Source: Halorubrum sp. GN11_10-6_MGM (GTDB lineage Archaea > Halobacteriota > Halobacteria > Halobacteriales > Haloferacaceae). Taken from it: a DNA stretch of 53,706 nt. A program made the translations under genes and the position numbers. The notes below the pieces were generated by a model that was not told where the DNA came from, ran no database searches, and was given only the letters and a program-made list of their open reading frames with translations. The DNA lies in NCBI RefSeq assembly GCF_005435165.1, contig NZ_SGUC01000019.1:1-53706 (forward strand), read 5' to 3'. Of this stretch, positions 1-53,706 are shown one piece after another; positions within the stretch are counted from its first letter, which is position 1, and every line of letters starts with the position of its first letter.

Positions 1-56
1 CCGCCGCTCGACCCGCTTCGGGGCCGACCCGGCTCGTCGAGCGCGCCGCGGCTCAC
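1..56 (-). CDS. partial ORF at window edge, possible next gene of the MoxR/DUF58 operon
   Basis: On the minus strand a GTG at 54-56 overlaps the TGA of the DUF58 gene (GTGA overlap) and the frame stays open to the window edge, about 18 codons. Such overlaps are common between co-transcribed haloarchaeal genes, and MoxR-DUF58 pairs are usually followed by further membrane or transglutaminase-type genes. The fragment is too short to identify and is Gly/Ser/Arg-rich. Existence as a gene is an inference from position only. Confidence 0.35.
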   Translation of the reverse strand, partial: MSRGALDEPGRPRSGSSG

Positions 57-1201
57 GGCGACGCCACCTCCGGTCGACCCGTCGCGTTGCCGGTCCGCGT
101 CGCTCCGGAGCCGGCGTTCGCCCCGGCCTCCTCGTCCGCCTCGCGGCGCAGCTCCGCGAACGAGACGGAGCGCTCGCCGGTCCGGAACCGTGCGCCGTCC
201 GCCTCGGCGACGATCGTCACGTCGGCCTCGTCGTCGGGCACCGAGCCCGGTCCGGTCCGCGCCGCGAGTTCGAGCACTTCGCGCCGCCCGCGACCGCCCG
301 GTGACGCCGAGACGCGCCCGGCGGGAAGCCGGACGTCGACCGGCACGCCGTCGTCGAGCAGCGCCAGCGCGAGGCTCGCGGTCGCCCGCGCGAGCTCGTC
401 GGCCGCGGCCGCGCTCGCGGAGCGGTCGTCGGTCGCGTCGCCGCCGCGGCCACCGGGGGTGAACCCCGTTCGCTCGCCGCCGCGGACCTCCGTCCCGCCC
501 GCGATCGTCACGCGGTTCCTGGCGGTCTCGGCGGCGAACTCCTTGACGACGATCTCGTCGCGCTTCGCCGTCGTCGCCCAGTGGACGTCGCGGACCGCGT
601 CGCCGCGGGTGTACTCGCGGAGCCGGTCGAACTCCTCGCGCTCCCGGCTCACGTCGACCGCGTCGGCCGCGTACAGCTCCCGCCGGAACCGCGTCGGGAT
701 CGGATCGCGGGGCGGGAACACCGTCACGGAGTCGGTCTCGTCGACGACCAGCTCGCGCTCGAACAGCCCGAACACGTCCGTGACGGTGAGCTCTATCGGT
801 CCGAGGGTCCGCTCGCCGCGCTCGCGGTAGCCGATTCGGTACGACACCGGCTCCGTGCCGACGGCCGCCCGGATCGGGGCGGTCGGTCCGTCGAGCCCCT
901 CGTCGACCCGAACGCGCACGTCGGCGAGGAAGGACGGCCCGGCCTCACCGCTCCGTTCGCCCCGGGGACCGAACTCCAAGCGGACGCCGCGAGTCTCGCC
1001 GACGAACCCGTCGGGGGGCGTCACGTGTCGGACGGCGGGCGCCTCGACTCGCGACACCTGAACGTAGCCGGCCGCGATCGCGATCGCGACGGGGATCACG
1101 ACGGCGTCGAGCGCGCGCCCGCCGGCGACGAGCGCGCTGGCGGCCGCGACGACCCCGGCGGCGACGGCGACGCGTCCGCGACGGGTGAGCGTGGGCGTCA
1201 T
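53..1201 (-). CDS. DUF58 domain-containing membrane-anchored protein
   Basis: A 382-residue protein with two hydrophobic segments near the N-terminus (about residues 10-50), followed by a soluble part. The family-typical stretch is near residues 193-220 (REYTRGDAVRDVHWATTAKR), where the charged pattern R-x-I/V-H/D-W-x-A-T-A-K marks DUF58. DUF58 proteins are almost always encoded next to MoxR AAA+ ATPases and often resemble von Willebrand A-like folds; their biochemical role is poorly known. The MoxR gene lies just upstream on the same strand (30-base gap), so the two are probably one operon. Residues 245-270 are a low-complexity Gly/Asp/Ala linker. The family call is firm; the function is not. 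Confidence 0.9.
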   Translation of the reverse strand: MTPTLTRRGRVAVAAGVVAAASALVAGGRALDAVVIPVAIAIAAGYVQVSRVEAPAVRHVTPPDGFVGETRGVRLEFGPRGERSGEAGPSFLADVRVRVDEGLDGPTAPIRAAVGTEPVSYRIGYRERGERTLGPIELTVTDVFGLFERELVVDETDSVTVFPPRDPIPTRFRRELYAADAVDVSREREEFDRLREYTRGDAVRDVHWATTAKRDEIVVKEFAAETARNRVTIAGGTEVRGGERTGFTPGGRGGDATDDRSASAAAADELARATASLALALLDDGVPVDVRLPAGRVSASPGGRGRREVLELAARTGPGSVPDDEADVTIVAEADGARFRTGERSVSFAELRREADEEAGANAGSGATRTGNATGRPEVASP

Positions 1202-1231
1202 CTCTCCGGGAGGTGGGACGGGGTCATCTCG

Positions 1232-2296
1232 TCACTCCACCCAGACCCGGTCGAGCGCGTCGTCGACGACGTCGGCGCCGTCGGTCCCGCCCGACTCGGT
1301 CCGGACCCGGTGTGAGAGCACGGTCGGCGCCTCGGCCTGAACGTCGTCGGGGATCACGTAGCCGCGGCCCTCCAGGGCCGCGCGGGCCTGCGAGGCGCGG
1401 ATCAGCGCGAGACTGCCGCGCGGGCTCGCTCCGAGCCGCGCGTTCCGGCGGGTGTACACCGCGAGGCGGGCCACGTACTCCCGGACCGTCTCAGCGGCCT
1501 CGATCTCGCCGACGATCCGGCGGGCCCGTCGCACGTCGTCGATCGTCGCGACGGGTTCGACCGCGTCGACCGGATGGTCGCCGGTGAGCCGCCCGAGGAT
1601 CGCGGTCTCCTCTTCCGTGTCCGGGTAGCCGAGCCGGATCTTCTTCGTGAAGCGGTCGACTTCCGCGACCGGAAGCTCGTACGTCTGACCCGGCTCCACG
1701 TCGTTTTGGGTCGCGATCACGAAGAACGGGTCCGGCAGCTCGCGGGTGGTCCCGTCGGTGGTCACCTGGTTCTCCTCCATCGCCTCCAGCAGCGCCGACT
1801 GCGTCTTCGGCGGGGCGCGGTTGATCTCGTCGCCCAACACGACGTTCGCGAACACCGGGCCGGGCTGGAAGTCGAACTCGTCGGTCCGGCGGTTGAACAC
1901 GTTGACGCCCGTGACGTCGGAGGGTAACAGGTCGGGCGTGAACTGAACGCGCTTGAACGAGCCGTCGATCGAGCGCGCGACCGACTTCGCCAGCGTCGTC
2001 TTCCCGACGCCCGGCACGTCCTCGACGAGGAGGTGTCCCCGAGCCAGCACGGTGACGAGGACGTGTTCGACCGCCTCGCGCTTGCCGACGATCACGTCCT
2101 CGACCTCGCTGGCGACCCGGTCCGCGAGCGCGGCGACGTCGGCGGGCGTTTCGAGGTCGGTCGCCGCGGCGGCTGTCGCCCCCGTCTCCTCGCTGCCGCT
2201 CGATTCCGCGCTGACCGACCCCGCGTTAACCGATCCCGCCTCCGCCGACTCGGCGGGACCGGTCGGGGCCCGTCCCGACTCTCCGGGGTCCGTCAT
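1232..2296 (-). CDS. MoxR-family AAA+ ATPase
   Basis: About 354 residues. An acidic, low-complexity Ser/Glu/Ala leader (residues 1-50) precedes a MoxR AAA+ core with Walker A (VPGVGKTTLAKS, about residues 94-105), Walker B (VVLGDEINRAPPKTQ), a sensor-1 stretch (FFVIATQND) and a C-terminal lid domain. MoxR ATPases act as chaperone-like remodelers, often of metal centres or protein complexes, together with partners of the DUF58/VWA type; the DUF58 gene follows directly. The frame is open further upstream to 2374, but I chose the ATG at 2296 because the extra 26 residues look non-conserved and Arg/His-rich. Confidence 0.92.
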   Translation of the reverse strand: MTDPGESGRAPTGPAESAEAGSVNAGSVSAESSGSEETGATAAAATDLETPADVAALADRVASEVEDVIVGKREAVEHVLVTVLARGHLLVEDVPGVGKTTLAKSVARSIDGSFKRVQFTPDLLPSDVTGVNVFNRRTDEFDFQPGPVFANVVLGDEINRAPPKTQSALLEAMEENQVTTDGTTRELPDPFFVIATQNDVEPGQTYELPVAEVDRFTKKIRLGYPDTEEETAILGRLTGDHPVDAVEPVATIDDVRRARRIVGEIEAAETVREYVARLAVYTRRNARLGASPRGSLALIRASQARAALEGRGYVIPDDVQAEAPTVLSHRVRTESGGTDGADVVDDALDRVWVE

Positions 2297-2510
2297 CTCC
2301 GGCCGACCTCGACCGGGTCGGCCGGCCGTCTGGACGCGACCGTGCGAATGCTCCCCATGATCATCGATACACAACGGTTAGTCGAGGAACGGGATATGCG
2401 TTCCGCCGACGGTGGTCCGCTCGTCGCGGCCGATTTCGGCGTTTTGGCGTCCAGCGTCTCGATGTCTCAGCGTCTCGGCGTCGACCGCACCAAGCTCTCG
2501 CCGTGCGCGA

Positions 2511-3842
2511 CTACGACTCTCTGACGTTCCGCCCGACGGGCTCGCCGAATGACGCCGACCCGGTCGCCGGGTCGCGCTCGTAGACGACCTCGCCGCGGAC
2601 GAGCGTGATCTCGGGGAAGACCCCGCGAAGGCCCTCGAAGGGGGTCCACCCGCACGCGCTGTGGAGCGCGGCGGCCTCGATCTCGCGCGGGTCGGCGGTG
2701 TCGACGAGGACGAGGTCGGCGTCGCGCCCCTCCGCGACCCGTCCCTTCCGGTCGAGGCCGAAGATCTCGGCGGGGTTCGCGGCGACGACGTCCCGGACGC
2801 GTTCGAGCGACAACTCCCCGTTCCGGGCCGATTCGAGCAGGAGCGGATACAGCGTCTCGACGCCGGGGACGCCGCTCGGCGCGTCGACGAGCCCCGCGCG
2901 CTTCTCCTCGACCGTGTGCGGCGCGTGGTCGGTCGCGACGACGTCCACGTCGCCGTCGGCGAGCCGCGCGAACAGGGCCTCGCGGCGCGCCTCCGACCGG
3001 AGCGGCGGGTTCATGCGCCCGAACGTCCCGAGCGACCGCGCCCGCTCGCGGGAGAGGTAGAGGTGATGCGGCGTCACCTCGCAGGTCGCGTTCGTTCCGT
3101 CCGCGCGGGCCTCGCCGACCGCGTCGACCGCCTCCGGGGTCGAGGTGTGCGCGACGTGGATCTGCGTGTCGCGGTCGGCGGCCGCCGCGAGCGCGCGCTC
3201 GACCGCCTCGACCTCGGCGTCGGCCGTCCGGTAGGCCGACCACGCGTCGACGGTCGCGGCCGTGCCCACGCCGCCGAGGTCGCCCTCCAGCGCCGACTCG
3301 TCGAACAGCGTCGCGTCCTCGGCGTGGACGGTGACGGGGGCGTCGCGGGCGGCGGCCTCGTCGAGCGCGTCCGCGAACAGGTCGGCGTCGATCCCCATGT
3401 CGCCGGTCGAGTCCGCGAGGAACACCTCGCCGAGCGCGAACAGCGGCCGGTCGAAGAGGCGCTCGGGGTCCCAGTCGGACGTCACGCCCCCGTTGAGCCC
3501 GTAGTCGACGAGCGAGTCGGCCGCGAGCGCGGCCTTCTCGTCGAACGCCGCCCCGTCGACGGTGGGCGGGGAGGTGTTCGGCTGGTCGACGACGGTGGTG
3601 ACGCCGCCCGCGGCCGCGCTCCGCGAGCCCGAGGCCCACGTCTCCTTGTGGCTCCCGCCGGGTTCGCGGAAGTGGACGTGGACGTCGACCGCGCCCGGCA
3701 GGAGGTGGCGCCCGCGGGCCTCGATGACGCGCTCGCCGGCGTCGGCGCCGAGTCCCTCGGCGACCGCGTCGATCCGTCCGTCGTCGCCGATCCGCACGTC
3801 TCGAACCCGACCGTCGGCCAGCGTCGCGCCCGTGATGAGCAT
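2511..3842 (-). CDS. pyrC: dihydroorotase
   Basis: Cyclises carbamoyl-aspartate to dihydroorotate in pyrimidine synthesis. The 443-residue protein starts as a typical amidohydrolase (MLITGATLADGRVRDV), with the metal-binding HxH near residues 55-57 (DVHVHFREPGG), the conserved lysine position in GSHKETW, and the Asp-containing C-terminal motif ATDHAPHTVEEK. Length and motifs fit the class I (allantoinase-like) dihydroorotases found in haloarchaea. The reading frame is open upstream to 3938, but those 32 residues are Ala/Pro/Arg-rich and lack similarity to the family, so the ATG at 3842 is preferred. Allantoinase is the main alternative; the standalone genomic setting favours PyrC. Confidence 0.9.
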   Translation of the reverse strand: MLITGATLADGRVRDVRIGDDGRIDAVAEGLGADAGERVIEARGRHLLPGAVDVHVHFREPGGSHKETWASGSRSAAAGGVTTVVDQPNTSPPTVDGAAFDEKAALAADSLVDYGLNGGVTSDWDPERLFDRPLFALGEVFLADSTGDMGIDADLFADALDEAAARDAPVTVHAEDATLFDESALEGDLGGVGTAATVDAWSAYRTADAEVEAVERALAAAADRDTQIHVAHTSTPEAVDAVGEARADGTNATCEVTPHHLYLSRERARSLGTFGRMNPPLRSEARREALFARLADGDVDVVATDHAPHTVEEKRAGLVDAPSGVPGVETLYPLLLESARNGELSLERVRDVVAANPAEIFGLDRKGRVAEGRDADLVLVDTADPREIEAAALHSACGWTPFEGLRGVFPEITLVRGEVVYERDPATGSASFGEPVGRNVRES

Positions 3843-3973
3843 CGTTGTCGGCCGGTCGCGGCGAGCGGGATAAACGCTGGTGGTTCCGGGCCGCGACGGG
3901 GGCGCCGGGGCCGCCGTCGCTCCGCCCCGAGCCACCACAAGAGGTTTGTCGCCCGCACCGGCTCCTCCCGCGT

Positions 3974-4546
3974 ATGGTCTCGGTACTCTCCGCCCTTCCG
4001 GCGCTCCTCCCCCCGCTCTCGGCCTCGCCTTTCGTCCCGCTCTCGGCCTCGCCTCTCGCTCCCGCGGTCCCAGCGCTCGTCGACGCTGCCGTCGGCTGGC
4101 TGTGGACGCTCGCGCTGGTCCTCTTCCCCGGGATCGTCGCCGCCGGACTCTGCGCGCCGTTCCTCGCCGCCGAGCGCCTCAGGGCGCTGTTCCGCGCGCT
4201 CCCGCCGAGGGGACGGCTCCTCCCCTCGTACCTCGCCGTCTCGGTCGGGCTCTCGGTGCCGTATCTCGTCGGCGTCGTCCTCACCGTCGCGCGCGCCGCC
4301 GAGGCGGGTCCCGCGTGGAGTTCCGGCTTCCTCCTCACGGCGCTGCTCGGCGCGGTCGTCGTCGCCGTCGTCGCGCCGGCGGTCGCCGCCCTCGGCCTCC
4401 CGCGGCTCGGGCTCGACTGGGACCCGACCGGATACGGCGTCTCGACGTGGCTCCTCCTCGGCGGTGCCGGGCTGTGGTACGCGCTCGTCGCCGCGGTCCC
4501 GCTCGTCGCGCTCGCGGTCGGGATGGCGCTGCCGGGCGGCTACTGA
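3974..4546 (+). CDS. small polytopic membrane protein, unknown function
   Basis: The 190-residue product is very hydrophobic, with about four to five predicted membrane segments (for example around residues 30-55, 75-100, 110-135 and 160-185). No catalytic or binding motif is recognisable. It lies divergently from pyrC, with about 130 bases between the two starts. The ATG at 3974 is chosen over the upstream-extended frame at 3845, which would run into the pyrC promoter and gives a non-hydrophobic Arg-rich leader. The structured repeat copy A begins only about 45 bases after its stop. Confidence 0.7.
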   Translation: MVSVLSALPALLPPLSASPFVPLSASPLAPAVPALVDAAVGWLWTLALVLFPGIVAAGLCAPFLAAERLRALFRALPPRGRLLPSYLAVSVGLSVPYLVGVVLTVARAAEAGPAWSSGFLLTALLGAVVVAVVAPAVAALGLPRLGLDWDPTGYGVSTWLLLGGAGLWYALVAAVPLVALAVGMALPGGY

Positions 4547-4568
4547 CGACCCAGTCGTTGGCCATCGA

Positions 4569-4576
4569 TTTATAAA
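4569..4576 (+). promoter_or_regulatory. TATA-like box ahead of structured repeat copy A
   Basis: The octamer tttataaa is centred about 27 bases before the conserved start of the repeat (GGTGGCGCGTG at about 4591-4601), the standard archaeal TATA-to-start spacing. It would allow the repeat to be transcribed as an independent RNA. Copies B and C lack an equally clear box, so this may be a chance feature of copy A. Confidence 0.45.
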
Positions 4577-4590
4577 CGAACGCACGGAGC

Positions 4591-4880
4591 GGTGGCGCGT
4601 GCCTGCGAGGCCGCCTTGCGGCCGAGCAGCACGCGCGAGGGAGTCAGTCGCCGAAGCGAAGCGGAGGCGACTGACGAGGTTGGGGAGGCGTGAGGTGCTG
4701 TGCGGAGCGGTGCGGGCGGGGCTGGACTCAAAGGGGCAGTCGCGAGGCGGGCGTAGACGACGTAAGCACCGCAGGGAGCGAACGAAGTGAGCGACCGAGG
4801 AGCGCAACGAGTGTACGCCCGCCTCGCGGCTGGGGCTTTGGCGGTGTTCTCGACCGAGACACGTTCGACCACTTATAAGC
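4591..4880 (+). ncRNA. dispersed structured element, copy A (candidate structured RNA)
   Basis: Contains a small hairpin GGCCGC-CTT-GCGGCC (4609-4623), a 10-bp stem GTCAGTCGCC/GGCGACTGAC (4643-4652 with 4666-4675), and a long 19-bp stem (4737-4755 with 4814-4832). The long stem encloses the conserved loop words ACGTAAGCACCGCAG and GAGGAGCGCAACGAG. The element ends with GGCTGGGGCTT and a tail reaching the ACTTATAAG at about 4871-4880. Compared with copies B, C and D, stem sequences change on both sides while pairing is kept, and loop sequences stay almost fixed. This favours RNA structure over protein coding. The function is unknown. Confidence 0.65.
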
Positions 4881-5001
4881 GAGCGGCTGGCGATTTACAA
4901 GTGTTCGTCGCCGAGTACCGAGTGCTAATTAATAAGAGACGCTGTGAGACGGTAGCGGCGCTCCGATACGGTTTTGGGTCGCCCCGCGGAACCCCCGACA
5001 A

Positions 5002-6372
5002 ATGCTGTCTCGACAGTTCGTCCGGGAGAACCCCGAGGTCGTCCGCGCAGCGCTCGACAACAAGGGCGTCGACCTCGACCTCGACCGGATACTCGACGTC
5101 GACGAGGAGTGGCGGGAGCTGAAACAGCGCGGCGACGACCTCCGACACGAGCGCAACGAGGTCTCCTCGGAGATCGGCGAGCTGAAGGCGGCCGGGAAGG
5201 AGGCGGCGGCCGAGGAGGCGATCGAGCGCTCGCAGGACCTCAAGGCCGAGCTCCAGGCGATCGAGGAGCGCGCCGAGGAGCTGGAGGCCGAACTGGAGGC
5301 GTCGCTGCTCGAACTGCCGCAGATCCCCCAAGACTCCGTGCCGGTCGGCGAAGACGAGTCGGAGAACGTCGAACGGCGCCGCGAGGGGTTCGACGACCTC
5401 CGGGAGCTTCCCGCGAACGTGGAGCCGCACTACGACCTGGGCGAGGAGCTGGAGATTCTCGACTTCGAGCGCGGCGCGAAGGTCGCCGGCGCCGGGTTCT
5501 ACGTCGCGAAGGGCGACGGCGCCCGACTGGAGCACGCGCTGATCCAGTTCATGCTCGACGTCCACCGCGAGCAGGGGTACGAGGACGTGTTCCCGCCGAT
5601 CCCGGTCAACTCCGCGTCGATGCGGGGCACCGGCCAACTGCCGAAGTTCACCGAGGACGCCTACCGCGTCGAGGGGTCGAACGAGGAGGCGTACGACGAC
5701 GACGACCTCTGGCTGCTCCCGACCGCGGAGGTGCCCGTCACGAACCTCCACCGCGACGAGATCCTCCTCGGCGAGGACCTTCCCCTCAAGTATCAGGCGT
5801 ACACGCCGAACTTCCGCCAGGAGGCGGGCGAACACGGGACCGAGACGCGCGGCATCGTCCGCGTCCACCAGTTCAACAAGGTCGAGATGGTGAACTTCGT
5901 GCGGCCCGAGGAGAGCGACGAGCGCTTCGAGGGGCTCGTCGACGAGGCCGAGGAGGTGCTGCGCCGCCTCGATCTCCCCTACCGCATCTTGGAGATGTGT
6001 ACCGGGGATCTCGGCTTCACGCAGGCGAAGAAGTACGACGTCGAGGTGTGGGCACCCGGCGACGACATGGACGAGGGGCCGGAGCAGGGCGGCCGCTGGC
6101 TGGAGGTCTCCTCGGTGTCGAACTTCGAGGACTTCCAGGCGCGCCGCGCCGGCATCCGGTACCGCGAGGAGCACCACGAGTCCGCGGAGTACCTCCACAC
6201 CCTGAACGGCTCGGGGCTCGCGGTCCCGCGGATCGTCGTCGCGATCTTGGAGTACTACCAGAACGACGACGGCACCGTCACCGTCCCCGAGGCGCTGCGC
6301 CCGTACATGGGCGGCACGGAGGTCATCGAGGGCCACGACGCCGTCGGCGAGTCGAAGCTCGGCGGGGAGTAG
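5002..6372 (+). CDS. serS: seryl-tRNA synthetase
   Basis: Charges tRNA-Ser (and tRNA-Sec where present). The 456-residue protein begins with the typical [18 protein letters not shown], followed by a long coiled-coil arm (about residues 35-105, rich in Glu/Lys/Ala) that binds the tRNA variable arm. The class II catalytic core follows: motif 2 ([20 protein letters not shown]) and motif 3 ([15 protein letters not shown]). Length matches bacterial-type SerRS, the form used by haloarchaea. The upstream 100-160 bases contain an AT-rich promoter candidate and the tail of a repeat. Confidence 0.97.
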
Positions 6373-6413
6373 GCGTATCGGTCCCGAACCGGGACCGATA
6401 CGTCCCTTCTTCC

Positions 6414-6908
6414 TCATTCGAACAGCTCTCTCGCGTACCGGTGGATCGGCGCCTCCAGCCAGTCGCGCCCCTCCGAAATCGTCTCGAACGCCGTCTGTGC
6501 TTCTTCTTCGCCGAGCGCGTCGCGTTTGACCAACGCCCGGAGGACAATCGGTGATAGCGCGACTCGAGACTCGACCGCCGCTCGGAGCTCCGGAAGGGCC
6601 CTGTAGTCGTCGGTGATCAGGAACCCCGCGTCGGTCTCGCGGACGGCGACGACGCAGGTCGCTTCCCCCTCGTCGATCCGACTCGTGACGACGCACTCGC
6701 TCTCGTCGGCGACGGCGAGCATGTCGATGTTGTCGATCAGATCCAGCGCCCGACCGGCGGCGTCACCGTGTCGGTCGTCATACGCGGCGGTCTCTCGGAG
6801 CTCGTCACCTACCGTCTCCGTGGAGACGACCTCGAACTCGGCGGTCACGAGGCCGAGGACGTCGCCGAGCGCGAGCGACACGAACGCACTCGTTTCCACG
6901 ACCAGCAT
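6414..6908 (-). CDS. PIN-domain-like protein, candidate VapC-type toxin
   Basis: The 164-residue product starts MLVVETSAFVSLALGD and has later acidic positions in EGEATCVVAV and ITDDYRALPELR, in the order seen in PIN nucleases. PIN domains cleave RNA using three or four acidic residues that hold Mg2+/Mn2+. The usual first Asp (VxDTS) is Glu here (E5). The upstream partner gene ends exactly where this one starts (TGA-ATG, no gap), as in toxin-antitoxin operons. It is longer than a canonical VapC (about 130 residues). The toxin role is inferred from domain and context. Confidence 0.75.
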   Translation of the reverse strand: MLVVETSAFVSLALGDVLGLVTAEFEVVSTETVGDELRETAAYDDRHGDAAGRALDLIDNIDMLAVADESECVVTSRIDEGEATCVVAVRETDAGFLITDDYRALPELRAAVESRVALSPIVLRALVKRDALGEEEAQTAFETISEGRDWLEAPIHRYARELFE

Positions 6909-7211
6909 TCACTGGTCCGCGAGCTCGTCGGCGAGCGCCTCCCCGTCGTCGAGCAGTTCCTTCGACGCGCGAACGGACTCCGCGTCCTGCCGACCGATCA
7001 GATCGACGAGCGTGTCGAACGCGACTGTGTCGTCGAGATACAGTTCGACGACCGCCTCGCGGAAGCGCTCATCGTCTTCCATCTCGGCCAAGTACTGCCG
7101 GAGCGCTTCGACGAGAACCTCCGTGCGGTTCTTATGGGCCACCTCCGCCGCGATGTCGGCCTGCTCCACCAGCTCTTCGGGGAGCCGGAAATTGACGCGC
7201 TTCGTGCTCAT
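6909..7211 (-). CDS. ribbon-helix-helix protein, candidate antitoxin of the PIN gene
   Basis: The 100-residue product opens with KRVNFRLPEELVEQAD, the strand-helix start of a ribbon-helix-helix DNA-binding domain (residues 1-45). An acidic helical C-terminus follows that could wrap the PIN partner. The ATG at 7211 is preferred; a GTG two codons upstream (7217) is also possible. It is directly fused in an operon to the PIN gene. Such antitoxins usually autorepress, and a TGTACGTACA palindrome lies 11 bases before the start. Confidence 0.75.
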   Translation of the reverse strand: MSTKRVNFRLPEELVEQADIAAEVAHKNRTEVLVEALRQYLAEMEDDERFREAVVELYLDDTVAFDTLVDLIGRQDAESVRASKELLDDGEALADELADQ

Positions 7212-7221
7212 GTACACACGT

Positions 7222-7231
7222 TGTACGTACA
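7222..7231. promoter_or_regulatory. TGTACGTACA palindrome upstream of the RHH/PIN operon
   Basis: A perfect 10-base dyad just ahead of the antitoxin start, within a longer stretch tgtacacacgttgtacgtac that repeats TGTAC. It is well placed to be an autoregulatory operator. Binding is not shown. Confidence 0.35.
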
Positions 7232-7277
7232 GTGTGAAATTCCTGTCGCCGGTTCCGTCGGGACGCCGCCCGCGCCG

Positions 7278-7874
7278 CTACTTGTTCTCTAAGGCGTCGA
7301 GGATACACGCGGCGGCGATCACCGCCTCCTTCGGCACGTCGCTCGCGTCGTCGATGGTGACCGTGTAGGCGTCCCGCATCGAGAACTTCCCCTCGATGTC
7401 GCCGACGTGGCCGCCGTCGGCGTCGAATATCTCGTACTTGTTCGGGATGAGGTTCGCGGCGCCGACGAGATGCCGGAGCGCGGAGAGGAGCTTATTTTTC
7501 GACTGAATCGTCGCCAGCGCCTCGCCCGTCTCGGGGTCGCGGACCGTCCAGTTCTCGACGAACAGCGAGTAGTCCTCGTCTAAGACGACGACCTCCTCGC
7601 CGGTGCCCGCGTCGACGATGGCGTAGTTGCCGCCGACGTCCATGATGCCCCCCGCCTTCACCGAGAAGGCGTCCTCGCCGTCGCCGGTGACGAACGGGAA
7701 CTCCTCTTTCAGCTTGAACATCTTCTGTTTCCCGCGGAGGACGACGTCGCCCGCGCTGTCGCGGACGGCGTACTTGTTCCGGATCATCGACTGCTTGACC
7801 TCGTAGCGGTCGTCGCTGAGGTCGACGGTCGAGATGTCGTACGCGCTCGACTCGGATTCGGAGGGAAACGACAT
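7278..7874 (-). CDS. LURP-one-related / tubby-C-like domain protein
   Basis: A 198-residue soluble protein whose core reads as repeated beta hairpins: MIRNKYAVRDSAGDVVLRGK, then LFVENWTVRDPETGEALATI, then KYEIFDADGGHVGDIEGKFS. This alternating pattern is characteristic of the LURP-one/YxjI family, which shares the tubby C-terminal fold and may bind lipids or membranes. Its function in archaea is unknown. It stands alone between the toxin-antitoxin pair and endA, both on the same strand, with gaps of about 55-65 bases. Confidence 0.75.
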   Translation of the reverse strand: MSFPSESESSAYDISTVDLSDDRYEVKQSMIRNKYAVRDSAGDVVLRGKQKMFKLKEEFPFVTGDGEDAFSVKAGGIMDVGGNYAIVDAGTGEEVVVLDEDYSLFVENWTVRDPETGEALATIQSKNKLLSALRHLVGAANLIPNKYEIFDADGGHVGDIEGKFSMRDAYTVTIDDASDVPKEAVIAAACILDALENK

Positions 7875-7928
7875 GGGCGCGACGACGCCGACCGGTCAAA
7901 AAAGGCTTCTGTTCGATGTACGGCGCGT

Positions 7929-9098
7929 TCAGGGCGTGAGTCGGTCGACGGTGACCCACTCCACGTCGGCGTTCGGGGACGCACCGGCGTCGCGGGCGTC
8001 GCTGCCGCCGGCGTCTCGGCGCCCCTCGCCGATCCCGGTCACCGCGAAGGCCATCTCCTTGCGGACGCCGCCGGCGAGGCGCACGTCGAGCGAGAGCTCG
8101 CGCGGCGAGAACCGATGGTCGGACTCGACGACGCGCACGAGGTGTTCGGAGTGCGGGAGGTCCTCGACCGTCTCCACGTCGAGGTAGGTCCGGAAGTCGG
8201 CGCCGAACTTGAAGCCGGTCTTCGGCACGGTGTCGGCGGCCCGGAGCCGACGGTAGACGGCGAGCCGGCGGTCGAACCGCTCGCCCTCCACGTCGCGGCC
8301 GCGGGCGACGACCCGGGCGGCGGCGTCGCCGGTCTCTCCCCCGCCGTCTCCAACTCCCACGGATGCGGACAGCGCGAGCCGGCCGTCGGCGGCCAGCGCC
8401 GCGGCCTCGACGAGGGAGAGCTGGAGCGCGCCCTCGACGTCGGCCGCGCGGCCGGTGAGCGGGCGCCCGTAGAAGCCTCGCTCGTACAGGTCCTCGGGGG
8501 CGTCCCAGACGACGACGCGGTCGGCGAGGAGCACGCCGGTCAGGTCAGCGGGCGGCTCGTAGCCGGTCGCGCCCTCGATCGCGCCGTCCTCGGCCGCGAA
8601 GTAGGTGATGTCGGACTCCTCGTCGACGACCGCGAGGGTCCGGCCGGCCAGACCGCTCGCCGCGACCGACTCGCGCTCGCCGACGACTTGGATCGGGTAC
8701 TTCACGCGGCCCGTGTCGGGGGTCGCGCCGCGCTCGTAGGCGACGAAGTCGACCGCGTCACTCGGGGCGTCGCTCCCCCCCGGCCACGGCTCGCGGGCGG
8801 GCGAGAGGTAGAAGCCGCGGTCGCGGAGGTCCGAGTAGACGAGGAACCGCACCGCGAAGCGGTCGGCGGCGGCCGCGCTCGCGACGAAGAAGCGCTCGAA
8901 GCCGACGGGAGCGGAGTCGTCTTCGAGCGCGATCCCCGAGAGGTCGCCGCGGAACAGCAGGTGCGCGGCCTCGACCCGGGAGAGCGCGATCTCGTTGCCG
9001 TCGAGCGGTCGCCCGTACCCCCGGGCGTCGTAGAAGCGCTGGCGGGCGTCCCCGCCGACGCGGACCGCGTCGCCTCGCAGGTGTCCCGTCGGTTGCAT
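7929..9098 (-). CDS. endA: tRNA-splicing endonuclease
   Basis: Cuts introns from precursor tRNAs at the bulge-helix-bulge motif. The 389-residue length and two-copy architecture (N-terminal degenerate repeat from residue 1 to about 170, C-terminal catalytic repeat) fit the fused homodimeric endonuclease of haloarchaea. The repeat signature FYDARGYGRPL near residue 25 recurs as YERGFYGRPLTG in the second half. Candidate catalytic residues lie in FGADFRTYLD (Tyr), LPHSEHLVRV (His) and GVRKEMAF (Lys). The ATG at 9098 was chosen because the upstream extension is Pro/Arg-rich. The matching ligase RtcB and its activator archease are also in this window. Confidence 0.93.
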   Translation of the reverse strand: MQPTGHLRGDAVRVGGDARQRFYDARGYGRPLDGNEIALSRVEAAHLLFRGDLSGIALEDDSAPVGFERFFVASAAAADRFAVRFLVYSDLRDRGFYLSPAREPWPGGSDAPSDAVDFVAYERGATPDTGRVKYPIQVVGERESVAASGLAGRTLAVVDEESDITYFAAEDGAIEGATGYEPPADLTGVLLADRVVVWDAPEDLYERGFYGRPLTGRAADVEGALQLSLVEAAALAADGRLALSASVGVGDGGGETGDAAARVVARGRDVEGERFDRRLAVYRRLRAADTVPKTGFKFGADFRTYLDVETVEDLPHSEHLVRVVESDHRFSPRELSLDVRLAGGVRKEMAFAVTGIGEGRRDAGGSDARDAGASPNADVEWVTVDRLTP

Positions 9099-9223
9099 AC
9101 GCGTCAGACCGAGCGGCCGAGGGAAGGGGGTTGCGGTCGGCCGACCCGGCCTCGGAGCCGTGGCCGAAGCGACCGGAGGCCCGTGCGCTCCCGGCGGTAC
9201 CCGCACTCGCTGAACAGATTTCG

Positions 9224-9276
9224 TGTACGCTGTCATAGATTGCTGGTTACACCAATCATATGTAGGCGTGTCATAT
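9224..9276 (+). promoter_or_regulatory. promoter region of the DoeD-like aminotransferase gene
   Basis: Two related words, TGTACGCTGTCATA (9224-9237) and TGTAGGCGTGTCATA (9261-9275), flank a dyad TGGTTACACCA (9244-9254), with an AT-rich TATA-like stretch aatcatatg between. The arrangement suggests regulator binding close to the basal promoter, but the words only partly match the TGTA-N7-TACA dyads elsewhere in the island. Confidence 0.35.
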
Positions 9277-9286
9277 CGGTTGGATT

Positions 9287-10663
9287 ATGGCGGGACCGCC
9301 GATCCACGACCTACACTTCGCGGAGGAACCGAGCGTCGACCAAGTCCCCGGTCCGAACTCGCGACGCCTCCTCGACAGACAGCAGGAGATCGACAGCAGC
9401 GCCGTCGCGTACCCGAACGACATCCCGCTCGCGTTCGAGGAGGGGCGCGGCGCGACGCTGAAGGACGCCGACGGCAACGTCTTCCTTGACTTCTTCGCCG
9501 GCATCGGCGTGTACAACGTCGGCCACGCGAACCCCTACGTCAACGAGGGCGTCCACGAGCAGATCGACAAGCTCACCCACACCGTGGACTTCCCGACGGA
9601 GCCGCGCCTCGAACTCATCGACAAGCTCGACGAGATCGCCCCCGGTGACCTCGCCGGCAACAGTCGGTTCGTCTTCGGCGGCCCCACCGGCAGCGACGCC
9701 GTCGAGGCGTCGATCAAGCTCGCGAAGTACAACACGGGCGGCAACGGCCTGATCGCCTTCCGGAACTCCTACCACGGCGCGACGGCCGGCGCGATGAGCA
9801 TCACGGCCAACAAGAAGTTCAAGCAGCCCTACGGGCCGCTGCTGTCCGACGTGGTGCACGCGCCGTTCCCCTACCCGTTCCAGGAGGGGCGCGGCCCCGA
9901 GGAGTCGGTCGAGCACGCGCTCCGGGAGGTCAGGGCCATCGTCGAGGAGCCGTACGGCGGGCTCACGGACCCGGCGGGCATCTTCGTCGAGCCGATCCAG
10001 GGCGAGGGCGGCGTCGTCGCCCCGCCGGACGGGTTCCTCTCCGGGCTCCGCGAGATCGCCGACGAGAACGACCTGCCGCTGATGTTCGACGAGATCCAGG
10101 TGGGGATGGGCCGCACCGGCGAGTGGTGGGCCTCCGAGCACTACGACGTGACGCCGGACGTGATGACGACCGCGAAGGCGCTCGGCGGGAACGGCCAGCC
10201 GCTGTCGGGGACGATGTACCACGAGGACCTCGACACGTGGGGGCCGGGCGACCACGCGGGCACCTACCGGGGGCACGTCCCCGCGATGGTCGGCGGGCTC
10301 CGCGCGATCGAGTACATCCAGTCGCACGACCTGCTCGACCACGCGACCGAGGTCGGCGGGTGGATCCGCGACCGGCTCCACGACGCCGCCGAGGACGCGC
10401 CGGGCGTCGGGGAGGTCCGCGGGAAGGGGCTGTTCGTCGGCGCCGAGTTCGTGGACGCCGACGGCGACCCCGACTCCGACCGCGTCGACGCGATCCAGGA
10501 GTACTGTTACGAGCACGGCGTCCTCGTCTGGACCGCGGGCCAGTACGGGAACGTCCTCCGGCTGCTGCCGCCGCTCGTCTTAACGCAGAAGCAGGCCGAG
10601 GTCGGGACCGAGATCATCGCGGACGCGATCGAGGCGACCGCCGAGCTGGCGGTCGCCGAGTAG
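9287..10663 (+). CDS. class III aminotransferase, candidate L-2,4-diaminobutyrate transaminase (DoeD-like)
   Basis: A PLP-dependent fold-type I enzyme of 458 residues. Visible landmarks are the [17 protein letters not shown] cofactor loop, [15 protein letters not shown], the Asp motif [18 protein letters not shown], and the Schiff-base Lys in [15 protein letters not shown]. The C-terminal [15 protein letters not shown] resembles the GTFRGNQLAM segment of diaminobutyrate transaminases. In ectoine degradation this step converts diaminobutyrate to aspartate semialdehyde. The island context (ectoine-hydrolase-like gene, AOR, GDH, BCCT carrier) supports that, but GABA or another omega-amino acid is possible. 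The start is about 27 bases after an AT-rich box (9254-9262), suggesting a leaderless mRNA. Confidence 0.8.
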
Positions 10664-10719
10664 GGCGTCCGGAGCCGGAACAAGAACCTTCGGGCGGGTA
10701 TCCGGCCGAGTGCGCCTCC

Positions 10720-12387
10720 TTACGTCGGCAACGCGGCCTCGGGGACCGTGCCGTCGTCGTTCCACCCGCGCGCCTCGTAGTACGCGTCGATCGCGTCGTC
10801 GAGGCCGGGGAGCTCGTCCGCGTACGGGAGGCGGTCGTCGCCGCGGTCGATCCCGCGCCGGTTGTTGAAGTGCCGCTCAAGCGTCACGGTCCGGGCGCCC
10901 GCCGCGAGCAGCTCCTCGAAGTCGGCGTCGAACAGCAGCTCGTAGCGCTCCGGCGTCATGAAGTCGCGGGAGAACTTGCAGACGACGCCGCTGTCGTTGA
11001 GCGCCATCAGGTTCTCCCGTTCGACGAGCCGCTCGGCCTTCCCCTCGAACCCCGCCGGCTCCATCGCCTCGTCCTCCTCGACCAGCGGGTACTCGACCGA
11101 GTAGAACGTCGCGTACATGTGGTCGGCGCCGCGGTTCGCGACGGCGTACGAGAGCGCCTGTCCGTGGAGCAACCGCCCGTCGTGGGCCGCGAAGTCCATG
11201 TTCTTCACCGACCAGTTCCCGACTCCGAGGTCGTCGTGAATCCGGCCGATCCCCTCCGCGAGCCGGTCGCCGGCCCCGTCGCGGTGGGCGATCTTCTCGA
11301 CGAGGTCCCAGATCAGCTCGCGGTTGCCGAACTCGTCCTCGGCGGTGAGGTACGCGGCGATCGTGTTGCCCGCCGAAATCGCGTCGAGCCCGTACTCGTC
11401 GCACAGCTGGTTCGATTTCATCACGTCGACGATGTCGTCGACCCCCGAGTTCGAGCCGAACGCCATCGCGACCTCGAACTCGGGGCCCTCGGTCTCCACG
11501 CCGCGGGCCTCGTCGCGGGTGGGGAGCTTACAGGCGAACGCGCACGCCGAGCACGTCCCCTTCTTGTACTTCTTCTCCGCGACCGCGGCGCCGTTGATCC
11601 CCTCGACGCCCTCGAAGGACCGTTCGGAGAAGTAGTACGACGGGAGCCCGTCCATCTCGTTGGCTAGGTCCATCACCGCCACCGTCCCCTGCTCTTTCAT
11701 GATGTGGTCCTCGGTGGCCGCCTCGCGGTGGACGTCGTTCGCGGTCGCGTCGATCGAGACGTCGGGGGCCGAGTCCCCGTCGAACGTGACCGCCTTGACG
11801 TTCTTCGAGCCGAGGACCGCGCCCAGCCCGCCGCGGCCGAACGCCCGCTCCTCGGTCGTCATCACCGACGCGAACCGCACCTCGTTCTCGCCCGCGGGAC
11901 CGATCACGGCCGTCTGCTCCTTGGAGACGTCGCGTTCGTCCCGGAGGTACTCCGTCGTCTCCGGGACGGTCGCACCGGCGAGCTCCGGCACCGACTCGAA
12001 CTCGACGCCGTCGTCGCGAACGTGGACGACGACCAGCTCGTCGCTCGCGCCGGCGAGTTCGATCGCCCCGTACCCCGTCGCTGCGAGGTGTCGGGACACG
12101 AACCCGCCCGCGTTCGACGAGAGGAGCCCGTCCGTCAGCGGCGAGAGCGCGGTGCAGTTCGTCCGGCCCGTGAAGCTCATCTGCGACGCCTGCATCGGCC
12201 CGGTGGTGAACACGGCGCGGTTCTCGGCGCCGAGCGGGTCCGCGTCGAACGGGATCCGCTCGTGAGCGAGCCGCGTCGCCACGCCTCGCCCGCCGATGTA
12301 TCGCTCCTGAATCCCCGTGATGTCCGTCTCGGACGCGGTCCGCTCCCCGACGTCGATCGACAGCAGCGGTCCGGTGCTGTGTAACAT
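10720..12387 (-). CDS. tungsten-type aldehyde:ferredoxin oxidoreductase (AOR) family protein
   Basis: Oxidises an aldehyde to a carboxylic acid, passing electrons to ferredoxin through a tungstopterin and a [4Fe-4S] cluster. The 555-residue protein has the family N-terminus (YIGGRGVATRLA, FTTGPMQASQMSFTGR), the CxxCxxxC cluster ligands in GTCSACAFACKLP, and the distant fourth Cys in NDSGVVCKFSRDF. It is somewhat shorter than the Pyrococcus AOR (about 605). It is convergent with the DoeD-like aminotransferase and divergent from the ectoine-hydrolase-like gene. I infer aspartate semialdehyde as a possible substrate. A GGAGGG Shine-Dalgarno-like site precedes the ATG at 12387. Confidence 0.9.
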   Translation of the reverse strand: MLHSTGPLLSIDVGERTASETDITGIQERYIGGRGVATRLAHERIPFDADPLGAENRAVFTTGPMQASQMSFTGRTNCTALSPLTDGLLSSNAGGFVSRHLAATGYGAIELAGASDELVVVHVRDDGVEFESVPELAGATVPETTEYLRDERDVSKEQTAVIGPAGENEVRFASVMTTEERAFGRGGLGAVLGSKNVKAVTFDGDSAPDVSIDATANDVHREAATEDHIMKEQGTVAVMDLANEMDGLPSYYFSERSFEGVEGINGAAVAEKKYKKGTCSACAFACKLPTRDEARGVETEGPEFEVAMAFGSNSGVDDIVDVMKSNQLCDEYGLDAISAGNTIAAYLTAEDEFGNRELIWDLVEKIAHRDGAGDRLAEGIGRIHDDLGVGNWSVKNMDFAAHDGRLLHGQALSYAVANRGADHMYATFYSVEYPLVEEDEAMEPAGFEGKAERLVERENLMALNDSGVVCKFSRDFMTPERYELLFDADFEELLAAGARTVTLERHFNNRRGIDRGDDRLPYADELPGLDDAIDAYYEARGWNDDGTVPEAALPT

Positions 12388-12543
12388 ACGACTCCCTCCG
12401 TAGACGAGACACAAAAAACCGGGCCAAGCCGACGGATAGGTGTCCTCAATCTCTCTCGACCGCTCTCAGGGGGTACCCATCGAGCGCTTCCGGAGCGTCT
12501 GAGCGTCGCTTCGGGCCGAATTCCCGAGATGCGTGGCGAGAGT

Positions 12544-12584
12544 TGTACACAGTATCTGTTTGTAATGTACACGCTAAATTTATA
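12544..12584. promoter_or_regulatory. promoter/operator region between the AOR gene and the ectoine-hydrolase-like gene
   Basis: TGTACAC occurs twice (12544-12550 and 12566-12572), followed by a TATA-like box aaatttata (12576-12584) about 40 bases before the ATG at 12621. The GTACA/TGTAC words form a weak 26-base dyad. The position just upstream of the TATA box suits an activator or repressor site. Confidence 0.45.
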
Positions 12585-12620
12585 CGACTGGCAGTTCCCC
12601 TTCGTAGACGTCCTGTTACC

Positions 12621-13802
12621 ATGCCACGGGAACACATCTTCGACGAGGCCGAGTACGAGCGGCGAGTGGCTCGGACGAAAGAGCGGCTGCGCGAGCGGAA
12701 CCTCGACGCCATCGTCGTCGCCGATCCGGCGAACATGAACTACCTGACCGGCTACGACGGCTGGTCGTTTTACGTCCATCAGGCGGTCGTGGTCACGCCC
12801 GACCGCGACGAGCCGATCTGGATCGGCCGCGACATGGACGGCGACGGCGCGCGCGCGACGACGCACCTCGACGACGACAGCATCCGCGCGTACAGCGACG
12901 ACCACGTCCACTCGCCGCACGATCTCCACCCGATGGACTACGTCGCGGGCGTCCTCGACGAGCTCGGCGTCGCTGACGGCCGGATCGGCTTGGAGATGGA
13001 CGCCGCCTACTTCACCGCGAAGTCGTACACGCGACTTCAGGGGAACCTCCCGGACGCCGAGTTCGCGGACGCGACGCTGCTCGTCGGCTGGATACGGGTC
13101 AAGAAGTCGGAGCAGGAGCTGGAGTACATGCGGCAGGCCGCCCGCATCTCCGAGAACGCGATGCGGGCCGGCCTCGACGCCGTCGGCGAGGGCGTCCCCG
13201 AGTACGAGGTCGCCTCCGCCATCTATCAGCAGCTGATCGACGGCACCGACGAGTACGGCGGCGACTACCCGGCGATCGTCCCGCTGATGCCGTCGGGCGA
13301 CCACACCGGAACGCCCCACCTCACGTGGACGGACCGCGAGTTCGAGGACGGCGACCCGGTGATCATCGAACTCTCCGGCTGCCGGCATCGCTACCACTCG
13401 CCGCTGGCCCGGACGACGTTCGTGGGCGACCCCCCGACCGAGCTCCGGGAGACCGCGGACATCGTCGTCGAGGGGCTGGAGGCGGCGCTCGACGCCGCCG
13501 AGCCCGGCGTCAAGTGCGAGACCGTCGAGGAGGCGTGGCGGACCACGATCCAGCAGTACGGCCTCGAAAAGGAGGACCGCATCGGCTACTCGATGGGGCT
13601 CGGCTACCCGCCGGACTGGGGCGAGCACACCGCGAGCATCCGCCCCGGCGACGAGACGGTCCTCGAAGAGGACATGACGTTCCACATGATCCCCGGCATC
13701 TGGACCGACGAGATCGGCATGGAGATCAGCGAGACGTTCCACGTCACCGCCTCCGGCGCGGAGACGCTCGCCGAGTTCCCGCGCGAGCTGTTCACCGCCT
13801 GA
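12621..13802 (+). CDS. doeA: ectoine hydrolase-like M24 protein (DoeA/EutD family)
   Basis: Ectoine hydrolase opens the ectoine ring to N-acetyl-diaminobutyrate. This 393-residue protein has the creatinase N-domain (residues 1-160, with NYLTGYDGWSFYVHQ at 40-54) and a pita-bread domain. Ordinary M24 peptidases carry two metal-binding Asp in the D-x-G / D-x-x-R-T segment; here it reads IIELSGCRHRYHSPLARTTF (248-267), with Glu and His/Ser instead. The usual GHGIG is replaced by GYSMGLGYPPDWGEH (322-336). These creatinase-like changes are shared with DoeA/EutD hydrolases. The ATG at 12621 is preferred over the frame opening at 12543, which lies inside the promoter. Another amidinohydrolase is the alternative. 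Confidence 0.78.
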   Translation: MPREHIFDEAEYERRVARTKERLRERNLDAIVVADPANMNYLTGYDGWSFYVHQAVVVTPDRDEPIWIGRDMDGDGARATTHLDDDSIRAYSDDHVHSPHDLHPMDYVAGVLDELGVADGRIGLEMDAAYFTAKSYTRLQGNLPDAEFADATLLVGWIRVKKSEQELEYMRQAARISENAMRAGLDAVGEGVPEYEVASAIYQQLIDGTDEYGGDYPAIVPLMPSGDHTGTPHLTWTDREFEDGDPVIIELSGCRHRYHSPLARTTFVGDPPTELRETADIVVEGLEAALDAAEPGVKCETVEEAWRTTIQQYGLEKEDRIGYSMGLGYPPDWGEHTASIRPGDETVLEEDMTFHMIPGIWTDEIGMEISETFHVTASGAETLAEFPRELFTA

Positions 13803-13820
13803 CCGGGGTCATCGACCACG

Positions 13821-13925
13821 CCGCACGACCGCACCACGCGACGCCGACCAAGTCACCGCACGACCGCACCACGCGACGCTGACCAAGTCACCGCACGACC
13901 GTACCACGCGACGCTGACCAAGTCA
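13821..13925. repeat. three tandem 35-bp repeats between the ectoine-hydrolase-like gene and gdhB
   Basis: Three nearly identical 35-base units (starting at 13821, 13856 and 13891) fill the gap; a fourth begins and diverges at 13926, just before the gdhB ATG at 13946. Units differ at only one or two positions, so the duplication is recent or under conversion. There are no spacers, so this is not a CRISPR. The repeat may affect spacing or binding in the gdhB leader. Confidence 0.85.
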
Positions 13926-13945
13926 CCACACAGCGGCCGACACCC

Positions 13946-15229
13946 ATGAGCACGACACCAACCGTCGACGACGAAGCAGATGAATCGCCCGAATCCACGC
14001 TCGCGACCGCGCGCAAGCAGCTCGAACGCGCGGCGACCAACACCGACGTCGACCCCGCCATCGTCGAGCGTCTCAAACACCCGACGCGCGTCCAGCAGGT
14101 CTCCGTCCCGCTCGAACGCGAGGACGGCACCGTCGAGGTGTTCACCGGCTACCGCGCCCAGCACGACGACGTCCGCGGACCGTACAAGGGGGGGCTCCGC
14201 TACCACCCGGAGGTCACCGCCGCGGAGTGTACGGGGCTCTCGATGTGGATGACCTGGAAGTGCGCCGTGATGGACCTCCCCTTCGGCGGCGGGAAGGGGG
14301 GGATCGCCGTCGACCCCAAGTCGCTGACCGACGACGAGCGCGAGCGGCTCACTCGGCGCTTCGCGGAGGAGCTCCGCGACGTCGTCGGGCCGACGAAGGA
14401 CGTGCCCGCGCCGGACATGGGGACGGACGCCCAGACGATGGCGTGGTTCATGGACGCCTACTCGATGCAGCAGGGCGAGACGATCCCGGGCGTCGTCACC
14501 GGGAAGCCGCCCGTCATCGGCGGGTCGTACGGCCGCGAGGCGGCGCCGGGGCGGTCGACCGCCATCGCCGCGCGCGAGGCGATCGATTACTACGGCCGCG
14601 ACCTCGCCGAGACGACCGTCGCGGTACAGGGGTTCGGCTCCGTCGGCGCGAACGCGGCCCGGCTGCTCGACGACTGGGGCGCGACGGTCGTCGCCGTGAG
14701 CGACGTGAACGGGGCGATCTACGACCCCGACGGGCTCGACACGCGCGCGGTTCCCACCCACGAGGAGGAGCCCGAGGCGGTCCTCACCCACGAGGCGCCC
14801 TCGACGCTGTCGAACGAGGCGGTCCTCGAACTCGACGTCGACGTGCTGATCCCCGCGGCCGTCGGCAACGTGATCACCGCGAACAACGCCGACGCGGTCG
14901 ACGCCGACATCGTGGTCGAGGGGGCGAACGGGCCGACGACGTTCGCCGCGGACGAGATCCTTGCGGAGAACGGCGTGGCGGTGATCCCCGACATCCTCGC
15001 GAACGCCGGCGGCGTCACCGTCTCGTACTTCGAGTGGCTCCAGGACATCAACCGGCGGACGTGGTCGCTGGAGCGCGTCAACGAGGAGCTCGAAGAGCAG
15101 ATGCTGTCCGCGTGGAACGACGTGCGGGCCGAGGTCGACGAGCGCGACCTCCCGTGGCGCGACGCCGCCTACGTGGTCGCGCTGTCGCGGATCGCCGAGG
15201 CGAAGGGCGCGCGCGGGCTCTGGCCGTAG
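13946..15229 (+). CDS. gdhB: Glu/Leu/Phe/Val family dehydrogenase, probable glutamate dehydrogenase
   Basis: Interconverts glutamate and 2-oxoglutarate plus ammonia. The 427-residue enzyme shows the substrate domain motif [10 protein letters not shown] (residues 82-91), the catalytic-lysine region [17 protein letters not shown], and the Rossmann motif [15 protein letters not shown]. Length and motifs are those of archaeal hexameric GDH. It follows the ectoine-hydrolase-like gene on the same strand after 143 bases of tandem repeats. In a catabolic island with two aminotransferases it would release ammonia and regenerate the 2-oxoglutarate acceptor. Confidence 0.92.
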
Positions 15230-15293
15230 CCGGCGACGCGCGAGCGCGAGCCGTCGCGCACGGAACGGTACGGAGCGGTCCGGGGCCGACCGA

Positions 15294-16280
15294 TCAGTCG
15301 TCAGCGTCCGGCGTGACGACCGCGTTCTCCAACTCCCCGCCCTCGTCGAGCGCAGCGACGTTCCCCGCGACGATGTCGGCCAGCCGGTCCCAGTGCTTGG
15401 GCGTGTGGCCGCCCGTGTGCGGCGTGATGAGGCAGTTCTCCAACTCCCAGAGGACGTGGTCCGGCGGGAGCGGCTCGGGGTCGGTGACGTCGAGCGCGGC
15501 GCCGCGGATGCCCTCGGTCTGGAGCGCCGAGACGAGCGCGTCGGTGTCGACGAGGCCGCCGCGGGCCGCGTTGACGACGACCGCATCCGGGGGGAGCGTC
15601 GCCAGTTCGGCCTCCCCGACCATCCCGCGGGTCAGGTCGTTGAGCGGGCACGCGAGCACGACGTAGTCGCTGCGGGCGAACGCCGCGTGGACATCGTCGT
15701 CGTCGAAACCGAGCACCTCGTCGGTCGGGCCGCCCTTCTCCGGCGTGTACCGGATCCCGATCGTCTCCACTTCGAACCCGTCGAGCCGCTGGACGATCGC
15801 CTGTCCGATCGAGCCGAGCCCCACGACGGTCACCGTGCTGTCGGTGAACTCCCGCGACTGGAAGTGACGCCACTCGCCGTTCGCCTTCCGGCGCATCCCC
15901 TCGTGGAGGTTTCGCGCGAACACGAGCATGTTGGCGATCGACTGCTCGGCGATTCCCGGCGCGTGGATGCCGCCCGCGTTCGTCACTGTGACGCCGCGCT
16001 CGCGGAGCGCGTCCGTCGGCACGTGGTCGGTGCCGGCGAAGGTGCACGCGAACAGCTCCAGCCGGTCGGCGCGCTCGACGAGGCCGGCGTCGAGCGTGAT
16101 TCCGGTCACGGCGCGGGCCCTCGGCACGAGGTCGCGTTCCTCCGCCGGCGTCCGCGCGAGCGCGACCGTTCGGTCCGGGAGTCGCTCCCGGAGCGCGTCC
16201 GCGTACGAGGCCATCGACAGGCCCTCGGTTCCCTCGCGCAACACGACGACGTCCGGATCGGCGGTCTGGTGTGAGCTCAT
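15294..16280 (-). CDS. D-2-hydroxyacid dehydrogenase
   Basis: An NAD(P)-dependent oxidoreductase of 328 residues. The nucleotide-binding motif VVGLGSIGQAI lies near the middle. The catalytic Arg is in VVNAARGGLVD, the Glu in DVTDPEPLPPD and the His in LITPHTGGHTPKHW. The N-terminal substrate domain has the family TFAGTDHVPTDAL segment. The specific substrate cannot be read from the sequence; glycerate, lactate or a branched 2-ketoacid are all possible. It is divergent from the M20 amidohydrolase gene and shares a control region with two inverted repeats, which suggests co-regulation with the catabolic island. Confidence 0.88.
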   Translation of the reverse strand: MSSHQTADPDVVVLREGTEGLSMASYADALRERLPDRTVALARTPAEERDLVPRARAVTGITLDAGLVERADRLELFACTFAGTDHVPTDALRERGVTVTNAGGIHAPGIAEQSIANMLVFARNLHEGMRRKANGEWRHFQSREFTDSTVTVVGLGSIGQAIVQRLDGFEVETIGIRYTPEKGGPTDEVLGFDDDDVHAAFARSDYVVLACPLNDLTRGMVGEAELATLPPDAVVVNAARGGLVDTDALVSALQTEGIRGAALDVTDPEPLPPDHVLWELENCLITPHTGGHTPKHWDRLADIVAGNVAALDEGGELENAVVTPDADD

Positions 16281-16343
16281 GAGCGACGGCCGCGTCGAGA
16301 CGACGCGTTGACGGGAGTAGCGGCGGGGGTTTCTTAGCTTTTT

Positions 16344-16373
16344 GTGTATCTGACGTACACGACAATCGTGTAC
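16344..16373. promoter_or_regulatory. double inverted-repeat operator between the divergent dehydrogenase and M20 genes
   Basis: Two overlapping dyads occur: GTGTA-TCTGACG-TACAC (16344-16360) and the perfect 8+3+8 palindrome GTACACGA-CAA-TCGTGTAC (16355-16373). An AT-rich tgtacaattaag (16369-16380), about 27 bases before the ATG at 16406, can serve as the TATA box of the M20 gene. One or two dimeric regulators could bind here and control both directions. Confidence 0.6.
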
Positions 16374-16405
16374 AATTAAGGGGGTCGAGTGTGAGGCCCT
16401 CTCGC

Positions 16406-17716
16406 ATGAACGAACCGATCCGCGATCGGCTCGCCAGCGTCCGTCGGCGGTTCCACCGCCACCCGGAGCCCGCGTGGCGCGAGTTTCTCACGACCGCGAC
16501 GCTCGTCGAAGAGATCCGGTCGATCGGCGTCGACGAACTCGCCATCGGGCCGGACGCGTACGACCCGGCCGACCGCATGGCGGTCCCCGACGCGGACCTG
16601 GAACCGTGGATCGAGCGCGCCCGCGACCGCGGCGCGGACGACGAACTGCTCGAGCGCATGACCGGCGGCAACACGGGCGCCGTCGCCGTGCTCGACCGCG
16701 GCGAGGGGCCCGCGATCGGGCTTCGCGTCGACATCGACGGGCTGTTCATCGAGGAGTCGACCGACGCCGACCACGACCCGGTCGACGAGGGGTTCCGGTC
16801 GGAGATCGACGGGACGATGCACGCCTGCGGTCACGACGTCCACATGACGTGGGGGCTCGCGGTCCTCGAAGCGATCGCCGAGAGCGACTTCTCCGGGCGG
16901 CTGGTCGTCTTCTTCCAGCCGGCCGAGGAGACGGGCGGCGGCGGCCACCCGATGGCGGAGAGCCGGTTCGCGGACGGTCTCGACTACCTCCTCGCCGTCC
17001 ACGTCGGCCTCGACCACCCGACGGGCGAGGTCGTCGCGGGGATCGAGAAGCCGCTGGCGATGGCGCACTTGGACGCGACGTTCGAGGGCACCTCCGCGCA
17101 CGCCGGGAAGGCGCCCAACGAGGGCGACAACGCGATGCAGGCGATGGGGACGGCGATCGTGAACGCGTACGGCATCGCCCGCCACGCCGACGGGATGACC
17201 CGCGTGAACGTCGGCACGGCCGAGGCCGGCACCGCGAGCAACGTCATCGCCGAGCGGGCGGAACTCGAGGCCGAGGCCCGCGGGGAGACGACCGAGCTGA
17301 TGGAGTACATGAAAGAGCGGTTCGAGACCACCGTGCGCTCCGCCGCGGCGATGCACGGCTGTCGCGGGACCGTCGACGTGGTGAGCGAGTCGCCGCGCGC
17401 GGACAGCGACCCGGAGCTACAGGCGCTCGTGACCGACGTCGCCGAGGGCGTCGACGGCGTCGACGACGTGCTCCCGGCGGCGGACTTCGGCGCGAGCGAG
17501 GACGCGACCTTCCTGATGGAGCGCGTCCAGGAGGCGGGCGGGCTGGCGACGTACCTCATCGTCGGCACGGACCACCCGACGAGCCACCACACCCCCACCT
17601 TCGACGTGGACGAGCGGAGCATCCGGCACGGCGTCGACGTGCTCGTGGGCGCCGTCCGCGATCTCGAACGCAGACACCCCGTTCCGCGGGCCGACGCCCT
17701 CGGAGACGGGCGGTAG
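16406..17716 (+). CDS. M20-family amidohydrolase, AbgA-like (candidate N-acetyl-diaminobutyrate deacetylase)
   Basis: A 436-residue zinc amidohydrolase with the M20 signatures RFHRHPEPAWREF (residues 14-26), LRVDIDGLFI, GTMHACGHDVHMTW (metal His/Asp), QPAEETGGGG (catalytic Glu) and a C-terminal HHTPTFDVDE with the last metal His. The long insert between HPEP and GLRVD, and the length of 436, match the p-aminobenzoyl-glutamate hydrolase A type. It is the first gene of an operon with threonine ammonia-lyase (8-base gap). Deacetylation of the ectoine-derived N-acetyl-diaminobutyrate is proposed from context, as no EutE/DoeB-type aspartoacylase homologue is nearby. Confidence 0.85.
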   Translation: MNEPIRDRLASVRRRFHRHPEPAWREFLTTATLVEEIRSIGVDELAIGPDAYDPADRMAVPDADLEPWIERARDRGADDELLERMTGGNTGAVAVLDRGEGPAIGLRVDIDGLFIEESTDADHDPVDEGFRSEIDGTMHACGHDVHMTWGLAVLEAIAESDFSGRLVVFFQPAEETGGGGHPMAESRFADGLDYLLAVHVGLDHPTGEVVAGIEKPLAMAHLDATFEGTSAHAGKAPNEGDNAMQAMGTAIVNAYGIARHADGMTRVNVGTAEAGTASNVIAERAELEAEARGETTELMEYMKERFETTVRSAAAMHGCRGTVDVVSESPRADSDPELQALVTDVAEGVDGVDDVLPAADFGASEDATFLMERVQEAGGLATYLIVGTDHPTSHHTPTFDVDERSIRHGVDVLVGAVRDLERRHPVPRADALGDGR

Positions 17717-17724
17717 TCCTCCCA

Positions 17725-18999
17725 ATGACCGACGGAGGCTCCGGCGCGGACGGTCGGGGGGCGGGATCGCCCCGCGTCACGCGCGCCGACGTCGAGGACG
17801 CGCGCGACCGGCTCGCCGACGTCGCGCATCGGACGCCGGTCGACACCTCGCGGACCTTCGCCGCCATGAGCGGGGCCGCGTCGCTGGGGCTCAAACTCGA
17901 GTCCTTCCAACGGACGGGGTCGTTCAAGATCCGAGGGGCCTACAACGCGATGGCACAGCTCTCCGCGGCCGACCGCGAGGCCGGTGTGATCACCGCCAGC
18001 GCGGGGAACCACGCGCAGGGCGTGGCGCTCGCGGGCGAGATCCTCGGCGTCGACGCGACCATCGTCGTCCCCGAAGTGACGCCGGCGGCGAAGATCGCGG
18101 CGACGAGGGGATACGGCGCCACCGTGCTCGTCGAGGGGGACATCTACGAGCGCTCGTACGAGTTCGCCGCGGACCGCGCCGAGCGGACGGGCGAGACCTT
18201 CGTCCACCCCTTCGACGACGAGGCGGTGGTGGCCGGACAGGGGACGGTCGGACTCGAACTGCTGGAACAGTACCCCGCGATGGACACCGTCCTCGTCTCG
18301 ATCGGCGGCGGCGGGCTGATATCCGGGATCGGGACAGCCCTCGCGGCCGCCGACCGAGACGTCCGCGTCGTGGGCGTCCAGCCCGAGGGGGCCGCCCACG
18401 CCCCGCCGTCGCTGGCGGCCGGCGAGGTCCGGCCGCTCGACGACGTGGACACCGTCGCCGAGGGGATCGCCGACACGCGGATGTCGGAGACCACCTTCGA
18501 AATCGCGAGCGAGGTCGTCGACGACGTGGTGACCGTCTCCGACCGCGAGATCGCAGCCGCCGTGACGCTGCTGGCCGAGCGGGAGAAGGTGGTCGCCGAG
18601 GGCGCGGGTGCCGCGCCGCTGGCCGCCGCGCTCTCGGACGCGCCGGATCTGGCCGACGCTCACCCGGCCGTCGTCGTCTCGGGCGCAAACGTGAACATCA
18701 CCGAGCACGCCGAACTCGCGCGGACCGGGCTCTTCGAACTGGGCCGTCGCGCCCGGGCGCGCCTCGCGCTCGCCTCGTGGCCGGCACGGGCCCAGACCGT
18801 CATCGAGACGGTGGCGGCCGAAGGCGCCGAACTGGAGTCCTTCGAGCGCGCCGACCCGCGTCCGGTCGACCACCCGAATCGCACGCCGGCGGAGATCGGG
18901 ATCGAAGGCCGCGGCGCCGACCATCTGGCGGGGGTGTTGACGGCGCTCGACGAACTGGACGGCGTCTCGGTCGTCGAGCGGTCGGTCAGCGAAGAGTGA
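17725..18999 (+). CDS. threonine ammonia-lyase / EutB-like PLP enzyme with C-terminal ACT domain
   Basis: A fold-type II PLP enzyme of 424 residues. The Schiff-base Lys lies in RTGSFKIRGAYNA (residues 61-73), the Asn/His stretch is TASAGNHAQG, and the phosphate-binding glycine loop is SIGGGGLISGIG. A C-terminal domain from about residue 340 looks like an ACT-type regulatory module (IGIEGRGADHLAGVLTALDE). It usually deaminates threonine or serine to 2-oxobutyrate or pyruvate. Ectoine-utilisation operons of bacteria carry a homologue, EutB, thought to act on a hydroxyectoine intermediate. Here it is translationally close to the M20 amidohydrolase. Biosynthetic IlvA is the alternative. Confidence 0.85.
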   Translation: MTDGGSGADGRGAGSPRVTRADVEDARDRLADVAHRTPVDTSRTFAAMSGAASLGLKLESFQRTGSFKIRGAYNAMAQLSAADREAGVITASAGNHAQGVALAGEILGVDATIVVPEVTPAAKIAATRGYGATVLVEGDIYERSYEFAADRAERTGETFVHPFDDEAVVAGQGTVGLELLEQYPAMDTVLVSIGGGGLISGIGTALAAADRDVRVVGVQPEGAAHAPPSLAAGEVRPLDDVDTVAEGIADTRMSETTFEIASEVVDDVVTVSDREIAAAVTLLAEREKVVAEGAGAAPLAAALSDAPDLADAHPAVVVSGANVNITEHAELARTGLFELGRRARARLALASWPARAQTVIETVAAEGAELESFERADPRPVDHPNRTPAEIGIEGRGADHLAGVLTALDELDGVSVVERSVSEE

Positions 19000-19041
19000 G
19001 CCGCGCCGCGTCGGGTTCCTTAACAAGAAGTTTCGGACGCC

Positions 19042-20403
19042 TCAGGTGGCCGGCGCGCTGGCGCTGACCGCCTCGATCGCGTCGAGGAAGATCCCCGTCC
19101 CGAGCGCGATCTCGCGTTCCGTCGCGTCGAGCGGCGGGAGCAGCCGGATCGTCTTCTTCCCGCAGCCGAGCGTCAGCAGGCCGCGGTCGAGCGCCGCCTC
19201 GATCACGGCCGCGCGCCGGTCCGCGCTGTCGAACTCCACCGCGAGCATCAGCCCCTTCCCCCGAACGTCGACGACGGTGTCGGGCGCGTCGTCGCGGAGT
19301 ATCTCCTTCGCCTGTCGGCCGCGGCGGGTCGCGTTCGCCAGCAGGTCGTGTTCCTCGATCGCCTCCAGCGTGAACGTGCCCATCATCGATCCGAGAATGT
19401 CACCGCCGCCGAACGTCGACCCGAGGCGGTTCTTCTCGCTGGGGAACACCTCCGACCGGGAAATCGTCGCGCCGACGCGGAGCGCCTTCGCGGCCGCGAT
19501 GACGTCCGGTTCGATCGCGTAGTGGTCCGACGCCCAGATCTCACCGGTCCGGCCGACGCCCGACTGGATCTCGTCGACGACGACCGGGATGTCGTACTCG
19601 TCGGTGACGGCAGCCACTTCGTCCATGAACGTCTCGCTGGGGAACCGGTAGCCGCCGACCCCTTGAACGGGTTCGACCGTCAGGAAGGCGATCTCCGCGG
19701 GGTCGACGTGGCCGCCCTCGGGCGCGAGCATGTTCCGCAGCCGGGAGCCGCCGCCCGCGAAGAAGCCGCAGTCGCAGCTCTCGGCGTCGCACTCGCGGTC
19801 CGCGCAGAACGGGACCGTCTCGATCCCGCTGATCTCGGGGTACTGGCGGGTGTACACGTCCTTCGACTTGGTCAGCGAGAGGGTTCCGAGCGTCCGGCCG
19901 TGGAAGCTCCCGTTGAACGCCACGCCGTACTTCGCCGGGGCGCGGTGGTCGTGGGTGATCTTCATCGCGTTCTCCATCGCCTCGGCCCCGGAGTTCGAGA
20001 GGAAGACGGTGTCTATCCCGTAGTGGCTGGAGACGTCGGTGAGCCGGTCCATGAGGTGACTCGAACCGGGGAAGTCGGCCTCCTCGGGCGTCGGTCCAGA
20101 CCCGAAGTACATGTCTTGGCCGGCGATCTTCATCGGCTCGACGAGGTCGAACTCCCGCAGCTTCGAGAGCACCTTCTCGTTGTTGTAGCCGAGCGGGGCC
20201 GCGCCGATGTGACAGGTAAAATCGAGCAGGACGTTGCCGTCGACGTCCGTGACGAACGGGCCGTCGGCCTCCCGGGTCACGTCCCAGACGAACTCGTGGG
20301 AGTACTCGCTCGGCGCCGAGTGCGACTGGTGGAAGTCGACCCACCGCTGCGCGTTCGGGCCGGGGAGCGCGTCCGCGGCCGGTTCGGCCGTATCCCTATC
20401 CAT
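19042..20403 (-). CDS. class III aminotransferase, 4-aminobutyrate aminotransferase-like
   Basis: A 453-residue PLP enzyme with SNSGAEAMENAMK (cofactor loop), FNGSFHGRTLGTLSLT, VVDEIQSGVGRTGEIWA (Asp motif), the Schiff-base Lys in AAAKALRVGATIS, and STFGGGDILG near the C-terminal substrate region. It belongs to the GABA/ornithine-type archaeal aminotransferases. An unusual cysteine-rich loop (CADRECDAESCDC) lies around residue 200. It is convergent with the threonine ammonia-lyase gene (42-base gap). The start codon is 9 bases from a perfect dyad that overlaps the expected TATA box, suggesting a leaderless, repressible transcript. The substrate is unknown. Confidence 0.85.
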   Translation of the reverse strand: MDRDTAEPAADALPGPNAQRWVDFHQSHSAPSEYSHEFVWDVTREADGPFVTDVDGNVLLDFTCHIGAAPLGYNNEKVLSKLREFDLVEPMKIAGQDMYFGSGPTPEEADFPGSSHLMDRLTDVSSHYGIDTVFLSNSGAEAMENAMKITHDHRAPAKYGVAFNGSFHGRTLGTLSLTKSKDVYTRQYPEISGIETVPFCADRECDAESCDCGFFAGGGSRLRNMLAPEGGHVDPAEIAFLTVEPVQGVGGYRFPSETFMDEVAAVTDEYDIPVVVDEIQSGVGRTGEIWASDHYAIEPDVIAAAKALRVGATISRSEVFPSEKNRLGSTFGGGDILGSMMGTFTLEAIEEHDLLANATRRGRQAKEILRDDAPDTVVDVRGKGLMLAVEFDSADRRAAVIEAALDRGLLTLGCGKKTIRLLPPLDATEREIALGTGIFLDAIEAVSASAPAT

Positions 20404-20411
20404 ACACAGTT

Positions 20412-20430
20412 AATGTATATGCCATACATT
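20412..20430. promoter_or_regulatory. 19-bp perfect dyad over the promoter of the GABA-AT-like gene
   Basis: AATGTAT-ATGCC-ATACATT, containing TGTA-N7-TACA (20414-20428), lies 9 bases upstream of the minus-strand start at 20403 and covers the position of the TATA box for a leaderless mRNA. The same TGTA-N7-TACA spacing occurs at 16345-16359. Occlusion of TBP binding would make it a repressor site; this is an inference. Confidence 0.6.
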
Positions 20431-20472
20431 AAAAGTTGGTATGGTGGTGGCCGAACCGGGCCACGTGGGTCG

Positions 20473-22170
20473 TCAGTCGTCGTCGGACCCGGCGGACTCG
20501 ACCGGAGCGGACGTGGTATCGGTCTTCTCGCTCGCCCCGTACAGCACGGTCTCGTCTTGGAGGAGCACTTGGTCGTAGTGCTTCCCGAAGTCTTTGATCA
20601 GCGACACCATCGCGAGGAAGCAGACGAACGCGAACGGCGTGCCGGTGATGATCGCGGCCTGCTGGAGCGTGTTCGCGCTGCCGGTGCCGCCGAGGATCAT
20701 CAGGATCGCCGCGGTCATCCCGAGGACGACGCCCCAGAAGATCCGGTTGATGGTCGACGGCTCCGCCTTCCCGCCGGTGGTCATCATCGAGACGGCCAGC
20801 GTCGAGGAGTCGGCCGACGTGACGAAGAACGTCGTCACGAGGATCATGAACGCGTAGATCAACACGGAGCCGATCGGGATCGTCATCGACGCCCCGCCGA
20901 GGTTCAGGGTGAAGTTCAGCGCCTCGAAGAGGATGAACCCGGACACCTCGGGGCCGGCCTCGCCGGCGATCACCGCGCCGAAGTCGGCGATCCCGTTGTG
21001 CTGCGCCCACACCGCCGTGCCGCCGACGAACGTGAACCACGGGATGGTGGCGCCGGAGGTCGCGACGATCCCCGTGAACGCGACCTCGCGGACGGTCCGT
21101 CCCTTGGAGATGCGCGCGATGAACAGCCCCGCGAACGGCGACCACGAGAGCGCCCACGCCCAGTAGAACACCGTCCACGCGTTCATCCAGCCGGTCGCGC
21201 CCGAGTCGCCCGCGCCCATCGGCCCGGCGCCGGTGAAGAGGCTCATCGAGACGAACTCGCTGATCATGCCGCCGAACGCCTGCGTCCCGAGCAGCACGAG
21301 GAACAGCGTCGGGCCGACGACGAACGTCGCGATCATGAGCACGACGAAGAGGATCATGTTGAAGTTCGAGAGCCGGCGGATCCCCTTGTCGACCCCGAGC
21401 ACCATCGAGGTGGTGAACAGCAGGGTCATCATGGTGACGACGAGCAGGATACCCAGATCGCCCATGTTGATACCCCACTGGTAGTCGAGGCCGGTGACGA
21501 ACTGGCTCCCGATGAAGCCGAGCGAGGTGGCCACGCCGCCGATCGTCGCGAAGACGGCGAGGATGTCGACGACCTTCGCGGCCGGGCCGTCGAGGTTGTC
21601 GGCGCCGAGGATCGGCGTCAGCGCCGAGGAGACGCGCAGCGGGACGTTCTCGTAGTTGTACGCGAAGTAGCCGATCGCGATGCCCATGATCGTGAACACC
21701 GCGAGCTGCGGGAGCGCCCAGTGGAACAGCGTCTGCTGGACGGCGACCGTCATCGCCTCCGCGGTGCCCCCTTCGACGCCGCTGAACAGCGGCGAGGGGT
21801 TGTTGTAGTAGAACAGCGCCTCGGTCGGGCCCCAGAAGACGACGCCCGCCGCGAACCCCGCCGAGTAGAGCATGGCGAAGAAAGAGAGGAAGCTGTACTC
21901 GGGCGGTTCGTCGCCGAGCTTAATGCCGCCCCACGGACCGACGATGAGGAAGAGCAGGAACAGCACGATCAGGAAGACGATGAGCAGCATCGCCCAGTTG
22001 AAGGCGCCGAGCATCTGCGAGTTCAGCGACGAGATGCCGCTCTCGACGGCCGACGGGCTGATGAAGAACGCCGCGATCACGCCCAGCGTCAACAGCGCGC
22101 CGAACGCGAAGACGATGGGGTCGATCTCCTCGCGGAACTCCTCGATCACCCCCGACTCGGAGCCGCTCAC
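20473..22170 (-). CDS. BCCT-family compatible-solute transporter
   Basis: Imports betaine, carnitine, choline, ectoine or similar solutes, usually with Na+ or H+. The 565-residue protein has about twelve membrane segments and the family signature in TM8 (VFYWAWALSWSPFAGLFIAR followed by ISKGRTVREV). The glycine-rich TM3-type segment FSAGFAAGVVFWGPTE-like is present (YSAGFAAGVVFWGPTEALFY spans it). The N-terminus is short and the C-terminus is an acidic tail. The gene starts with GTG at 22170. It sits next to the aminotransferase at the edge of the catabolic island, so ectoine or a related solute is a natural cargo, though betaine cannot be excluded. Confidence 0.92.
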   Translation of the reverse strand: MSGSESGVIEEFREEIDPIVFAFGALLTLGVIAAFFISPSAVESGISSLNSQMLGAFNWAMLLIVFLIVLFLLFLIVGPWGGIKLGDEPPEYSFLSFFAMLYSAGFAAGVVFWGPTEALFYYNNPSPLFSGVEGGTAEAMTVAVQQTLFHWALPQLAVFTIMGIAIGYFAYNYENVPLRVSSALTPILGADNLDGPAAKVVDILAVFATIGGVATSLGFIGSQFVTGLDYQWGINMGDLGILLVVTMMTLLFTTSMVLGVDKGIRRLSNFNMILFVVLMIATFVVGPTLFLVLLGTQAFGGMISEFVSMSLFTGAGPMGAGDSGATGWMNAWTVFYWAWALSWSPFAGLFIARISKGRTVREVAFTGIVATSGATIPWFTFVGGTAVWAQHNGIADFGAVIAGEAGPEVSGFILFEALNFTLNLGGASMTIPIGSVLIYAFMILVTTFFVTSADSSTLAVSMMTTGGKAEPSTINRIFWGVVLGMTAAILMILGGTGSANTLQQAAIITGTPFAFVCFLAMVSLIKDFGKHYDQVLLQDETVLYGASEKTDTTSAPVESAGSDDD

Positions 22171-22553
22171 GGATCGACACCCCCGCGACGGTGACTACTT
22201 GGCCCACGGTGCCTCCGCCGGTATCGTACCATGCCACGTGCTGGCATGGGCGTTCAATCCGAACCGTACACAATAAGTGTTTCTCAAACGCGACACATAT
22301 ATTCGGATTATGTATACTGTATATATGTTCAACATATTTCGTATTAGACGAGCAATATGGAGGTATCGATCCATATGGCTTTCTGTAGTGGACAATCGGT
22401 GTAGGATCGCCACGATAACCGTAAACACCGCGCCAAAAAAGCGCTAGCGACTGAGACGTGGCGGTTCGACACCGAGCCGGTGTCGCCGCGGCCGACCGGC
22501 CGCCGGGGACCCTCGTGTGACCGATATCTGTTACCGACCGTCGTCTCCGCCGG
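22171..22553. other. 383-base AT-rich intergenic control region upstream of the BCCT gene
   Basis: No gene found. In contrast to its surroundings, the stretch 22255-22400 is AT-rich. It contains TGTATACTGTATATA (22311-22325, one mismatch to TGTA-N7-TACA), a perfect 15-bp palindrome ATATGTT-C-AACATAT (22323-22337) and a looser dyad ACATA-N9-TATGT (22295-22313). These are likely operator and promoter sites for the transporter gene. The rest, up to the convergent end of the next gene, shows nothing recognisable. Confidence 0.55.
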
Positions 22554-23201
22554 TCAGTTCGTTAATTCTTCGAGCGTGCGCTCGTGGGAAGTGGCGCTCT
22601 CCGTCAGCTTCTCGGCGAACTCGTCGACCCGGTCTTTGATCTCCTCGCCGGCCTCCTCGGGAGAAAAGGAGTCCGACATCGTCAGCAAGCGGACGAACGC
22701 CCGGAGTTCCTCGTCGGTGAGCTCGGCGAACTCGTCGTCTTCGAGCTTCGCGACGACCTCGTCGACGTCGATCTGGCCGACCGGATCGACGTTGAACTCC
22801 ACGTTGACCATGCGGTAGTTCGAGCCGGCGAGCTGCTGCTCCGCCTTGCCGACCCCCTCCGAGAGCATGTCCTTGAACGGCGTGTGGTATCCCATGGTGC
22901 CGAGGTGGAGGAACGCGAGCATGTCCGTGATCCCCTGCGTGTACGCCTCGCGGTCCTCGTCGTTCGGGTCGAACACCGTCTTTCGGTCGCGCTCCTCTAA
23001 ACACTCGAAGAGAATGCTGAAATCTAAGATTGCGTTCCTGACCCGGCGCCGAATCCGGTTTCGCTTCTGTTTCCGGGAGTGGTCCGTGTAATCCGTCTTG
23101 CGACCGAGCAGAAAGTCGCGGTCGGAGGGCGTCAAGATTCCGCGAGGCCGGTCCGACTCGGCCGCAGCCTCCAGCGACTCCGGCACGTCGTTCTGGCTCA
23201 T
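22554..23201 (-). CDS. conserved haloarchaeal-type hypothetical protein
   Basis: A 215-residue soluble, acidic protein with no recognised catalytic motif. The N-terminal part reads RGILTPSDRDFLLGRKTDYT, then a basic helix with KQKRNRIRRRVRNAILDFS (about residues 43-61), followed by predicted helices to an acidic C-terminus. The basic helix suggests nucleic-acid contact, and the RGILT/DRDFL beginning resembles haloarchaeal regulators or domain-of-unknown-function proteins, but I cannot name it. The ATG at 23201 is preferred over a longer Arg-rich extension. Confidence 0.7.
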   Translation of the reverse strand: MSQNDVPESLEAAAESDRPRGILTPSDRDFLLGRKTDYTDHSRKQKRNRIRRRVRNAILDFSILFECLEERDRKTVFDPNDEDREAYTQGITDMLAFLHLGTMGYHTPFKDMLSEGVGKAEQQLAGSNYRMVNVEFNVDPVGQIDVDEVVAKLEDDEFAELTDEELRAFVRLLTMSDSFSPEEAGEEIKDRVDEFAEKLTESATSHERTLEELTN

Positions 23202-23346
23202 ACGCGAAATAGCGTGTGCCAGCCGATTAACAGTACTGATCCCGCCGACCGGCGCCGCCGAACGAGGGGTTCGTTCGGCGTGTGGCGCCGCCTCCCGGCG
23301 GTCGCCGTCCCCTCGCGGTCGCCGTCCCTTCGCGGCCGCCGTCCGC

Positions 23347-24627
23347 TCACGGCCGCCGCCGCGACAGCTCGACGAACGCGTCCGACAGCAGCGCGACACC
23401 GATCCCGAGGCTCTCTTCGTCGACGTCGAACGTCGGCGTGTGGTGGCTCGTCGGGTGGTCCGTGCCGACGAGGACGTACGACGCCAGTCCCCCGGCGTCT
23501 TGGACCCGTTTCATCAGGTACGTGCCGTCCTCGCTCACGCCGAACTCCTCGGTCGGGACCACGCTCTCGACCCCGTCGACGTCCCACGCCACGTTGCCGA
23601 TGACCTCCCGCAGCGCCGGGTGGCTGTCGACGCACGGCGACTCGCTTATCAGCTGGGGGGTGACGTCGCAGTCGTGGAGCTCGGCGGCGGCGTACAGCGT
23701 CCGTTCGAGCTCGTCGCGCATGTACGTCATCAGCGGGGTCGTCTCGCCGCGCACCTCGGCGTCGATCGTCACCTCCTCGGCGATCACGTTGCTCGCGGAC
23801 CCCCCCTCGATCCGGCCGACGTTCACCCGCGTCGCGCCGTCTCGGTGGCGGGCGATCCCGTACGCGTTCTGGATCGCGGCCGCGGCGGCCTGCATCGCGT
23901 TCGCGCCCTCGTTGGGCGCCTTCCCGGCGTGGGCGCTCGCCCCCTCGAAGGTGGCCGTCAGGTGCGCCATCGCCAAGGGACTCTCCACCCCGGCGACGAT
24001 CTCGCCCGTGGGGTGTCCGAGCCCGATGTGGAGCGCGAACAGGTAGTCGACGTCGTCGAGGTGACCGCTCTCGGCCATCGCTTTCCCGCCCCCGGAGATC
24101 TCCTCGGCGGGCTGGAAGAACACCTTGAGCGTTCCCTCGAACTCGCTGTTCGCTATCGACTCCAGCGTGCCGAGCGCGATCGCGAGGTGCGCGTCGTGGC
24201 CGCAGGCGTGCATGTGGCCGTCGTGTTCGGACCGGAACCCCTCCGCCGCCGGTCGGTGGTCGGACTCCGCCGACTCTCGGATCGAGATCCCGTCGAGGTC
24301 GACGCGCAGGCCGATACACGGCCCCTCGCCTCGGGCGAGCGTCGCGACGACGCCCGTGTGACCGCCCGCGATCCGTTCGAGGAGGTCGTCGTCGACCCCG
24401 GCGCGACGGGCGCGGGCGAGCCACGGCCGGATCTCGTCGTCCGCCGGGACGGCCATGCGCTCGTCGGTCGCGAGCGCGTCGCGGCCGACGGCGATCTCGT
24501 CGACGCCGATGCGTTCGAGCTCCTCGACGACGCGGGCGGTCGTCCGGAACTCGCACCATCCCGGCTCCGGGTGGCGGTGGAACGCACGCCGGAGCTCGGT
24601 CAGTCTGGATCGCGCGTCGGTGGACAT
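23347..24627 (-). CDS. M20-family amidohydrolase, second AbgA-like paralogue
   Basis: The 426-residue product is clearly paralogous to the M20 protein at 16406: RAFHRHPEPGWCEF, LRVDLDGISI, GHMHACGHDAHLAI, QPAEEISGGG and HHTPTFDVDEE occur in the same order and spacing. It should bind one or two zinc ions and hydrolyse an amide bond in an aromatic-acyl-glutamate or N-acyl-amino acid. Two copies 6 kb apart suggest either different acyl substrates or alpha/gamma acetyl isomers of the same compound. The start at 24627 lies about 30 bases from the AT-poor divergent Cdc48 promoter. Confidence 0.85.
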   Translation of the reverse strand: MSTDARSRLTELRRAFHRHPEPGWCEFRTTARVVEELERIGVDEIAVGRDALATDERMAVPADDEIRPWLARARRAGVDDDLLERIAGGHTGVVATLARGEGPCIGLRVDLDGISIRESAESDHRPAAEGFRSEHDGHMHACGHDAHLAIALGTLESIANSEFEGTLKVFFQPAEEISGGGKAMAESGHLDDVDYLFALHIGLGHPTGEIVAGVESPLAMAHLTATFEGASAHAGKAPNEGANAMQAAAAAIQNAYGIARHRDGATRVNVGRIEGGSASNVIAEEVTIDAEVRGETTPLMTYMRDELERTLYAAAELHDCDVTPQLISESPCVDSHPALREVIGNVAWDVDGVESVVPTEEFGVSEDGTYLMKRVQDAGGLASYVLVGTDHPTSHHTPTFDVDEESLGIGVALLSDAFVELSRRRP

Positions 24628-24755
24628 CCGTCTGAGGAGATAGCGGTGCGGGTACTTAACGGTAGTCGGTGGCACGGTTCGCGTCCGACGGTCGGCCCCG
24701 ACCGCGATTCGCGGGGCCGGACAAGGATAAAGAGCCGCGGGCGAGAACGACGCGT

Positions 24756-26984
24756 ATGAACGACACCGCAGGGCTCCGGCTCACGGTGCGTGCCGCCGAG
24801 AAGCGGGACGCGGGCCGGGGCATCGCCAGGCTCCCCGAGTCGGCTCGCAAGCGGCTCGCCCTCCTCAGCGGCGACACGGTCGAGGTGCGCGGCGAGCGCA
24901 CCGCCGTCGCGAAGGTGTGGCCGGGCGGTCCCGACGCCCCCGACGGCGCCGTCCTCATCGACGCCGACACCCGCGCGAACGCCGGCGTGAAGGTCGGCGA
25001 CACCGTGACGATCGCCCCCGTCGACGTCGCCGACGCCGACCGCGTGACGCTGGCCGCCCCCGGCCGCCTCGCCGAGGTCGACGTGAGCCGCGAGGTCGTC
25101 GAGCGCGCGCTCTCGCGCGAGCTCCGCGACCGCCCCGTCACCGAGGGCGAGGCCGTCCACGTCGAGCGGCTGGGCGGCCTGCGTTTCGTCGTCGCCCGGA
25201 CCGACCCGGGAGGGACCGTCCGGATAACCGCCTCGACCGACGTATCGGTCGAGTACGAGGGCGACGCGGGCGGCTCCGCGGACGCCCCCGCGAGCGCCGG
25301 GAGCGACGCGGACGCGGGACCCTCTGACGGGTCGAACCCGCCCGGAAGCGACGGTCGCCCCGCGGGCGGCGGCTCGCCGCCGGAGCAGCGCACCGCGGGC
25401 GCGACCTACGAGGACATCGGTGGGCTCGACGAGGAGTTAGAGCTCGTCCGAGAGACCATCGAGCTCCCGCTCTCGGAGCCGGAGGTGTTCACCCGGCTCG
25501 GCATCGACCCGCCGAAGGGCGTCCTCCTCCACGGCCCGCCGGGGACCGGCAAGACGCTCATCGCCCGCGCCGTCGCCAACGAGGTGAACGCAGAGTTCCG
25601 CACCGTCGACGGCCCGGAGATCATGTCGAAGTACAAGGGCGAGTCGGAGGAGCGCCTGCGGGAGGTGTTCAAGGAAGCGGCCGAGAACGCGCCGGCGATA
25701 ATCTTCTTCGACGAGATAGACTCGATCGCAGGCAAGCGCGATGACGGCGGCGACGTCGAGAACCGCGTCGTCGGCCAGTTGCTCTCGCTGATGGACGGGC
25801 TCGACGCCCGCGGCGACGTGATCGTCATCGGCGCGACGAACCGCGTCGACACCATCGACCCGGCGCTCCGGCGCGGCGGGCGCTTCGACCGCGAGATCGA
25901 GATCGGCGTTCCCGGCGAGTCGGGACGGCGCCAGATCCTCGACGTCCACACGCGCCGGATGCCGCTGGCCGACGACGTGGATTTAGACCGGATCGCGGGC
26001 CGGACACACGGGTTCGTCGGCGCCGACATCGAGGGGCTCGCGCAGGAGGCGGCGATGACCGCGCTGCGTCGCGCCCGCGAGTCGGACGCGCGGGCGCTGA
26101 ACGAGGTGACGGTCGCCAAGGCGGACTTCGAGGCCGCCCACGCGAACGTCGAGCCGAGCGCGATGCGCGAGTACGTCGCCGAGCAGCCGACGACCGACTT
26201 CGCAGACGTCGGCGGGTTAGACGACGCGAAGGAGGAACTCGAACGCGCCGTGACGTGGCCGCTGTCGTACGGTCCCCTCTTCGACGCCGCGGGCGCCGAC
26301 CCCCCGACCGGGGTTCTGCTGTACGGGCCGCCCGGGACCGGGAAGACGCTGCTCGCGCGCGCTATCGCCGGCGAGAGCGGCGTCAACTTCATTCAGGTCG
26401 CCGGCCCGGAGCTGCTCGACCGGTACGTCGGCGAGTCGGAGAAGGCGGTCAGAGAACTGTTCGACCGCGCGCGGCAGGCGGCGCCCGCGATCGTCTTCTT
26501 CGACGAGATCGACGCGGTCGCGACCGACCGCGACGCGGCCGGCGGCGACGGCTCCGGCGTGGGCGAGCGCGTCGTCTCGCAGCTGTTGACGGAGCTCGAC
26601 CGCGCCAGCGACAACCCGAACCTCGTCGTCCTCGCGGCGACGAACCGGCGGAACGCGCTCGACCCGGCGCTGCTTCGACCCGGCCGACTGGAGACCCACG
26701 TCGAGGTCCCGGAGCCGGACCGCGAGGCCCGCCGGAAGATTCTCGACGTTCACACGCGCGAGAAGCCCCTCTCCGACGGCGTCGACTTGGAGCGCGTCGC
26801 CGACGAGACGGAGGGGTACTCGGGCGCGGAGATCGCCGCGCTGACGCGGTCGGCCGCGATGCGCGCGATCGAACGCGTCGCCGACGAGCACGGCGAGGCC
26901 GCCAACGACCACGCCGACGAGGTCGGGATCACCGGTGAGGACTTCGACGCGGCGATCGAGTCCGTTCGCCCCGAGACCGCCTGA
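24756..26984 (+). CDS. cdc48: Cdc48/VAT-type AAA+ ATPase
   Basis: Protein-unfolding ATPase that works with the proteasome. The 742-residue protein has a double-psi-barrel N-domain (residues 1-185, RLPESARKRLALLSGDTVEVR), a disordered Ser/Gly/Asp linker (about 185-215), and two AAA domains. D1 Walker A is GPPGTGKTLIARA and Walker B IIFFDEIDSIAGK. D2 Walker A is GPPGTGKTLLARA and Walker B IVFFDEIDAVATD. Arg-finger and second-region motifs are present in both. A TATA-like ggataaag lies about 28 bases before the ATG, so the mRNA is probably leaderless. Haloarchaea carry several paralogues; which one this is cannot be told. Confidence 0.95.
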   Translation: MNDTAGLRLTVRAAEKRDAGRGIARLPESARKRLALLSGDTVEVRGERTAVAKVWPGGPDAPDGAVLIDADTRANAGVKVGDTVTIAPVDVADADRVTLAAPGRLAEVDVSREVVERALSRELRDRPVTEGEAVHVERLGGLRFVVARTDPGGTVRITASTDVSVEYEGDAGGSADAPASAGSDADAGPSDGSNPPGSDGRPAGGGSPPEQRTAGATYEDIGGLDEELELVRETIELPLSEPEVFTRLGIDPPKGVLLHGPPGTGKTLIARAVANEVNAEFRTVDGPEIMSKYKGESEERLREVFKEAAENAPAIIFFDEIDSIAGKRDDGGDVENRVVGQLLSLMDGLDARGDVIVIGATNRVDTIDPALRRGGRFDREIEIGVPGESGRRQILDVHTRRMPLADDVDLDRIAGRTHGFVGADIEGLAQEAAMTALRRARESDARALNEVTVAKADFEAAHANVEPSAMREYVAEQPTTDFADVGGLDDAKEELERAVTWPLSYGPLFDAAGADPPTGVLLYGPPGTGKTLLARAIAGESGVNFIQVAGPELLDRYVGESEKAVRELFDRARQAAPAIVFFDEIDAVATDRDAAGGDGSGVGERVVSQLLTELDRASDNPNLVVLAATNRRNALDPALLRPGRLETHVEVPEPDREARRKILDVHTREKPLSDGVDLERVADETEGYSGAEIAALTRSAAMRAIERVADEHGEAANDHADEVGITGEDFDAAIESVRPETA

Positions 26985-27017
26985 GTCTCTCCGACTCCGA
27001 CGCCTCGCTCGGTCCGG

Positions 27018-27596
27018 TCAGTCGTCTTCCGCGGTCGGGCTCTCCTCGCCGTCGTCCGCCTCGGCCGCCTCGCCGTCGCCCGCTTCGGTCGCCTCGCCGT
27101 CGTCCGCTTCGGCCGCCTCGCCGTCGTCTCCCTCGGACGCACCGTCGCCGTGGTCGCCGTGCCCGTGTCCACCGCCGAGCTCTCCCGGACCGAACTCGTC
27201 GACCGGCGTGACGCTGTAATCGACCGTGAGCGTGTCCTTCGTCGCCCGGACCTTCCCCACGAACGTCGATATCTCTTCGAGGCCGCCCTCCAACACGAAC
27301 AGCTCCATACAGTACTGCGAGCCGACGTGGCTGTGGAAGTTCGAGGCGACGATCCCTTCGTCCTCGTGGCGCAGCCGCATCATCCGCTCTTCGACGTTCG
27401 TCGTCTCGTAGTTGAAGAGGACGGTCACGACGGCCATCAGCGCCCGGTCCTCCAGCTTGGCGTCCTCGAACTCGCCGAGCAGGTTCCGGGAGGCCTCGCG
27501 GACGACCTCGCTGCGCCCGGTGTACCCGTGTTCGTCCGCGAACCCGTCGATCCGATCGAGTAGCTCTTCCGGCATGGACACGCTGACGACTGTCAT
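27018..27596 (-). CDS. NikR-like nickel-responsive CopG-family regulator with histidine/acid-rich tail
   Basis: The 192-residue product has a ribbon-helix-helix domain ([20 protein letters not shown]) followed by an ACT-like metal domain. The four nickel ligands of NikR are conserved at the right spacing: His77, His88, His90 and Cys96 (RHEDEG and [10 protein letters not shown]). From about residue 138 the protein has an added tail with GHGHGDHGD and near-repeats of [15 protein letters not shown]. The tail is absent from ordinary NikR (about 135 residues). Likely a repressor of nickel uptake; the tail could bind metal. Confidence 0.88.
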
Positions 27597-27621
27597 GTAT
27601 TAATCCACGCCGACGAAGTTG

Positions 27622-28002
27622 TTAATCCTTGAGGTCCGGACCGTCGCGTTCGGCTCCCGGTCCCGCCTCGGGGCTCTTGTCACCCGCCTCGGAAGCCTCG
27701 CCACCCGCCTCGGAATCCCCGCCACCCGCCTCGATCCGGGCGCCGAGCCACGCGTAGTGGTCGAGCAGGGCGGTCTCGCCAGCCTCGGTGAGCGCGTACA
27801 CGTCGGCGATCCCCTCGGTCCGCCGATCGAGGTGGCCGGACTCGACGAGCGCGGAGAGCGTGCCGTAGAACGAGCCCGGGTCGATCCGCTCGTCGTAGTG
27901 GGATTCGAGCCGGCTCTTCAGCGACTGCGCACGCAGCTCGCCGTGTTCGTACAGGAGCGCGCAGATGTCGCGGCGGCGGCCGCTGTGGAACCACTTCGTC
28001 AT
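27622..28002 (-). CDS. PadR-family winged-helix regulator
   Basis: The 126-residue protein consists of a winged-helix domain (residues 8-85: DICALLYEHGELRAQSLKSR, then IDPGSFYGTLSALVESGHLD) and a degenerate acidic tail (Glu-Ala-Gly-Gly repeats). PadR proteins bind promoters as dimers and respond to small ligands or stress. The ATG at 28002 is preferred over the frame opening at 28131, which covers promoter DNA. The target is unknown; it is divergent from the small zinc-finger gene. Confidence 0.8.
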   Translation of the reverse strand: MTKWFHSGRRRDICALLYEHGELRAQSLKSRLESHYDERIDPGSFYGTLSALVESGHLDRRTEGIADVYALTEAGETALLDHYAWLGARIEAGGGDSEAGGEASEAGDKSPEAGPGAERDGPDLKD

Positions 28003-28216
28003 ACGGGCGGGTTCGGCCGACCCCTCACGACGGTTTCGGTCCCGGACGGCCGAGGGAGTCTGTCGTGGGTTAGTCGTGTGACGAACGTTCTTTTCTAATC
28101 GATATTCACATCGAAACAGGCACTCTTTCAAGAAATATCCTCACGAGTGAACTGTATTATGTGTATAAATGTGGTCTTACGGAAATATTTTACCGGCGGA
28201 TGTATTCCAGATAGAT

Positions 28217-28423
28217 ATGCGTTCGACCATCGCACGTCTCGTCTGCCGACACCGGTACGAGCGACGCGCAGTGGTGATCGACCGGAACGGGGTGGCCGAC
28301 TCGGACGGAGCGGTCGGATCGAACCGGCGGGCCGACCCGGACGGAGCGGTCGGTCCGGACAGGGTCGTGGAGCGGTGTCCGAAGTGCGGCAAGGAGCGGT
28401 TCCGCGCTCCGACCGGATCGTAA
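28217..28423 (+). CDS. small putative zinc-binding protein
   Basis: The 68-residue product has one metal-site half in LVCRHRYERR (Cys10, His12) and the other in RCPKCGKERF near the C-terminus, typical of haloarchaeal micro-zinc-finger proteins. Between them SDGAVGSNRRADPDGAVGPD is a short internal duplication. An AT-rich aaatattttacc lies about 27 bases before the ATG. The 214 bases upstream, toward the PadR gene, are AT-rich with no other gene. Real gene likely; role unknown. Confidence 0.6.
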   Translation: MRSTIARLVCRHRYERRAVVIDRNGVADSDGAVGSNRRADPDGAVGPDRVVERCPKCGKERFRAPTGS

Positions 28424-28466
28424 GGGTGCCCGGACGGCCGACGCGACCGGCGGGCGCGCCGCCGAA

Positions 28467-29120
28467 TCAGGTCGGTCCCAGCAGTTCGTCGAGCCGGCCG
28501 ACGCGTCGGTCGCCGAGGACGCACCGGCCGCGCTCGTCGTGGCCGACGCGCTCGACGTGGACCGCGTCGAGGCCGGCGTTCCACGCGGCCGCCACGTCGC
28601 TCTCGCCGTCGCCGACGTAGTACCCCCGGTGTCGACCCGGGTCGACGCCGAGTTCGCGCATCGCGGCCTCGATCGGGTCCGGCGCGGGCTTCCACCCCGT
28701 CTCGTCGGTACAGCAGACGACGGCGTCGAACCGGCCGTCGAGGCCGACGCGGTCGAGGACGGGCTCCGCGAGGAACTCCTGACAGTGGGTGACGAGCCCG
28801 GCCGGCCCGCCGACCTCGCTCACGCGGTCGAGCAGGCTCACGGCGTCGTCGTGGAGGTAGGTCGCCTCGGCGCGGGCCGTCGGGTCCTCCACGTCGTGGA
28901 ACGCGGGCCAGAACGCGTCGGGGTCGACCCCCATCTCCCGGAGGGTCTCGGCGCGCGAGCCGCCGAGTCCGTGCCAGAGGACGCGCGCCTCTCGGTCCGA
29001 GAACTCCCGGCCGAGCCGGTCGCCGACGCGGTCGAACACCGTCCGGGTGTACGTCCACTCCGCGTCGACGAGCGTCCCGTCGAGGTCGAACAGGTGGAAA
29101 TCGTAGTCGGCGACGGCCAT
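28467..29120 (-). CDS. HAD-superfamily hydrolase (phosphoglycolate phosphatase-like)
   Basis: The 217-residue protein has HAD motif I HLFDLDGTLVD (residues 9-19), a four-helix cap, motif II Thr in GLVTHCQEF, motif III Lys in GWKPAPDPI and motif IV YYVGDGESDVAAAW. It is a subfamily I enzyme that removes phosphate from a small metabolite via an Asp-phosphate intermediate. Phosphoglycolate, beta-phosphoglucomutase-type substrates or sugars are possible. The start at 29120 fits the motif I distance; an upstream in-frame extension is not family-like. Confidence 0.88.
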   Translation of the reverse strand: MAVADYDFHLFDLDGTLVDAEWTYTRTVFDRVGDRLGREFSDREARVLWHGLGGSRAETLREMGVDPDAFWPAFHDVEDPTARAEATYLHDDAVSLLDRVSEVGGPAGLVTHCQEFLAEPVLDRVGLDGRFDAVVCCTDETGWKPAPDPIEAAMRELGVDPGRHRGYYVGDGESDVAAAWNAGLDAVHVERVGHDERGRCVLGDRRVGRLDELLGPT

Positions 29121-29200
29121 GGACCGATCCGTACGCCGGGCGCGGGCAAGTGCGTTGCGGGTTCGGAGAGAGACTGGGACCCGGCCCCTCGCTCTCCCGT

Positions 29201-29584
29201 TCAGTCCCGGACGTGTACCGACGAGCCGAGGTACTTTCGGAGAACCTCGTCGACAGAGTCGGCGTTGAAACGAGACAGATCCGCGCCGATCGCGTCTCTC
29301 AGCGCGTCGAGGTACGCCCCGTCGGTGCGCAGTTCCCGGAAGTCGGCGGCGACGACCGCGACGCCCTCGGCGTCCGCGAGCCCGAGTCGGTCCGCCGCCA
29401 GCCGCCGGAACGCGGGTTCGTCGCCGACCTCGCCGCGCCACAGGCGATCGCGGAAGAACAGCCACCCGTCGGTCCCGGGCTCGGCGGCCGGGAGCTCCAT
29501 CGTCGTCTCGAAGCGGTCGGGGTCGACGGCGGCGGCGGGCGGATCGAGCCGGACGGCGACGCGGAAGACGTATGCGGCCTCCAT
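29201..29584 (-). CDS. LWR-salt protein
   Basis: The 127-residue haloarchaeal protein carries the RDRLWRGEVGDE stretch that gives this family its name. It begins MEAAYVFRVAVRLDP, a beta strand, and ends in a charged helix. No catalytic role is known. It is divergent from uppS, with about 60 bases between their starts, a pairing seen often in haloarchaea. The frame is open to 29647, but the ATG at 29584 starts the conserved part. Confidence 0.75.
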   Translation of the reverse strand: MEAAYVFRVAVRLDPPAAAVDPDRFETTMELPAAEPGTDGWLFFRDRLWRGEVGDEPAFRRLAADRLGLADAEGVAVVAADFRELRTDGAYLDALRDAIGADLSRFNADSVDEVLRKYLGSSVHVRD

Positions 29585-29605
29585 GGGTCGGCGGTCGCCG
29601 GATCG

Positions 29606-29623
29606 ATCCATAAAGGTATACCG
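29606..29623. promoter_or_regulatory. shared promoter region of the LWR-salt and uppS genes
   Basis: The AT-richer stretch ccataaaggtataccg lies between the divergent starts (29584 and 29646), about 25-30 bases from both. It is the only TATA-like sequence in the gap, so it may serve both genes. Confidence 0.4.
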
Positions 29624-29645
29624 CTCGGGGGCGTGGTCCCGGACC

Positions 29646-30641
29646 ATGTGGCAGCGCCTCCGCGGCCTCGCCGGACGCGTCTACCGGCGACACCTCCGCC
29701 GCGAGATCGACGACGTCCCCGACCACGTCGCCGTCATTCAGGACGGGAACCGTCGGTACGCCCGCGAACAGGGCGACGACGCGCCGGACGGACACCGCGC
29801 CGGCGCGGACACCACGGAGCGGGTCCTCGACTGGTGCGCCGACCTCGGCGTCTCGGAACTCACCCTCTACGCGTTCTCCACCGAGAACTTCGAGCGCCCC
29901 GACGAGGAACTGGAGCCCCTCTTCGACCTGTTAGAGCACAAGCTGCGCGAGTTCGCCGACGCCGACCGCGTCCACGAGGACGGCGTGCGCGTCCGGGCCA
30001 TCGGCGACGTCCCGCGCCTCCCGCCGCGTGTCCGCGACGCGGTCGACTACGCCGAGCGGCGAACCGCCGGCAACGACCGCTTCACGCTCAACGTCGCGTT
30101 GGCGTACGGCGGCCGGACCGAACTGCTCGACGCCGCGCGCGCCATCGCTCGCGACGTCGACGACGGGGAGATGGCCCCCGAGGACGTCGACGTCGAGACC
30201 GTCGAGGAGCGCCTCTACGACCGACCGATCCGCGACGTGGACCTGATCGTCCGCACCGGCGGCGACGAGCGCACCTCGAACTTCCTCCCGTGGCACGCGA
30301 ACGGCAACGAGGCCGCCGTCTACTTCTGTGCGCCCTACTGGCCGGAGTTCTCCGAGGCCGACTTCCTGCGGGCGATCCGCACCTACGAGTCGCGCGAGGA
30401 GTCGTGGCAGCGCGCCCGGGCGGAACGGGCCGCCGCGCTGGTGCGCGCGCTCGCGGAGGTGGAGTTCGCGGAGGCCCGCGCCGCCGCCTCGCGCCTCCGC
30501 GAGCGCGTCCCGCGGCCCGACGGGAGCGACCTCTCCGACGACGCCCTCGGCATCGGGGACGGTGACGCGGTCGGGTCGGGCGACGCCGACTCCGCCGGTC
30601 GGGTCGACGGCGACGCGCAGGACTCGCCGGGAGCCGACTAA
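29646..30641 (+). CDS. uppS: polyprenyl diphosphate synthase (cis-prenyltransferase)
   Basis: Builds long cis-polyprenyl diphosphates for glycan lipid carriers. Landmarks: VAVIQDGNRRYA (residues 29-40, catalytic Asp), GHRAGADTTERVL, YAFSTENFERP, and the C-terminal VDLIVRTGGDERTSNFLPW. After residue about 290 the protein has an acidic Asp/Gly-rich tail typical of halophilic additions. The stop overlaps the convergent DUF2891 gene by 3-4 bases. Confidence 0.93.
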   Translation: MWQRLRGLAGRVYRRHLRREIDDVPDHVAVIQDGNRRYAREQGDDAPDGHRAGADTTERVLDWCADLGVSELTLYAFSTENFERPDEELEPLFDLLEHKLREFADADRVHEDGVRVRAIGDVPRLPPRVRDAVDYAERRTAGNDRFTLNVALAYGGRTELLDAARAIARDVDDGEMAPEDVDVETVEERLYDRPIRDVDLIVRTGGDERTSNFLPWHANGNEAAVYFCAPYWPEFSEADFLRAIRTYESREESWQRARAERAAALVRALAEVEFAEARAAASRLRERVPRPDGSDLSDDALGIGDGDAVGSGDADSAGRVDGDAQDSPGAD

Positions 30642-31738
30642 ACCCCGCCCGGCGCGATCCCGCCCTCGCTCCGCGTCAGCAGGTACAGCGCGAACGACGA
30701 GAGCCAGTGCGACCCGGCGTAGTCGTCGGTGAGGACGTCCGCGGCCCCCGCCTCGGCGTGGCGGCGCGCCGCGGTCTCCAGCGGCGCTCGGAGCCGCGTC
30801 GCCGCCGGACCCTCCCGGCCGTCGAGCGCGTCGGCCAGTCCCGCGAGACACCACGCGCGGGAGACGTTGAGCCCGATCAGGTGGGTCGCGGCGCCGTCGC
30901 CCTCGTCGGGTTCGACGTCGACGGGCGCGAGCAGCGCATCGTGCGGCGGCCCGGCCAGATCGGGGAGGAAGTCGTCGAGCCACGACGCGAACGCGTCGGC
31001 GTCGAGGACGCGGCGCAGCAGGTCGGCCTCCGTCAGCGCGGGCGAGAGGAAGTCCCATCCGACCGGCTCCGCGCCGACGACCGCGGCGGTGTCGTCCGCG
31101 TAGAGCCGGCGCGTCGCCGCCTCGGCCTCGCGTTCGAGGTCGGCGTCGCCGACGACCCGCGCGTAGTCGAGGACGCCGGCGAGCGCGAACGCGGTGTTGC
31201 CGTGGGTGCCCACGCGGTGTGCGCGGTCGACGTCGAGGAACGAGTCGCGGGTCCCGCGGCGGACCCGCTCTTCGAGGGGCCGGAGCGCCTCGCGCCACGC
31301 GTCGGCGCGGGGATCGTCCCACAGGTGTAATTCGGCCGCGAGGCGCAGCAGCCACGACCAGCCGTACGGCTCCTCGAAGCCGGGGTTCTCGTCGAGGTAG
31401 TCGACCTCACGAGCGACGTTCTCGGGGGTCAGCCGCTCGTCGATCCCCGCCGCGATCTCGGCCTCGTCCGGGTGGTCGGAGGCGAGTCGTAGCGAGCGCA
31501 CGAGCGCCCAGTGGCTGTGGACCGCCGAGTGCCAGTCGAAACAGCCGTGGAAGACGGGGTGCTTCTCGGCGGGGCGCGTCGGCGCCTCCGGGCCCTCGAC
31601 GACGCCCTGATAGTGCGGGTACTCGGTGTCGACTCCGTCGAGCGGGTGGGCGGCCAGCGCGGCCGCGACCGCGCCGTCGAGCGCGTCCGCCCGCCCGGCG
31701 CGGAGCGCGTCCGGCGACAGCGCCTCGAAAGCGTTCAT
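30638..31738 (-). CDS. DUF2891 family protein
   Basis: A 366-residue helical protein with many Trp and His residues. Family signatures include HPVFHGCFDWHSAVHSHWAL (residues 60-79) and GWSWLLRLAAEL. The alternating inner-outer helices suggest an alpha/alpha toroid like glycan-processing enzymes. The His/Asp/Trp-rich pocket may be an active site, but no reaction is established. The gene is convergent with uppS, with overlapping stop codons. Confidence 0.85.
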   Translation of the reverse strand: MNAFEALSPDALRAGRADALDGAVAAALAAHPLDGVDTEYPHYQGVVEGPEAPTRPAEKHPVFHGCFDWHSAVHSHWALVRSLRLASDHPDEAEIAAGIDERLTPENVAREVDYLDENPGFEEPYGWSWLLRLAAELHLWDDPRADAWREALRPLEERVRRGTRDSFLDVDRAHRVGTHGNTAFALAGVLDYARVVGDADLEREAEAATRRLYADDTAAVVGAEPVGWDFLSPALTEADLLRRVLDADAFASWLDDFLPDLAGPPHDALLAPVDVEPDEGDGAATHLIGLNVSRAWCLAGLADALDGREGPAATRLRAPLETAARRHAEAGAADVLTDDYAGSHWLSSFALYLLTRSEGGIAPGGV

Positions 31739-31850
31739 GCCGGAGAGTCCGCGGGGCGCCTGTTCAATCGGTCGGTGGCGTGCGATAGCGTGGCACGCGA
31801 CCCCCGAGTTCGGTCCCTCGACGTGCGGTCGTCAAGAGGCGGACCGCGTC

Positions 31851-32066
31851 CTATCGATCCCTGAACTCCACGGTGTAGCCGTTGTCGCGAAGCGCCTCGA
31901 CGAGGTCGTCGTCGGGCTCGATTCTGAACTCGTGGAACGAGTTGCTCGGAGAGTCGGCCGAGTACAGGTCCGAGTCGATGTTGTCCGGGATCTCGTTTTG
32001 GTGCGTGTTCTCTTGAACGACGACCGGCTGGCTGCGGGCGCGGCTGGAACTGTCGTCTTCGGTCAT
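31851..32066 (-). CDS. small acidic hypothetical protein
   Basis: The 71-residue product is acidic and polar: MTEDDSSSRARSQPV, then SPSNSFHEFRIEPDDDLVEALRDNG, ending in a short amphipathic helix. No family is recognised. It lies 65 bases downstream of nob1 on the same strand. The in-frame extension to 32177 overlaps nob1 coding DNA and is unlikely. Confidence 0.55.
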   Translation of the reverse strand: MTEDDSSSRARSQPVVVQENTHQNEIPDNIDSDLYSADSPSNSFHEFRIEPDDDLVEALRDNGYTVEFRDR

Positions 32067-32131
32067 TCGGTTGCCTCCCCTTGCGACCGTTCGGCTATTT
32101 GAATTCCGATCTCGGGTCCCGTTCGCGACGC

Positions 32132-32590
32132 TCACGCCGGGTTCTTCCGGGTCAGGTCGCTGCCGCAGATCGGACACCGCTCTTTGTCCTCGTCGAAGGT
32201 GCGGTTACAGCCGACGCACTGGAAGCGCCACTCCCGCTCCTCGGAGATGCCGTCGCGGGCGATGGCCTCGACCGGGAGGTCGAGCCGCTCGGCGACGTTC
32301 TGCATCGCGTAGTCGTCGGTGACGAGCGTGCCGTGGAGCTCCAGCGCGGTCGCGATCAGCCGGACGTCGGTGTCCGACAGCTCCGCGGCGTCGCCCGACC
32401 CCTTCGCGGCCCGGCGGACGCGGTCGACCGCCTCCGGCGCCGGCACGTGGACGGTCATCCCGGAACCCTCCATCGCGTCGAAGCGGAGGGCGACCTCGCC
32501 GGTGAGCTCCTCGTGGACCGCCGGGATGGAGACCACGTCCTCGTCGGTCGTGTACTCGTGGATGAACGCGGACGAGTCGAGGACCTGCAT
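32132..32590 (-). CDS. nob1: Nob1-like endonuclease (PIN plus zinc ribbon)
   Basis: Matures the 3' end of 16S rRNA in archaeal ribosome assembly. The 152-residue protein has the PIN Asp in MQVLDSSAFIHEY, then SDTDVRLIATALEL and VTDDYAMQNVA, and a C-terminal zinc ribbon with two CxxC pairs (FQCVGCNRTF and ERCPICGSDL). The gene starts on an ATGA overlap with the upstream PRC-barrel gene, so the two form one operon. Confidence 0.93.
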   Translation of the reverse strand: MQVLDSSAFIHEYTTDEDVVSIPAVHEELTGEVALRFDAMEGSGMTVHVPAPEAVDRVRRAAKGSGDAAELSDTDVRLIATALELHGTLVTDDYAMQNVAERLDLPVEAIARDGISEEREWRFQCVGCNRTFDEDKERCPICGSDLTRKNPA

Positions 32591-32835
32591 CAGCGGGCGA
32601 CGACGATGTAATCCTTCACCGCTTGGACGTTCGCGACCGGCACTCGGAGCCGTCCCATCTCGTCGACGTCGAAGTCGACGCGCTCGGCTCTGAGCTGTTC
32701 GTGCGGGCTGACGAGGAGGTGGTTCAGTTCGCCGGACTCGAGGTTCATCGTGATGTTGTACAGGTCCCCGAGCTCCGTGCCGTCGGCGCTCATCACCGCC
32801 TTCCCGGAGAGGTTCTCCGCGAGGATGTCGACCAT
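32590..32835 (-). CDS. PRC-barrel domain protein
   Basis: The 81-residue product is a single PRC-barrel: MVDILAENLSGKAVMSADGT, GELNHLLVSPHE and MGRLRVPVANVQAVKDYIVV. PRC-barrel proteins serve in RNA processing (RimM-like) or as structural subunits; archaeal ones are often paired with nob1, as here. The start at 32835 is preferred; a weaker in-frame ATG exists 12 codons earlier. Confidence 0.85.
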   Translation of the reverse strand: MVDILAENLSGKAVMSADGTELGDLYNITMNLESGELNHLLVSPHEQLRAERVDFDVDEMGRLRVPVANVQAVKDYIVVAR

Positions 32836-33024
32836 ACCCGCACGGTCCCGGGCAACGGTCTTAAACGCCACGGGCCGTCCGACGGACGACCGACGCGAGC
32901 GCGCTCGTCGCCGGACGCGCGACGACAGAACGACTCGGCTCCGTCCCCGGAACGATCCGGTTCGGGCGCCGCGGTTCGTCGCGGCGTTTTGAAAGGCTTA
33001 ACTGACGCCCGGGCGGAACGGACG

Positions 33025-33033
33025 GTATAACCT
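33025..33033 (+). promoter_or_regulatory. TATA-like box of the aIF5B gene
   Basis: ggtataacc lies about 25 bases before the ATG at 33051, as for a leaderless haloarchaeal mRNA. Confidence 0.45.
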
Positions 33034-33050
33034 TCTCGGGGCGATCACAT

Positions 33051-34844
33051 ATGACCGACCACACACACGCGGACACCCTGCGAACCCCCATCGTCGCCGT
33101 GCTGGGCCACGTCGACCACGGCAAGACGAGCCTGCTCGACACGATCCGCGGCTCCGCCGTCAGCGAGGGCGAGGCCGGCGCGATCACCCAACACATCGGG
33201 GCGACGGACATCCCGCTCGACACCATCTCCGGCATGGCTGGCGAGCTGATCGACCCGTCGGACTTCGACCTCCCCGGCCTCCTGTTCATCGACACGCCGG
33301 GACACCACTCCTTCTCGACGCTGCGCGCCCGCGGCGGCGCGCTCGCCGACATCGCGGTGCTGGTCGTCGACGTCAACGACGGCTTCCAGCCGCAGACGGA
33401 GGAGGCGATAGACATCCTCCGACGGACGGGCACTCCCTTCGTCGTCGCGGCCAACAAGGCCGACACGACGCCGGGGTGGAACCCGCAGGACGGCGAACCG
33501 ATCCAGAAGAGCATGGAGGCGCAGTCGGAGCGCGCGAAGTCCATGCTCGACGAGAACCTCTACGAGATCATCGGGCAGCTGTCGGACGCGGGCTTCTCGG
33601 CCGACCTCTACTGGCGCGTCCAAGACTTCCAGAAGAACATCGGCGTCGTCCCGCTGTCGGCGCTCACCGGCGAGGGGGTTCCGGACCTGCTGACCGTCTT
33701 GATGGGCCTCTCCCAGCGGTTCATGAAAGAGGAGATGGCGATCGACGTGACCGGGCCGGGCGAGGGGACGGTCCTCGAAGTGAAAGACGAGCGCGGCTTC
33801 GGCGCCACCGTCGACACCGTCGTCTACGACGGCGTCATCCGCAACGGCGACACCGTCGTCGTCGGCGGCCAGAACGAGCCAATCGTCACCGAGATCCGCG
33901 CGCTGCTCCGCCCGCGCCCGCTCGCGGAGATCCGCACGGAGAAGCAGTTCGAGAAGGTGGGCGAGGTCGCCGCCGCGGCCGGCGTGAAGATCGCCGCGCC
34001 CGACCTCGACCAGGCGATGGCGGGCGCGCCGGTCCGGGTCGTCCGCGACCGCACCGTCGACGAGGTGGTCGAGGAGGTGAAGGCGGAACTGGCCGAGATC
34101 GAGGTCGAGACCGCCGAGAACGGCGTCGTCGTCAAGGCGGACACCCTCGGCTCGCTGGAGGCGATGGCGAACGCGCTCCGCGAGGCCGAGGTCCCCATCC
34201 TCCGCGCCGAGGTGGGCGACATCGCGCCCCGCGACATCGCGGTCGCGGAGACCGCGAATCAGGACGAACACAAGGCGATCTTAGGCTTCAACGTCGACCT
34301 CCTCCAGAACGCGGAGTCGGACTTAGAGAACGCGGACGTGAAGCTGTTCAAAAACGAGGTCATCTACCAGCTGGTCGAGGACTACGAGCGCTACGTGGAG
34401 GAGAAACAGCGCGCGCAACAGGAGACGGTGCTCGACAAGGTCGTGCGCCCCGCCCGCTTCCGCATCCTCCCCGACCACACGTTCCGGCAGAACGACCCCG
34501 CGGTCGTCGGCGTGGAGATCATCTCCGGCACGCTCCAGAACAACCGCAACGTCGGCTACTTCGAGGGCAACGAGTTCGAGCGCGTCGGCGGCCTCTCCGG
34601 CATTCAAAAGCAGGGCGAGGACGTCGACGAGGCGCGCGCCGGCGAGCGCGTCAGCATCGCCATCGACGGGCCGACCGTCGGCCGCGACATCGAGGAGGGC
34701 GACACGCTCTGGACCGAGGTGCCGGAGAAGCACGCGAAGATCTTAGAACAGGAGCTGAAAGAGGAGATCACCGCCGACGAGCGCGAGGCGCTTCAGGGCT
34801 ATCTGGAGACGCGCCGCAAGCGCGACCCCTTCTGGGGGAAGTGA
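33051..34844 (+). CDS. infB: translation initiation factor aIF5B (IF-2)
   Basis: GTPase that helps subunit joining. The 597-residue protein has G1 [12 protein letters not shown] (residues 19-30), switch [14 protein letters not shown]3 [10 protein letters not shown] and G4 ANKAD, followed by domains II to IV. The C-terminal helical domain contains [20 protein letters not shown]. Length matches archaeal aIF5B. The gene has its own promoter. Confidence 0.97.
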
Positions 34845-34935
34845 CGTCAGCGTTCGTTACTTAGGTATCTCACCGGGACGAGGTCGTCGCGAAACGCGTT
34901 CTCTCGTTACTCCAACGTCCGCCGCCCTGGGGCCG

Positions 34936-35580
34936 TCACGCGTACACCAGAATGAGCACGGCGACGAACGCCAACTCGCCGCCGACGAGCAGCGCGGCGA
35001 GCAGCCACGCCCGGTAGGTCCACAGCCAGTCGCGGGCGCCGGCGAGCCGACTCGGCTCGTCGACCGCGTCGTCGCCGCGGTACTCGGGGTCGACCCGCCA
35101 GCCCGTCTCCGGGTCGTACGTCGCGGAGACGCGGGTCCCGACGAGTTCGTCGACGTCGAGCGGCGAGACGCCGGCGGCCTGGAGGAACTCGACGAACGCC
35201 TCGGATTCGGTCAGCGACCCGTCGCGGGGCGCGTCGAAGCGCTCGGTGTGGGTGGCGTCGCCGTGGGGCGGGCGCATCTCGACGGCGACGCGGTCGCCGA
35301 CGGAGCGCACCCGCGTGACGATCAGCGCGTTCTCCTCGTCGTTGAGGTACGCCTCGCGGAGCCGACGCTTCACCGCCTCGTCGACGCCCGCGTCGTCGAG
35401 GTCGTCGGGGATCGGGTCACCGTCGGAGAGCGTGTCACCGTCGGAGAGCGTGTCACCGTCGGAGAGCGTGTCACCGTCGGAGAGCGTGTCACCGTCGGAG
35501 AGCGTGTCGCGGTCGGTCTCACGGGGCGGGGACGCGTCCTCGACCGTCGTCTCGGCGTCGTCTCCGGATCGGTCCGCCAT
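34936..35580 (-). CDS. hypothetical protein with TLSDGD repeats and C-terminal membrane anchor
   Basis: The 214-residue protein begins with an acidic leader containing five perfect copies of the hexapeptide TLSDGD (encoded by five identical 18-base units). A soluble domain with AYLNDEENALIVTRVRSVGD and a strand pattern follows. One or two hydrophobic segments close the C-terminus (TYRAWLLAALLVGGELAFV). The frame is open to 35727, but that extension runs into structured repeat copy B and is likely spurious, so the ATG at 35580 is used. Family unknown. Confidence 0.65.
   Translation of the reverse strand: MADRSGDDAETTVEDASPPRETDRDTLSDGDTLSDGDTLSDGDTLSDGDTLSDGDPIPDDLDDAGVDEAVKRRLREAYLNDEENALIVTRVRSVGDRVAVEMRPPHGDATHTERFDAPRDGSLTESEAFVEFLQAAGVSPLDVDELVGTRVSATYDPETGWRVDPEYRGDDAVDEPSRLAGARDWLWTYRAWLLAALLVGGELAFVAVLILVYA
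35416..35505. repeat. five perfect 18-bp tandem repeats inside a coding region
   Basis: Unit gtcaccgtcggagagcgt repeated five times without change, encoding TLSDGD on the minus strand. Perfect identity points to recent expansion by slippage or recombination; copy number probably differs among strains. Confidence 0.9.
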
Positions 35581-35927
35581 CGATGCGTCGTTGGCGGCGC
35601 GCTCGGATAAGGACACGGGCGCTCCCCGCACCCCGTGCGTGACGGTTCCGGACGTGACCGCCTCCGAAGCCCCAGTCGCGAAGCCGACGCACACTCGTTG
35701 CGCTCCTCGGTCGTTCGCTTCGCTCACTCCCTGCGGTGCTTACGTCGTCTGCGTCGGCTTCGCGACTGCCCCTTCGATTCCCGCCCCGCACAGCACCGCA
35801 GCCTCACGCCTCCCCAGCCTCGTCGGCGGCTCCCGGTGGTCGCCGCCGACTCCCTCGCGCGGTGCTGCTCGGCCGCGAAGCGGCCTCGCAGGCACGCGCC
35901 ACCGCACTCCGGAGCTGACCGTAGAGT
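35581..35927. other. 347-base intergenic region holding structured repeat copy B
   Basis: Between the TLSDGD-repeat gene and pelota, both on the minus strand. Nearly all of it is repeat copy B (35664-35905) with short flanks; no protein gene is supported. Apparent ORFs that start within it come from the repeat. Confidence 0.7.
35664..35905 (-). ncRNA. dispersed structured element, copy B (candidate structured RNA)
   Basis: Reads on the minus strand. The 19-bp stem CAGTCGCGAAGCCGACGCA pairs perfectly (plus-strand arms 35673-35691 and 35750-35768). The second stem GTCGGCGGC/GCCGCCGAC is at 35822-35830 and 35842-35850, and the small hairpin GGCCGC-GAA-GCGGCC at 35871-35885. The loop words match copy A, although the stem sequences differ from A at several base pairs with pairing kept. 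The tail lacks the ACTTATAAG seen in A and D. Confidence 0.62.
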
Positions 35928-36995
35928 CTACTGGAGCCGGTAGCGGAGGATCGCCGCGATGCCGCCGAGGTTGGCGAGCTGCTCGCCGGGGGCGAACTCG
36001 GAGGAGAAGACGACCACGTCGCCGCCCTGTCGCTCGACCGACTGGATGACCTCGTTGACGTCGATCGCCCAGTCGCCGTCGCCCTGTCGCTCCGTGCGGA
36101 GGCGCTCGTCGACGACGAGCAGCGTCTCGACCGCGCCGAACTCGGCGGCCTCGGCGGTGTCGTCCGGGCCGTACGTCGCCTTCTCGCCTTTCGCGATGTT
36201 CTCCGTCAGATCGTCGATGAGGCTCGCCTCCTTCGAGATGCGGGTCTCCTTCTGTACCTCGTCGACCGCGCCGCGCTTGAGCACCTCGTGGACGCCGCGG
36301 TCGCCCGCGGCCGAGGTGTCGACCGTCGTGATCCGGTCGGCGAGGTCGCGGTGTTCCTCCTCGACGTAGTCGCGCGCGTCCTGCTTGGTGAACCCCGGTC
36401 CCGCGAGGATGACGGCGTCGGCGTCGAGGTGCGCGAGCGCGTCGCCCAGTTCGGCGAACAGCTCCTCGCGCGGCCGCGAGAACTCGCCTTTCCCGGTCGG
36501 CTTCGTGAACGAGGCGTACTCCTCGGTGCCGTACTGCTGGACCGTGTGGACGTACGCGGCCCCCTCCTCGACGGTCGCGATGGCCACGTCGGGGTTCTCC
36601 GCCGCCTCCGTCGCCTCCTCCAGTCGCTCGGTCTGGTCCGGTTTGAAGTGTTTCTCGACGGTGATCTCGTCGTGCTCCTCGACGTTGAGCGTGTGGTGGG
36701 CGTTGAGCTGGTCCTCCCGCGAGCAGCCGACGATGACCCCGGAGACGCGGAGGCGGTTGGCGAACCGCGCGAACTCAACGGTATCGACCTCCAGCGTGAC
36801 GAAGATGTGCTCGCGCTGGCCGCCGGTGTCCCGCATCTGGTCGTCGTTCCGCTGGATCCGTCTGGTGGTGTCGCCCTCGACGAGGTCCCCGGGTTCGAGG
36901 ACGTGCGCGAGGTGCCAGAGGTCGTCGACGTTCTCGGGGACCAGCGTGAGCCGTTCCCGGCCCTCCTCGCCGTACCCCCGCTCGGAGATTCGCAT
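35928..36995 (-). CDS. pelA: mRNA surveillance protein pelota
   Basis: Rescues stalled ribosomes together with aIF5B/ABCE1-type factors. The 355-residue protein has the Sm-like N-domain ([38 protein letters not shown]), a central RNase H-like domain, and an eRF1-like C-domain ([26 protein letters not shown]). It lacks the GGQ of release factors, as expected for pelota. It lies close behind DUF4013 on the same strand (25-base gap). Confidence 0.95.
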
Positions 36996-37020
36996 GCCCG
37001 AGCGTTCGCTCGCGGCCGTA

Positions 37021-38118
37021 TCAACCCTTGTCTTCCGCCTCGGAGAGCGGCGGCCCCCACTCGAAGCCGCCCACCGGATCGTCGGTCGCCTCGGGCGGGT
37101 CGGTCGGGTCTATCGAGTCGCCCGCCTCGATCGGAACGACCCGGCCGACCTGAACCGCCGCCGGCGGCTCGCTCCGAATCGGTCGCCCGCCGTCGCCCGA
37201 CACCGCGGGGACCGACGAGCCGTCGCCGGCAGGACCGGTCTGGGGAGTCGAACTCACGTCGCCAATCGCCGCGCTGCGGGCCGCGCCCGCCCCGTGAGTC
37301 ACCGTCGCCCCGCGAGTCGCTCGCGGGGCGGAACGGGCGTCGGCGAGGGGCGTCCCCCCGGTGAGTGCTCCGGCCGCTCCCCGACCGTAGAGCCCGTGCG
37401 CGACGACGCGGGCGAGGAAGGCGAACGCGACGCCGACGACGATCGGCGCCGTCGGCGCCGCGAGGGCGTAGCCGACCGCGAGCGCCCCGGCCGCGAGCGT
37501 CCACCCGGTCGCGTACCGGCCCGTTGCGGCGACCCCGACCACCGTCCGCGGATTCAGTCCGTCTCTGACCCGGCCGGACGCGGCGAACGCGGCGAGCGCG
37601 GCGGGACGGACGTACGCGAACGCGAGGAGGTAGGCCCCGACGAGCGCGGCGACGAGGGCGACGGCGACCGCGGCGACCGCGATCGGGCCGTTCGGACCGA
37701 GCGCCGACTCGACGGCGGCCGCGGTCGACGCCGGATCGACGGGACCGGCGACGAGCGCGGCGGCCGCGAGGCCGGCGACCGCGAGACCGGCGACGAGCGG
37801 CGCGAGCAGCGCCGCCGACAGCACCGCCGACTTGAGGCCGTCTCGGACCAGCTCGCCCCAGGCGACGAGCGACGGCGCGCCGGCGGGGTCGCCGGCTTGG
37901 ATTCCGGCGCGCGTCACCCGGACGAAGTAGCCGCGCGCCACGAGCGACGGCGCGAGCGCGACGGGGGCCGCGACGGCGACCGCCGGGCTGACGAAGAGGA
38001 CCCCGCCGAGCCACAGCGGCGTCAGGGTCCACGCCAGCAACGTCACGGCGCCGCCGACGAGGACGACGCCCGCGGTGTCGTCGGTTCGCGCCAGCGCCGT
38101 TACGGCCGCGGTGAGCAT
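37021..38118 (-). CDS. DUF4013 polytopic membrane protein
   Basis: The 365-residue product has about six membrane segments arranged in two similar halves (residues 15-130 and 135-260), then a long disordered Asp/Pro/Gly tail. The family has no known reaction. It starts at 38118, the ATG that removes a soluble extension. It stands in the same orientation as pelota and may be co-transcribed. Confidence 0.8.
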
Positions 38119-38321
38119 GTGACTCCACACAAGGGCGGGAGCCGCATAAATGGTCCCCGCCCGAGCGTTTATATCACTCCACGGAATACAACGAGGTGGC
38201 CGCGCGGGACAATCGTGTGCCTCTGACAACCTATCGCGGCCGCCGTTCGGCGGTCGCCCCCCGTCCGCGGCTTTCGACCGACTTCACCCCTCCAGCGACG
38301 GTTCGGTCGCGTGCCGGTACC

Positions 38322-38331
38322 GATTTATTCC
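38322..38331 (+). promoter_or_regulatory. TATA-like box of the gene at 38352
   Basis: gatttattcc lies about 27 bases before the ATG, which supports the start at 38352 and a leaderless mRNA. The rest of the 233-base gap shows no gene. Confidence 0.45.
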
Positions 38332-38351
38332 GCCCCGCCGACGGATCGGGT

Positions 38352-38759
38352 ATGACCGGCGACGAGCGGACGGCCGATCTGGAGCCGGAACTCAGGAGCT
38401 ACGGGATCAGCGTCGAATCGATCGACGAGGGCGACCCGCTGGAGCTGACGTACATGACCGCGTTCCCCGGCCGCGAGGTTCACCACGGCGAGATCGGGCG
38501 CGCGCTCAACGCGCTCATCGACGAGGCCGAGGCCGACGAGTGGGACCCCGTCCGCGTCGAGGGCACCGTCGTGCGGTCCCCCGGCGACGTCCTCGGCACG
38601 TGGCGCGCCGAGGGCGAGTGGTTCGAGGCGCTCACGAGCTACGAGATATCCGAGACTGAGTTCTCCGCACGCGTGTTGGACACGCTCAGCCACGAGGCCG
38701 AAGCCGTAGACGCGGGCGACGGGGCAGCCGACGCCGGCGATCCGGAGGTCGACCGGTGA
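38352..38759 (+). CDS. conserved haloarchaeal hypothetical protein
   Basis: The 135-residue acidic soluble product has the pattern LEPELRSYGISVESIDEGDPLELTY-like at the start (split here: RSYGISVESIDEGDPLEL), GREVHHGEIGRALNALIDEA in the middle and a DVLGTWRAEGEWFEAL segment. No enzyme motif. The last four bases overlap the next gene (GTGA), so it is co-translated with the hydrolase. Function unknown. Confidence 0.7.
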   Translation: MTGDERTADLEPELRSYGISVESIDEGDPLELTYMTAFPGREVHHGEIGRALNALIDEAEADEWDPVRVEGTVVRSPGDVLGTWRAEGEWFEALTSYEISETEFSARVLDTLSHEAEAVDAGDGAADAGDPEVDR

Positions 38760-39691
38760 CCCGCCGCGACCCGATCAACCGGGCGCAGCGCCGCCTCGCG
38801 CGGCCGCCCCGCGAGCGGTTCGCCACCCGCGCGGTCGCGTTCGACGTCGGCGGCGCGACCTGTCGCGGGACGCTGTACCTCCCCGGCGGCGACGCCGACG
38901 ACCCCCCGGTCGTCGTGATGGCGCCCGGGCTCGGCGCGGAGCGGAGCTTCGGCTACCCCGCCGTCGCGGAGCGGTTCGCCGACGCGGGCTACGCCGCCCT
39001 CCTCTTCGATCACCCGGAGTTCGGCGACTCCGACGGCGACTCGCAGGCCGTCGACCTCGCCCGCCAACGCGCGGCCTACGAGGGCGCGATCGACCGTGCG
39101 CGACGCGTCGACGACGCGGGCGACGCCCTCGTGCTGTGGGGCGCGTCGCTGTCGGCGGCGCACGTCCTGACGCTCGCCGCGGAGCGCCGCGACGTCGACG
39201 CGGTCGTCGGGCTCGTCCCGATGCTCGACGGGCGAGCGATCGCGCTCCGGCGCGGCGGGAAGTACCTCGCGCGCGCCGGCGCGGCCGGGCTCCGCGACCT
39301 GCTCGGCCACCGGATCGGCCGCGGGCGTACCGTTCCGATCGTCGGCGACCCGGAGGAGTGCGCGGCGATCACGGAGCCGGGGGCCGAACGGAAGTACATC
39401 GATCTCGTCGACCGCGAGTCGGCGTGGCGCAACGAGACCCCCGCTCGCTCGCTGCTCGGACTCCCCCGCTACCGTCCCGTGACGCGATTCGACGATATCG
39501 ACGCCCCGACGCTGCTGTTGGCGGGGACCGACGACGCCATCGTGGACGCCGAGTCGGTCGCCGCCGCCGGCGAGTCGCTCTCGCGGGGCACCGTCGTCAC
39601 GATGCCCGCCGACCACTTCTCGGTGCTCGGCGACGACTTCGAGGGCGCGATCGGCCACCAGCTGTCGTTCCTCAAGGACGCGCTCGAATAG
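38756..39691 (+). CDS. alpha/beta hydrolase
   Basis: The 311-residue protein shows the oxyanion segment VVVMAPGLGAERSFGY, nucleophile elbow LWGASLSAAHVLTL (Ser in GASLS), Asp region LAGTDDAIVD and a C-terminal His in PADHFSVLG. The GTG start overlaps the preceding stop. The family includes esterases and dipeptidyl-type hydrolases; the substrate cannot be told. Confidence 0.85.
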   Translation: MTRRDPINRAQRRLARPPRERFATRAVAFDVGGATCRGTLYLPGGDADDPPVVVMAPGLGAERSFGYPAVAERFADAGYAALLFDHPEFGDSDGDSQAVDLARQRAAYEGAIDRARRVDDAGDALVLWGASLSAAHVLTLAAERRDVDAVVGLVPMLDGRAIALRRGGKYLARAGAAGLRDLLGHRIGRGRTVPIVGDPEECAAITEPGAERKYIDLVDRESAWRNETPARSLLGLPRYRPVTRFDDIDAPTLLLAGTDDAIVDAESVAAAGESLSRGTVVTMPADHFSVLGDDFEGAIGHQLSFLKDALE

Positions 39692-39723
39692 ACGAGGGCT
39701 CGGAGCCGCGCTCCCCGACGATC

Positions 39724-39731
39724 GTTTAAGT
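39724..39731 (+). promoter_or_regulatory. TATA-like box of the thiamine-binding-type gene
   Basis: gtttaagt lies about 27 bases before the ATG at 39755. Confidence 0.45.
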
Positions 39732-39754
39732 AGCCACCACACCCACTCACGTCC

Positions 39755-40066
39755 ATGACCACGATAGCGATGCTGAGCGTCGCGCCGGTGATCGAGGAGA
39801 GCATGGCCGAGGAGGTCGCGAAGGCCGCCGCCGCGCTCGACGAGTTCGACGTGAGCTACGAGACGAACCCGATGGGAACCGTGATCGAGGCCGACGACGC
39901 CGAGACGCTGTTCGCGGCCGCGGCGGCGGCCCACGACGCCGTCGACGGCGACCGCGTCTCGACGGTCCTCAAGATCGACGACAAGCGGACGAGCGACGGG
40001 ACCGCCGCCGAGAAAGTCGACGCCGTCGAGGCGCAGCTCGGCCGGGAGGCGAAGCGGGAGCGCTGA
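39755..40066 (+). CDS. MTH1187 family thiamine-binding protein
   Basis: The 103-residue product is a small ferredoxin-like fold protein with the family start TTIAMLSVAPVIEESMAEEVA and the core FDVSYETNPMGTVIEADDAE. Related YkoF/MTH1187 proteins bind thiamine or similar ligands as multimers. The ligand here is unverified. It is a stand-alone gene. Confidence 0.85.
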   Translation: MTTIAMLSVAPVIEESMAEEVAKAAAALDEFDVSYETNPMGTVIEADDAETLFAAAAAAHDAVDGDRVSTVLKIDDKRTSDGTAAEKVDAVEAQLGREAKRER

Positions 40067-40099
40067 GCGGGAACGGCGGTCGACACCCGAGTCGCTCCG

Positions 40100-43039
40100 T
40101 TATCCCTTGATGTTACAGACGGGGAACGTGCGGGCCACCTTGTCGCCGATTCCGAGCTCGTCGCTCACGCGGATCACCTCGTCGATGTCCTTGTAGACGC
40201 CGGGGGCCTCCTCGGCGATGGTCGCGCCGGACTGCGCTTTGACGTAGATCTTCTTGCCCTCTTCGAGGTCGTCTTGAACGTCACCGCCCCAGAACTCCTG
40301 TTTCGCCTGCGTCCGGCTCATCAGGCGGCCGGCGCCGTGGGCGGTCGAGCCGAACGACACCGACATCGACTCGTCGCCGCCGCGGAGGACGTACGACCCC
40401 GCGCCCATGCTCCCGGGGATGATGACGGGCTGGCCGACGTCTCGGTAGGTCTCGGGAACGTCCGCGTTGCCGGCGGGGAACGCCCGCGTCGCCCCCTTGC
40501 GGTGGACGTACAGCTCGCGCTCCTCGCGGTCGACGGCGTCGTCGCCGACGGCGGGACGCCCCTCGGCGTCGACGCCGACCTCGTGGGTCTCCTTCTTCGC
40601 GATGTTGTGCGCCACGTCGTACAGGAGCTCCATCCCGAGGTCGTCGATCGGGTCGGCGTCGAACACCTCGCCGAACGTCTCGCGGGCCTGGTGGGTGATG
40701 AGCTGGCGGTTCGCCCACGCGAAGTTGATGCACGCGCCCATCGCGCCGTAGTACTCGTCGGCCAACTCGGAGCCGGCGGGGGCCGCCGCGAGCTCCCTGT
40801 CCGGCAGCTCGGCGAGCAGGTCGCCGTGTTCCTTCTCGATCCGCCGGAGGTAGTCGTTACAGGTCTGGTGGCCCAGCCCGCGGCTCCCGCAGTGGATCAG
40901 GACGACGATCCCGTCCTCTCGGAGGCCGTAGGCGTCGGTGACCCCCTCCCGGAACACGTCGGTGACGCGCTGGACTTCGAGGAAGTGGTTGCCCGACCCG
41001 AGCGACCCCATCTGGTTTCGCCCGCGGTCCATCGCCTTCTGGCTCACGTACTCCGGGCGCGCGTCCGGCCGCCGACCCTCGTCCTCGCAGCGCGCGAGGT
41101 CGCTCTCGATCCCGTATCCCTCCTCGACCGCCCACTCGACGCCGCGTTCGAGGGCGCCCTCGATCGCGTCGGCCGTGCCGTCGATCACGCCGCCGCCGCC
41201 GAGCCCCGATGGGACCGCCTCGAACAGCGCGTCGACCAGCTCCGCCTCGCGGCCGCGCACGTCGTCGTAGGTGAGGTTCGTCCGGACCATCCGGACGCCG
41301 CAGTTCGAAACGACGAACCCGTTCGCGAGGAATGTGTGGGCGTCGTGTGTCACGCCGAGGTCGTACACGGGCTTCGACCCCGCCTCTCGGATACCCTCCA
41401 CTTCGACGGCGACGGCACCGTCCGGTCGGACGTCGAGTTCGGAACGATACTCTTCGAATCCGGGGAACTCACCACCGGGACGTGGGCGGCTCTCGCGCCC
41501 ACTCCAGACGCTTCGTTCAACGAACCGGTCGTTGATGTCGAACCGGTCCACGATGTCCGAAACGTCACACCCCCCGTCTGCGAGCGCCTTCGCCTCGGAA
41601 GCGATCGATCCACGCCGCTCGATTTCTCTCTCTTTGGTCCGGAGATACTGGACGGCTTCCATCGCGCCGCGCTGCTTTTCGGGGTGGTACCGATAGCCGA
41701 CGCGACTGAAGAACCGGATCAGATTCTCCGAGTCGTTTTTGACGCCCAACCGGAGCCGGAGCGTCGAAGCCGAACTGTTCGTGTCTGTTTCGAACGATTC
41801 GATGTCGTTGGTCCGGATACCGATCCGGTCGAAGAACGCCGCCATGTCCTCGAAAAACTCTCTTCCGGCTGCTTCCGTGTCCAAGGTTCGGGTTTGTGAG
41901 ACTTTCGGACAGTAGAGGTTCTTGTCGTGCTGTGCCGCCGGCTCGTTCATCTCGGCGCCGAAATACGTCGAGTAGAAGAGCGCCTGCTGCCAGTCAGGCA
42001 GCCGACCGAGATAGTCTGGCGTCGTGAATCCCGACGATACTTTTGATCCCTCCGGGACCCCAAGTTCGACGAACACGCGTCGCAGCGCCTTGGAGGTCGT
42101 CTTGAAGCTGTACTCCGTCCGTTCGAACGTGTTCCCGTCGATGTCGTGTGACCGATCACGTTCGTAGATTTTCGACGGCGTGAACCCGATGGCGCGAACG
42201 TCGTCTCGGATCTCCTCCAGTTCGTCTGGTGATCCGTAGAACCACGTCTGGCCCTCTCCTCCGTAGGACCCGTCGCCGAGGAGGAAGCCGACGATCTTGA
42301 GCAGTCGGTTGAACGCCTCGTCCGTTGAGCGGAGCGGAAGCAGCCCCCGTTTTTCAAGTACCCGCCGTATCTGCGGATTCGCGTCTTCGAAATCGTCGGC
42401 TGAGAGGATAGTACAGTCCTCGGGGGCTTCGTGTTCGAGTCCTTCGAACGGATGGACGTACACCTCGTCCCCCGCGTCGAGGTCATCGACGGTGACCATC
42501 CCGTCTGGAGTCTCGAATCGGTGGTCAGCGGTCGCCTCGATTCGCCGACCGGTCGACGTTTCGAGTTCGTGAACCGATTTCGATCCGGATTCGGTGAACA
42601 GTTGAATCTCCGATGCTAGCAGGTCTTCACCTGTCGCGACGGCCGCGCGCTCGTCCTCGAATCGATCTCTAAGCGTTTCGAGCGAGGCCCGACGACCGAA
42701 CGAGAGTCGGACATCGGTGTCGCCCGGCAAGCAGTTGATGTCGTAGCCGACCGCTCCGGGAGAAATACAGCCGTTCTCGGCGTCGATCGCGCCGACGCCG
42801 CCAACCGGGAACCCGTACCCCTGATGGCCGTCGGGCATACAGAGGGCGGGCTCGACGATGCCGGGGAGGTGGGTGGCGTTTCGCAGCTGCTTGAGCGAGT
42901 CGTCGTCGCCGATCGCCTCCAGCAGCGACTCGCTGGCGAGGACCCGCGCCGGGACGTTCATGTCGCCCTCGCGGGGGAGCTCCCAGACGTGTTCGCGCAC
43001 CCGCTCCAACTCGATCCCGCCGAACTCGCGCGTGGTCAT
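40100..43039 (-). CDS. rtcB: RNA-splicing ligase RtcB, interrupted by an intein
   Basis: Joins tRNA exons cut by EndA, using GTP and a metal. The 979-residue precursor contains about 502 extein residues. Extein motifs include CMPDGHQGYGFPVGGVGA, the metal ligand segment GYDIN-C-GVRMVR, GSLGSGNHFLEVQ, HCGSRGLGHQ and STAHGAGRLMSR (the guanylylated His). The intein interrupts the protein exactly before the active-site Cys, so mature RtcB forms only after splicing. The start at 43039 (MTTREFGGIEL) is preferred to the Arg/Pro-rich extension. Archease, its activator, is encoded nearby on the same strand. Confidence 0.94.
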   Translation of the reverse strand: MTTREFGGIELERVREHVWELPREGDMNVPARVLASESLLEAIGDDDSLKQLRNATHLPGIVEPALCMPDGHQGYGFPVGGVGAIDAENGCISPGAVGYDINCLPGDTDVRLSFGRRASLETLRDRFEDERAAVATGEDLLASEIQLFTESGSKSVHELETSTGRRIEATADHRFETPDGMVTVDDLDAGDEVYVHPFEGLEHEAPEDCTILSADDFEDANPQIRRVLEKRGLLPLRSTDEAFNRLLKIVGFLLGDGSYGGEGQTWFYGSPDELEEIRDDVRAIGFTPSKIYERDRSHDIDGNTFERTEYSFKTTSKALRRVFVELGVPEGSKVSSGFTTPDYLGRLPDWQQALFYSTYFGAEMNEPAAQHDKNLYCPKVSQTRTLDTEAAGREFFEDMAAFFDRIGIRTNDIESFETDTNSSASTLRLRLGVKNDSENLIRFFSRVGYRYHPEKQRGAMEAVQYLRTKEREIERRGSIASEAKALADGGCDVSDIVDRFDINDRFVERSVWSGRESRPRPGGEFPGFEEYRSELDVRPDGAVAVEVEGIREAGSKPVYDLGVTHDAHTFLANGFVVSNCGVRMVRTNLTYDDVRGREAELVDALFEAVPSGLGGGGVIDGTADAIEGALERGVEWAVEEGYGIESDLARCEDEGRRPDARPEYVSQKAMDRGRNQMGSLGSGNHFLEVQRVTDVFREGVTDAYGLREDGIVVLIHCGSRGLGHQTCNDYLRRIEKEHGDLLAELPDRELAAAPAGSELADEYYGAMGACINFAWANRQLITHQARETFGEVFDADPIDDLGMELLYDVAHNIAKKETHEVGVDAEGRPAVGDDAVDREERELYVHRKGATRAFPAGNADVPETYRDVGQPVIIPGSMGAGSYVLRGGDESMSVSFGSTAHGAGRLMSRTQAKQEFWGGDVQDDLEEGKKIYVKAQSGATIAEEAPGVYKDIDEVIRVSDELGIGDKVARTFPVCNIKG
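41303..42733 (-). mobile_element. LAGLIDADG homing intein inside rtcB
   Basis: The 477-residue intein begins with Cys (CLPGDTDVRLSFGR) after GYDIN and ends GFVVSN before the +1 Cys of the extein. Block B TADHRF and endonuclease motif IVGFLLGDGSYGG are visible, as is a block F-like KPVYDLGVTHDAHTFLANG. The penultimate residue is Ser, not His. The base composition is visibly lower in GC than the flanking extein, consistent with horizontal entry. The insertion site matches the intein in RtcB of Pyrococcus horikoshii. Confidence 0.93.
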
Positions 43040-43137
43040 GCGCCGTCTTTCGACGCCGGAGGGGAAGGGCGTTGCGTCAGCGCGCGCGGGTGCGAACACG
43101 CCCGTCGGGGTGCGAGCCCGGCCGCTCGCCTGCGGTC

Positions 43138-43680
43138 TCACCGATCGACCGGATCGATCGGCAGCCAGTCGACCGCGCCCTCGGCGAGCGTGAACGCGGC
43201 GAAGACCCGCCCGAGGACGAGCCCGTACAGCAGGTGCGCGACCGCGATGACGACGCCGAACTCGAACCCCGCCGTCAGCCCCGGCACCGGAAGCGTCGGC
43301 ACCGGCAGCGAGGTCGCGCCCTCGATCGCGATCGCGGCCGGCAACAGCAGCCCGCCGGTGATCACGCCGAGCAGCGCGGAGTGGACGATGCCCAGCGAGA
43401 GGCAGCCCCCCACGTCCCCCCGCAGGTCGGCGAAGAGGGGGCGGTCGAAGACGGCGACGAACAGGCCCCCGAACAGCGTGCTGTTGAACAGGTGAACGAC
43501 CCACCCCGCGAGGACCGTCTCGACGCCGATCAGCGCGCCGATCGTCGGCATGAGCCCGAGGCCGAAGTGTAACACGAGGCCCATCGCGGCGCCGGCGACG
43601 AACCCCGAGACCGCTCCCGCGCGCCACCGTCGCCTCCCGCCCGTCGGTTCGCTCCCGCCGCTCCGGTCAGAGTACAACAT
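43138..43680 (-). CDS. polytopic membrane protein, unknown family
   Basis: The 180-residue protein has about four to five transmembrane helices (residues 23-45, 55-75, 90-120, 130-165) with glycine-rich faces (AGAVSGFVAGAAMGLVLHFG). A repeated small-residue pattern suggests a channel-like or scaffold protein. Function unknown. It lies between archease and rtcB, all on the minus strand. Confidence 0.75.
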   Translation of the reverse strand: MLYSDRSGGSEPTGGRRRWRAGAVSGFVAGAAMGLVLHFGLGLMPTIGALIGVETVLAGWVVHLFNSTLFGGLFVAVFDRPLFADLRGDVGGCLSLGIVHSALLGVITGGLLLPAAIAIEGATSLPVPTLPVPGLTAGFEFGVVIAVAHLLYGLVLGRVFAAFTLAEGAVDWLPIDPVDR

Positions 43681-43748
43681 ACGTTACCAACGCCCTCGAT
43701 AAATATAATGGTTCCTCACGGAGTGCCGCAAGACGGGGTCTCACTGCC

Positions 43749-44237
43749 TCACACGTCGAGCACGACGTACGCGTACCAGCCGTCGCCGCGGCGTTCGAGC
43801 GCCATCTCGGAGTACGTGACCGCCTTGATCTCCCGGGCGGCCACCGCGTCGAGGGGGACCCCCCGGGCGCTGGCGGTGAGCCGCCACTCGCTCGGCTCCG
43901 GGTCGCGCTCGTCGGGCTGGTCGTCGTCGCCGCCTCCGCGGGTCGGCGTCGCCGACTCTGCTTCGGCGGTCGGCTCGACGACCGTACAGCGGTGGTCGGC
44001 CGGGAGCACGAGCCGCACGTCGCGCTCGTAGATCAGTTGGTCGAGGTAGTCGAACAGCAGGGCCTCCCGGCTCTCGGCGGCGACCTCGAACTCGAACCGG
44101 TCGCCGCCGGTCTCCGGAACCGACTCCGCGCTCGCCGCGGTGAGCCCGTCGGCGACCGCCGCGAACAGCGCCGAGAGGTCGTCGGCCGTCGCCTCGACGG
44201 CGACGTCGGCGGTGTGGTCGCGGAGCTCGTACGTCAT
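43749..44237 (-). CDS. archease
   Basis: Accelerates RtcB guanylylation and turnover. The 162-residue protein has the family start YELRDHTADVAVEATADD (metal Asp/His), LLFDYLDQLIYERDV and the C-terminal KAVTYSEMALERRGDGWYAY. A disordered acidic insertion (about residues 93-112) is an unusual haloarchaeal addition. It overlaps the DUF502 gene by ATGA and is two genes from rtcB, which supports the assignment. Confidence 0.92.
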   Translation of the reverse strand: MTYELRDHTADVAVEATADDLSALFAAVADGLTAASAESVPETGGDRFEFEVAAESREALLFDYLDQLIYERDVRLVLPADHRCTVVEPTAEAESATPTRGGGDDDQPDERDPEPSEWRLTASARGVPLDAVAAREIKAVTYSEMALERRGDGWYAYVVLDV

Positions 44238-45064
44238 CGGTCGTCGCTCCCGCCGTCAGCCTCGTTCGTTCCGCCGCCCCCGTCGCGGGGCTCCTCGGCG
44301 CCGTCCACCCCCTCGTCGGTCTGAAACCGCGCGTCGATCGTCCGCTCGGGCGCGCCGGCGCGGAGGTCGTTCGGGTCGACGTCGTCGAGGTCGGCCGCGA
44401 CCTCCTCCAGCGCGACGCCGCTCGTGACCAGCGCGCGGATCCCCTCGTCGACGGTCAGCTCCACGTCGACGACCCGACGGTCCGGGACGAACACGACGTG
44501 GCCGCCCATCACCGGGTTCGGCGCCATCGGCATGAACAGCGTTCGCATGCCGTCCCCCTCGCCGTCCGCGTGGCCCGCGATCACCTCCGGCGTCTCACTG
44601 GTGACGAACGCGAGGGTGTACGTCTCCTCCGTCGGGAACTCCACGAGGACGACCTCGCGGAAGTTCCCGCCGTCCGAGTCGAGCATCGCGTCGCTCATCT
44701 GTCGGAACCCCTGATAGACGGAGCCGACGCCCGGCACCCGCTCGACAGCGTAGTCGACGTACGCGACGGCGCGCTCGCCGTACCGCGAGGACTCGACGGC
44801 CGCCCCGATGATGACGATCGCGGCCACGAACACGACCGGCGTCGCGATCTCGATCGCGAGCTCGCGGGATATCGCGCCGACGACCGGCAGGCCGCCCCCC
44901 GGCGACACGGCGACGATCGCCGACGAGAAGGCGTCGAGGTAGTCGTACACCGCGTTGAACGCGAACGCGAGGACGGCGAGCGTAATGACGGCGGGAACGA
45001 TGACGGCGATGCCGGTCAGGAACGCCCGTCGGACCAGCTCCACGCCCGACGACTCGTCGGTCAT
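44234..45064 (-). CDS. DUF502 family membrane protein
   Basis: The 276-residue protein has two transmembrane segments near the N-terminus (RRAFLTGIAVIVPAVITLAV and ATPVVFVAAIVIIGAAV), then the family-typical VPGVGSVYQGFRQ, VVLVEFPTEETYTLAFVT and MGGHVVFVPDRRV. Function is not established; the family is common in bacteria and archaea. A disordered acidic tail follows. It overlaps archease. The start at 45064 is chosen because the extension falls in repeated noncoding DNA. Confidence 0.88.
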   Translation of the reverse strand: MTDESSGVELVRRAFLTGIAVIVPAVITLAVLAFAFNAVYDYLDAFSSAIVAVSPGGGLPVVGAISRELAIEIATPVVFVAAIVIIGAAVESSRYGERAVAYVDYAVERVPGVGSVYQGFRQMSDAMLDSDGGNFREVVLVEFPTEETYTLAFVTSETPEVIAGHADGEGDGMRTLFMPMAPNPVMGGHVVFVPDRRVVDVELTVDEGIRALVTSGVALEEVAADLDDVDPNDLRAGAPERTIDARFQTDEGVDGAEEPRDGGGGTNEADGGSDDR

Positions 45065-45117
45065 TGATCTCGACCACGCCCGAGCGCGACAAAACGTTTC
45101 CGTCGCGGTCGCACCGT

Positions 45118-45247
45118 TTCCGTTCTCGCTGGCGGCGGAACCGCCCGCAACCGTTCTCGCTGTCGGCGGAGTCGGCCGCAACGGTCCCCGCTGGCGGCGA
45201 AGCCGCCCGCAACGGTCCCCGCTGGCGGTGGAGTTATATTCTGCCCG
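45118..45247. repeat. four degenerate 31-bp GC-rich palindromic repeats in a divergent promoter region
   Basis: Units start at about 45118, 45149, 45180 and 45211 with an exact 31-base period. Each holds an imperfect hairpin; the third is the best, GGCGGC-GAA-GCCGCC. The last unit ends in the TATA-like ttatatt of the GNAT gene. There is no spacer variation of the CRISPR sort. Confidence 0.75.
45233..45240 (+). promoter_or_regulatory. TATA-like box of the GNAT gene
   Basis: gttatatt is about 28 bases ahead of the GTG at 45265, supporting a leaderless start at that GTG. Confidence 0.5.
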
Positions 45248-45264
45248 CGTGTTAGGTCTCCCCA

Positions 45265-45738
45265 GTGAGCGTCAACGTCGAAAAGCGGATCGACCCGCCC
45301 GGCGAGTCCGACTACGCGACCGCCGCGTGGGAGCTCAAAGAGCGAATCCGATCCGCCGAGGGCGTCCTTCGACAGCGACGCGGATTCTTCGTCGACGCGT
45401 ACCGCCGGTCGACCGCCCACCTGCTCGTCGAGAACGACCGGCTCGTCGCGTTCGCCTCCGTCCGCCGCGACGGCTACATCCTCTTTCTCGCCGTTCACCC
45501 CGACCACCGCGGCCGCGGCCACGCCGAGCGGCTGATCGCCGACGTCGCGGAGAATAACCGGTCGGTCACCTGCCACGCCCGCACCACCAACCGCCGGGCG
45601 CTCGGGTTCTACGAGCATCTCGGCTTCGAGGTCATCCGCCGCATCGACGACTACTACGAGGACGGCGGCGACGCCTACTACCTCAAGCTCGGCGGCGAGT
45701 CGCTCCGCGAGCGACTCTCCGGATTCGTCGGCCGGTAA
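45265..45738 (+). CDS. GNAT-family N-acetyltransferase
   Basis: The 157-residue product has the acetyl-CoA motif AVHPDHRGRGHAERLI (residues 74-89) and the C-terminal TTNRRALGFYEHLGFEVI, typical of RimI-like GNAT enzymes. It acetylates an amine of a protein N-terminus or small molecule. Starts at GTG 45265. It is followed by a separate IMPase gene on the same strand. Confidence 0.88.
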   Translation: MSVNVEKRIDPPGESDYATAAWELKERIRSAEGVLRQRRGFFVDAYRRSTAHLLVENDRLVAFASVRRDGYILFLAVHPDHRGRGHAERLIADVAENNRSVTCHARTTNRRALGFYEHLGFEVIRRIDDYYEDGGDAYYLKLGGESLRERLSGFVGR

Positions 45739-45817
45739 CGGGATCAGGAGATCGCCCCGTGTTCACCGGTCTCACGCGACCACAATTCGTTTCATCACCC
45801 CTGTCGAACCCGACGGT

Positions 45818-46690
45818 ATGACCGACCACGACCGGATCGAAGCGGTCGCGCGGGCGGCCGTTCTCGCCGGGGGCGCGGAGCTTCGCGCCCGGTATCGAGA
45901 CGGCGATACCGAAGCCGAGTACGGGGCGCACGACGTGAAGGCGGCGGCCGACGTGGCGGCCGAGTCCCGGATGCTCCCCGTCGTCCGCGAGGCGTTCCCG
46001 AACCACGCGGTGTTCGCCGAGGAGGCGGGCGAGTTCGCGGGCACGGAGCCGTACCGATGGATAATCGACCCGCTCGACGGCACCAACGACTTCGCCGCGG
46101 GCCTGCCGACGTTCGCATCGTCGGTCGCGGTCCTCCGGGACGGGGAGCCGCTCGTCGCGGCCCTCCACCAGCCGGCGACGGACGAGACGTACGTCGCGCG
46201 TTCCGGCGACGGCGTTCGGTACGGCGGCGACCGCGTCGGCGTCGACGACGTGCCGGAAACGGGTGGGTCCGAGGGAGGTGGTGGAGGGTCCAAGGGAGAC
46301 GGAGGCTCTGAGAGAGATGGAGGCTCTGAGGCAGACGGAGGGGCCGAGAACGACGTCGGGAGCGCCACCGTCGCGGTGATCGTCGGCCGCGACGTGCCCC
46401 GCGACCCGGCGCTCGCGGCCGAGGCGGACGCCCTCCGAGCCGCGCTCGGCGACCGCGTCAAGCGCGTGGTCGACAGCTGGGCGCCGACGGTTCACTCGGG
46501 GCTGTTCGCCCGCGGCCGGCTCCGGGGGCTCGTCCAGTTCCGTCCGGACGAGGAGGAACAGGCCGTCACCGAACTGCTCGCGTCCGAGGCCGGCGCCGCG
46601 GTCCGGCGCGACGGGGATCTGTACGTCGCCGCGACCGACGAGGCGACGCTCGGCGAACTGTGGTCGACGCTCGACGGCGCGGACCGGTGA
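45818..46690 (+). CDS. inositol monophosphatase/fructose-1,6-bisphosphatase family protein
   Basis: The 290-residue protein has the metal-binding motif WIIDPLDGTNDFAAGLPTFA (residues 80-99, DPLDGT) and Glu in FAEEAGEF. The C-terminal motif WAPTVHSGLFARGRLRG is a weak version of the usual WDxAAG. Between residues about 148 and 178 there is an inserted linker of Gly/Ser/Asp near-repeats. It hydrolyses a sugar or polyol phosphate; the substrate is unknown. Confidence 0.85.
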   Translation: MTDHDRIEAVARAAVLAGGAELRARYRDGDTEAEYGAHDVKAAADVAAESRMLPVVREAFPNHAVFAEEAGEFAGTEPYRWIIDPLDGTNDFAAGLPTFASSVAVLRDGEPLVAALHQPATDETYVARSGDGVRYGGDRVGVDDVPETGGSEGGGGGSKGDGGSERDGGSEADGGAENDVGSATVAVIVGRDVPRDPALAAEADALRAALGDRVKRVVDSWAPTVHSGLFARGRLRGLVQFRPDEEEQAVTELLASEAGAAVRRDGDLYVAATDEATLGELWSTLDGADR

Positions 46691-46737
46691 CCCCGAAAAC
46701 CGACAGCCATTAGCACGCGCCGCGAGGAGACGCGGGC

Positions 46738-47961
46738 ATGACCGACGCCACTCCCGCGTCGCTCGCGGAACGCGTCCGCGACGGCGAGCTCCGCTTCCAC
46801 GAACTCGAAGACCACGCCGACGCCGACGCCGCGGCCGCGGCGCGCCGGCTGCTCGTCGCGGAGGCGACCGACGCCGACCTCGACCCCCTCGGCGAGTACG
46901 CGTTCGACGCCGACGCCGTCCACGGGTCGAACATCGAGAACACGCTCGGGGGCGTCCAGGTCCCCGTCGGCGTCGCGGGGCCGGTGACCGTCGACGGCGG
47001 CGCGGCCTCGAGCGAGCGCTACCTGCCGCTGGCGACCACCGAGGGGGCGCTGGTCGCGTCGATCAACCGCGGCTGCTCCGTGATCGACGACGGCGGCGGC
47101 GCGACCGCGCGCGTGACCAAGAGCGGGATGACCCGCGCGCCGGTGTTCCGGGTCGGCGGCGTCGCGGAGGCCGAGGCGCTCGTCGACTGGGTGCGCGACA
47201 ACGTGCCCGCGCTCGCCGAGGCCGCGGAGTCGACGACGAGCCACGGCGAGCTGCTCGACGTGACGCCGTACGTCGTCGGCAACAACGTCTTCTGCCGGTT
47301 CCGCTACGACACGAAGGACGCGATGGGGATGAACATGGCCACCATCGCCACGCGGGAGGCCTGCGACGTTGTCGAGGCGGAGACGGACGCCTCGCTCGTC
47401 GCGCTGTCGGGCAACCTCTGTTCGGACAAGAAGCCGGCCGCGATCAACGCGGTCGAGGGGCGCGGGCGCTCGGTCGTCGCCGACGCGACGATCCCCCGCG
47501 GGGTCGTCGAGAACCGACTCCACACGACCCCGGAGGCGATCGCGGAGATCAACACCCGGAAGAACCTCGTCGGCTCCGCGAAGGCCGGCGCGCTCGGCTT
47601 CAACGCCCACGTCGCCAACGCGGTCGCGGCGATGTTCCTCGCCACCGGGCAGGACGAGGCGCAGGTCGTCGAGGGCGCGAACGCGATCACGACCGCCGAG
47701 GCGACCGCCGACGGCGACCTCTACGTCTCCGTCTCGCTGGCGAGCCTCGAAGTGGGGACCGTCGGCGGCGGGACGAAGCTCCCGACCCAGCGGGCGAGCT
47801 TAGAGATCCTCGGCGTCGCCGGGGGCGGGGACCCGGCCGGGAGCAACGCCGACGCGCTCGCGGAGTCGATCGCGGTGTGCGCGCTCGCGGGCGAGCTCTC
47901 CCTGCTCGCCGCGCTCGGCTCGCGGCACCTCTCGTCGGCGCACGAGGAGCTCGGACGATAG
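46738..47961 (+). CDS. hmgA: HMG-CoA reductase
   Basis: Makes mevalonate for archaeal isoprenoid lipids. The 407-residue class I enzyme has ENTLGGVQVPVGVAGP, the catalytic-Lys region SDKKPAA, DAMGMNMAT, TGQDEAQVVEGANA and the C-terminal His in HLSSAHEELGR. No membrane domain, as in archaea. Confidence 0.97.
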   Translation: MTDATPASLAERVRDGELRFHELEDHADADAAAAARRLLVAEATDADLDPLGEYAFDADAVHGSNIENTLGGVQVPVGVAGPVTVDGGAASSERYLPLATTEGALVASINRGCSVIDDGGGATARVTKSGMTRAPVFRVGGVAEAEALVDWVRDNVPALAEAAESTTSHGELLDVTPYVVGNNVFCRFRYDTKDAMGMNMATIATREACDVVEAETDASLVALSGNLCSDKKPAAINAVEGRGRSVVADATIPRGVVENRLHTTPEAIAEINTRKNLVGSAKAGALGFNAHVANAVAAMFLATGQDEAQVVEGANAITTAEATADGDLYVSVSLASLEVGTVGGGTKLPTQRASLEILGVAGGGDPAGSNADALAESIAVCALAGELSLLAALGSRHLSSAHEELGR

Positions 47962-47988
47962 CCGGCTTCGGCCGACGACCCCGCGCTC

Positions 47989-48306
47989 TCAGTCCGACCA
48001 GCGCGGGCAGTCGTCGCGGAGCGCCTCGCGTCCCGCGTCGGTGACTCGGTACATCGCCTCGCCGGAGACGCGCTCGACGAGTCCGGCGTCGACCAGCGCC
48101 GTCAGCCGCGACTCCACGTGGTCGTCGTACAGCCCCGTGTTCCCCGCGATGAACGCCTGGTAGTCGGCGCCGACGTCGGCGAGGTACGAGAGCAGCCGCT
48201 CGTCGGACCGCGTGAGCGACGGGCGGTCGGGGTCGATCCCCTCTCTCCCTCCCTGCTCGGAACCGTCCACCGAACGGTCGGCCGACTGTGCGTCGGGTGC
48301 GTCCAT
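47989..48306 (-). CDS. winged-helix DNA-binding protein
   Basis: The 105-residue protein carries a winged-helix domain (residues 28-95: RSDERLLSYLADVGADYQAF, then RLTALVDAGLVERVSGEAMY). An acidic leader precedes it. It looks like a MarR/ArsR-type haloarchaeal regulator. Target unknown. It is convergent with hmgA (27-base gap). Confidence 0.8.
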   Translation of the reverse strand: MDAPDAQSADRSVDGSEQGGREGIDPDRPSLTRSDERLLSYLADVGADYQAFIAGNTGLYDDHVESRLTALVDAGLVERVSGEAMYRVTDAGREALRDDCPRWSD

Positions 48307-48443
48307 CTCACACGTGGTGACGAATACCACAGTAAAGGGGTCACCGGCGGTTCTCACTCGTTGGGAGTCGCTCGGACTCGGACGAACGTGTTCGTCACCA
48401 AACCCGTCCTCTGAACGCGTTTCCGACGACGGTTCCGACCGGT

Positions 48444-49889
48444 TCAGTCGTCGGCGCTGGTAGACGACGCACCGGCGGCGTCGCTTCCCACCGCACGCTC
48501 GGGCAGCATCGGCGTCCCGTCGGCGCGCGGGCCGAGCCGCGGGCCGTGCGGGCCGTCGTCGGGGTCGATCCGGCGACGGGTCCGGTAGTCGGTGGAGCGC
48601 TCGACGGGCGTCCGGCCGATCGCCGTTATCATTTCGACGTAGTCGTCGAACGAGCGGTACTCGCCGTACTCGCCGCCCGCGCGGCTGGTGATCTCCTCGG
48701 AGAGGATTGTGCCCATGAAGTCGTCGGCGCCGCAGTTGAGCAGCTTCAGCCCGTGGGCGTCGCCCGACTTCACCCACGAGGCCTGGACGTGGTCGACGTT
48801 GTCCAAGAAGAGCCGCGCGACCGCGACCACGAGTTCGTCCTCGGCGCGCGAGGGGCCGGAGTCGACGACGCCGCGGCGGTAGAGGGGGGTGTTCTGGTGG
48901 ATGAAGGAGAGGGGGACGAACTCCGTGATCGCGCCCGTCCGGTCCTGGAGGTCGCGGATCACTCCGAGGTGCTCCGCGCGGTGTTCGACCGTCTCGACGT
49001 GGCCGTACATCATCGTCGAGGTGACGTCTAAGCCGGCGGCGGCCGCGCCCTCCATCGCGGCCACCCAGTCGTCGGTGCGGATCTTCCCCGGACAGATCAC
49101 GTCGCGGACCTCGTCGACGAGGATCTCGGCGGCCGTGCCCGGCGCGGAGTCGAGCCCGGCGCCGGCCAGTTCGCGGTAGACGGACTCGTACGTCCAGTCG
49201 GTCCCGCGTCTCGCGTGGTACGCCTCCTCGGGCGTCATCGAGTGGAGGTGGACGCCGCCGACCGACATCGCGTTCATCTGCTCGACGTAGGTGCCGGGGT
49301 CGGTGTCGTACGCCGCGGGCGGCTTGTAGTTCACCTCGCTCGCGGGGTCGTCGTACGCGGCGAGGATCTCGTGGTGCTCCTCGTTCAGCGCGAACGCCGG
49401 GTGGAGCCCCGAGACGGAACACACCTCGTAGATCCCCATGTCGAGGGCGTCCTCGACCACCGCGCGCGACTCGGTCGGGGTCTTCGTGAACCCGGCGTGG
49501 TCGGCGTCGCTGTCGGCCTCGAACGCGTGCGCGGTGTCCTTGAAGTTACAGAACAGACAGCCCGTGTTACAGGCCGTCGTGACGTTGTTGTTGAGGTTGG
49601 CGACGAAGGTGACCTCGTCGCCGACCGCCTCGCGTCGCCGTCGGTCGGCGGCCTCCAGCACCGCCTCCTTGCGGACGGGGTCGATCCCCTCGCGGTCCGT
49701 CCCGGTGGCGAGCAGTTCGGTCGCGTCGTCGACCGTCAGCCGGACGCCGTCGCGGGCCTTCGAGAGCGCGTTCTCGAACGACTGGTCGGTCCCGGGCGTC
49801 GCGAAGTCGAACTCGTTCGCGCCGCTCTCCGGTCCGCCGCCCTCGCCCTCGTTCGATCCGCTCGCGTCGGATCCGCCGCCCGAACTCAT
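48444..49889 (-). CDS. cofH: 7,8-didemethyl-8-hydroxy-5-deazariboflavin synthase subunit CofH
   Basis: Radical-SAM enzyme joining a tyrosine-derived fragment to the flavin precursor of coenzyme F420. The 481-residue protein has the cluster motif CNTGCLFCNFKD, SGLHPAFALNEEHHEI, SVGGVHLHSMTPEEAYHAR and STMMYGHVE, as in CofH. The N-terminus is disordered (Gly/Ser/Glu) and the C-terminus is long and polar. The start at 49889 is chosen because the upstream frame runs through repeat copy C. Confidence 0.93.
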   Translation of the reverse strand: MSSGGGSDASGSNEGEGGGPESGANEFDFATPGTDQSFENALSKARDGVRLTVDDATELLATGTDREGIDPVRKEAVLEAADRRRREAVGDEVTFVANLNNNVTTACNTGCLFCNFKDTAHAFEADSDADHAGFTKTPTESRAVVEDALDMGIYEVCSVSGLHPAFALNEEHHEILAAYDDPASEVNYKPPAAYDTDPGTYVEQMNAMSVGGVHLHSMTPEEAYHARRGTDWTYESVYRELAGAGLDSAPGTAAEILVDEVRDVICPGKIRTDDWVAAMEGAAAAGLDVTSTMMYGHVETVEHRAEHLGVIRDLQDRTGAITEFVPLSFIHQNTPLYRRGVVDSGPSRAEDELVVAVARLFLDNVDHVQASWVKSGDAHGLKLLNCGADDFMGTILSEEITSRAGGEYGEYRSFDDYVEMITAIGRTPVERSTDYRTRRRIDPDDGPHGPRLGPRADGTPMLPERAVGSDAAGASSTSADD

Positions 49890-50333
49890 CCCGTAACGCT
49901 CCCGGTTCCACCCTGATAAACGGGCGGGTCGCGACAGACAGAACACGACAATTGGACACCCGAACTGCGGTGGCGCGTGCCTGCGAGCGGCGCTTCGCGC
50001 CGCGAGCCAGCACGCGCGAGGGAGTCGGGCGCGACGAGGGCGACCGAAGGGAGCCCGAAGACGCGCCCGACGAGGCTGGGGAGGCGTGAGGTGCGGGGCG
50101 GTCGCGGTCGGGCGGGACTCGAAGGGGCAGTCGGAAGGCGGGCGCAGGCGACGTAAGCACCGCAGCGAAGGAGCGGTAGCGACTGAGCGAGGAGCACAGC
50201 GAGCGTGCGCCCGCCTTCCGGCTGGGGCTTCGGGAGTGCTCGTGTCGATCAGCGATTTATGACCAGTACCCGTCTCGCCCGGCCGAGCGGCTGGGGCTGT
50301 GACGGTGTCCGTCACCGATCCGCCCGAGTCCCC
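49890..50333. other. 444-base intergenic region holding structured repeat copy C
   Basis: Between cofH and the DUF6293 gene, both on the minus strand. It contains repeat copy C (49969-50235) and a solo tail segment (50284-50299). No protein gene is supported. Confidence 0.7.
49969..50299 (+). ncRNA. dispersed structured element, copy C (candidate structured RNA)
   Basis: Reads on the plus strand. The small hairpin GCGGCGC-TTC-GCGCCGC is at 49987-50003, the second stem GTCGGGCGCG/CGCGCCCGAC at 50024-50033 and 50062-50071, and the 19-bp stem at 50128-50146 with 50206-50224. The terminal GGCTGGGGCTTCGGGAG is followed by a second, partial GAGCGGCTGGGGCT at 50284-50297. Stem bases differ from copies A and B, pairing is kept, and the loop words ACGTAAGCACCGCAG and GAGGAGCACAGCGAG are nearly unchanged. 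Confidence 0.62.
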
Positions 50334-51323
50334 TCACGCCAACTCCCGGTAATCTCGGTCCTCGTCGCCGTGCGAACGCACCCACAGCTCGCCGATCCGC
50401 GAGAGGCTCGTCCGGTAGGACTTCCCGTGTTCCTCGCGCTCGATGTACCCCTTGCCGCCGGGGCCGAGCCGGTCGACGTTGTAGATCACCTTCGAGCGGA
50501 ACGAGTCGGTGTACTCCTCGTTGAGTTCGGCCGCGAGCGTCTCCGCCAGCTCGGAGACGGACTCGAACTCGCCGTGCTCGCCGAGCGTGAACAGCACGAG
50601 CTCCTCGAACGGCTTGACGTTCTGGAAGGAGGCGACCGGAAGCTCGATCACGTGGTCGTCGCCGATGCGCTTGGCGCCGATGGTGGTGCCGCGCTCGTCG
50701 AACTCCGCGAGCAGGTCGGTGGTGCTCGCCAGCCGGTCGGCGACGCGGTCGGGGTCGACGCCCGCGTCCGCGAGCGGCTCGTCGCTGCTCCCGCCGTCGC
50801 CGGCGTCGAGGTCGCGCAGGAGGTCGCGCGTCGCGCGCAGCTCTTCGGCGAGTTCGGTTTCGAGGTACTTCTCGGGCGCCGTGTAGTAGGTGTGGATGCG
50901 GTCGCGGTCCGCCTGCCGCTCGACCATGATCGAGTGGGCGGCGGTCGCGAACGCGAACGAGACGGGCCGGGGCATCGAACAGAGGTTCACCCACACCTCG
51001 CGCTCGTCGTCGCCCGCTCCCTCGTCCGCCCCCGCGTCGACGTCGTCCCGGTCCAGCTCCGCGTTTATCAGGTCGAAGGCGCGCTCGAAGGCGGCGTCGT
51101 AGTCGTACACGTCGTCCAGTCGCTCGCGGACCGTCTCCGCGCCGAGCAGGTTCCGGAAGTCCTGCTCCAGCTTGCGCGCGATGTTGCGCGAGTACTCGAC
51201 GTTGGCCTCGCTGCCGACGGTGCCCTCCAAGAGGATCACCCGGTCGACGTCGAACTGGTCCCGGATGAGCGGGGCGATCATCCGGTCGTAGTCGAACCCG
51301 ACGGGCACGACGTGGGTCTGCAT
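50334..51323 (-). CDS. DUF6293 / HFX_2341-type regulator with Rossmann-like N-domain and winged helix
   Basis: The 329-residue protein has an N-terminal Rossmann-like half (residues 1-150: MQTHVVPVGFDYDRMIAPLI, VWVNLCSMPRPVSFAFATA), which in this family resembles CARF ligand-binding domains. A winged-helix C-terminal half follows (FTLGEHGEFESVSELAETL, RLGPGGKGYIEREEHGKS). It probably senses a nucleotide-like ligand and binds DNA. The annotation is from remembered family features and needs confirmation. It lies next to repeat copy C. Confidence 0.75.
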   Translation of the reverse strand: MQTHVVPVGFDYDRMIAPLIRDQFDVDRVILLEGTVGSEANVEYSRNIARKLEQDFRNLLGAETVRERLDDVYDYDAAFERAFDLINAELDRDDVDAGADEGAGDDEREVWVNLCSMPRPVSFAFATAAHSIMVERQADRDRIHTYYTAPEKYLETELAEELRATRDLLRDLDAGDGGSSDEPLADAGVDPDRVADRLASTTDLLAEFDERGTTIGAKRIGDDHVIELPVASFQNVKPFEELVLFTLGEHGEFESVSELAETLAAELNEEYTDSFRSKVIYNVDRLGPGGKGYIEREEHGKSYRTSLSRIGELWVRSHGDEDRDYRELA

Positions 51324-51403
51324 ACGCGGTAGGGAGTCGCGGGAGATATAAAAACGAGGAGATCCGCCGACTGCGGGACCGGCGACGGGCCGCTGTCCGA
51401 GAG

Positions 51404-51411
51404 GTTTAACG
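51404..51411 (+). promoter_or_regulatory. TATA-like box of the LysE gene
   Basis: gtttaacg lies about 27 bases before the ATG at 51434. Confidence 0.4.
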
Positions 51412-51433
51412 GGTCGCCCCCGAGACGGGGAAT

Positions 51434-52045
51434 ATGACGTTCGCGTTCGGCTTCCCGTTCTCCGCGGCGACGTACGCCCTCTTCGTCCTCTCCGCCGCGA
51501 CGCTCGTCGCGACGCCGGGGCCGGACACGCTGTTCGTCCTCTCGCGGGCCGTCGAGGACCGACGGACGGGTCTTCACGCGGCGGCCGGCGTCACGACGGG
51601 CATCCTCTTTCACACCGCGCTCGTCGTCGTCGGCGTCGCGGCCGTCTACCGGACGATCCCCGGAGCGGAACCGCTGATCCGAACGGCCGGCGGCGTCTAC
51701 CTCTGTTACCTCGGCGTCGACACGTTCTGGTCGGCCGGGACCGCGGCGCCGTCGACGGCCGGCGGGCTGCGCGAGGGGTTCCTCGTCAACGCGCTCAACC
51801 CGCAGGTCGCGCTGTTCTTCCTCGCGTTCCTCCCCGGGTTCGTTCCGGCCGGCGCGGGAGAGACGGTCCCGCTCGCCGTGTTGGGCGTGACGTACGCCGC
51901 GCTCACCGCGGCGTACCTCGGCGCCGTCGCGGTCCTCGCCGACGGGGCCGCCGCGTACCTCCGGTCCGACGGCCTCGACCGACTGCTGAACCGCGTCGCC
52001 GGGGCGGTCCTCGTCGCGCTCGGAGGCTGGCTGCTTCTCTCCTGA
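51434..52045 (+). CDS. LysE-family amino acid exporter
   Basis: The 203-residue protein has about six membrane helices and the family motif ATPGPDTLFVLSRAVEDRR near residue 25, plus FLVNALNPQVALFFLAFLPG in the middle. LysE/RhtB proteins export amino acids such as homoserine, lysine or leucine; the cargo is unknown. Confidence 0.9.
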   Translation: MTFAFGFPFSAATYALFVLSAATLVATPGPDTLFVLSRAVEDRRTGLHAAAGVTTGILFHTALVVVGVAAVYRTIPGAEPLIRTAGGVYLCYLGVDTFWSAGTAAPSTAGGLREGFLVNALNPQVALFFLAFLPGFVPAGAGETVPLAVLGVTYAALTAAYLGAVAVLADGAAAYLRSDGLDRLLNRVAGAVLVALGGWLLLS

Positions 52046-52147
52046 TGGGCCGCCCCCGCGTTCGACGCGAGGGTCCGCGTCGATCCCACCGAGCCGCCCG
52101 CCGCGAACACTACGATTATGGCGTGGCAGTCCGTACCAATACACGGA

Positions 52148-53455
52148 ATGTCACAGCAGGAGATCCAACAGGAACTGTACGTCGACCAGTACACGCTCGG
52201 GCTCGTCGGGCCCGACCAGGAGTGGGCGGGCACGGTCGCGGACGGCGGCACGGTGAAGACGTACACCCCGCCGGGCTGTTGGGGGCCGATGGTGACGCCC
52301 TCGTTCCGGGGCGGTCACGAGGTGACGCGGCCGATCCGCGTCGAGGGCGCGGAGATCGGCGACGCCGTCGCGATCCACATCCGCGACGTGGAGGTGACGA
52401 GCATGGCCACCAGTACCGGGTCGATGGCCGAACGGGAGGGCGCGTTCGGCGACGACCCCTTCGTCGACCACCGCTGCCCGGAGTGCGGGACGACGTGGCC
52501 CGACTCCGTCGTCGAGGGTACCGGCGAGGACGCGATCCGCTGTGCGGAGTGCGGCGCGAACGCCTCCTCGTTCGGCTTCGAGTACGGCTACACCGTCGCC
52601 TTCGACCACGAGAACGCGGTCGGGATCACGCTCGACAAAGAGGGCGCCCACGCGCTCGCGACCGACGCCGAGCGCGTGATGGACATCCCCGAGAACGCGC
52701 GTCAGCACCCGATCTTACTGTACGAGCCGGACGGGATGCCCGGGACGCTCGGCCGGCTCCGACCGTTCATCGGCAACATCGGCACCACGCCGCCGGTGAC
52801 GATGCCCGACTCGCACAACGCCGGCGACTTCGGACAGAACCTGATCGGTGCCGACCACGACTACGGCGTCGAGACGGAGGAAGACCTCGACCTGCGCACC
52901 GACGGCCACATGGACGTGCCCGAGGTCCGCGCGGGCGCGACGCTGATCTGTCCGGTCGTCGTCGACGGCGGCGGGATCTACGTCGGCGACCTCCACGCGA
53001 ACCAGGGCGACGGCGAGCTATCCTTACACACCACCGACGTGAGCGGCACCGTCACGATGGACGTGGAAGTGATCGAGGACGTCGACCTCGACGGTCCCGT
53101 CCTGCTCCCGAACGAGGAGGATCTCCCCTTTATCAGCAAGCCCTACAGCGACGACGAGGTCGCGGCGGGCGACGACCTCGGTGGCGAACACGGCGTCGAC
53201 GTCGACACCGACGCCGCGCCGATTCAGGTTATCGGCTCGGGCGCGACCGTCAACGACGCCACGCAGAACGCCTTCGACCGCGCCGGCACGCTCCTCGGCA
53301 TGAGCGAGGGCGAGGTCCGCGCCCGGTGTACGTTCACCGGCGGCGTCCAGATCGGGCGGCTCCCGGGGGTCGTCCAGCTCGACATGCTCGTGCCCGCGGA
53401 CGTGCTCGCCGAGTCCGGGCTCGAAGACGTGACGCGCGAGCAGTACGACTTATAA
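52148..53455 (+). CDS. acetamidase/formamidase family protein with an inserted zinc ribbon
   Basis: The 435-residue protein of the FmdA/AmdA family hydrolyses a short amide to acid plus ammonia. Family motifs include CWGPMVTPSFRGGHEVTRP, FIGNIGTTPP and VYVGDLHANQGDGE-like (GGIYVGDLHANQGDGE). A zinc ribbon is inserted around residues 100-145, with CPECGTTW and CAECGANA. This is not seen in ordinary formamidases. I chose the ATG at 52148 (MSQQEIQQ); an ATG ten codons upstream at 52118 is possible. gattatg at about 52113 could be the TATA box. Confidence 0.85.
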   Translation: MSQQEIQQELYVDQYTLGLVGPDQEWAGTVADGGTVKTYTPPGCWGPMVTPSFRGGHEVTRPIRVEGAEIGDAVAIHIRDVEVTSMATSTGSMAEREGAFGDDPFVDHRCPECGTTWPDSVVEGTGEDAIRCAECGANASSFGFEYGYTVAFDHENAVGITLDKEGAHALATDAERVMDIPENARQHPILLYEPDGMPGTLGRLRPFIGNIGTTPPVTMPDSHNAGDFGQNLIGADHDYGVETEEDLDLRTDGHMDVPEVRAGATLICPVVVDGGGIYVGDLHANQGDGELSLHTTDVSGTVTMDVEVIEDVDLDGPVLLPNEEDLPFISKPYSDDEVAAGDDLGGEHGVDVDTDAAPIQVIGSGATVNDATQNAFDRAGTLLGMSEGEVRARCTFTGGVQIGRLPGVVQLDMLVPADVLAESGLEDVTREQYDL

Positions 53456-53513
53456 AGAGTCGGCGCGCCCCGTCGATACCTCCCTTTTTGTGGACCCCTC
53501 GACACGAACACGC

Positions 53514-53533
53514 CCGAAGCCCCAGTCGCTCGG
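53514..53533 (-). repeat. solo 3' tail of the structured element
   Basis: On the minus strand GCCGAGCGACTGGGGCTTCGGG matches the last part of the element without its body. Similar partial tails follow copies A (4879-4892) and C (50284-50299). They suggest that the end of the element is duplicated or acts independently. Confidence 0.5.
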
Positions 53534-53576
53534 CTGTACTGCGTCAGTTCTCTTTATAAGTCGACGATCGACACTC

Positions 53577-53706
53577 CCGAAGCCCCAGCCGGGAGGCAGG
53601 CGCACGCTCGCTGCGCTCCTCGTCGCTCGTTCCACTCGCTCTTGCGGTGCTTGCGTCGCCTGCGCCTGCCTCCCGGCTGCCCCTTCGAGTCCCGCCCCCG
53701 CATCGC
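53577..53706 (-). ncRNA. dispersed structured element, copy D, truncated by the window edge
   Basis: Reads on the minus strand. The 19-bp stem CAGCCGGGAGGCAGGCGCA pairs perfectly (plus-strand arms 53586-53604 and 53661-53679). It encloses ACGCAAGCACCGCAA and GAGGAGCGCAGCGAG. The 5' part of the element lies beyond the window. Downstream (leftward) there is ACTTATAAAG at about 53551-53559 and a second solo tail. Confidence 0.6.

Follow-up and report, generated by a model that had tools for sequence, protein, structure and literature searches.

A candidate ferredoxin-linked aldehyde oxidoreductase for the aspartate-semialdehyde step in a putative ectoine-degradation island of Halorubrum

Gene content of the island

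We analyzed a 53,706-nt stretch of DNA from Halorubrum sp. GN11_10-6_MGM (the window, contig C98 in our numbering of the host genome), in which an AOR-family gene lies among genes resembling those of bacterial ectoine breakdown. The island genes, in their order along the window, are as follows.

9287..10663, plus strand: AT1, class-III omega-transaminase (Aminotran_3), candidate DABA transaminase (DoeD role)
10720..12387, minus strand: AOR, predicted AOR-family tungsten/molybdenum-pterin Fe4S4 aldehyde oxidoreductase of 555 aa (Pfam AFOR_N/AFOR_C, 1AOR match, purifying selection)
12621..13802, plus strand: DoeA-like ectoine hydrolase (M24; TIGR02993, 6TWK)
13946..15229, plus strand: glutamate dehydrogenase GdhB (NF041398, 785 bits, above the cut-off of 620)
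15294..16280, minus strand: D-2-hydroxyacid dehydrogenase
16391..17716, plus strand: M20 amidohydrolase, candidate N-acetyl-DABA deacetylase (DoeB role; TIGR01891, 249 bits)
17725..18999, plus strand: EutB/IlvA-like ammonia-lyase (TIGR01127, 374 bits, cut-off 379; EutB models under cut-off)
19042..20403, minus strand: AT2, the other class-III transaminase, also present in almost every island seen
20473..22170, minus strand: BCCT transporter, likely for ectoine uptake (PF02028, 471 bits)
22554..23201, minus strand: f8, conserved island-associated protein of 215 aa with a basic N-terminal segment, found in 24 of the loci compared
23347..24627, minus strand: a further M20 amidohydrolase, sharing 62% identity with that at 16391-17716

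The DoeA product resembled the solved ectoine hydrolase DoeA (6TWK) over its full length (E 6e-114) and was 55% identical to a Priestia DoeA that lies in an ectoine-type cluster; on TIGR02993 it scored 456 bits, against a cut-off of 613. AT1 matched diaminobutyrate/GABA/ornithine-type transaminase models, every one under its cut-off, and was 28-30% identical to bacterial DoeD. The M20 protein encoded at 16391-17716 gave 102 bits on the DoeB2 model, for which the cut-off is 550. The ammonia-lyase scored on the threo-3-hydroxyaspartate lyase and EutB models, and all models of hydroxyectoine enzymes remained under their cut-offs. Islands with DoeA are frequent in haloarchaea: at a threshold of E 1e-100, DoeA was matched in 136 of the 392 genomes of the order.

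The AOR gene and its product

The AOR open reading frame is intact, starts with ATG at 12387 on the minus strand and encodes 555 aa; an alternative TTG-started frame reaching 12414 was also listed and is not needed. The Pfam domains AFOR_N (212 bits) and AFOR_C (266 bits) span the full length of the product, and the top solved relative was the Pyrococcus furiosus AOR (1AOR), with an E value of 9e-75 that improved to 1.8e-100 with the family profile. The window AOR belongs to the AOR/WOR family. The residues expected to bind the cluster were located as follows.

11530..11553, minus strand: CxxCxxxC Fe4S4 ligands C279/C282/C286 (codon positions computed from the ATG at 12387)
10975..10980, minus strand: C470, the fourth cysteine of the cluster, directly before K471 (alignment of subfamily AORs)

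An earlier note on this DNA had described an AOR with an intact CxxCxxxC motif between a transaminase and a ring-opening hydrolase, and this description held: C279, C282 and C286 are present, and AT1 and DoeA flank the gene. The three residues and C470 did not vary across 102 subfamily AORs. K471 was a lysine in 30/30 AT1-linked AORs and in 52/72 other members of the subfamily, which is no more than suggestive; apart from K471, the positions that differed between AT1-linked and other AORs were uninformative. The AOR mechanism is reported to use the second-shell residues Thr243, Glu313, Tyr427 and His448, in P. furiosus numbering (PMC12096430). Three of the four are retained in the window AOR, as T235, E305 and H423 for Thr243, Glu313 and His448, and Tyr427 is replaced by His402 both here and in every subfamily member. 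The same Tyr-to-His change has been reported for the characterized AOR Cf (PMC12096430).

Comparison with nine relatives gave dN/dS values of 0.11-0.28, and the AOR is therefore under purifying selection. The host genome carries three AOR-family genes, of which only the one in the window matched the window AOR protein at E 1e-100 or better. A model for the tungstate-binding protein gave only a below-cut-off match, and the AlphaFold model of the AOR (mean pLDDT 56, with a poor C-terminal half) was too weak for use. The metal (W or Mo), the electron acceptor and the substrate of the enzyme are inferred.

Among solved enzymes, the window AOR is closest to P. furiosus AOR (AOR sensu stricto), with which it shares full-length homology, the four cluster cysteines and the second-shell Thr, Glu and His. 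The P. furiosus enzyme differs in its length of 605 aa and in its Tyr427, whereas the window AOR has 555 aa and His402 and is paired with transaminases and hydrolases. The haloarchaeal tungsten aldehyde oxidoreductase WOR83 of Haloferax volcanii (9Q1T) is of the same superfamily but of a different subfamily, and P. furiosus AOR outscored it against the window AOR.

NAD-dependent aldehyde dehydrogenases in the host genome and in other islands

A search of the host genome contigs recovered no Aldedh-family gene in the window. The five such genes of the host all lie on other contigs, C142, C200 (two), C179 and C115, in agreement with the earlier claim that the island holds no NAD-dependent aldehyde dehydrogenase (ALDH). 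They comprise four unlinked NAD ALDHs and ProA. One of the NAD ALDHs, on C179, is a clear SSADH (763 bits, cut-off 521) with 39% identity to Paracoccus DoeC. Bacterial DoeC/Ssd is itself SSADH-related, and deletion of doeC in Halomonas elongata abolishes growth on ectoine (PMC3187862, PMC5924519).

In other genomes an SSADH-type NAD ALDH was found in the island itself. It adjoins or closely neighbours AT1 in G039, G040 and G042 (same genus as the AOR-bearing G041) and in G308, G461, G250, G313 and G300. It lies within the island but further from AT1 in G248 and G316, and a 60-61% relative adjoins DoeA in G333 and G397. No island carrying both the AOR and the SSADH-type ALDH was found, although the numbers are too small for significance alone. 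We abandoned the proposal that both enzymes take up one and the same slot: the AOR of G041 lies between AT1 and DoeA and the ALDH of G042 between RidA and AT1. Most Natrialbaceae islands (L159-L178) have AT1 and neither AOR nor ALDH nearby, so the aldehyde step can be done in trans. On a Priestia plasmid (L181), genes for an M20 protein, a homoserine dehydrogenase and an ALDH accompany DoeA, which suggests an alternative fate of aspartate semialdehyde in that cluster.

Linkage of AOR and AT1 across haloarchaea

Comparison of coordinates over an order-wide sample placed an AOR beside AT1 in at least 28 genomes. The ectoine islands in which the two genes adjoin belong to at least ten named genera (Halorubrum, Haloparvum, Halobaculum, Halogranum, Haloferax, Haloprofundus, Haladaptatus, Halorussus, Halomarina and Halopiger). 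Members linked to AT1 are dispersed across the AOR tree, and a single clade of them was rejected (p-AU 1.8e-63); the AOR-AT1 pairing has therefore arisen or broken up repeatedly. At least 10 changes of linkage were counted on the tree, compared to a shuffled mean of 26, with gains of linkage indistinguishable from losses. On two plasmids of Haladaptatus, the position next to AT1 and RidA is taken by AORs of different lineages, 76% and 68% identical to the window AOR. The AOR is placed as in an operon in Halogranum and in Haladaptatus, where AOR, doeA and gdhB run in the same direction with short gaps.

The same subfamily also occurs in other settings. G127 and G116 have a 61%-identical AOR together with an AT1 paralogue, M20 and f8, away from DoeA, and the island of G106 has AT1 and DoeA with no AOR nearby. 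AORs 92% identical to that of the window were recovered from H. lipolyticum and Halorubrum sp. CSM-61 (L189, L191), and DoeA was not found in these two carriers. Further neighbours of subfamily members were agmatinase with a class-III transaminase, acyl-CoA synthetase with thiolase, and ABC transporter genes. The AORs without DoeA and the varied neighbourhoods imply that the substrate range may exceed aspartate semialdehyde.

The earlier note had proposed to check the phylogeny and neighbours of the AOR subfamily, and had taken a consistent association with unrelated aldehyde pathways as evidence against a role in the ectoine pathway. The result was divided. The non-monophyly of the AT1-linked AORs favours that role and the 92%-identical AORs in genomes where DoeA was not found count against it; agmatine, acyl-CoA and ABC-transporter genes do stand beside part of the subfamily, and the link to AT1 recurs in at least ten genera.

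Two further observations were made on these loci. A gene for a zinc-type oxidoreductase precedes the 92%-identical AORs of L189 and L191. In L267, L213, L204 and L271, subfamily AORs have agmatinase, class-III transaminase or Lrp-regulator genes as neighbours, possibly a setting of polyamine aldehyde oxidation.

Promoter regions and a shared repeat

The AOR and doeA genes are transcribed divergently in the window, and the intervening region contains a direct repeat that recurs, in weaker form, upstream of two other island genes.

12388..12620, no strand: divergent AOR/doeA promoter region of 233 bp
12544..12572, plus strand: perfect operator-like direct repeat TGTACAC-N15-TGTACAC, with 63 bp between its centre and the start of doeA and 171 bp to that of the AOR
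9224..9252, plus strand: weaker copy with 2 mismatches, 49 bp ahead of AT1 (in other genera likewise at -48)
16346..16374, minus strand: weaker copy with 2 mismatches, between the D-2-hydroxyacid dehydrogenase and M20 amidohydrolase genes (same -46 position in other islands)

In most Halorubrum islands an intergenic region of about 226-236 bp separates the divergent AOR and doeA genes. In other genera it is AT1 and the AOR that diverge, and doeA and gdhB sometimes lie behind the AOR on the same strand, separated by short gaps. The repeat, TGTMCAC-N15-TGTACAC with a 22-bp period, precedes island genes in numerous haloarchaeal genera, at distances of about 65 bp (doeA), 48 bp (AT1) and 46 bp (M20). 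Island loci totalling 868 kb contained 36 matches to it, of which 34 lay upstream of genes, and non-island AOR loci totalling 625 kb contained 1; some near-palindromic sites were counted on both strands. The window itself has 12 matches at two or fewer mismatches vs 3.9 in shuffles, and at the same threshold the repeat was absent from the examined flanks of the five ALDH-family genes of the host.

No consistent AOR-proximal site, that is, a repeat at a fixed distance from the AOR, was found across the loci. A site near -60 of the AOR is present in some loci only (L192, L210, L214, L264 and L273), with low scores in L210 and L264, and in Halorubrum the distance of the repeat is set by doeA (63 bp) and not by the AOR (171 bp). 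The motif was derived from these same loci, and the island operator is for this reason put forward as a hypothesis: the repeat is a candidate operator of a regulator, which may also control the AOR itself.

Discussion

Taken with the flanking genes, the AOR suggests a route for ectoine breakdown in which each step has a candidate in the island. Ectoine would be imported by the BCCT transporter and its ring opened by DoeA to give N-acetyl-DABA, from which an M20 amidohydrolase would remove the acetyl group. AT1 would then transfer the gamma-amino group to 2-oxoglutarate, yielding aspartate beta-semialdehyde, and the AOR would oxidize this to aspartate with reduction of ferredoxin. Glutamate dehydrogenase would recycle the glutamate made by the transaminase and so regenerate 2-oxoglutarate.

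We are fairly confident that the AOR is the aldehyde-oxidizing part of the island, because its pairing with AT1 is repeated and non-monophyletic, an SSADH-type ALDH is present instead in other islands, and the promoters that bear the repeat are shared. That the enzyme is a ferredoxin-type tungsten aldehyde oxidoreductase carrying out the DoeC step of ectoine catabolism is the reading we favour, with some reserve. Aspartate semialdehyde is its likeliest substrate, and on balance we think that the aldehyde is mainly this one and that ferredoxin is the acceptor.

These lines of evidence lend partial support to the earlier suggestion that the AOR replaces DoeC, against which stand the four unlinked NAD ALDHs of the host. 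The related objection, that a DoeC might be encoded elsewhere, is weakened and not rejected, since those four enzymes and ProA exist but none has the repeat, at two or fewer mismatches, in the flanks examined. The claim of a new role for AORs was too strong, because FOR of P. furiosus has already been proposed to oxidize glutaric semialdehyde, a precedent for a semialdehyde role (PMC12096430). FOR (1B25/1B4N) is also of the AOR family, but the window AOR is less homologous to it than to AOR, and its organism and pathway are different.

An unlikely but reasonable alternative is that the AOR works in the ectoine pathway on another aldehyde. Its substrate would be 3-hydroxy-aspartate semialdehyde derived from hydroxyectoine, or else omega-amino aldehydes of many kinds produced by class-III transaminases, and aspartate semialdehyde would be handled by the AOR jointly with other enzymes. 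The scores of the island ammonia-lyase on the threo-3-hydroxyaspartate lyase and EutB models fit this proposal, as do the subfamily AORs beside class-III transaminases in agmatine/putrescine settings and the retention of the same AOR lineage in genomes where DoeA was not found. It accords less well with the hydroxyectoine enzyme models, all under their cut-offs, and with the ALDH that replaces the AOR elsewhere, which is SSADH-type, as is bacterial DoeC.

Still less probable, in our view, is that the AOR is a general aldehyde scavenger that lies nearby by chance, with the DoeC step left to an unlinked NAD ALDH such as the C179 SSADH. The score of that enzyme and its identity to Paracoccus DoeC make it a credible candidate, most Natrialbaceae islands have neither enzyme, and non-ectoine neighbourhoods are common in the AOR subfamily. 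A chance position is difficult to reconcile with the repeated, non-monophyletic AOR-AT1 pairing, the promoter regions common to the AOR and doeA/AT1, the operon-like AOR of Haladaptatus and Halogranum, and flanks of the host ALDH-family genes in which the repeat was not seen. Finally, a cluster in which DoeA, M20 and the transaminases act on some other cyclic or acylated diamino acid, and the AOR on the matching aldehyde, is very improbable: the DoeA, DoeB2 and EutB models are under cut-off, the archaeal clusters were termed provisional in PMC13188858, and the two M20 genes and the 2-hydroxyacid dehydrogenase lie outside the bacterial pathway, but DoeA is like the solved ectoine hydrolase over its full length and close to Priestia DoeA, and the BCCT, transaminase and GDH genes fit ectoine.

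The preferred assignment, aspartate semialdehyde oxidation by the AOR, would match the reaction proposed for DoeC/Ssd of H. elongata and Ruegeria pomeroyi (aspartate semialdehyde to aspartate) and its place after the transaminase, and the window AOR is encoded with doeA and a transaminase, as is doeC. DoeC/Ssd has the NAD-dependent aldehyde dehydrogenase fold, whereas the window AOR has AOR domains of an unrelated fold; it is not DoeC by fold, and is a functional analogue at most. If the assignment is correct, the same metabolic step has undergone non-orthologous displacement between a ferredoxin-linked and an NAD-linked enzyme, an orphan subfamily of haloarchaeal tungsten enzymes gains a likely physiological substrate and pathway, and an AOR acts in a pathway from which no such enzyme has yet been reported. 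The choice of electron carrier also matters, since the energy yield of growth on ectoine in brines depends on it.

The ability to consume ectoine was for a long time believed to be confined to Proteobacteria (PMC5924519). In 2026, putative ectoine clusters with peptidase, aminotransferase and BCCT genes were reported from Halobacteria and termed provisional (PMC13188858). Those EutD clusters and the window island have DoeA/EutD, a peptidase/amidohydrolase, aminotransferases and BCCT in common, and the main text there mentions neither a ferredoxin enzyme nor an archaeal aldehyde step. The AOR, if it acts as proposed, would supply the missing oxidation step for these clusters. A wider generalization, on which we are evenly divided, is that ectoine degradation in haloarchaea, many of which are presumably aerobes, proceeds through a tungsten enzyme, linked to ferredoxin, as aspartate-semialdehyde oxidase, and that the halobacterial AOR subfamily was recruited several times as a partner of class-III omega-transaminases, for ectoine and for agmatine/putrescine, with an NAD ALDH in its place elsewhere.

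Other features of the islands

The f8 protein, present in most islands, has an N-terminal basic segment (ILTPSDR...KKQKRNRIRRR). Its orthologue gave no Pfam or NCBIfam match, and its AlphaFold model (mean pLDDT 43) was too weak for use; f8 is a possible regulator. A 1050-aa FAD-oxidase/Fe-S protein with FAD-oxidase, 4Fe-4S and CCG domains (L050:13285-16428) occurs in many islands and is absent from the window. Two nearly identical matches, CGTCRACAACGTTGAATTCGGTTGTACAC, lie outside the island at C137:13957 and C190:47135 of the host (L284, L289) and are probably a repeated element.
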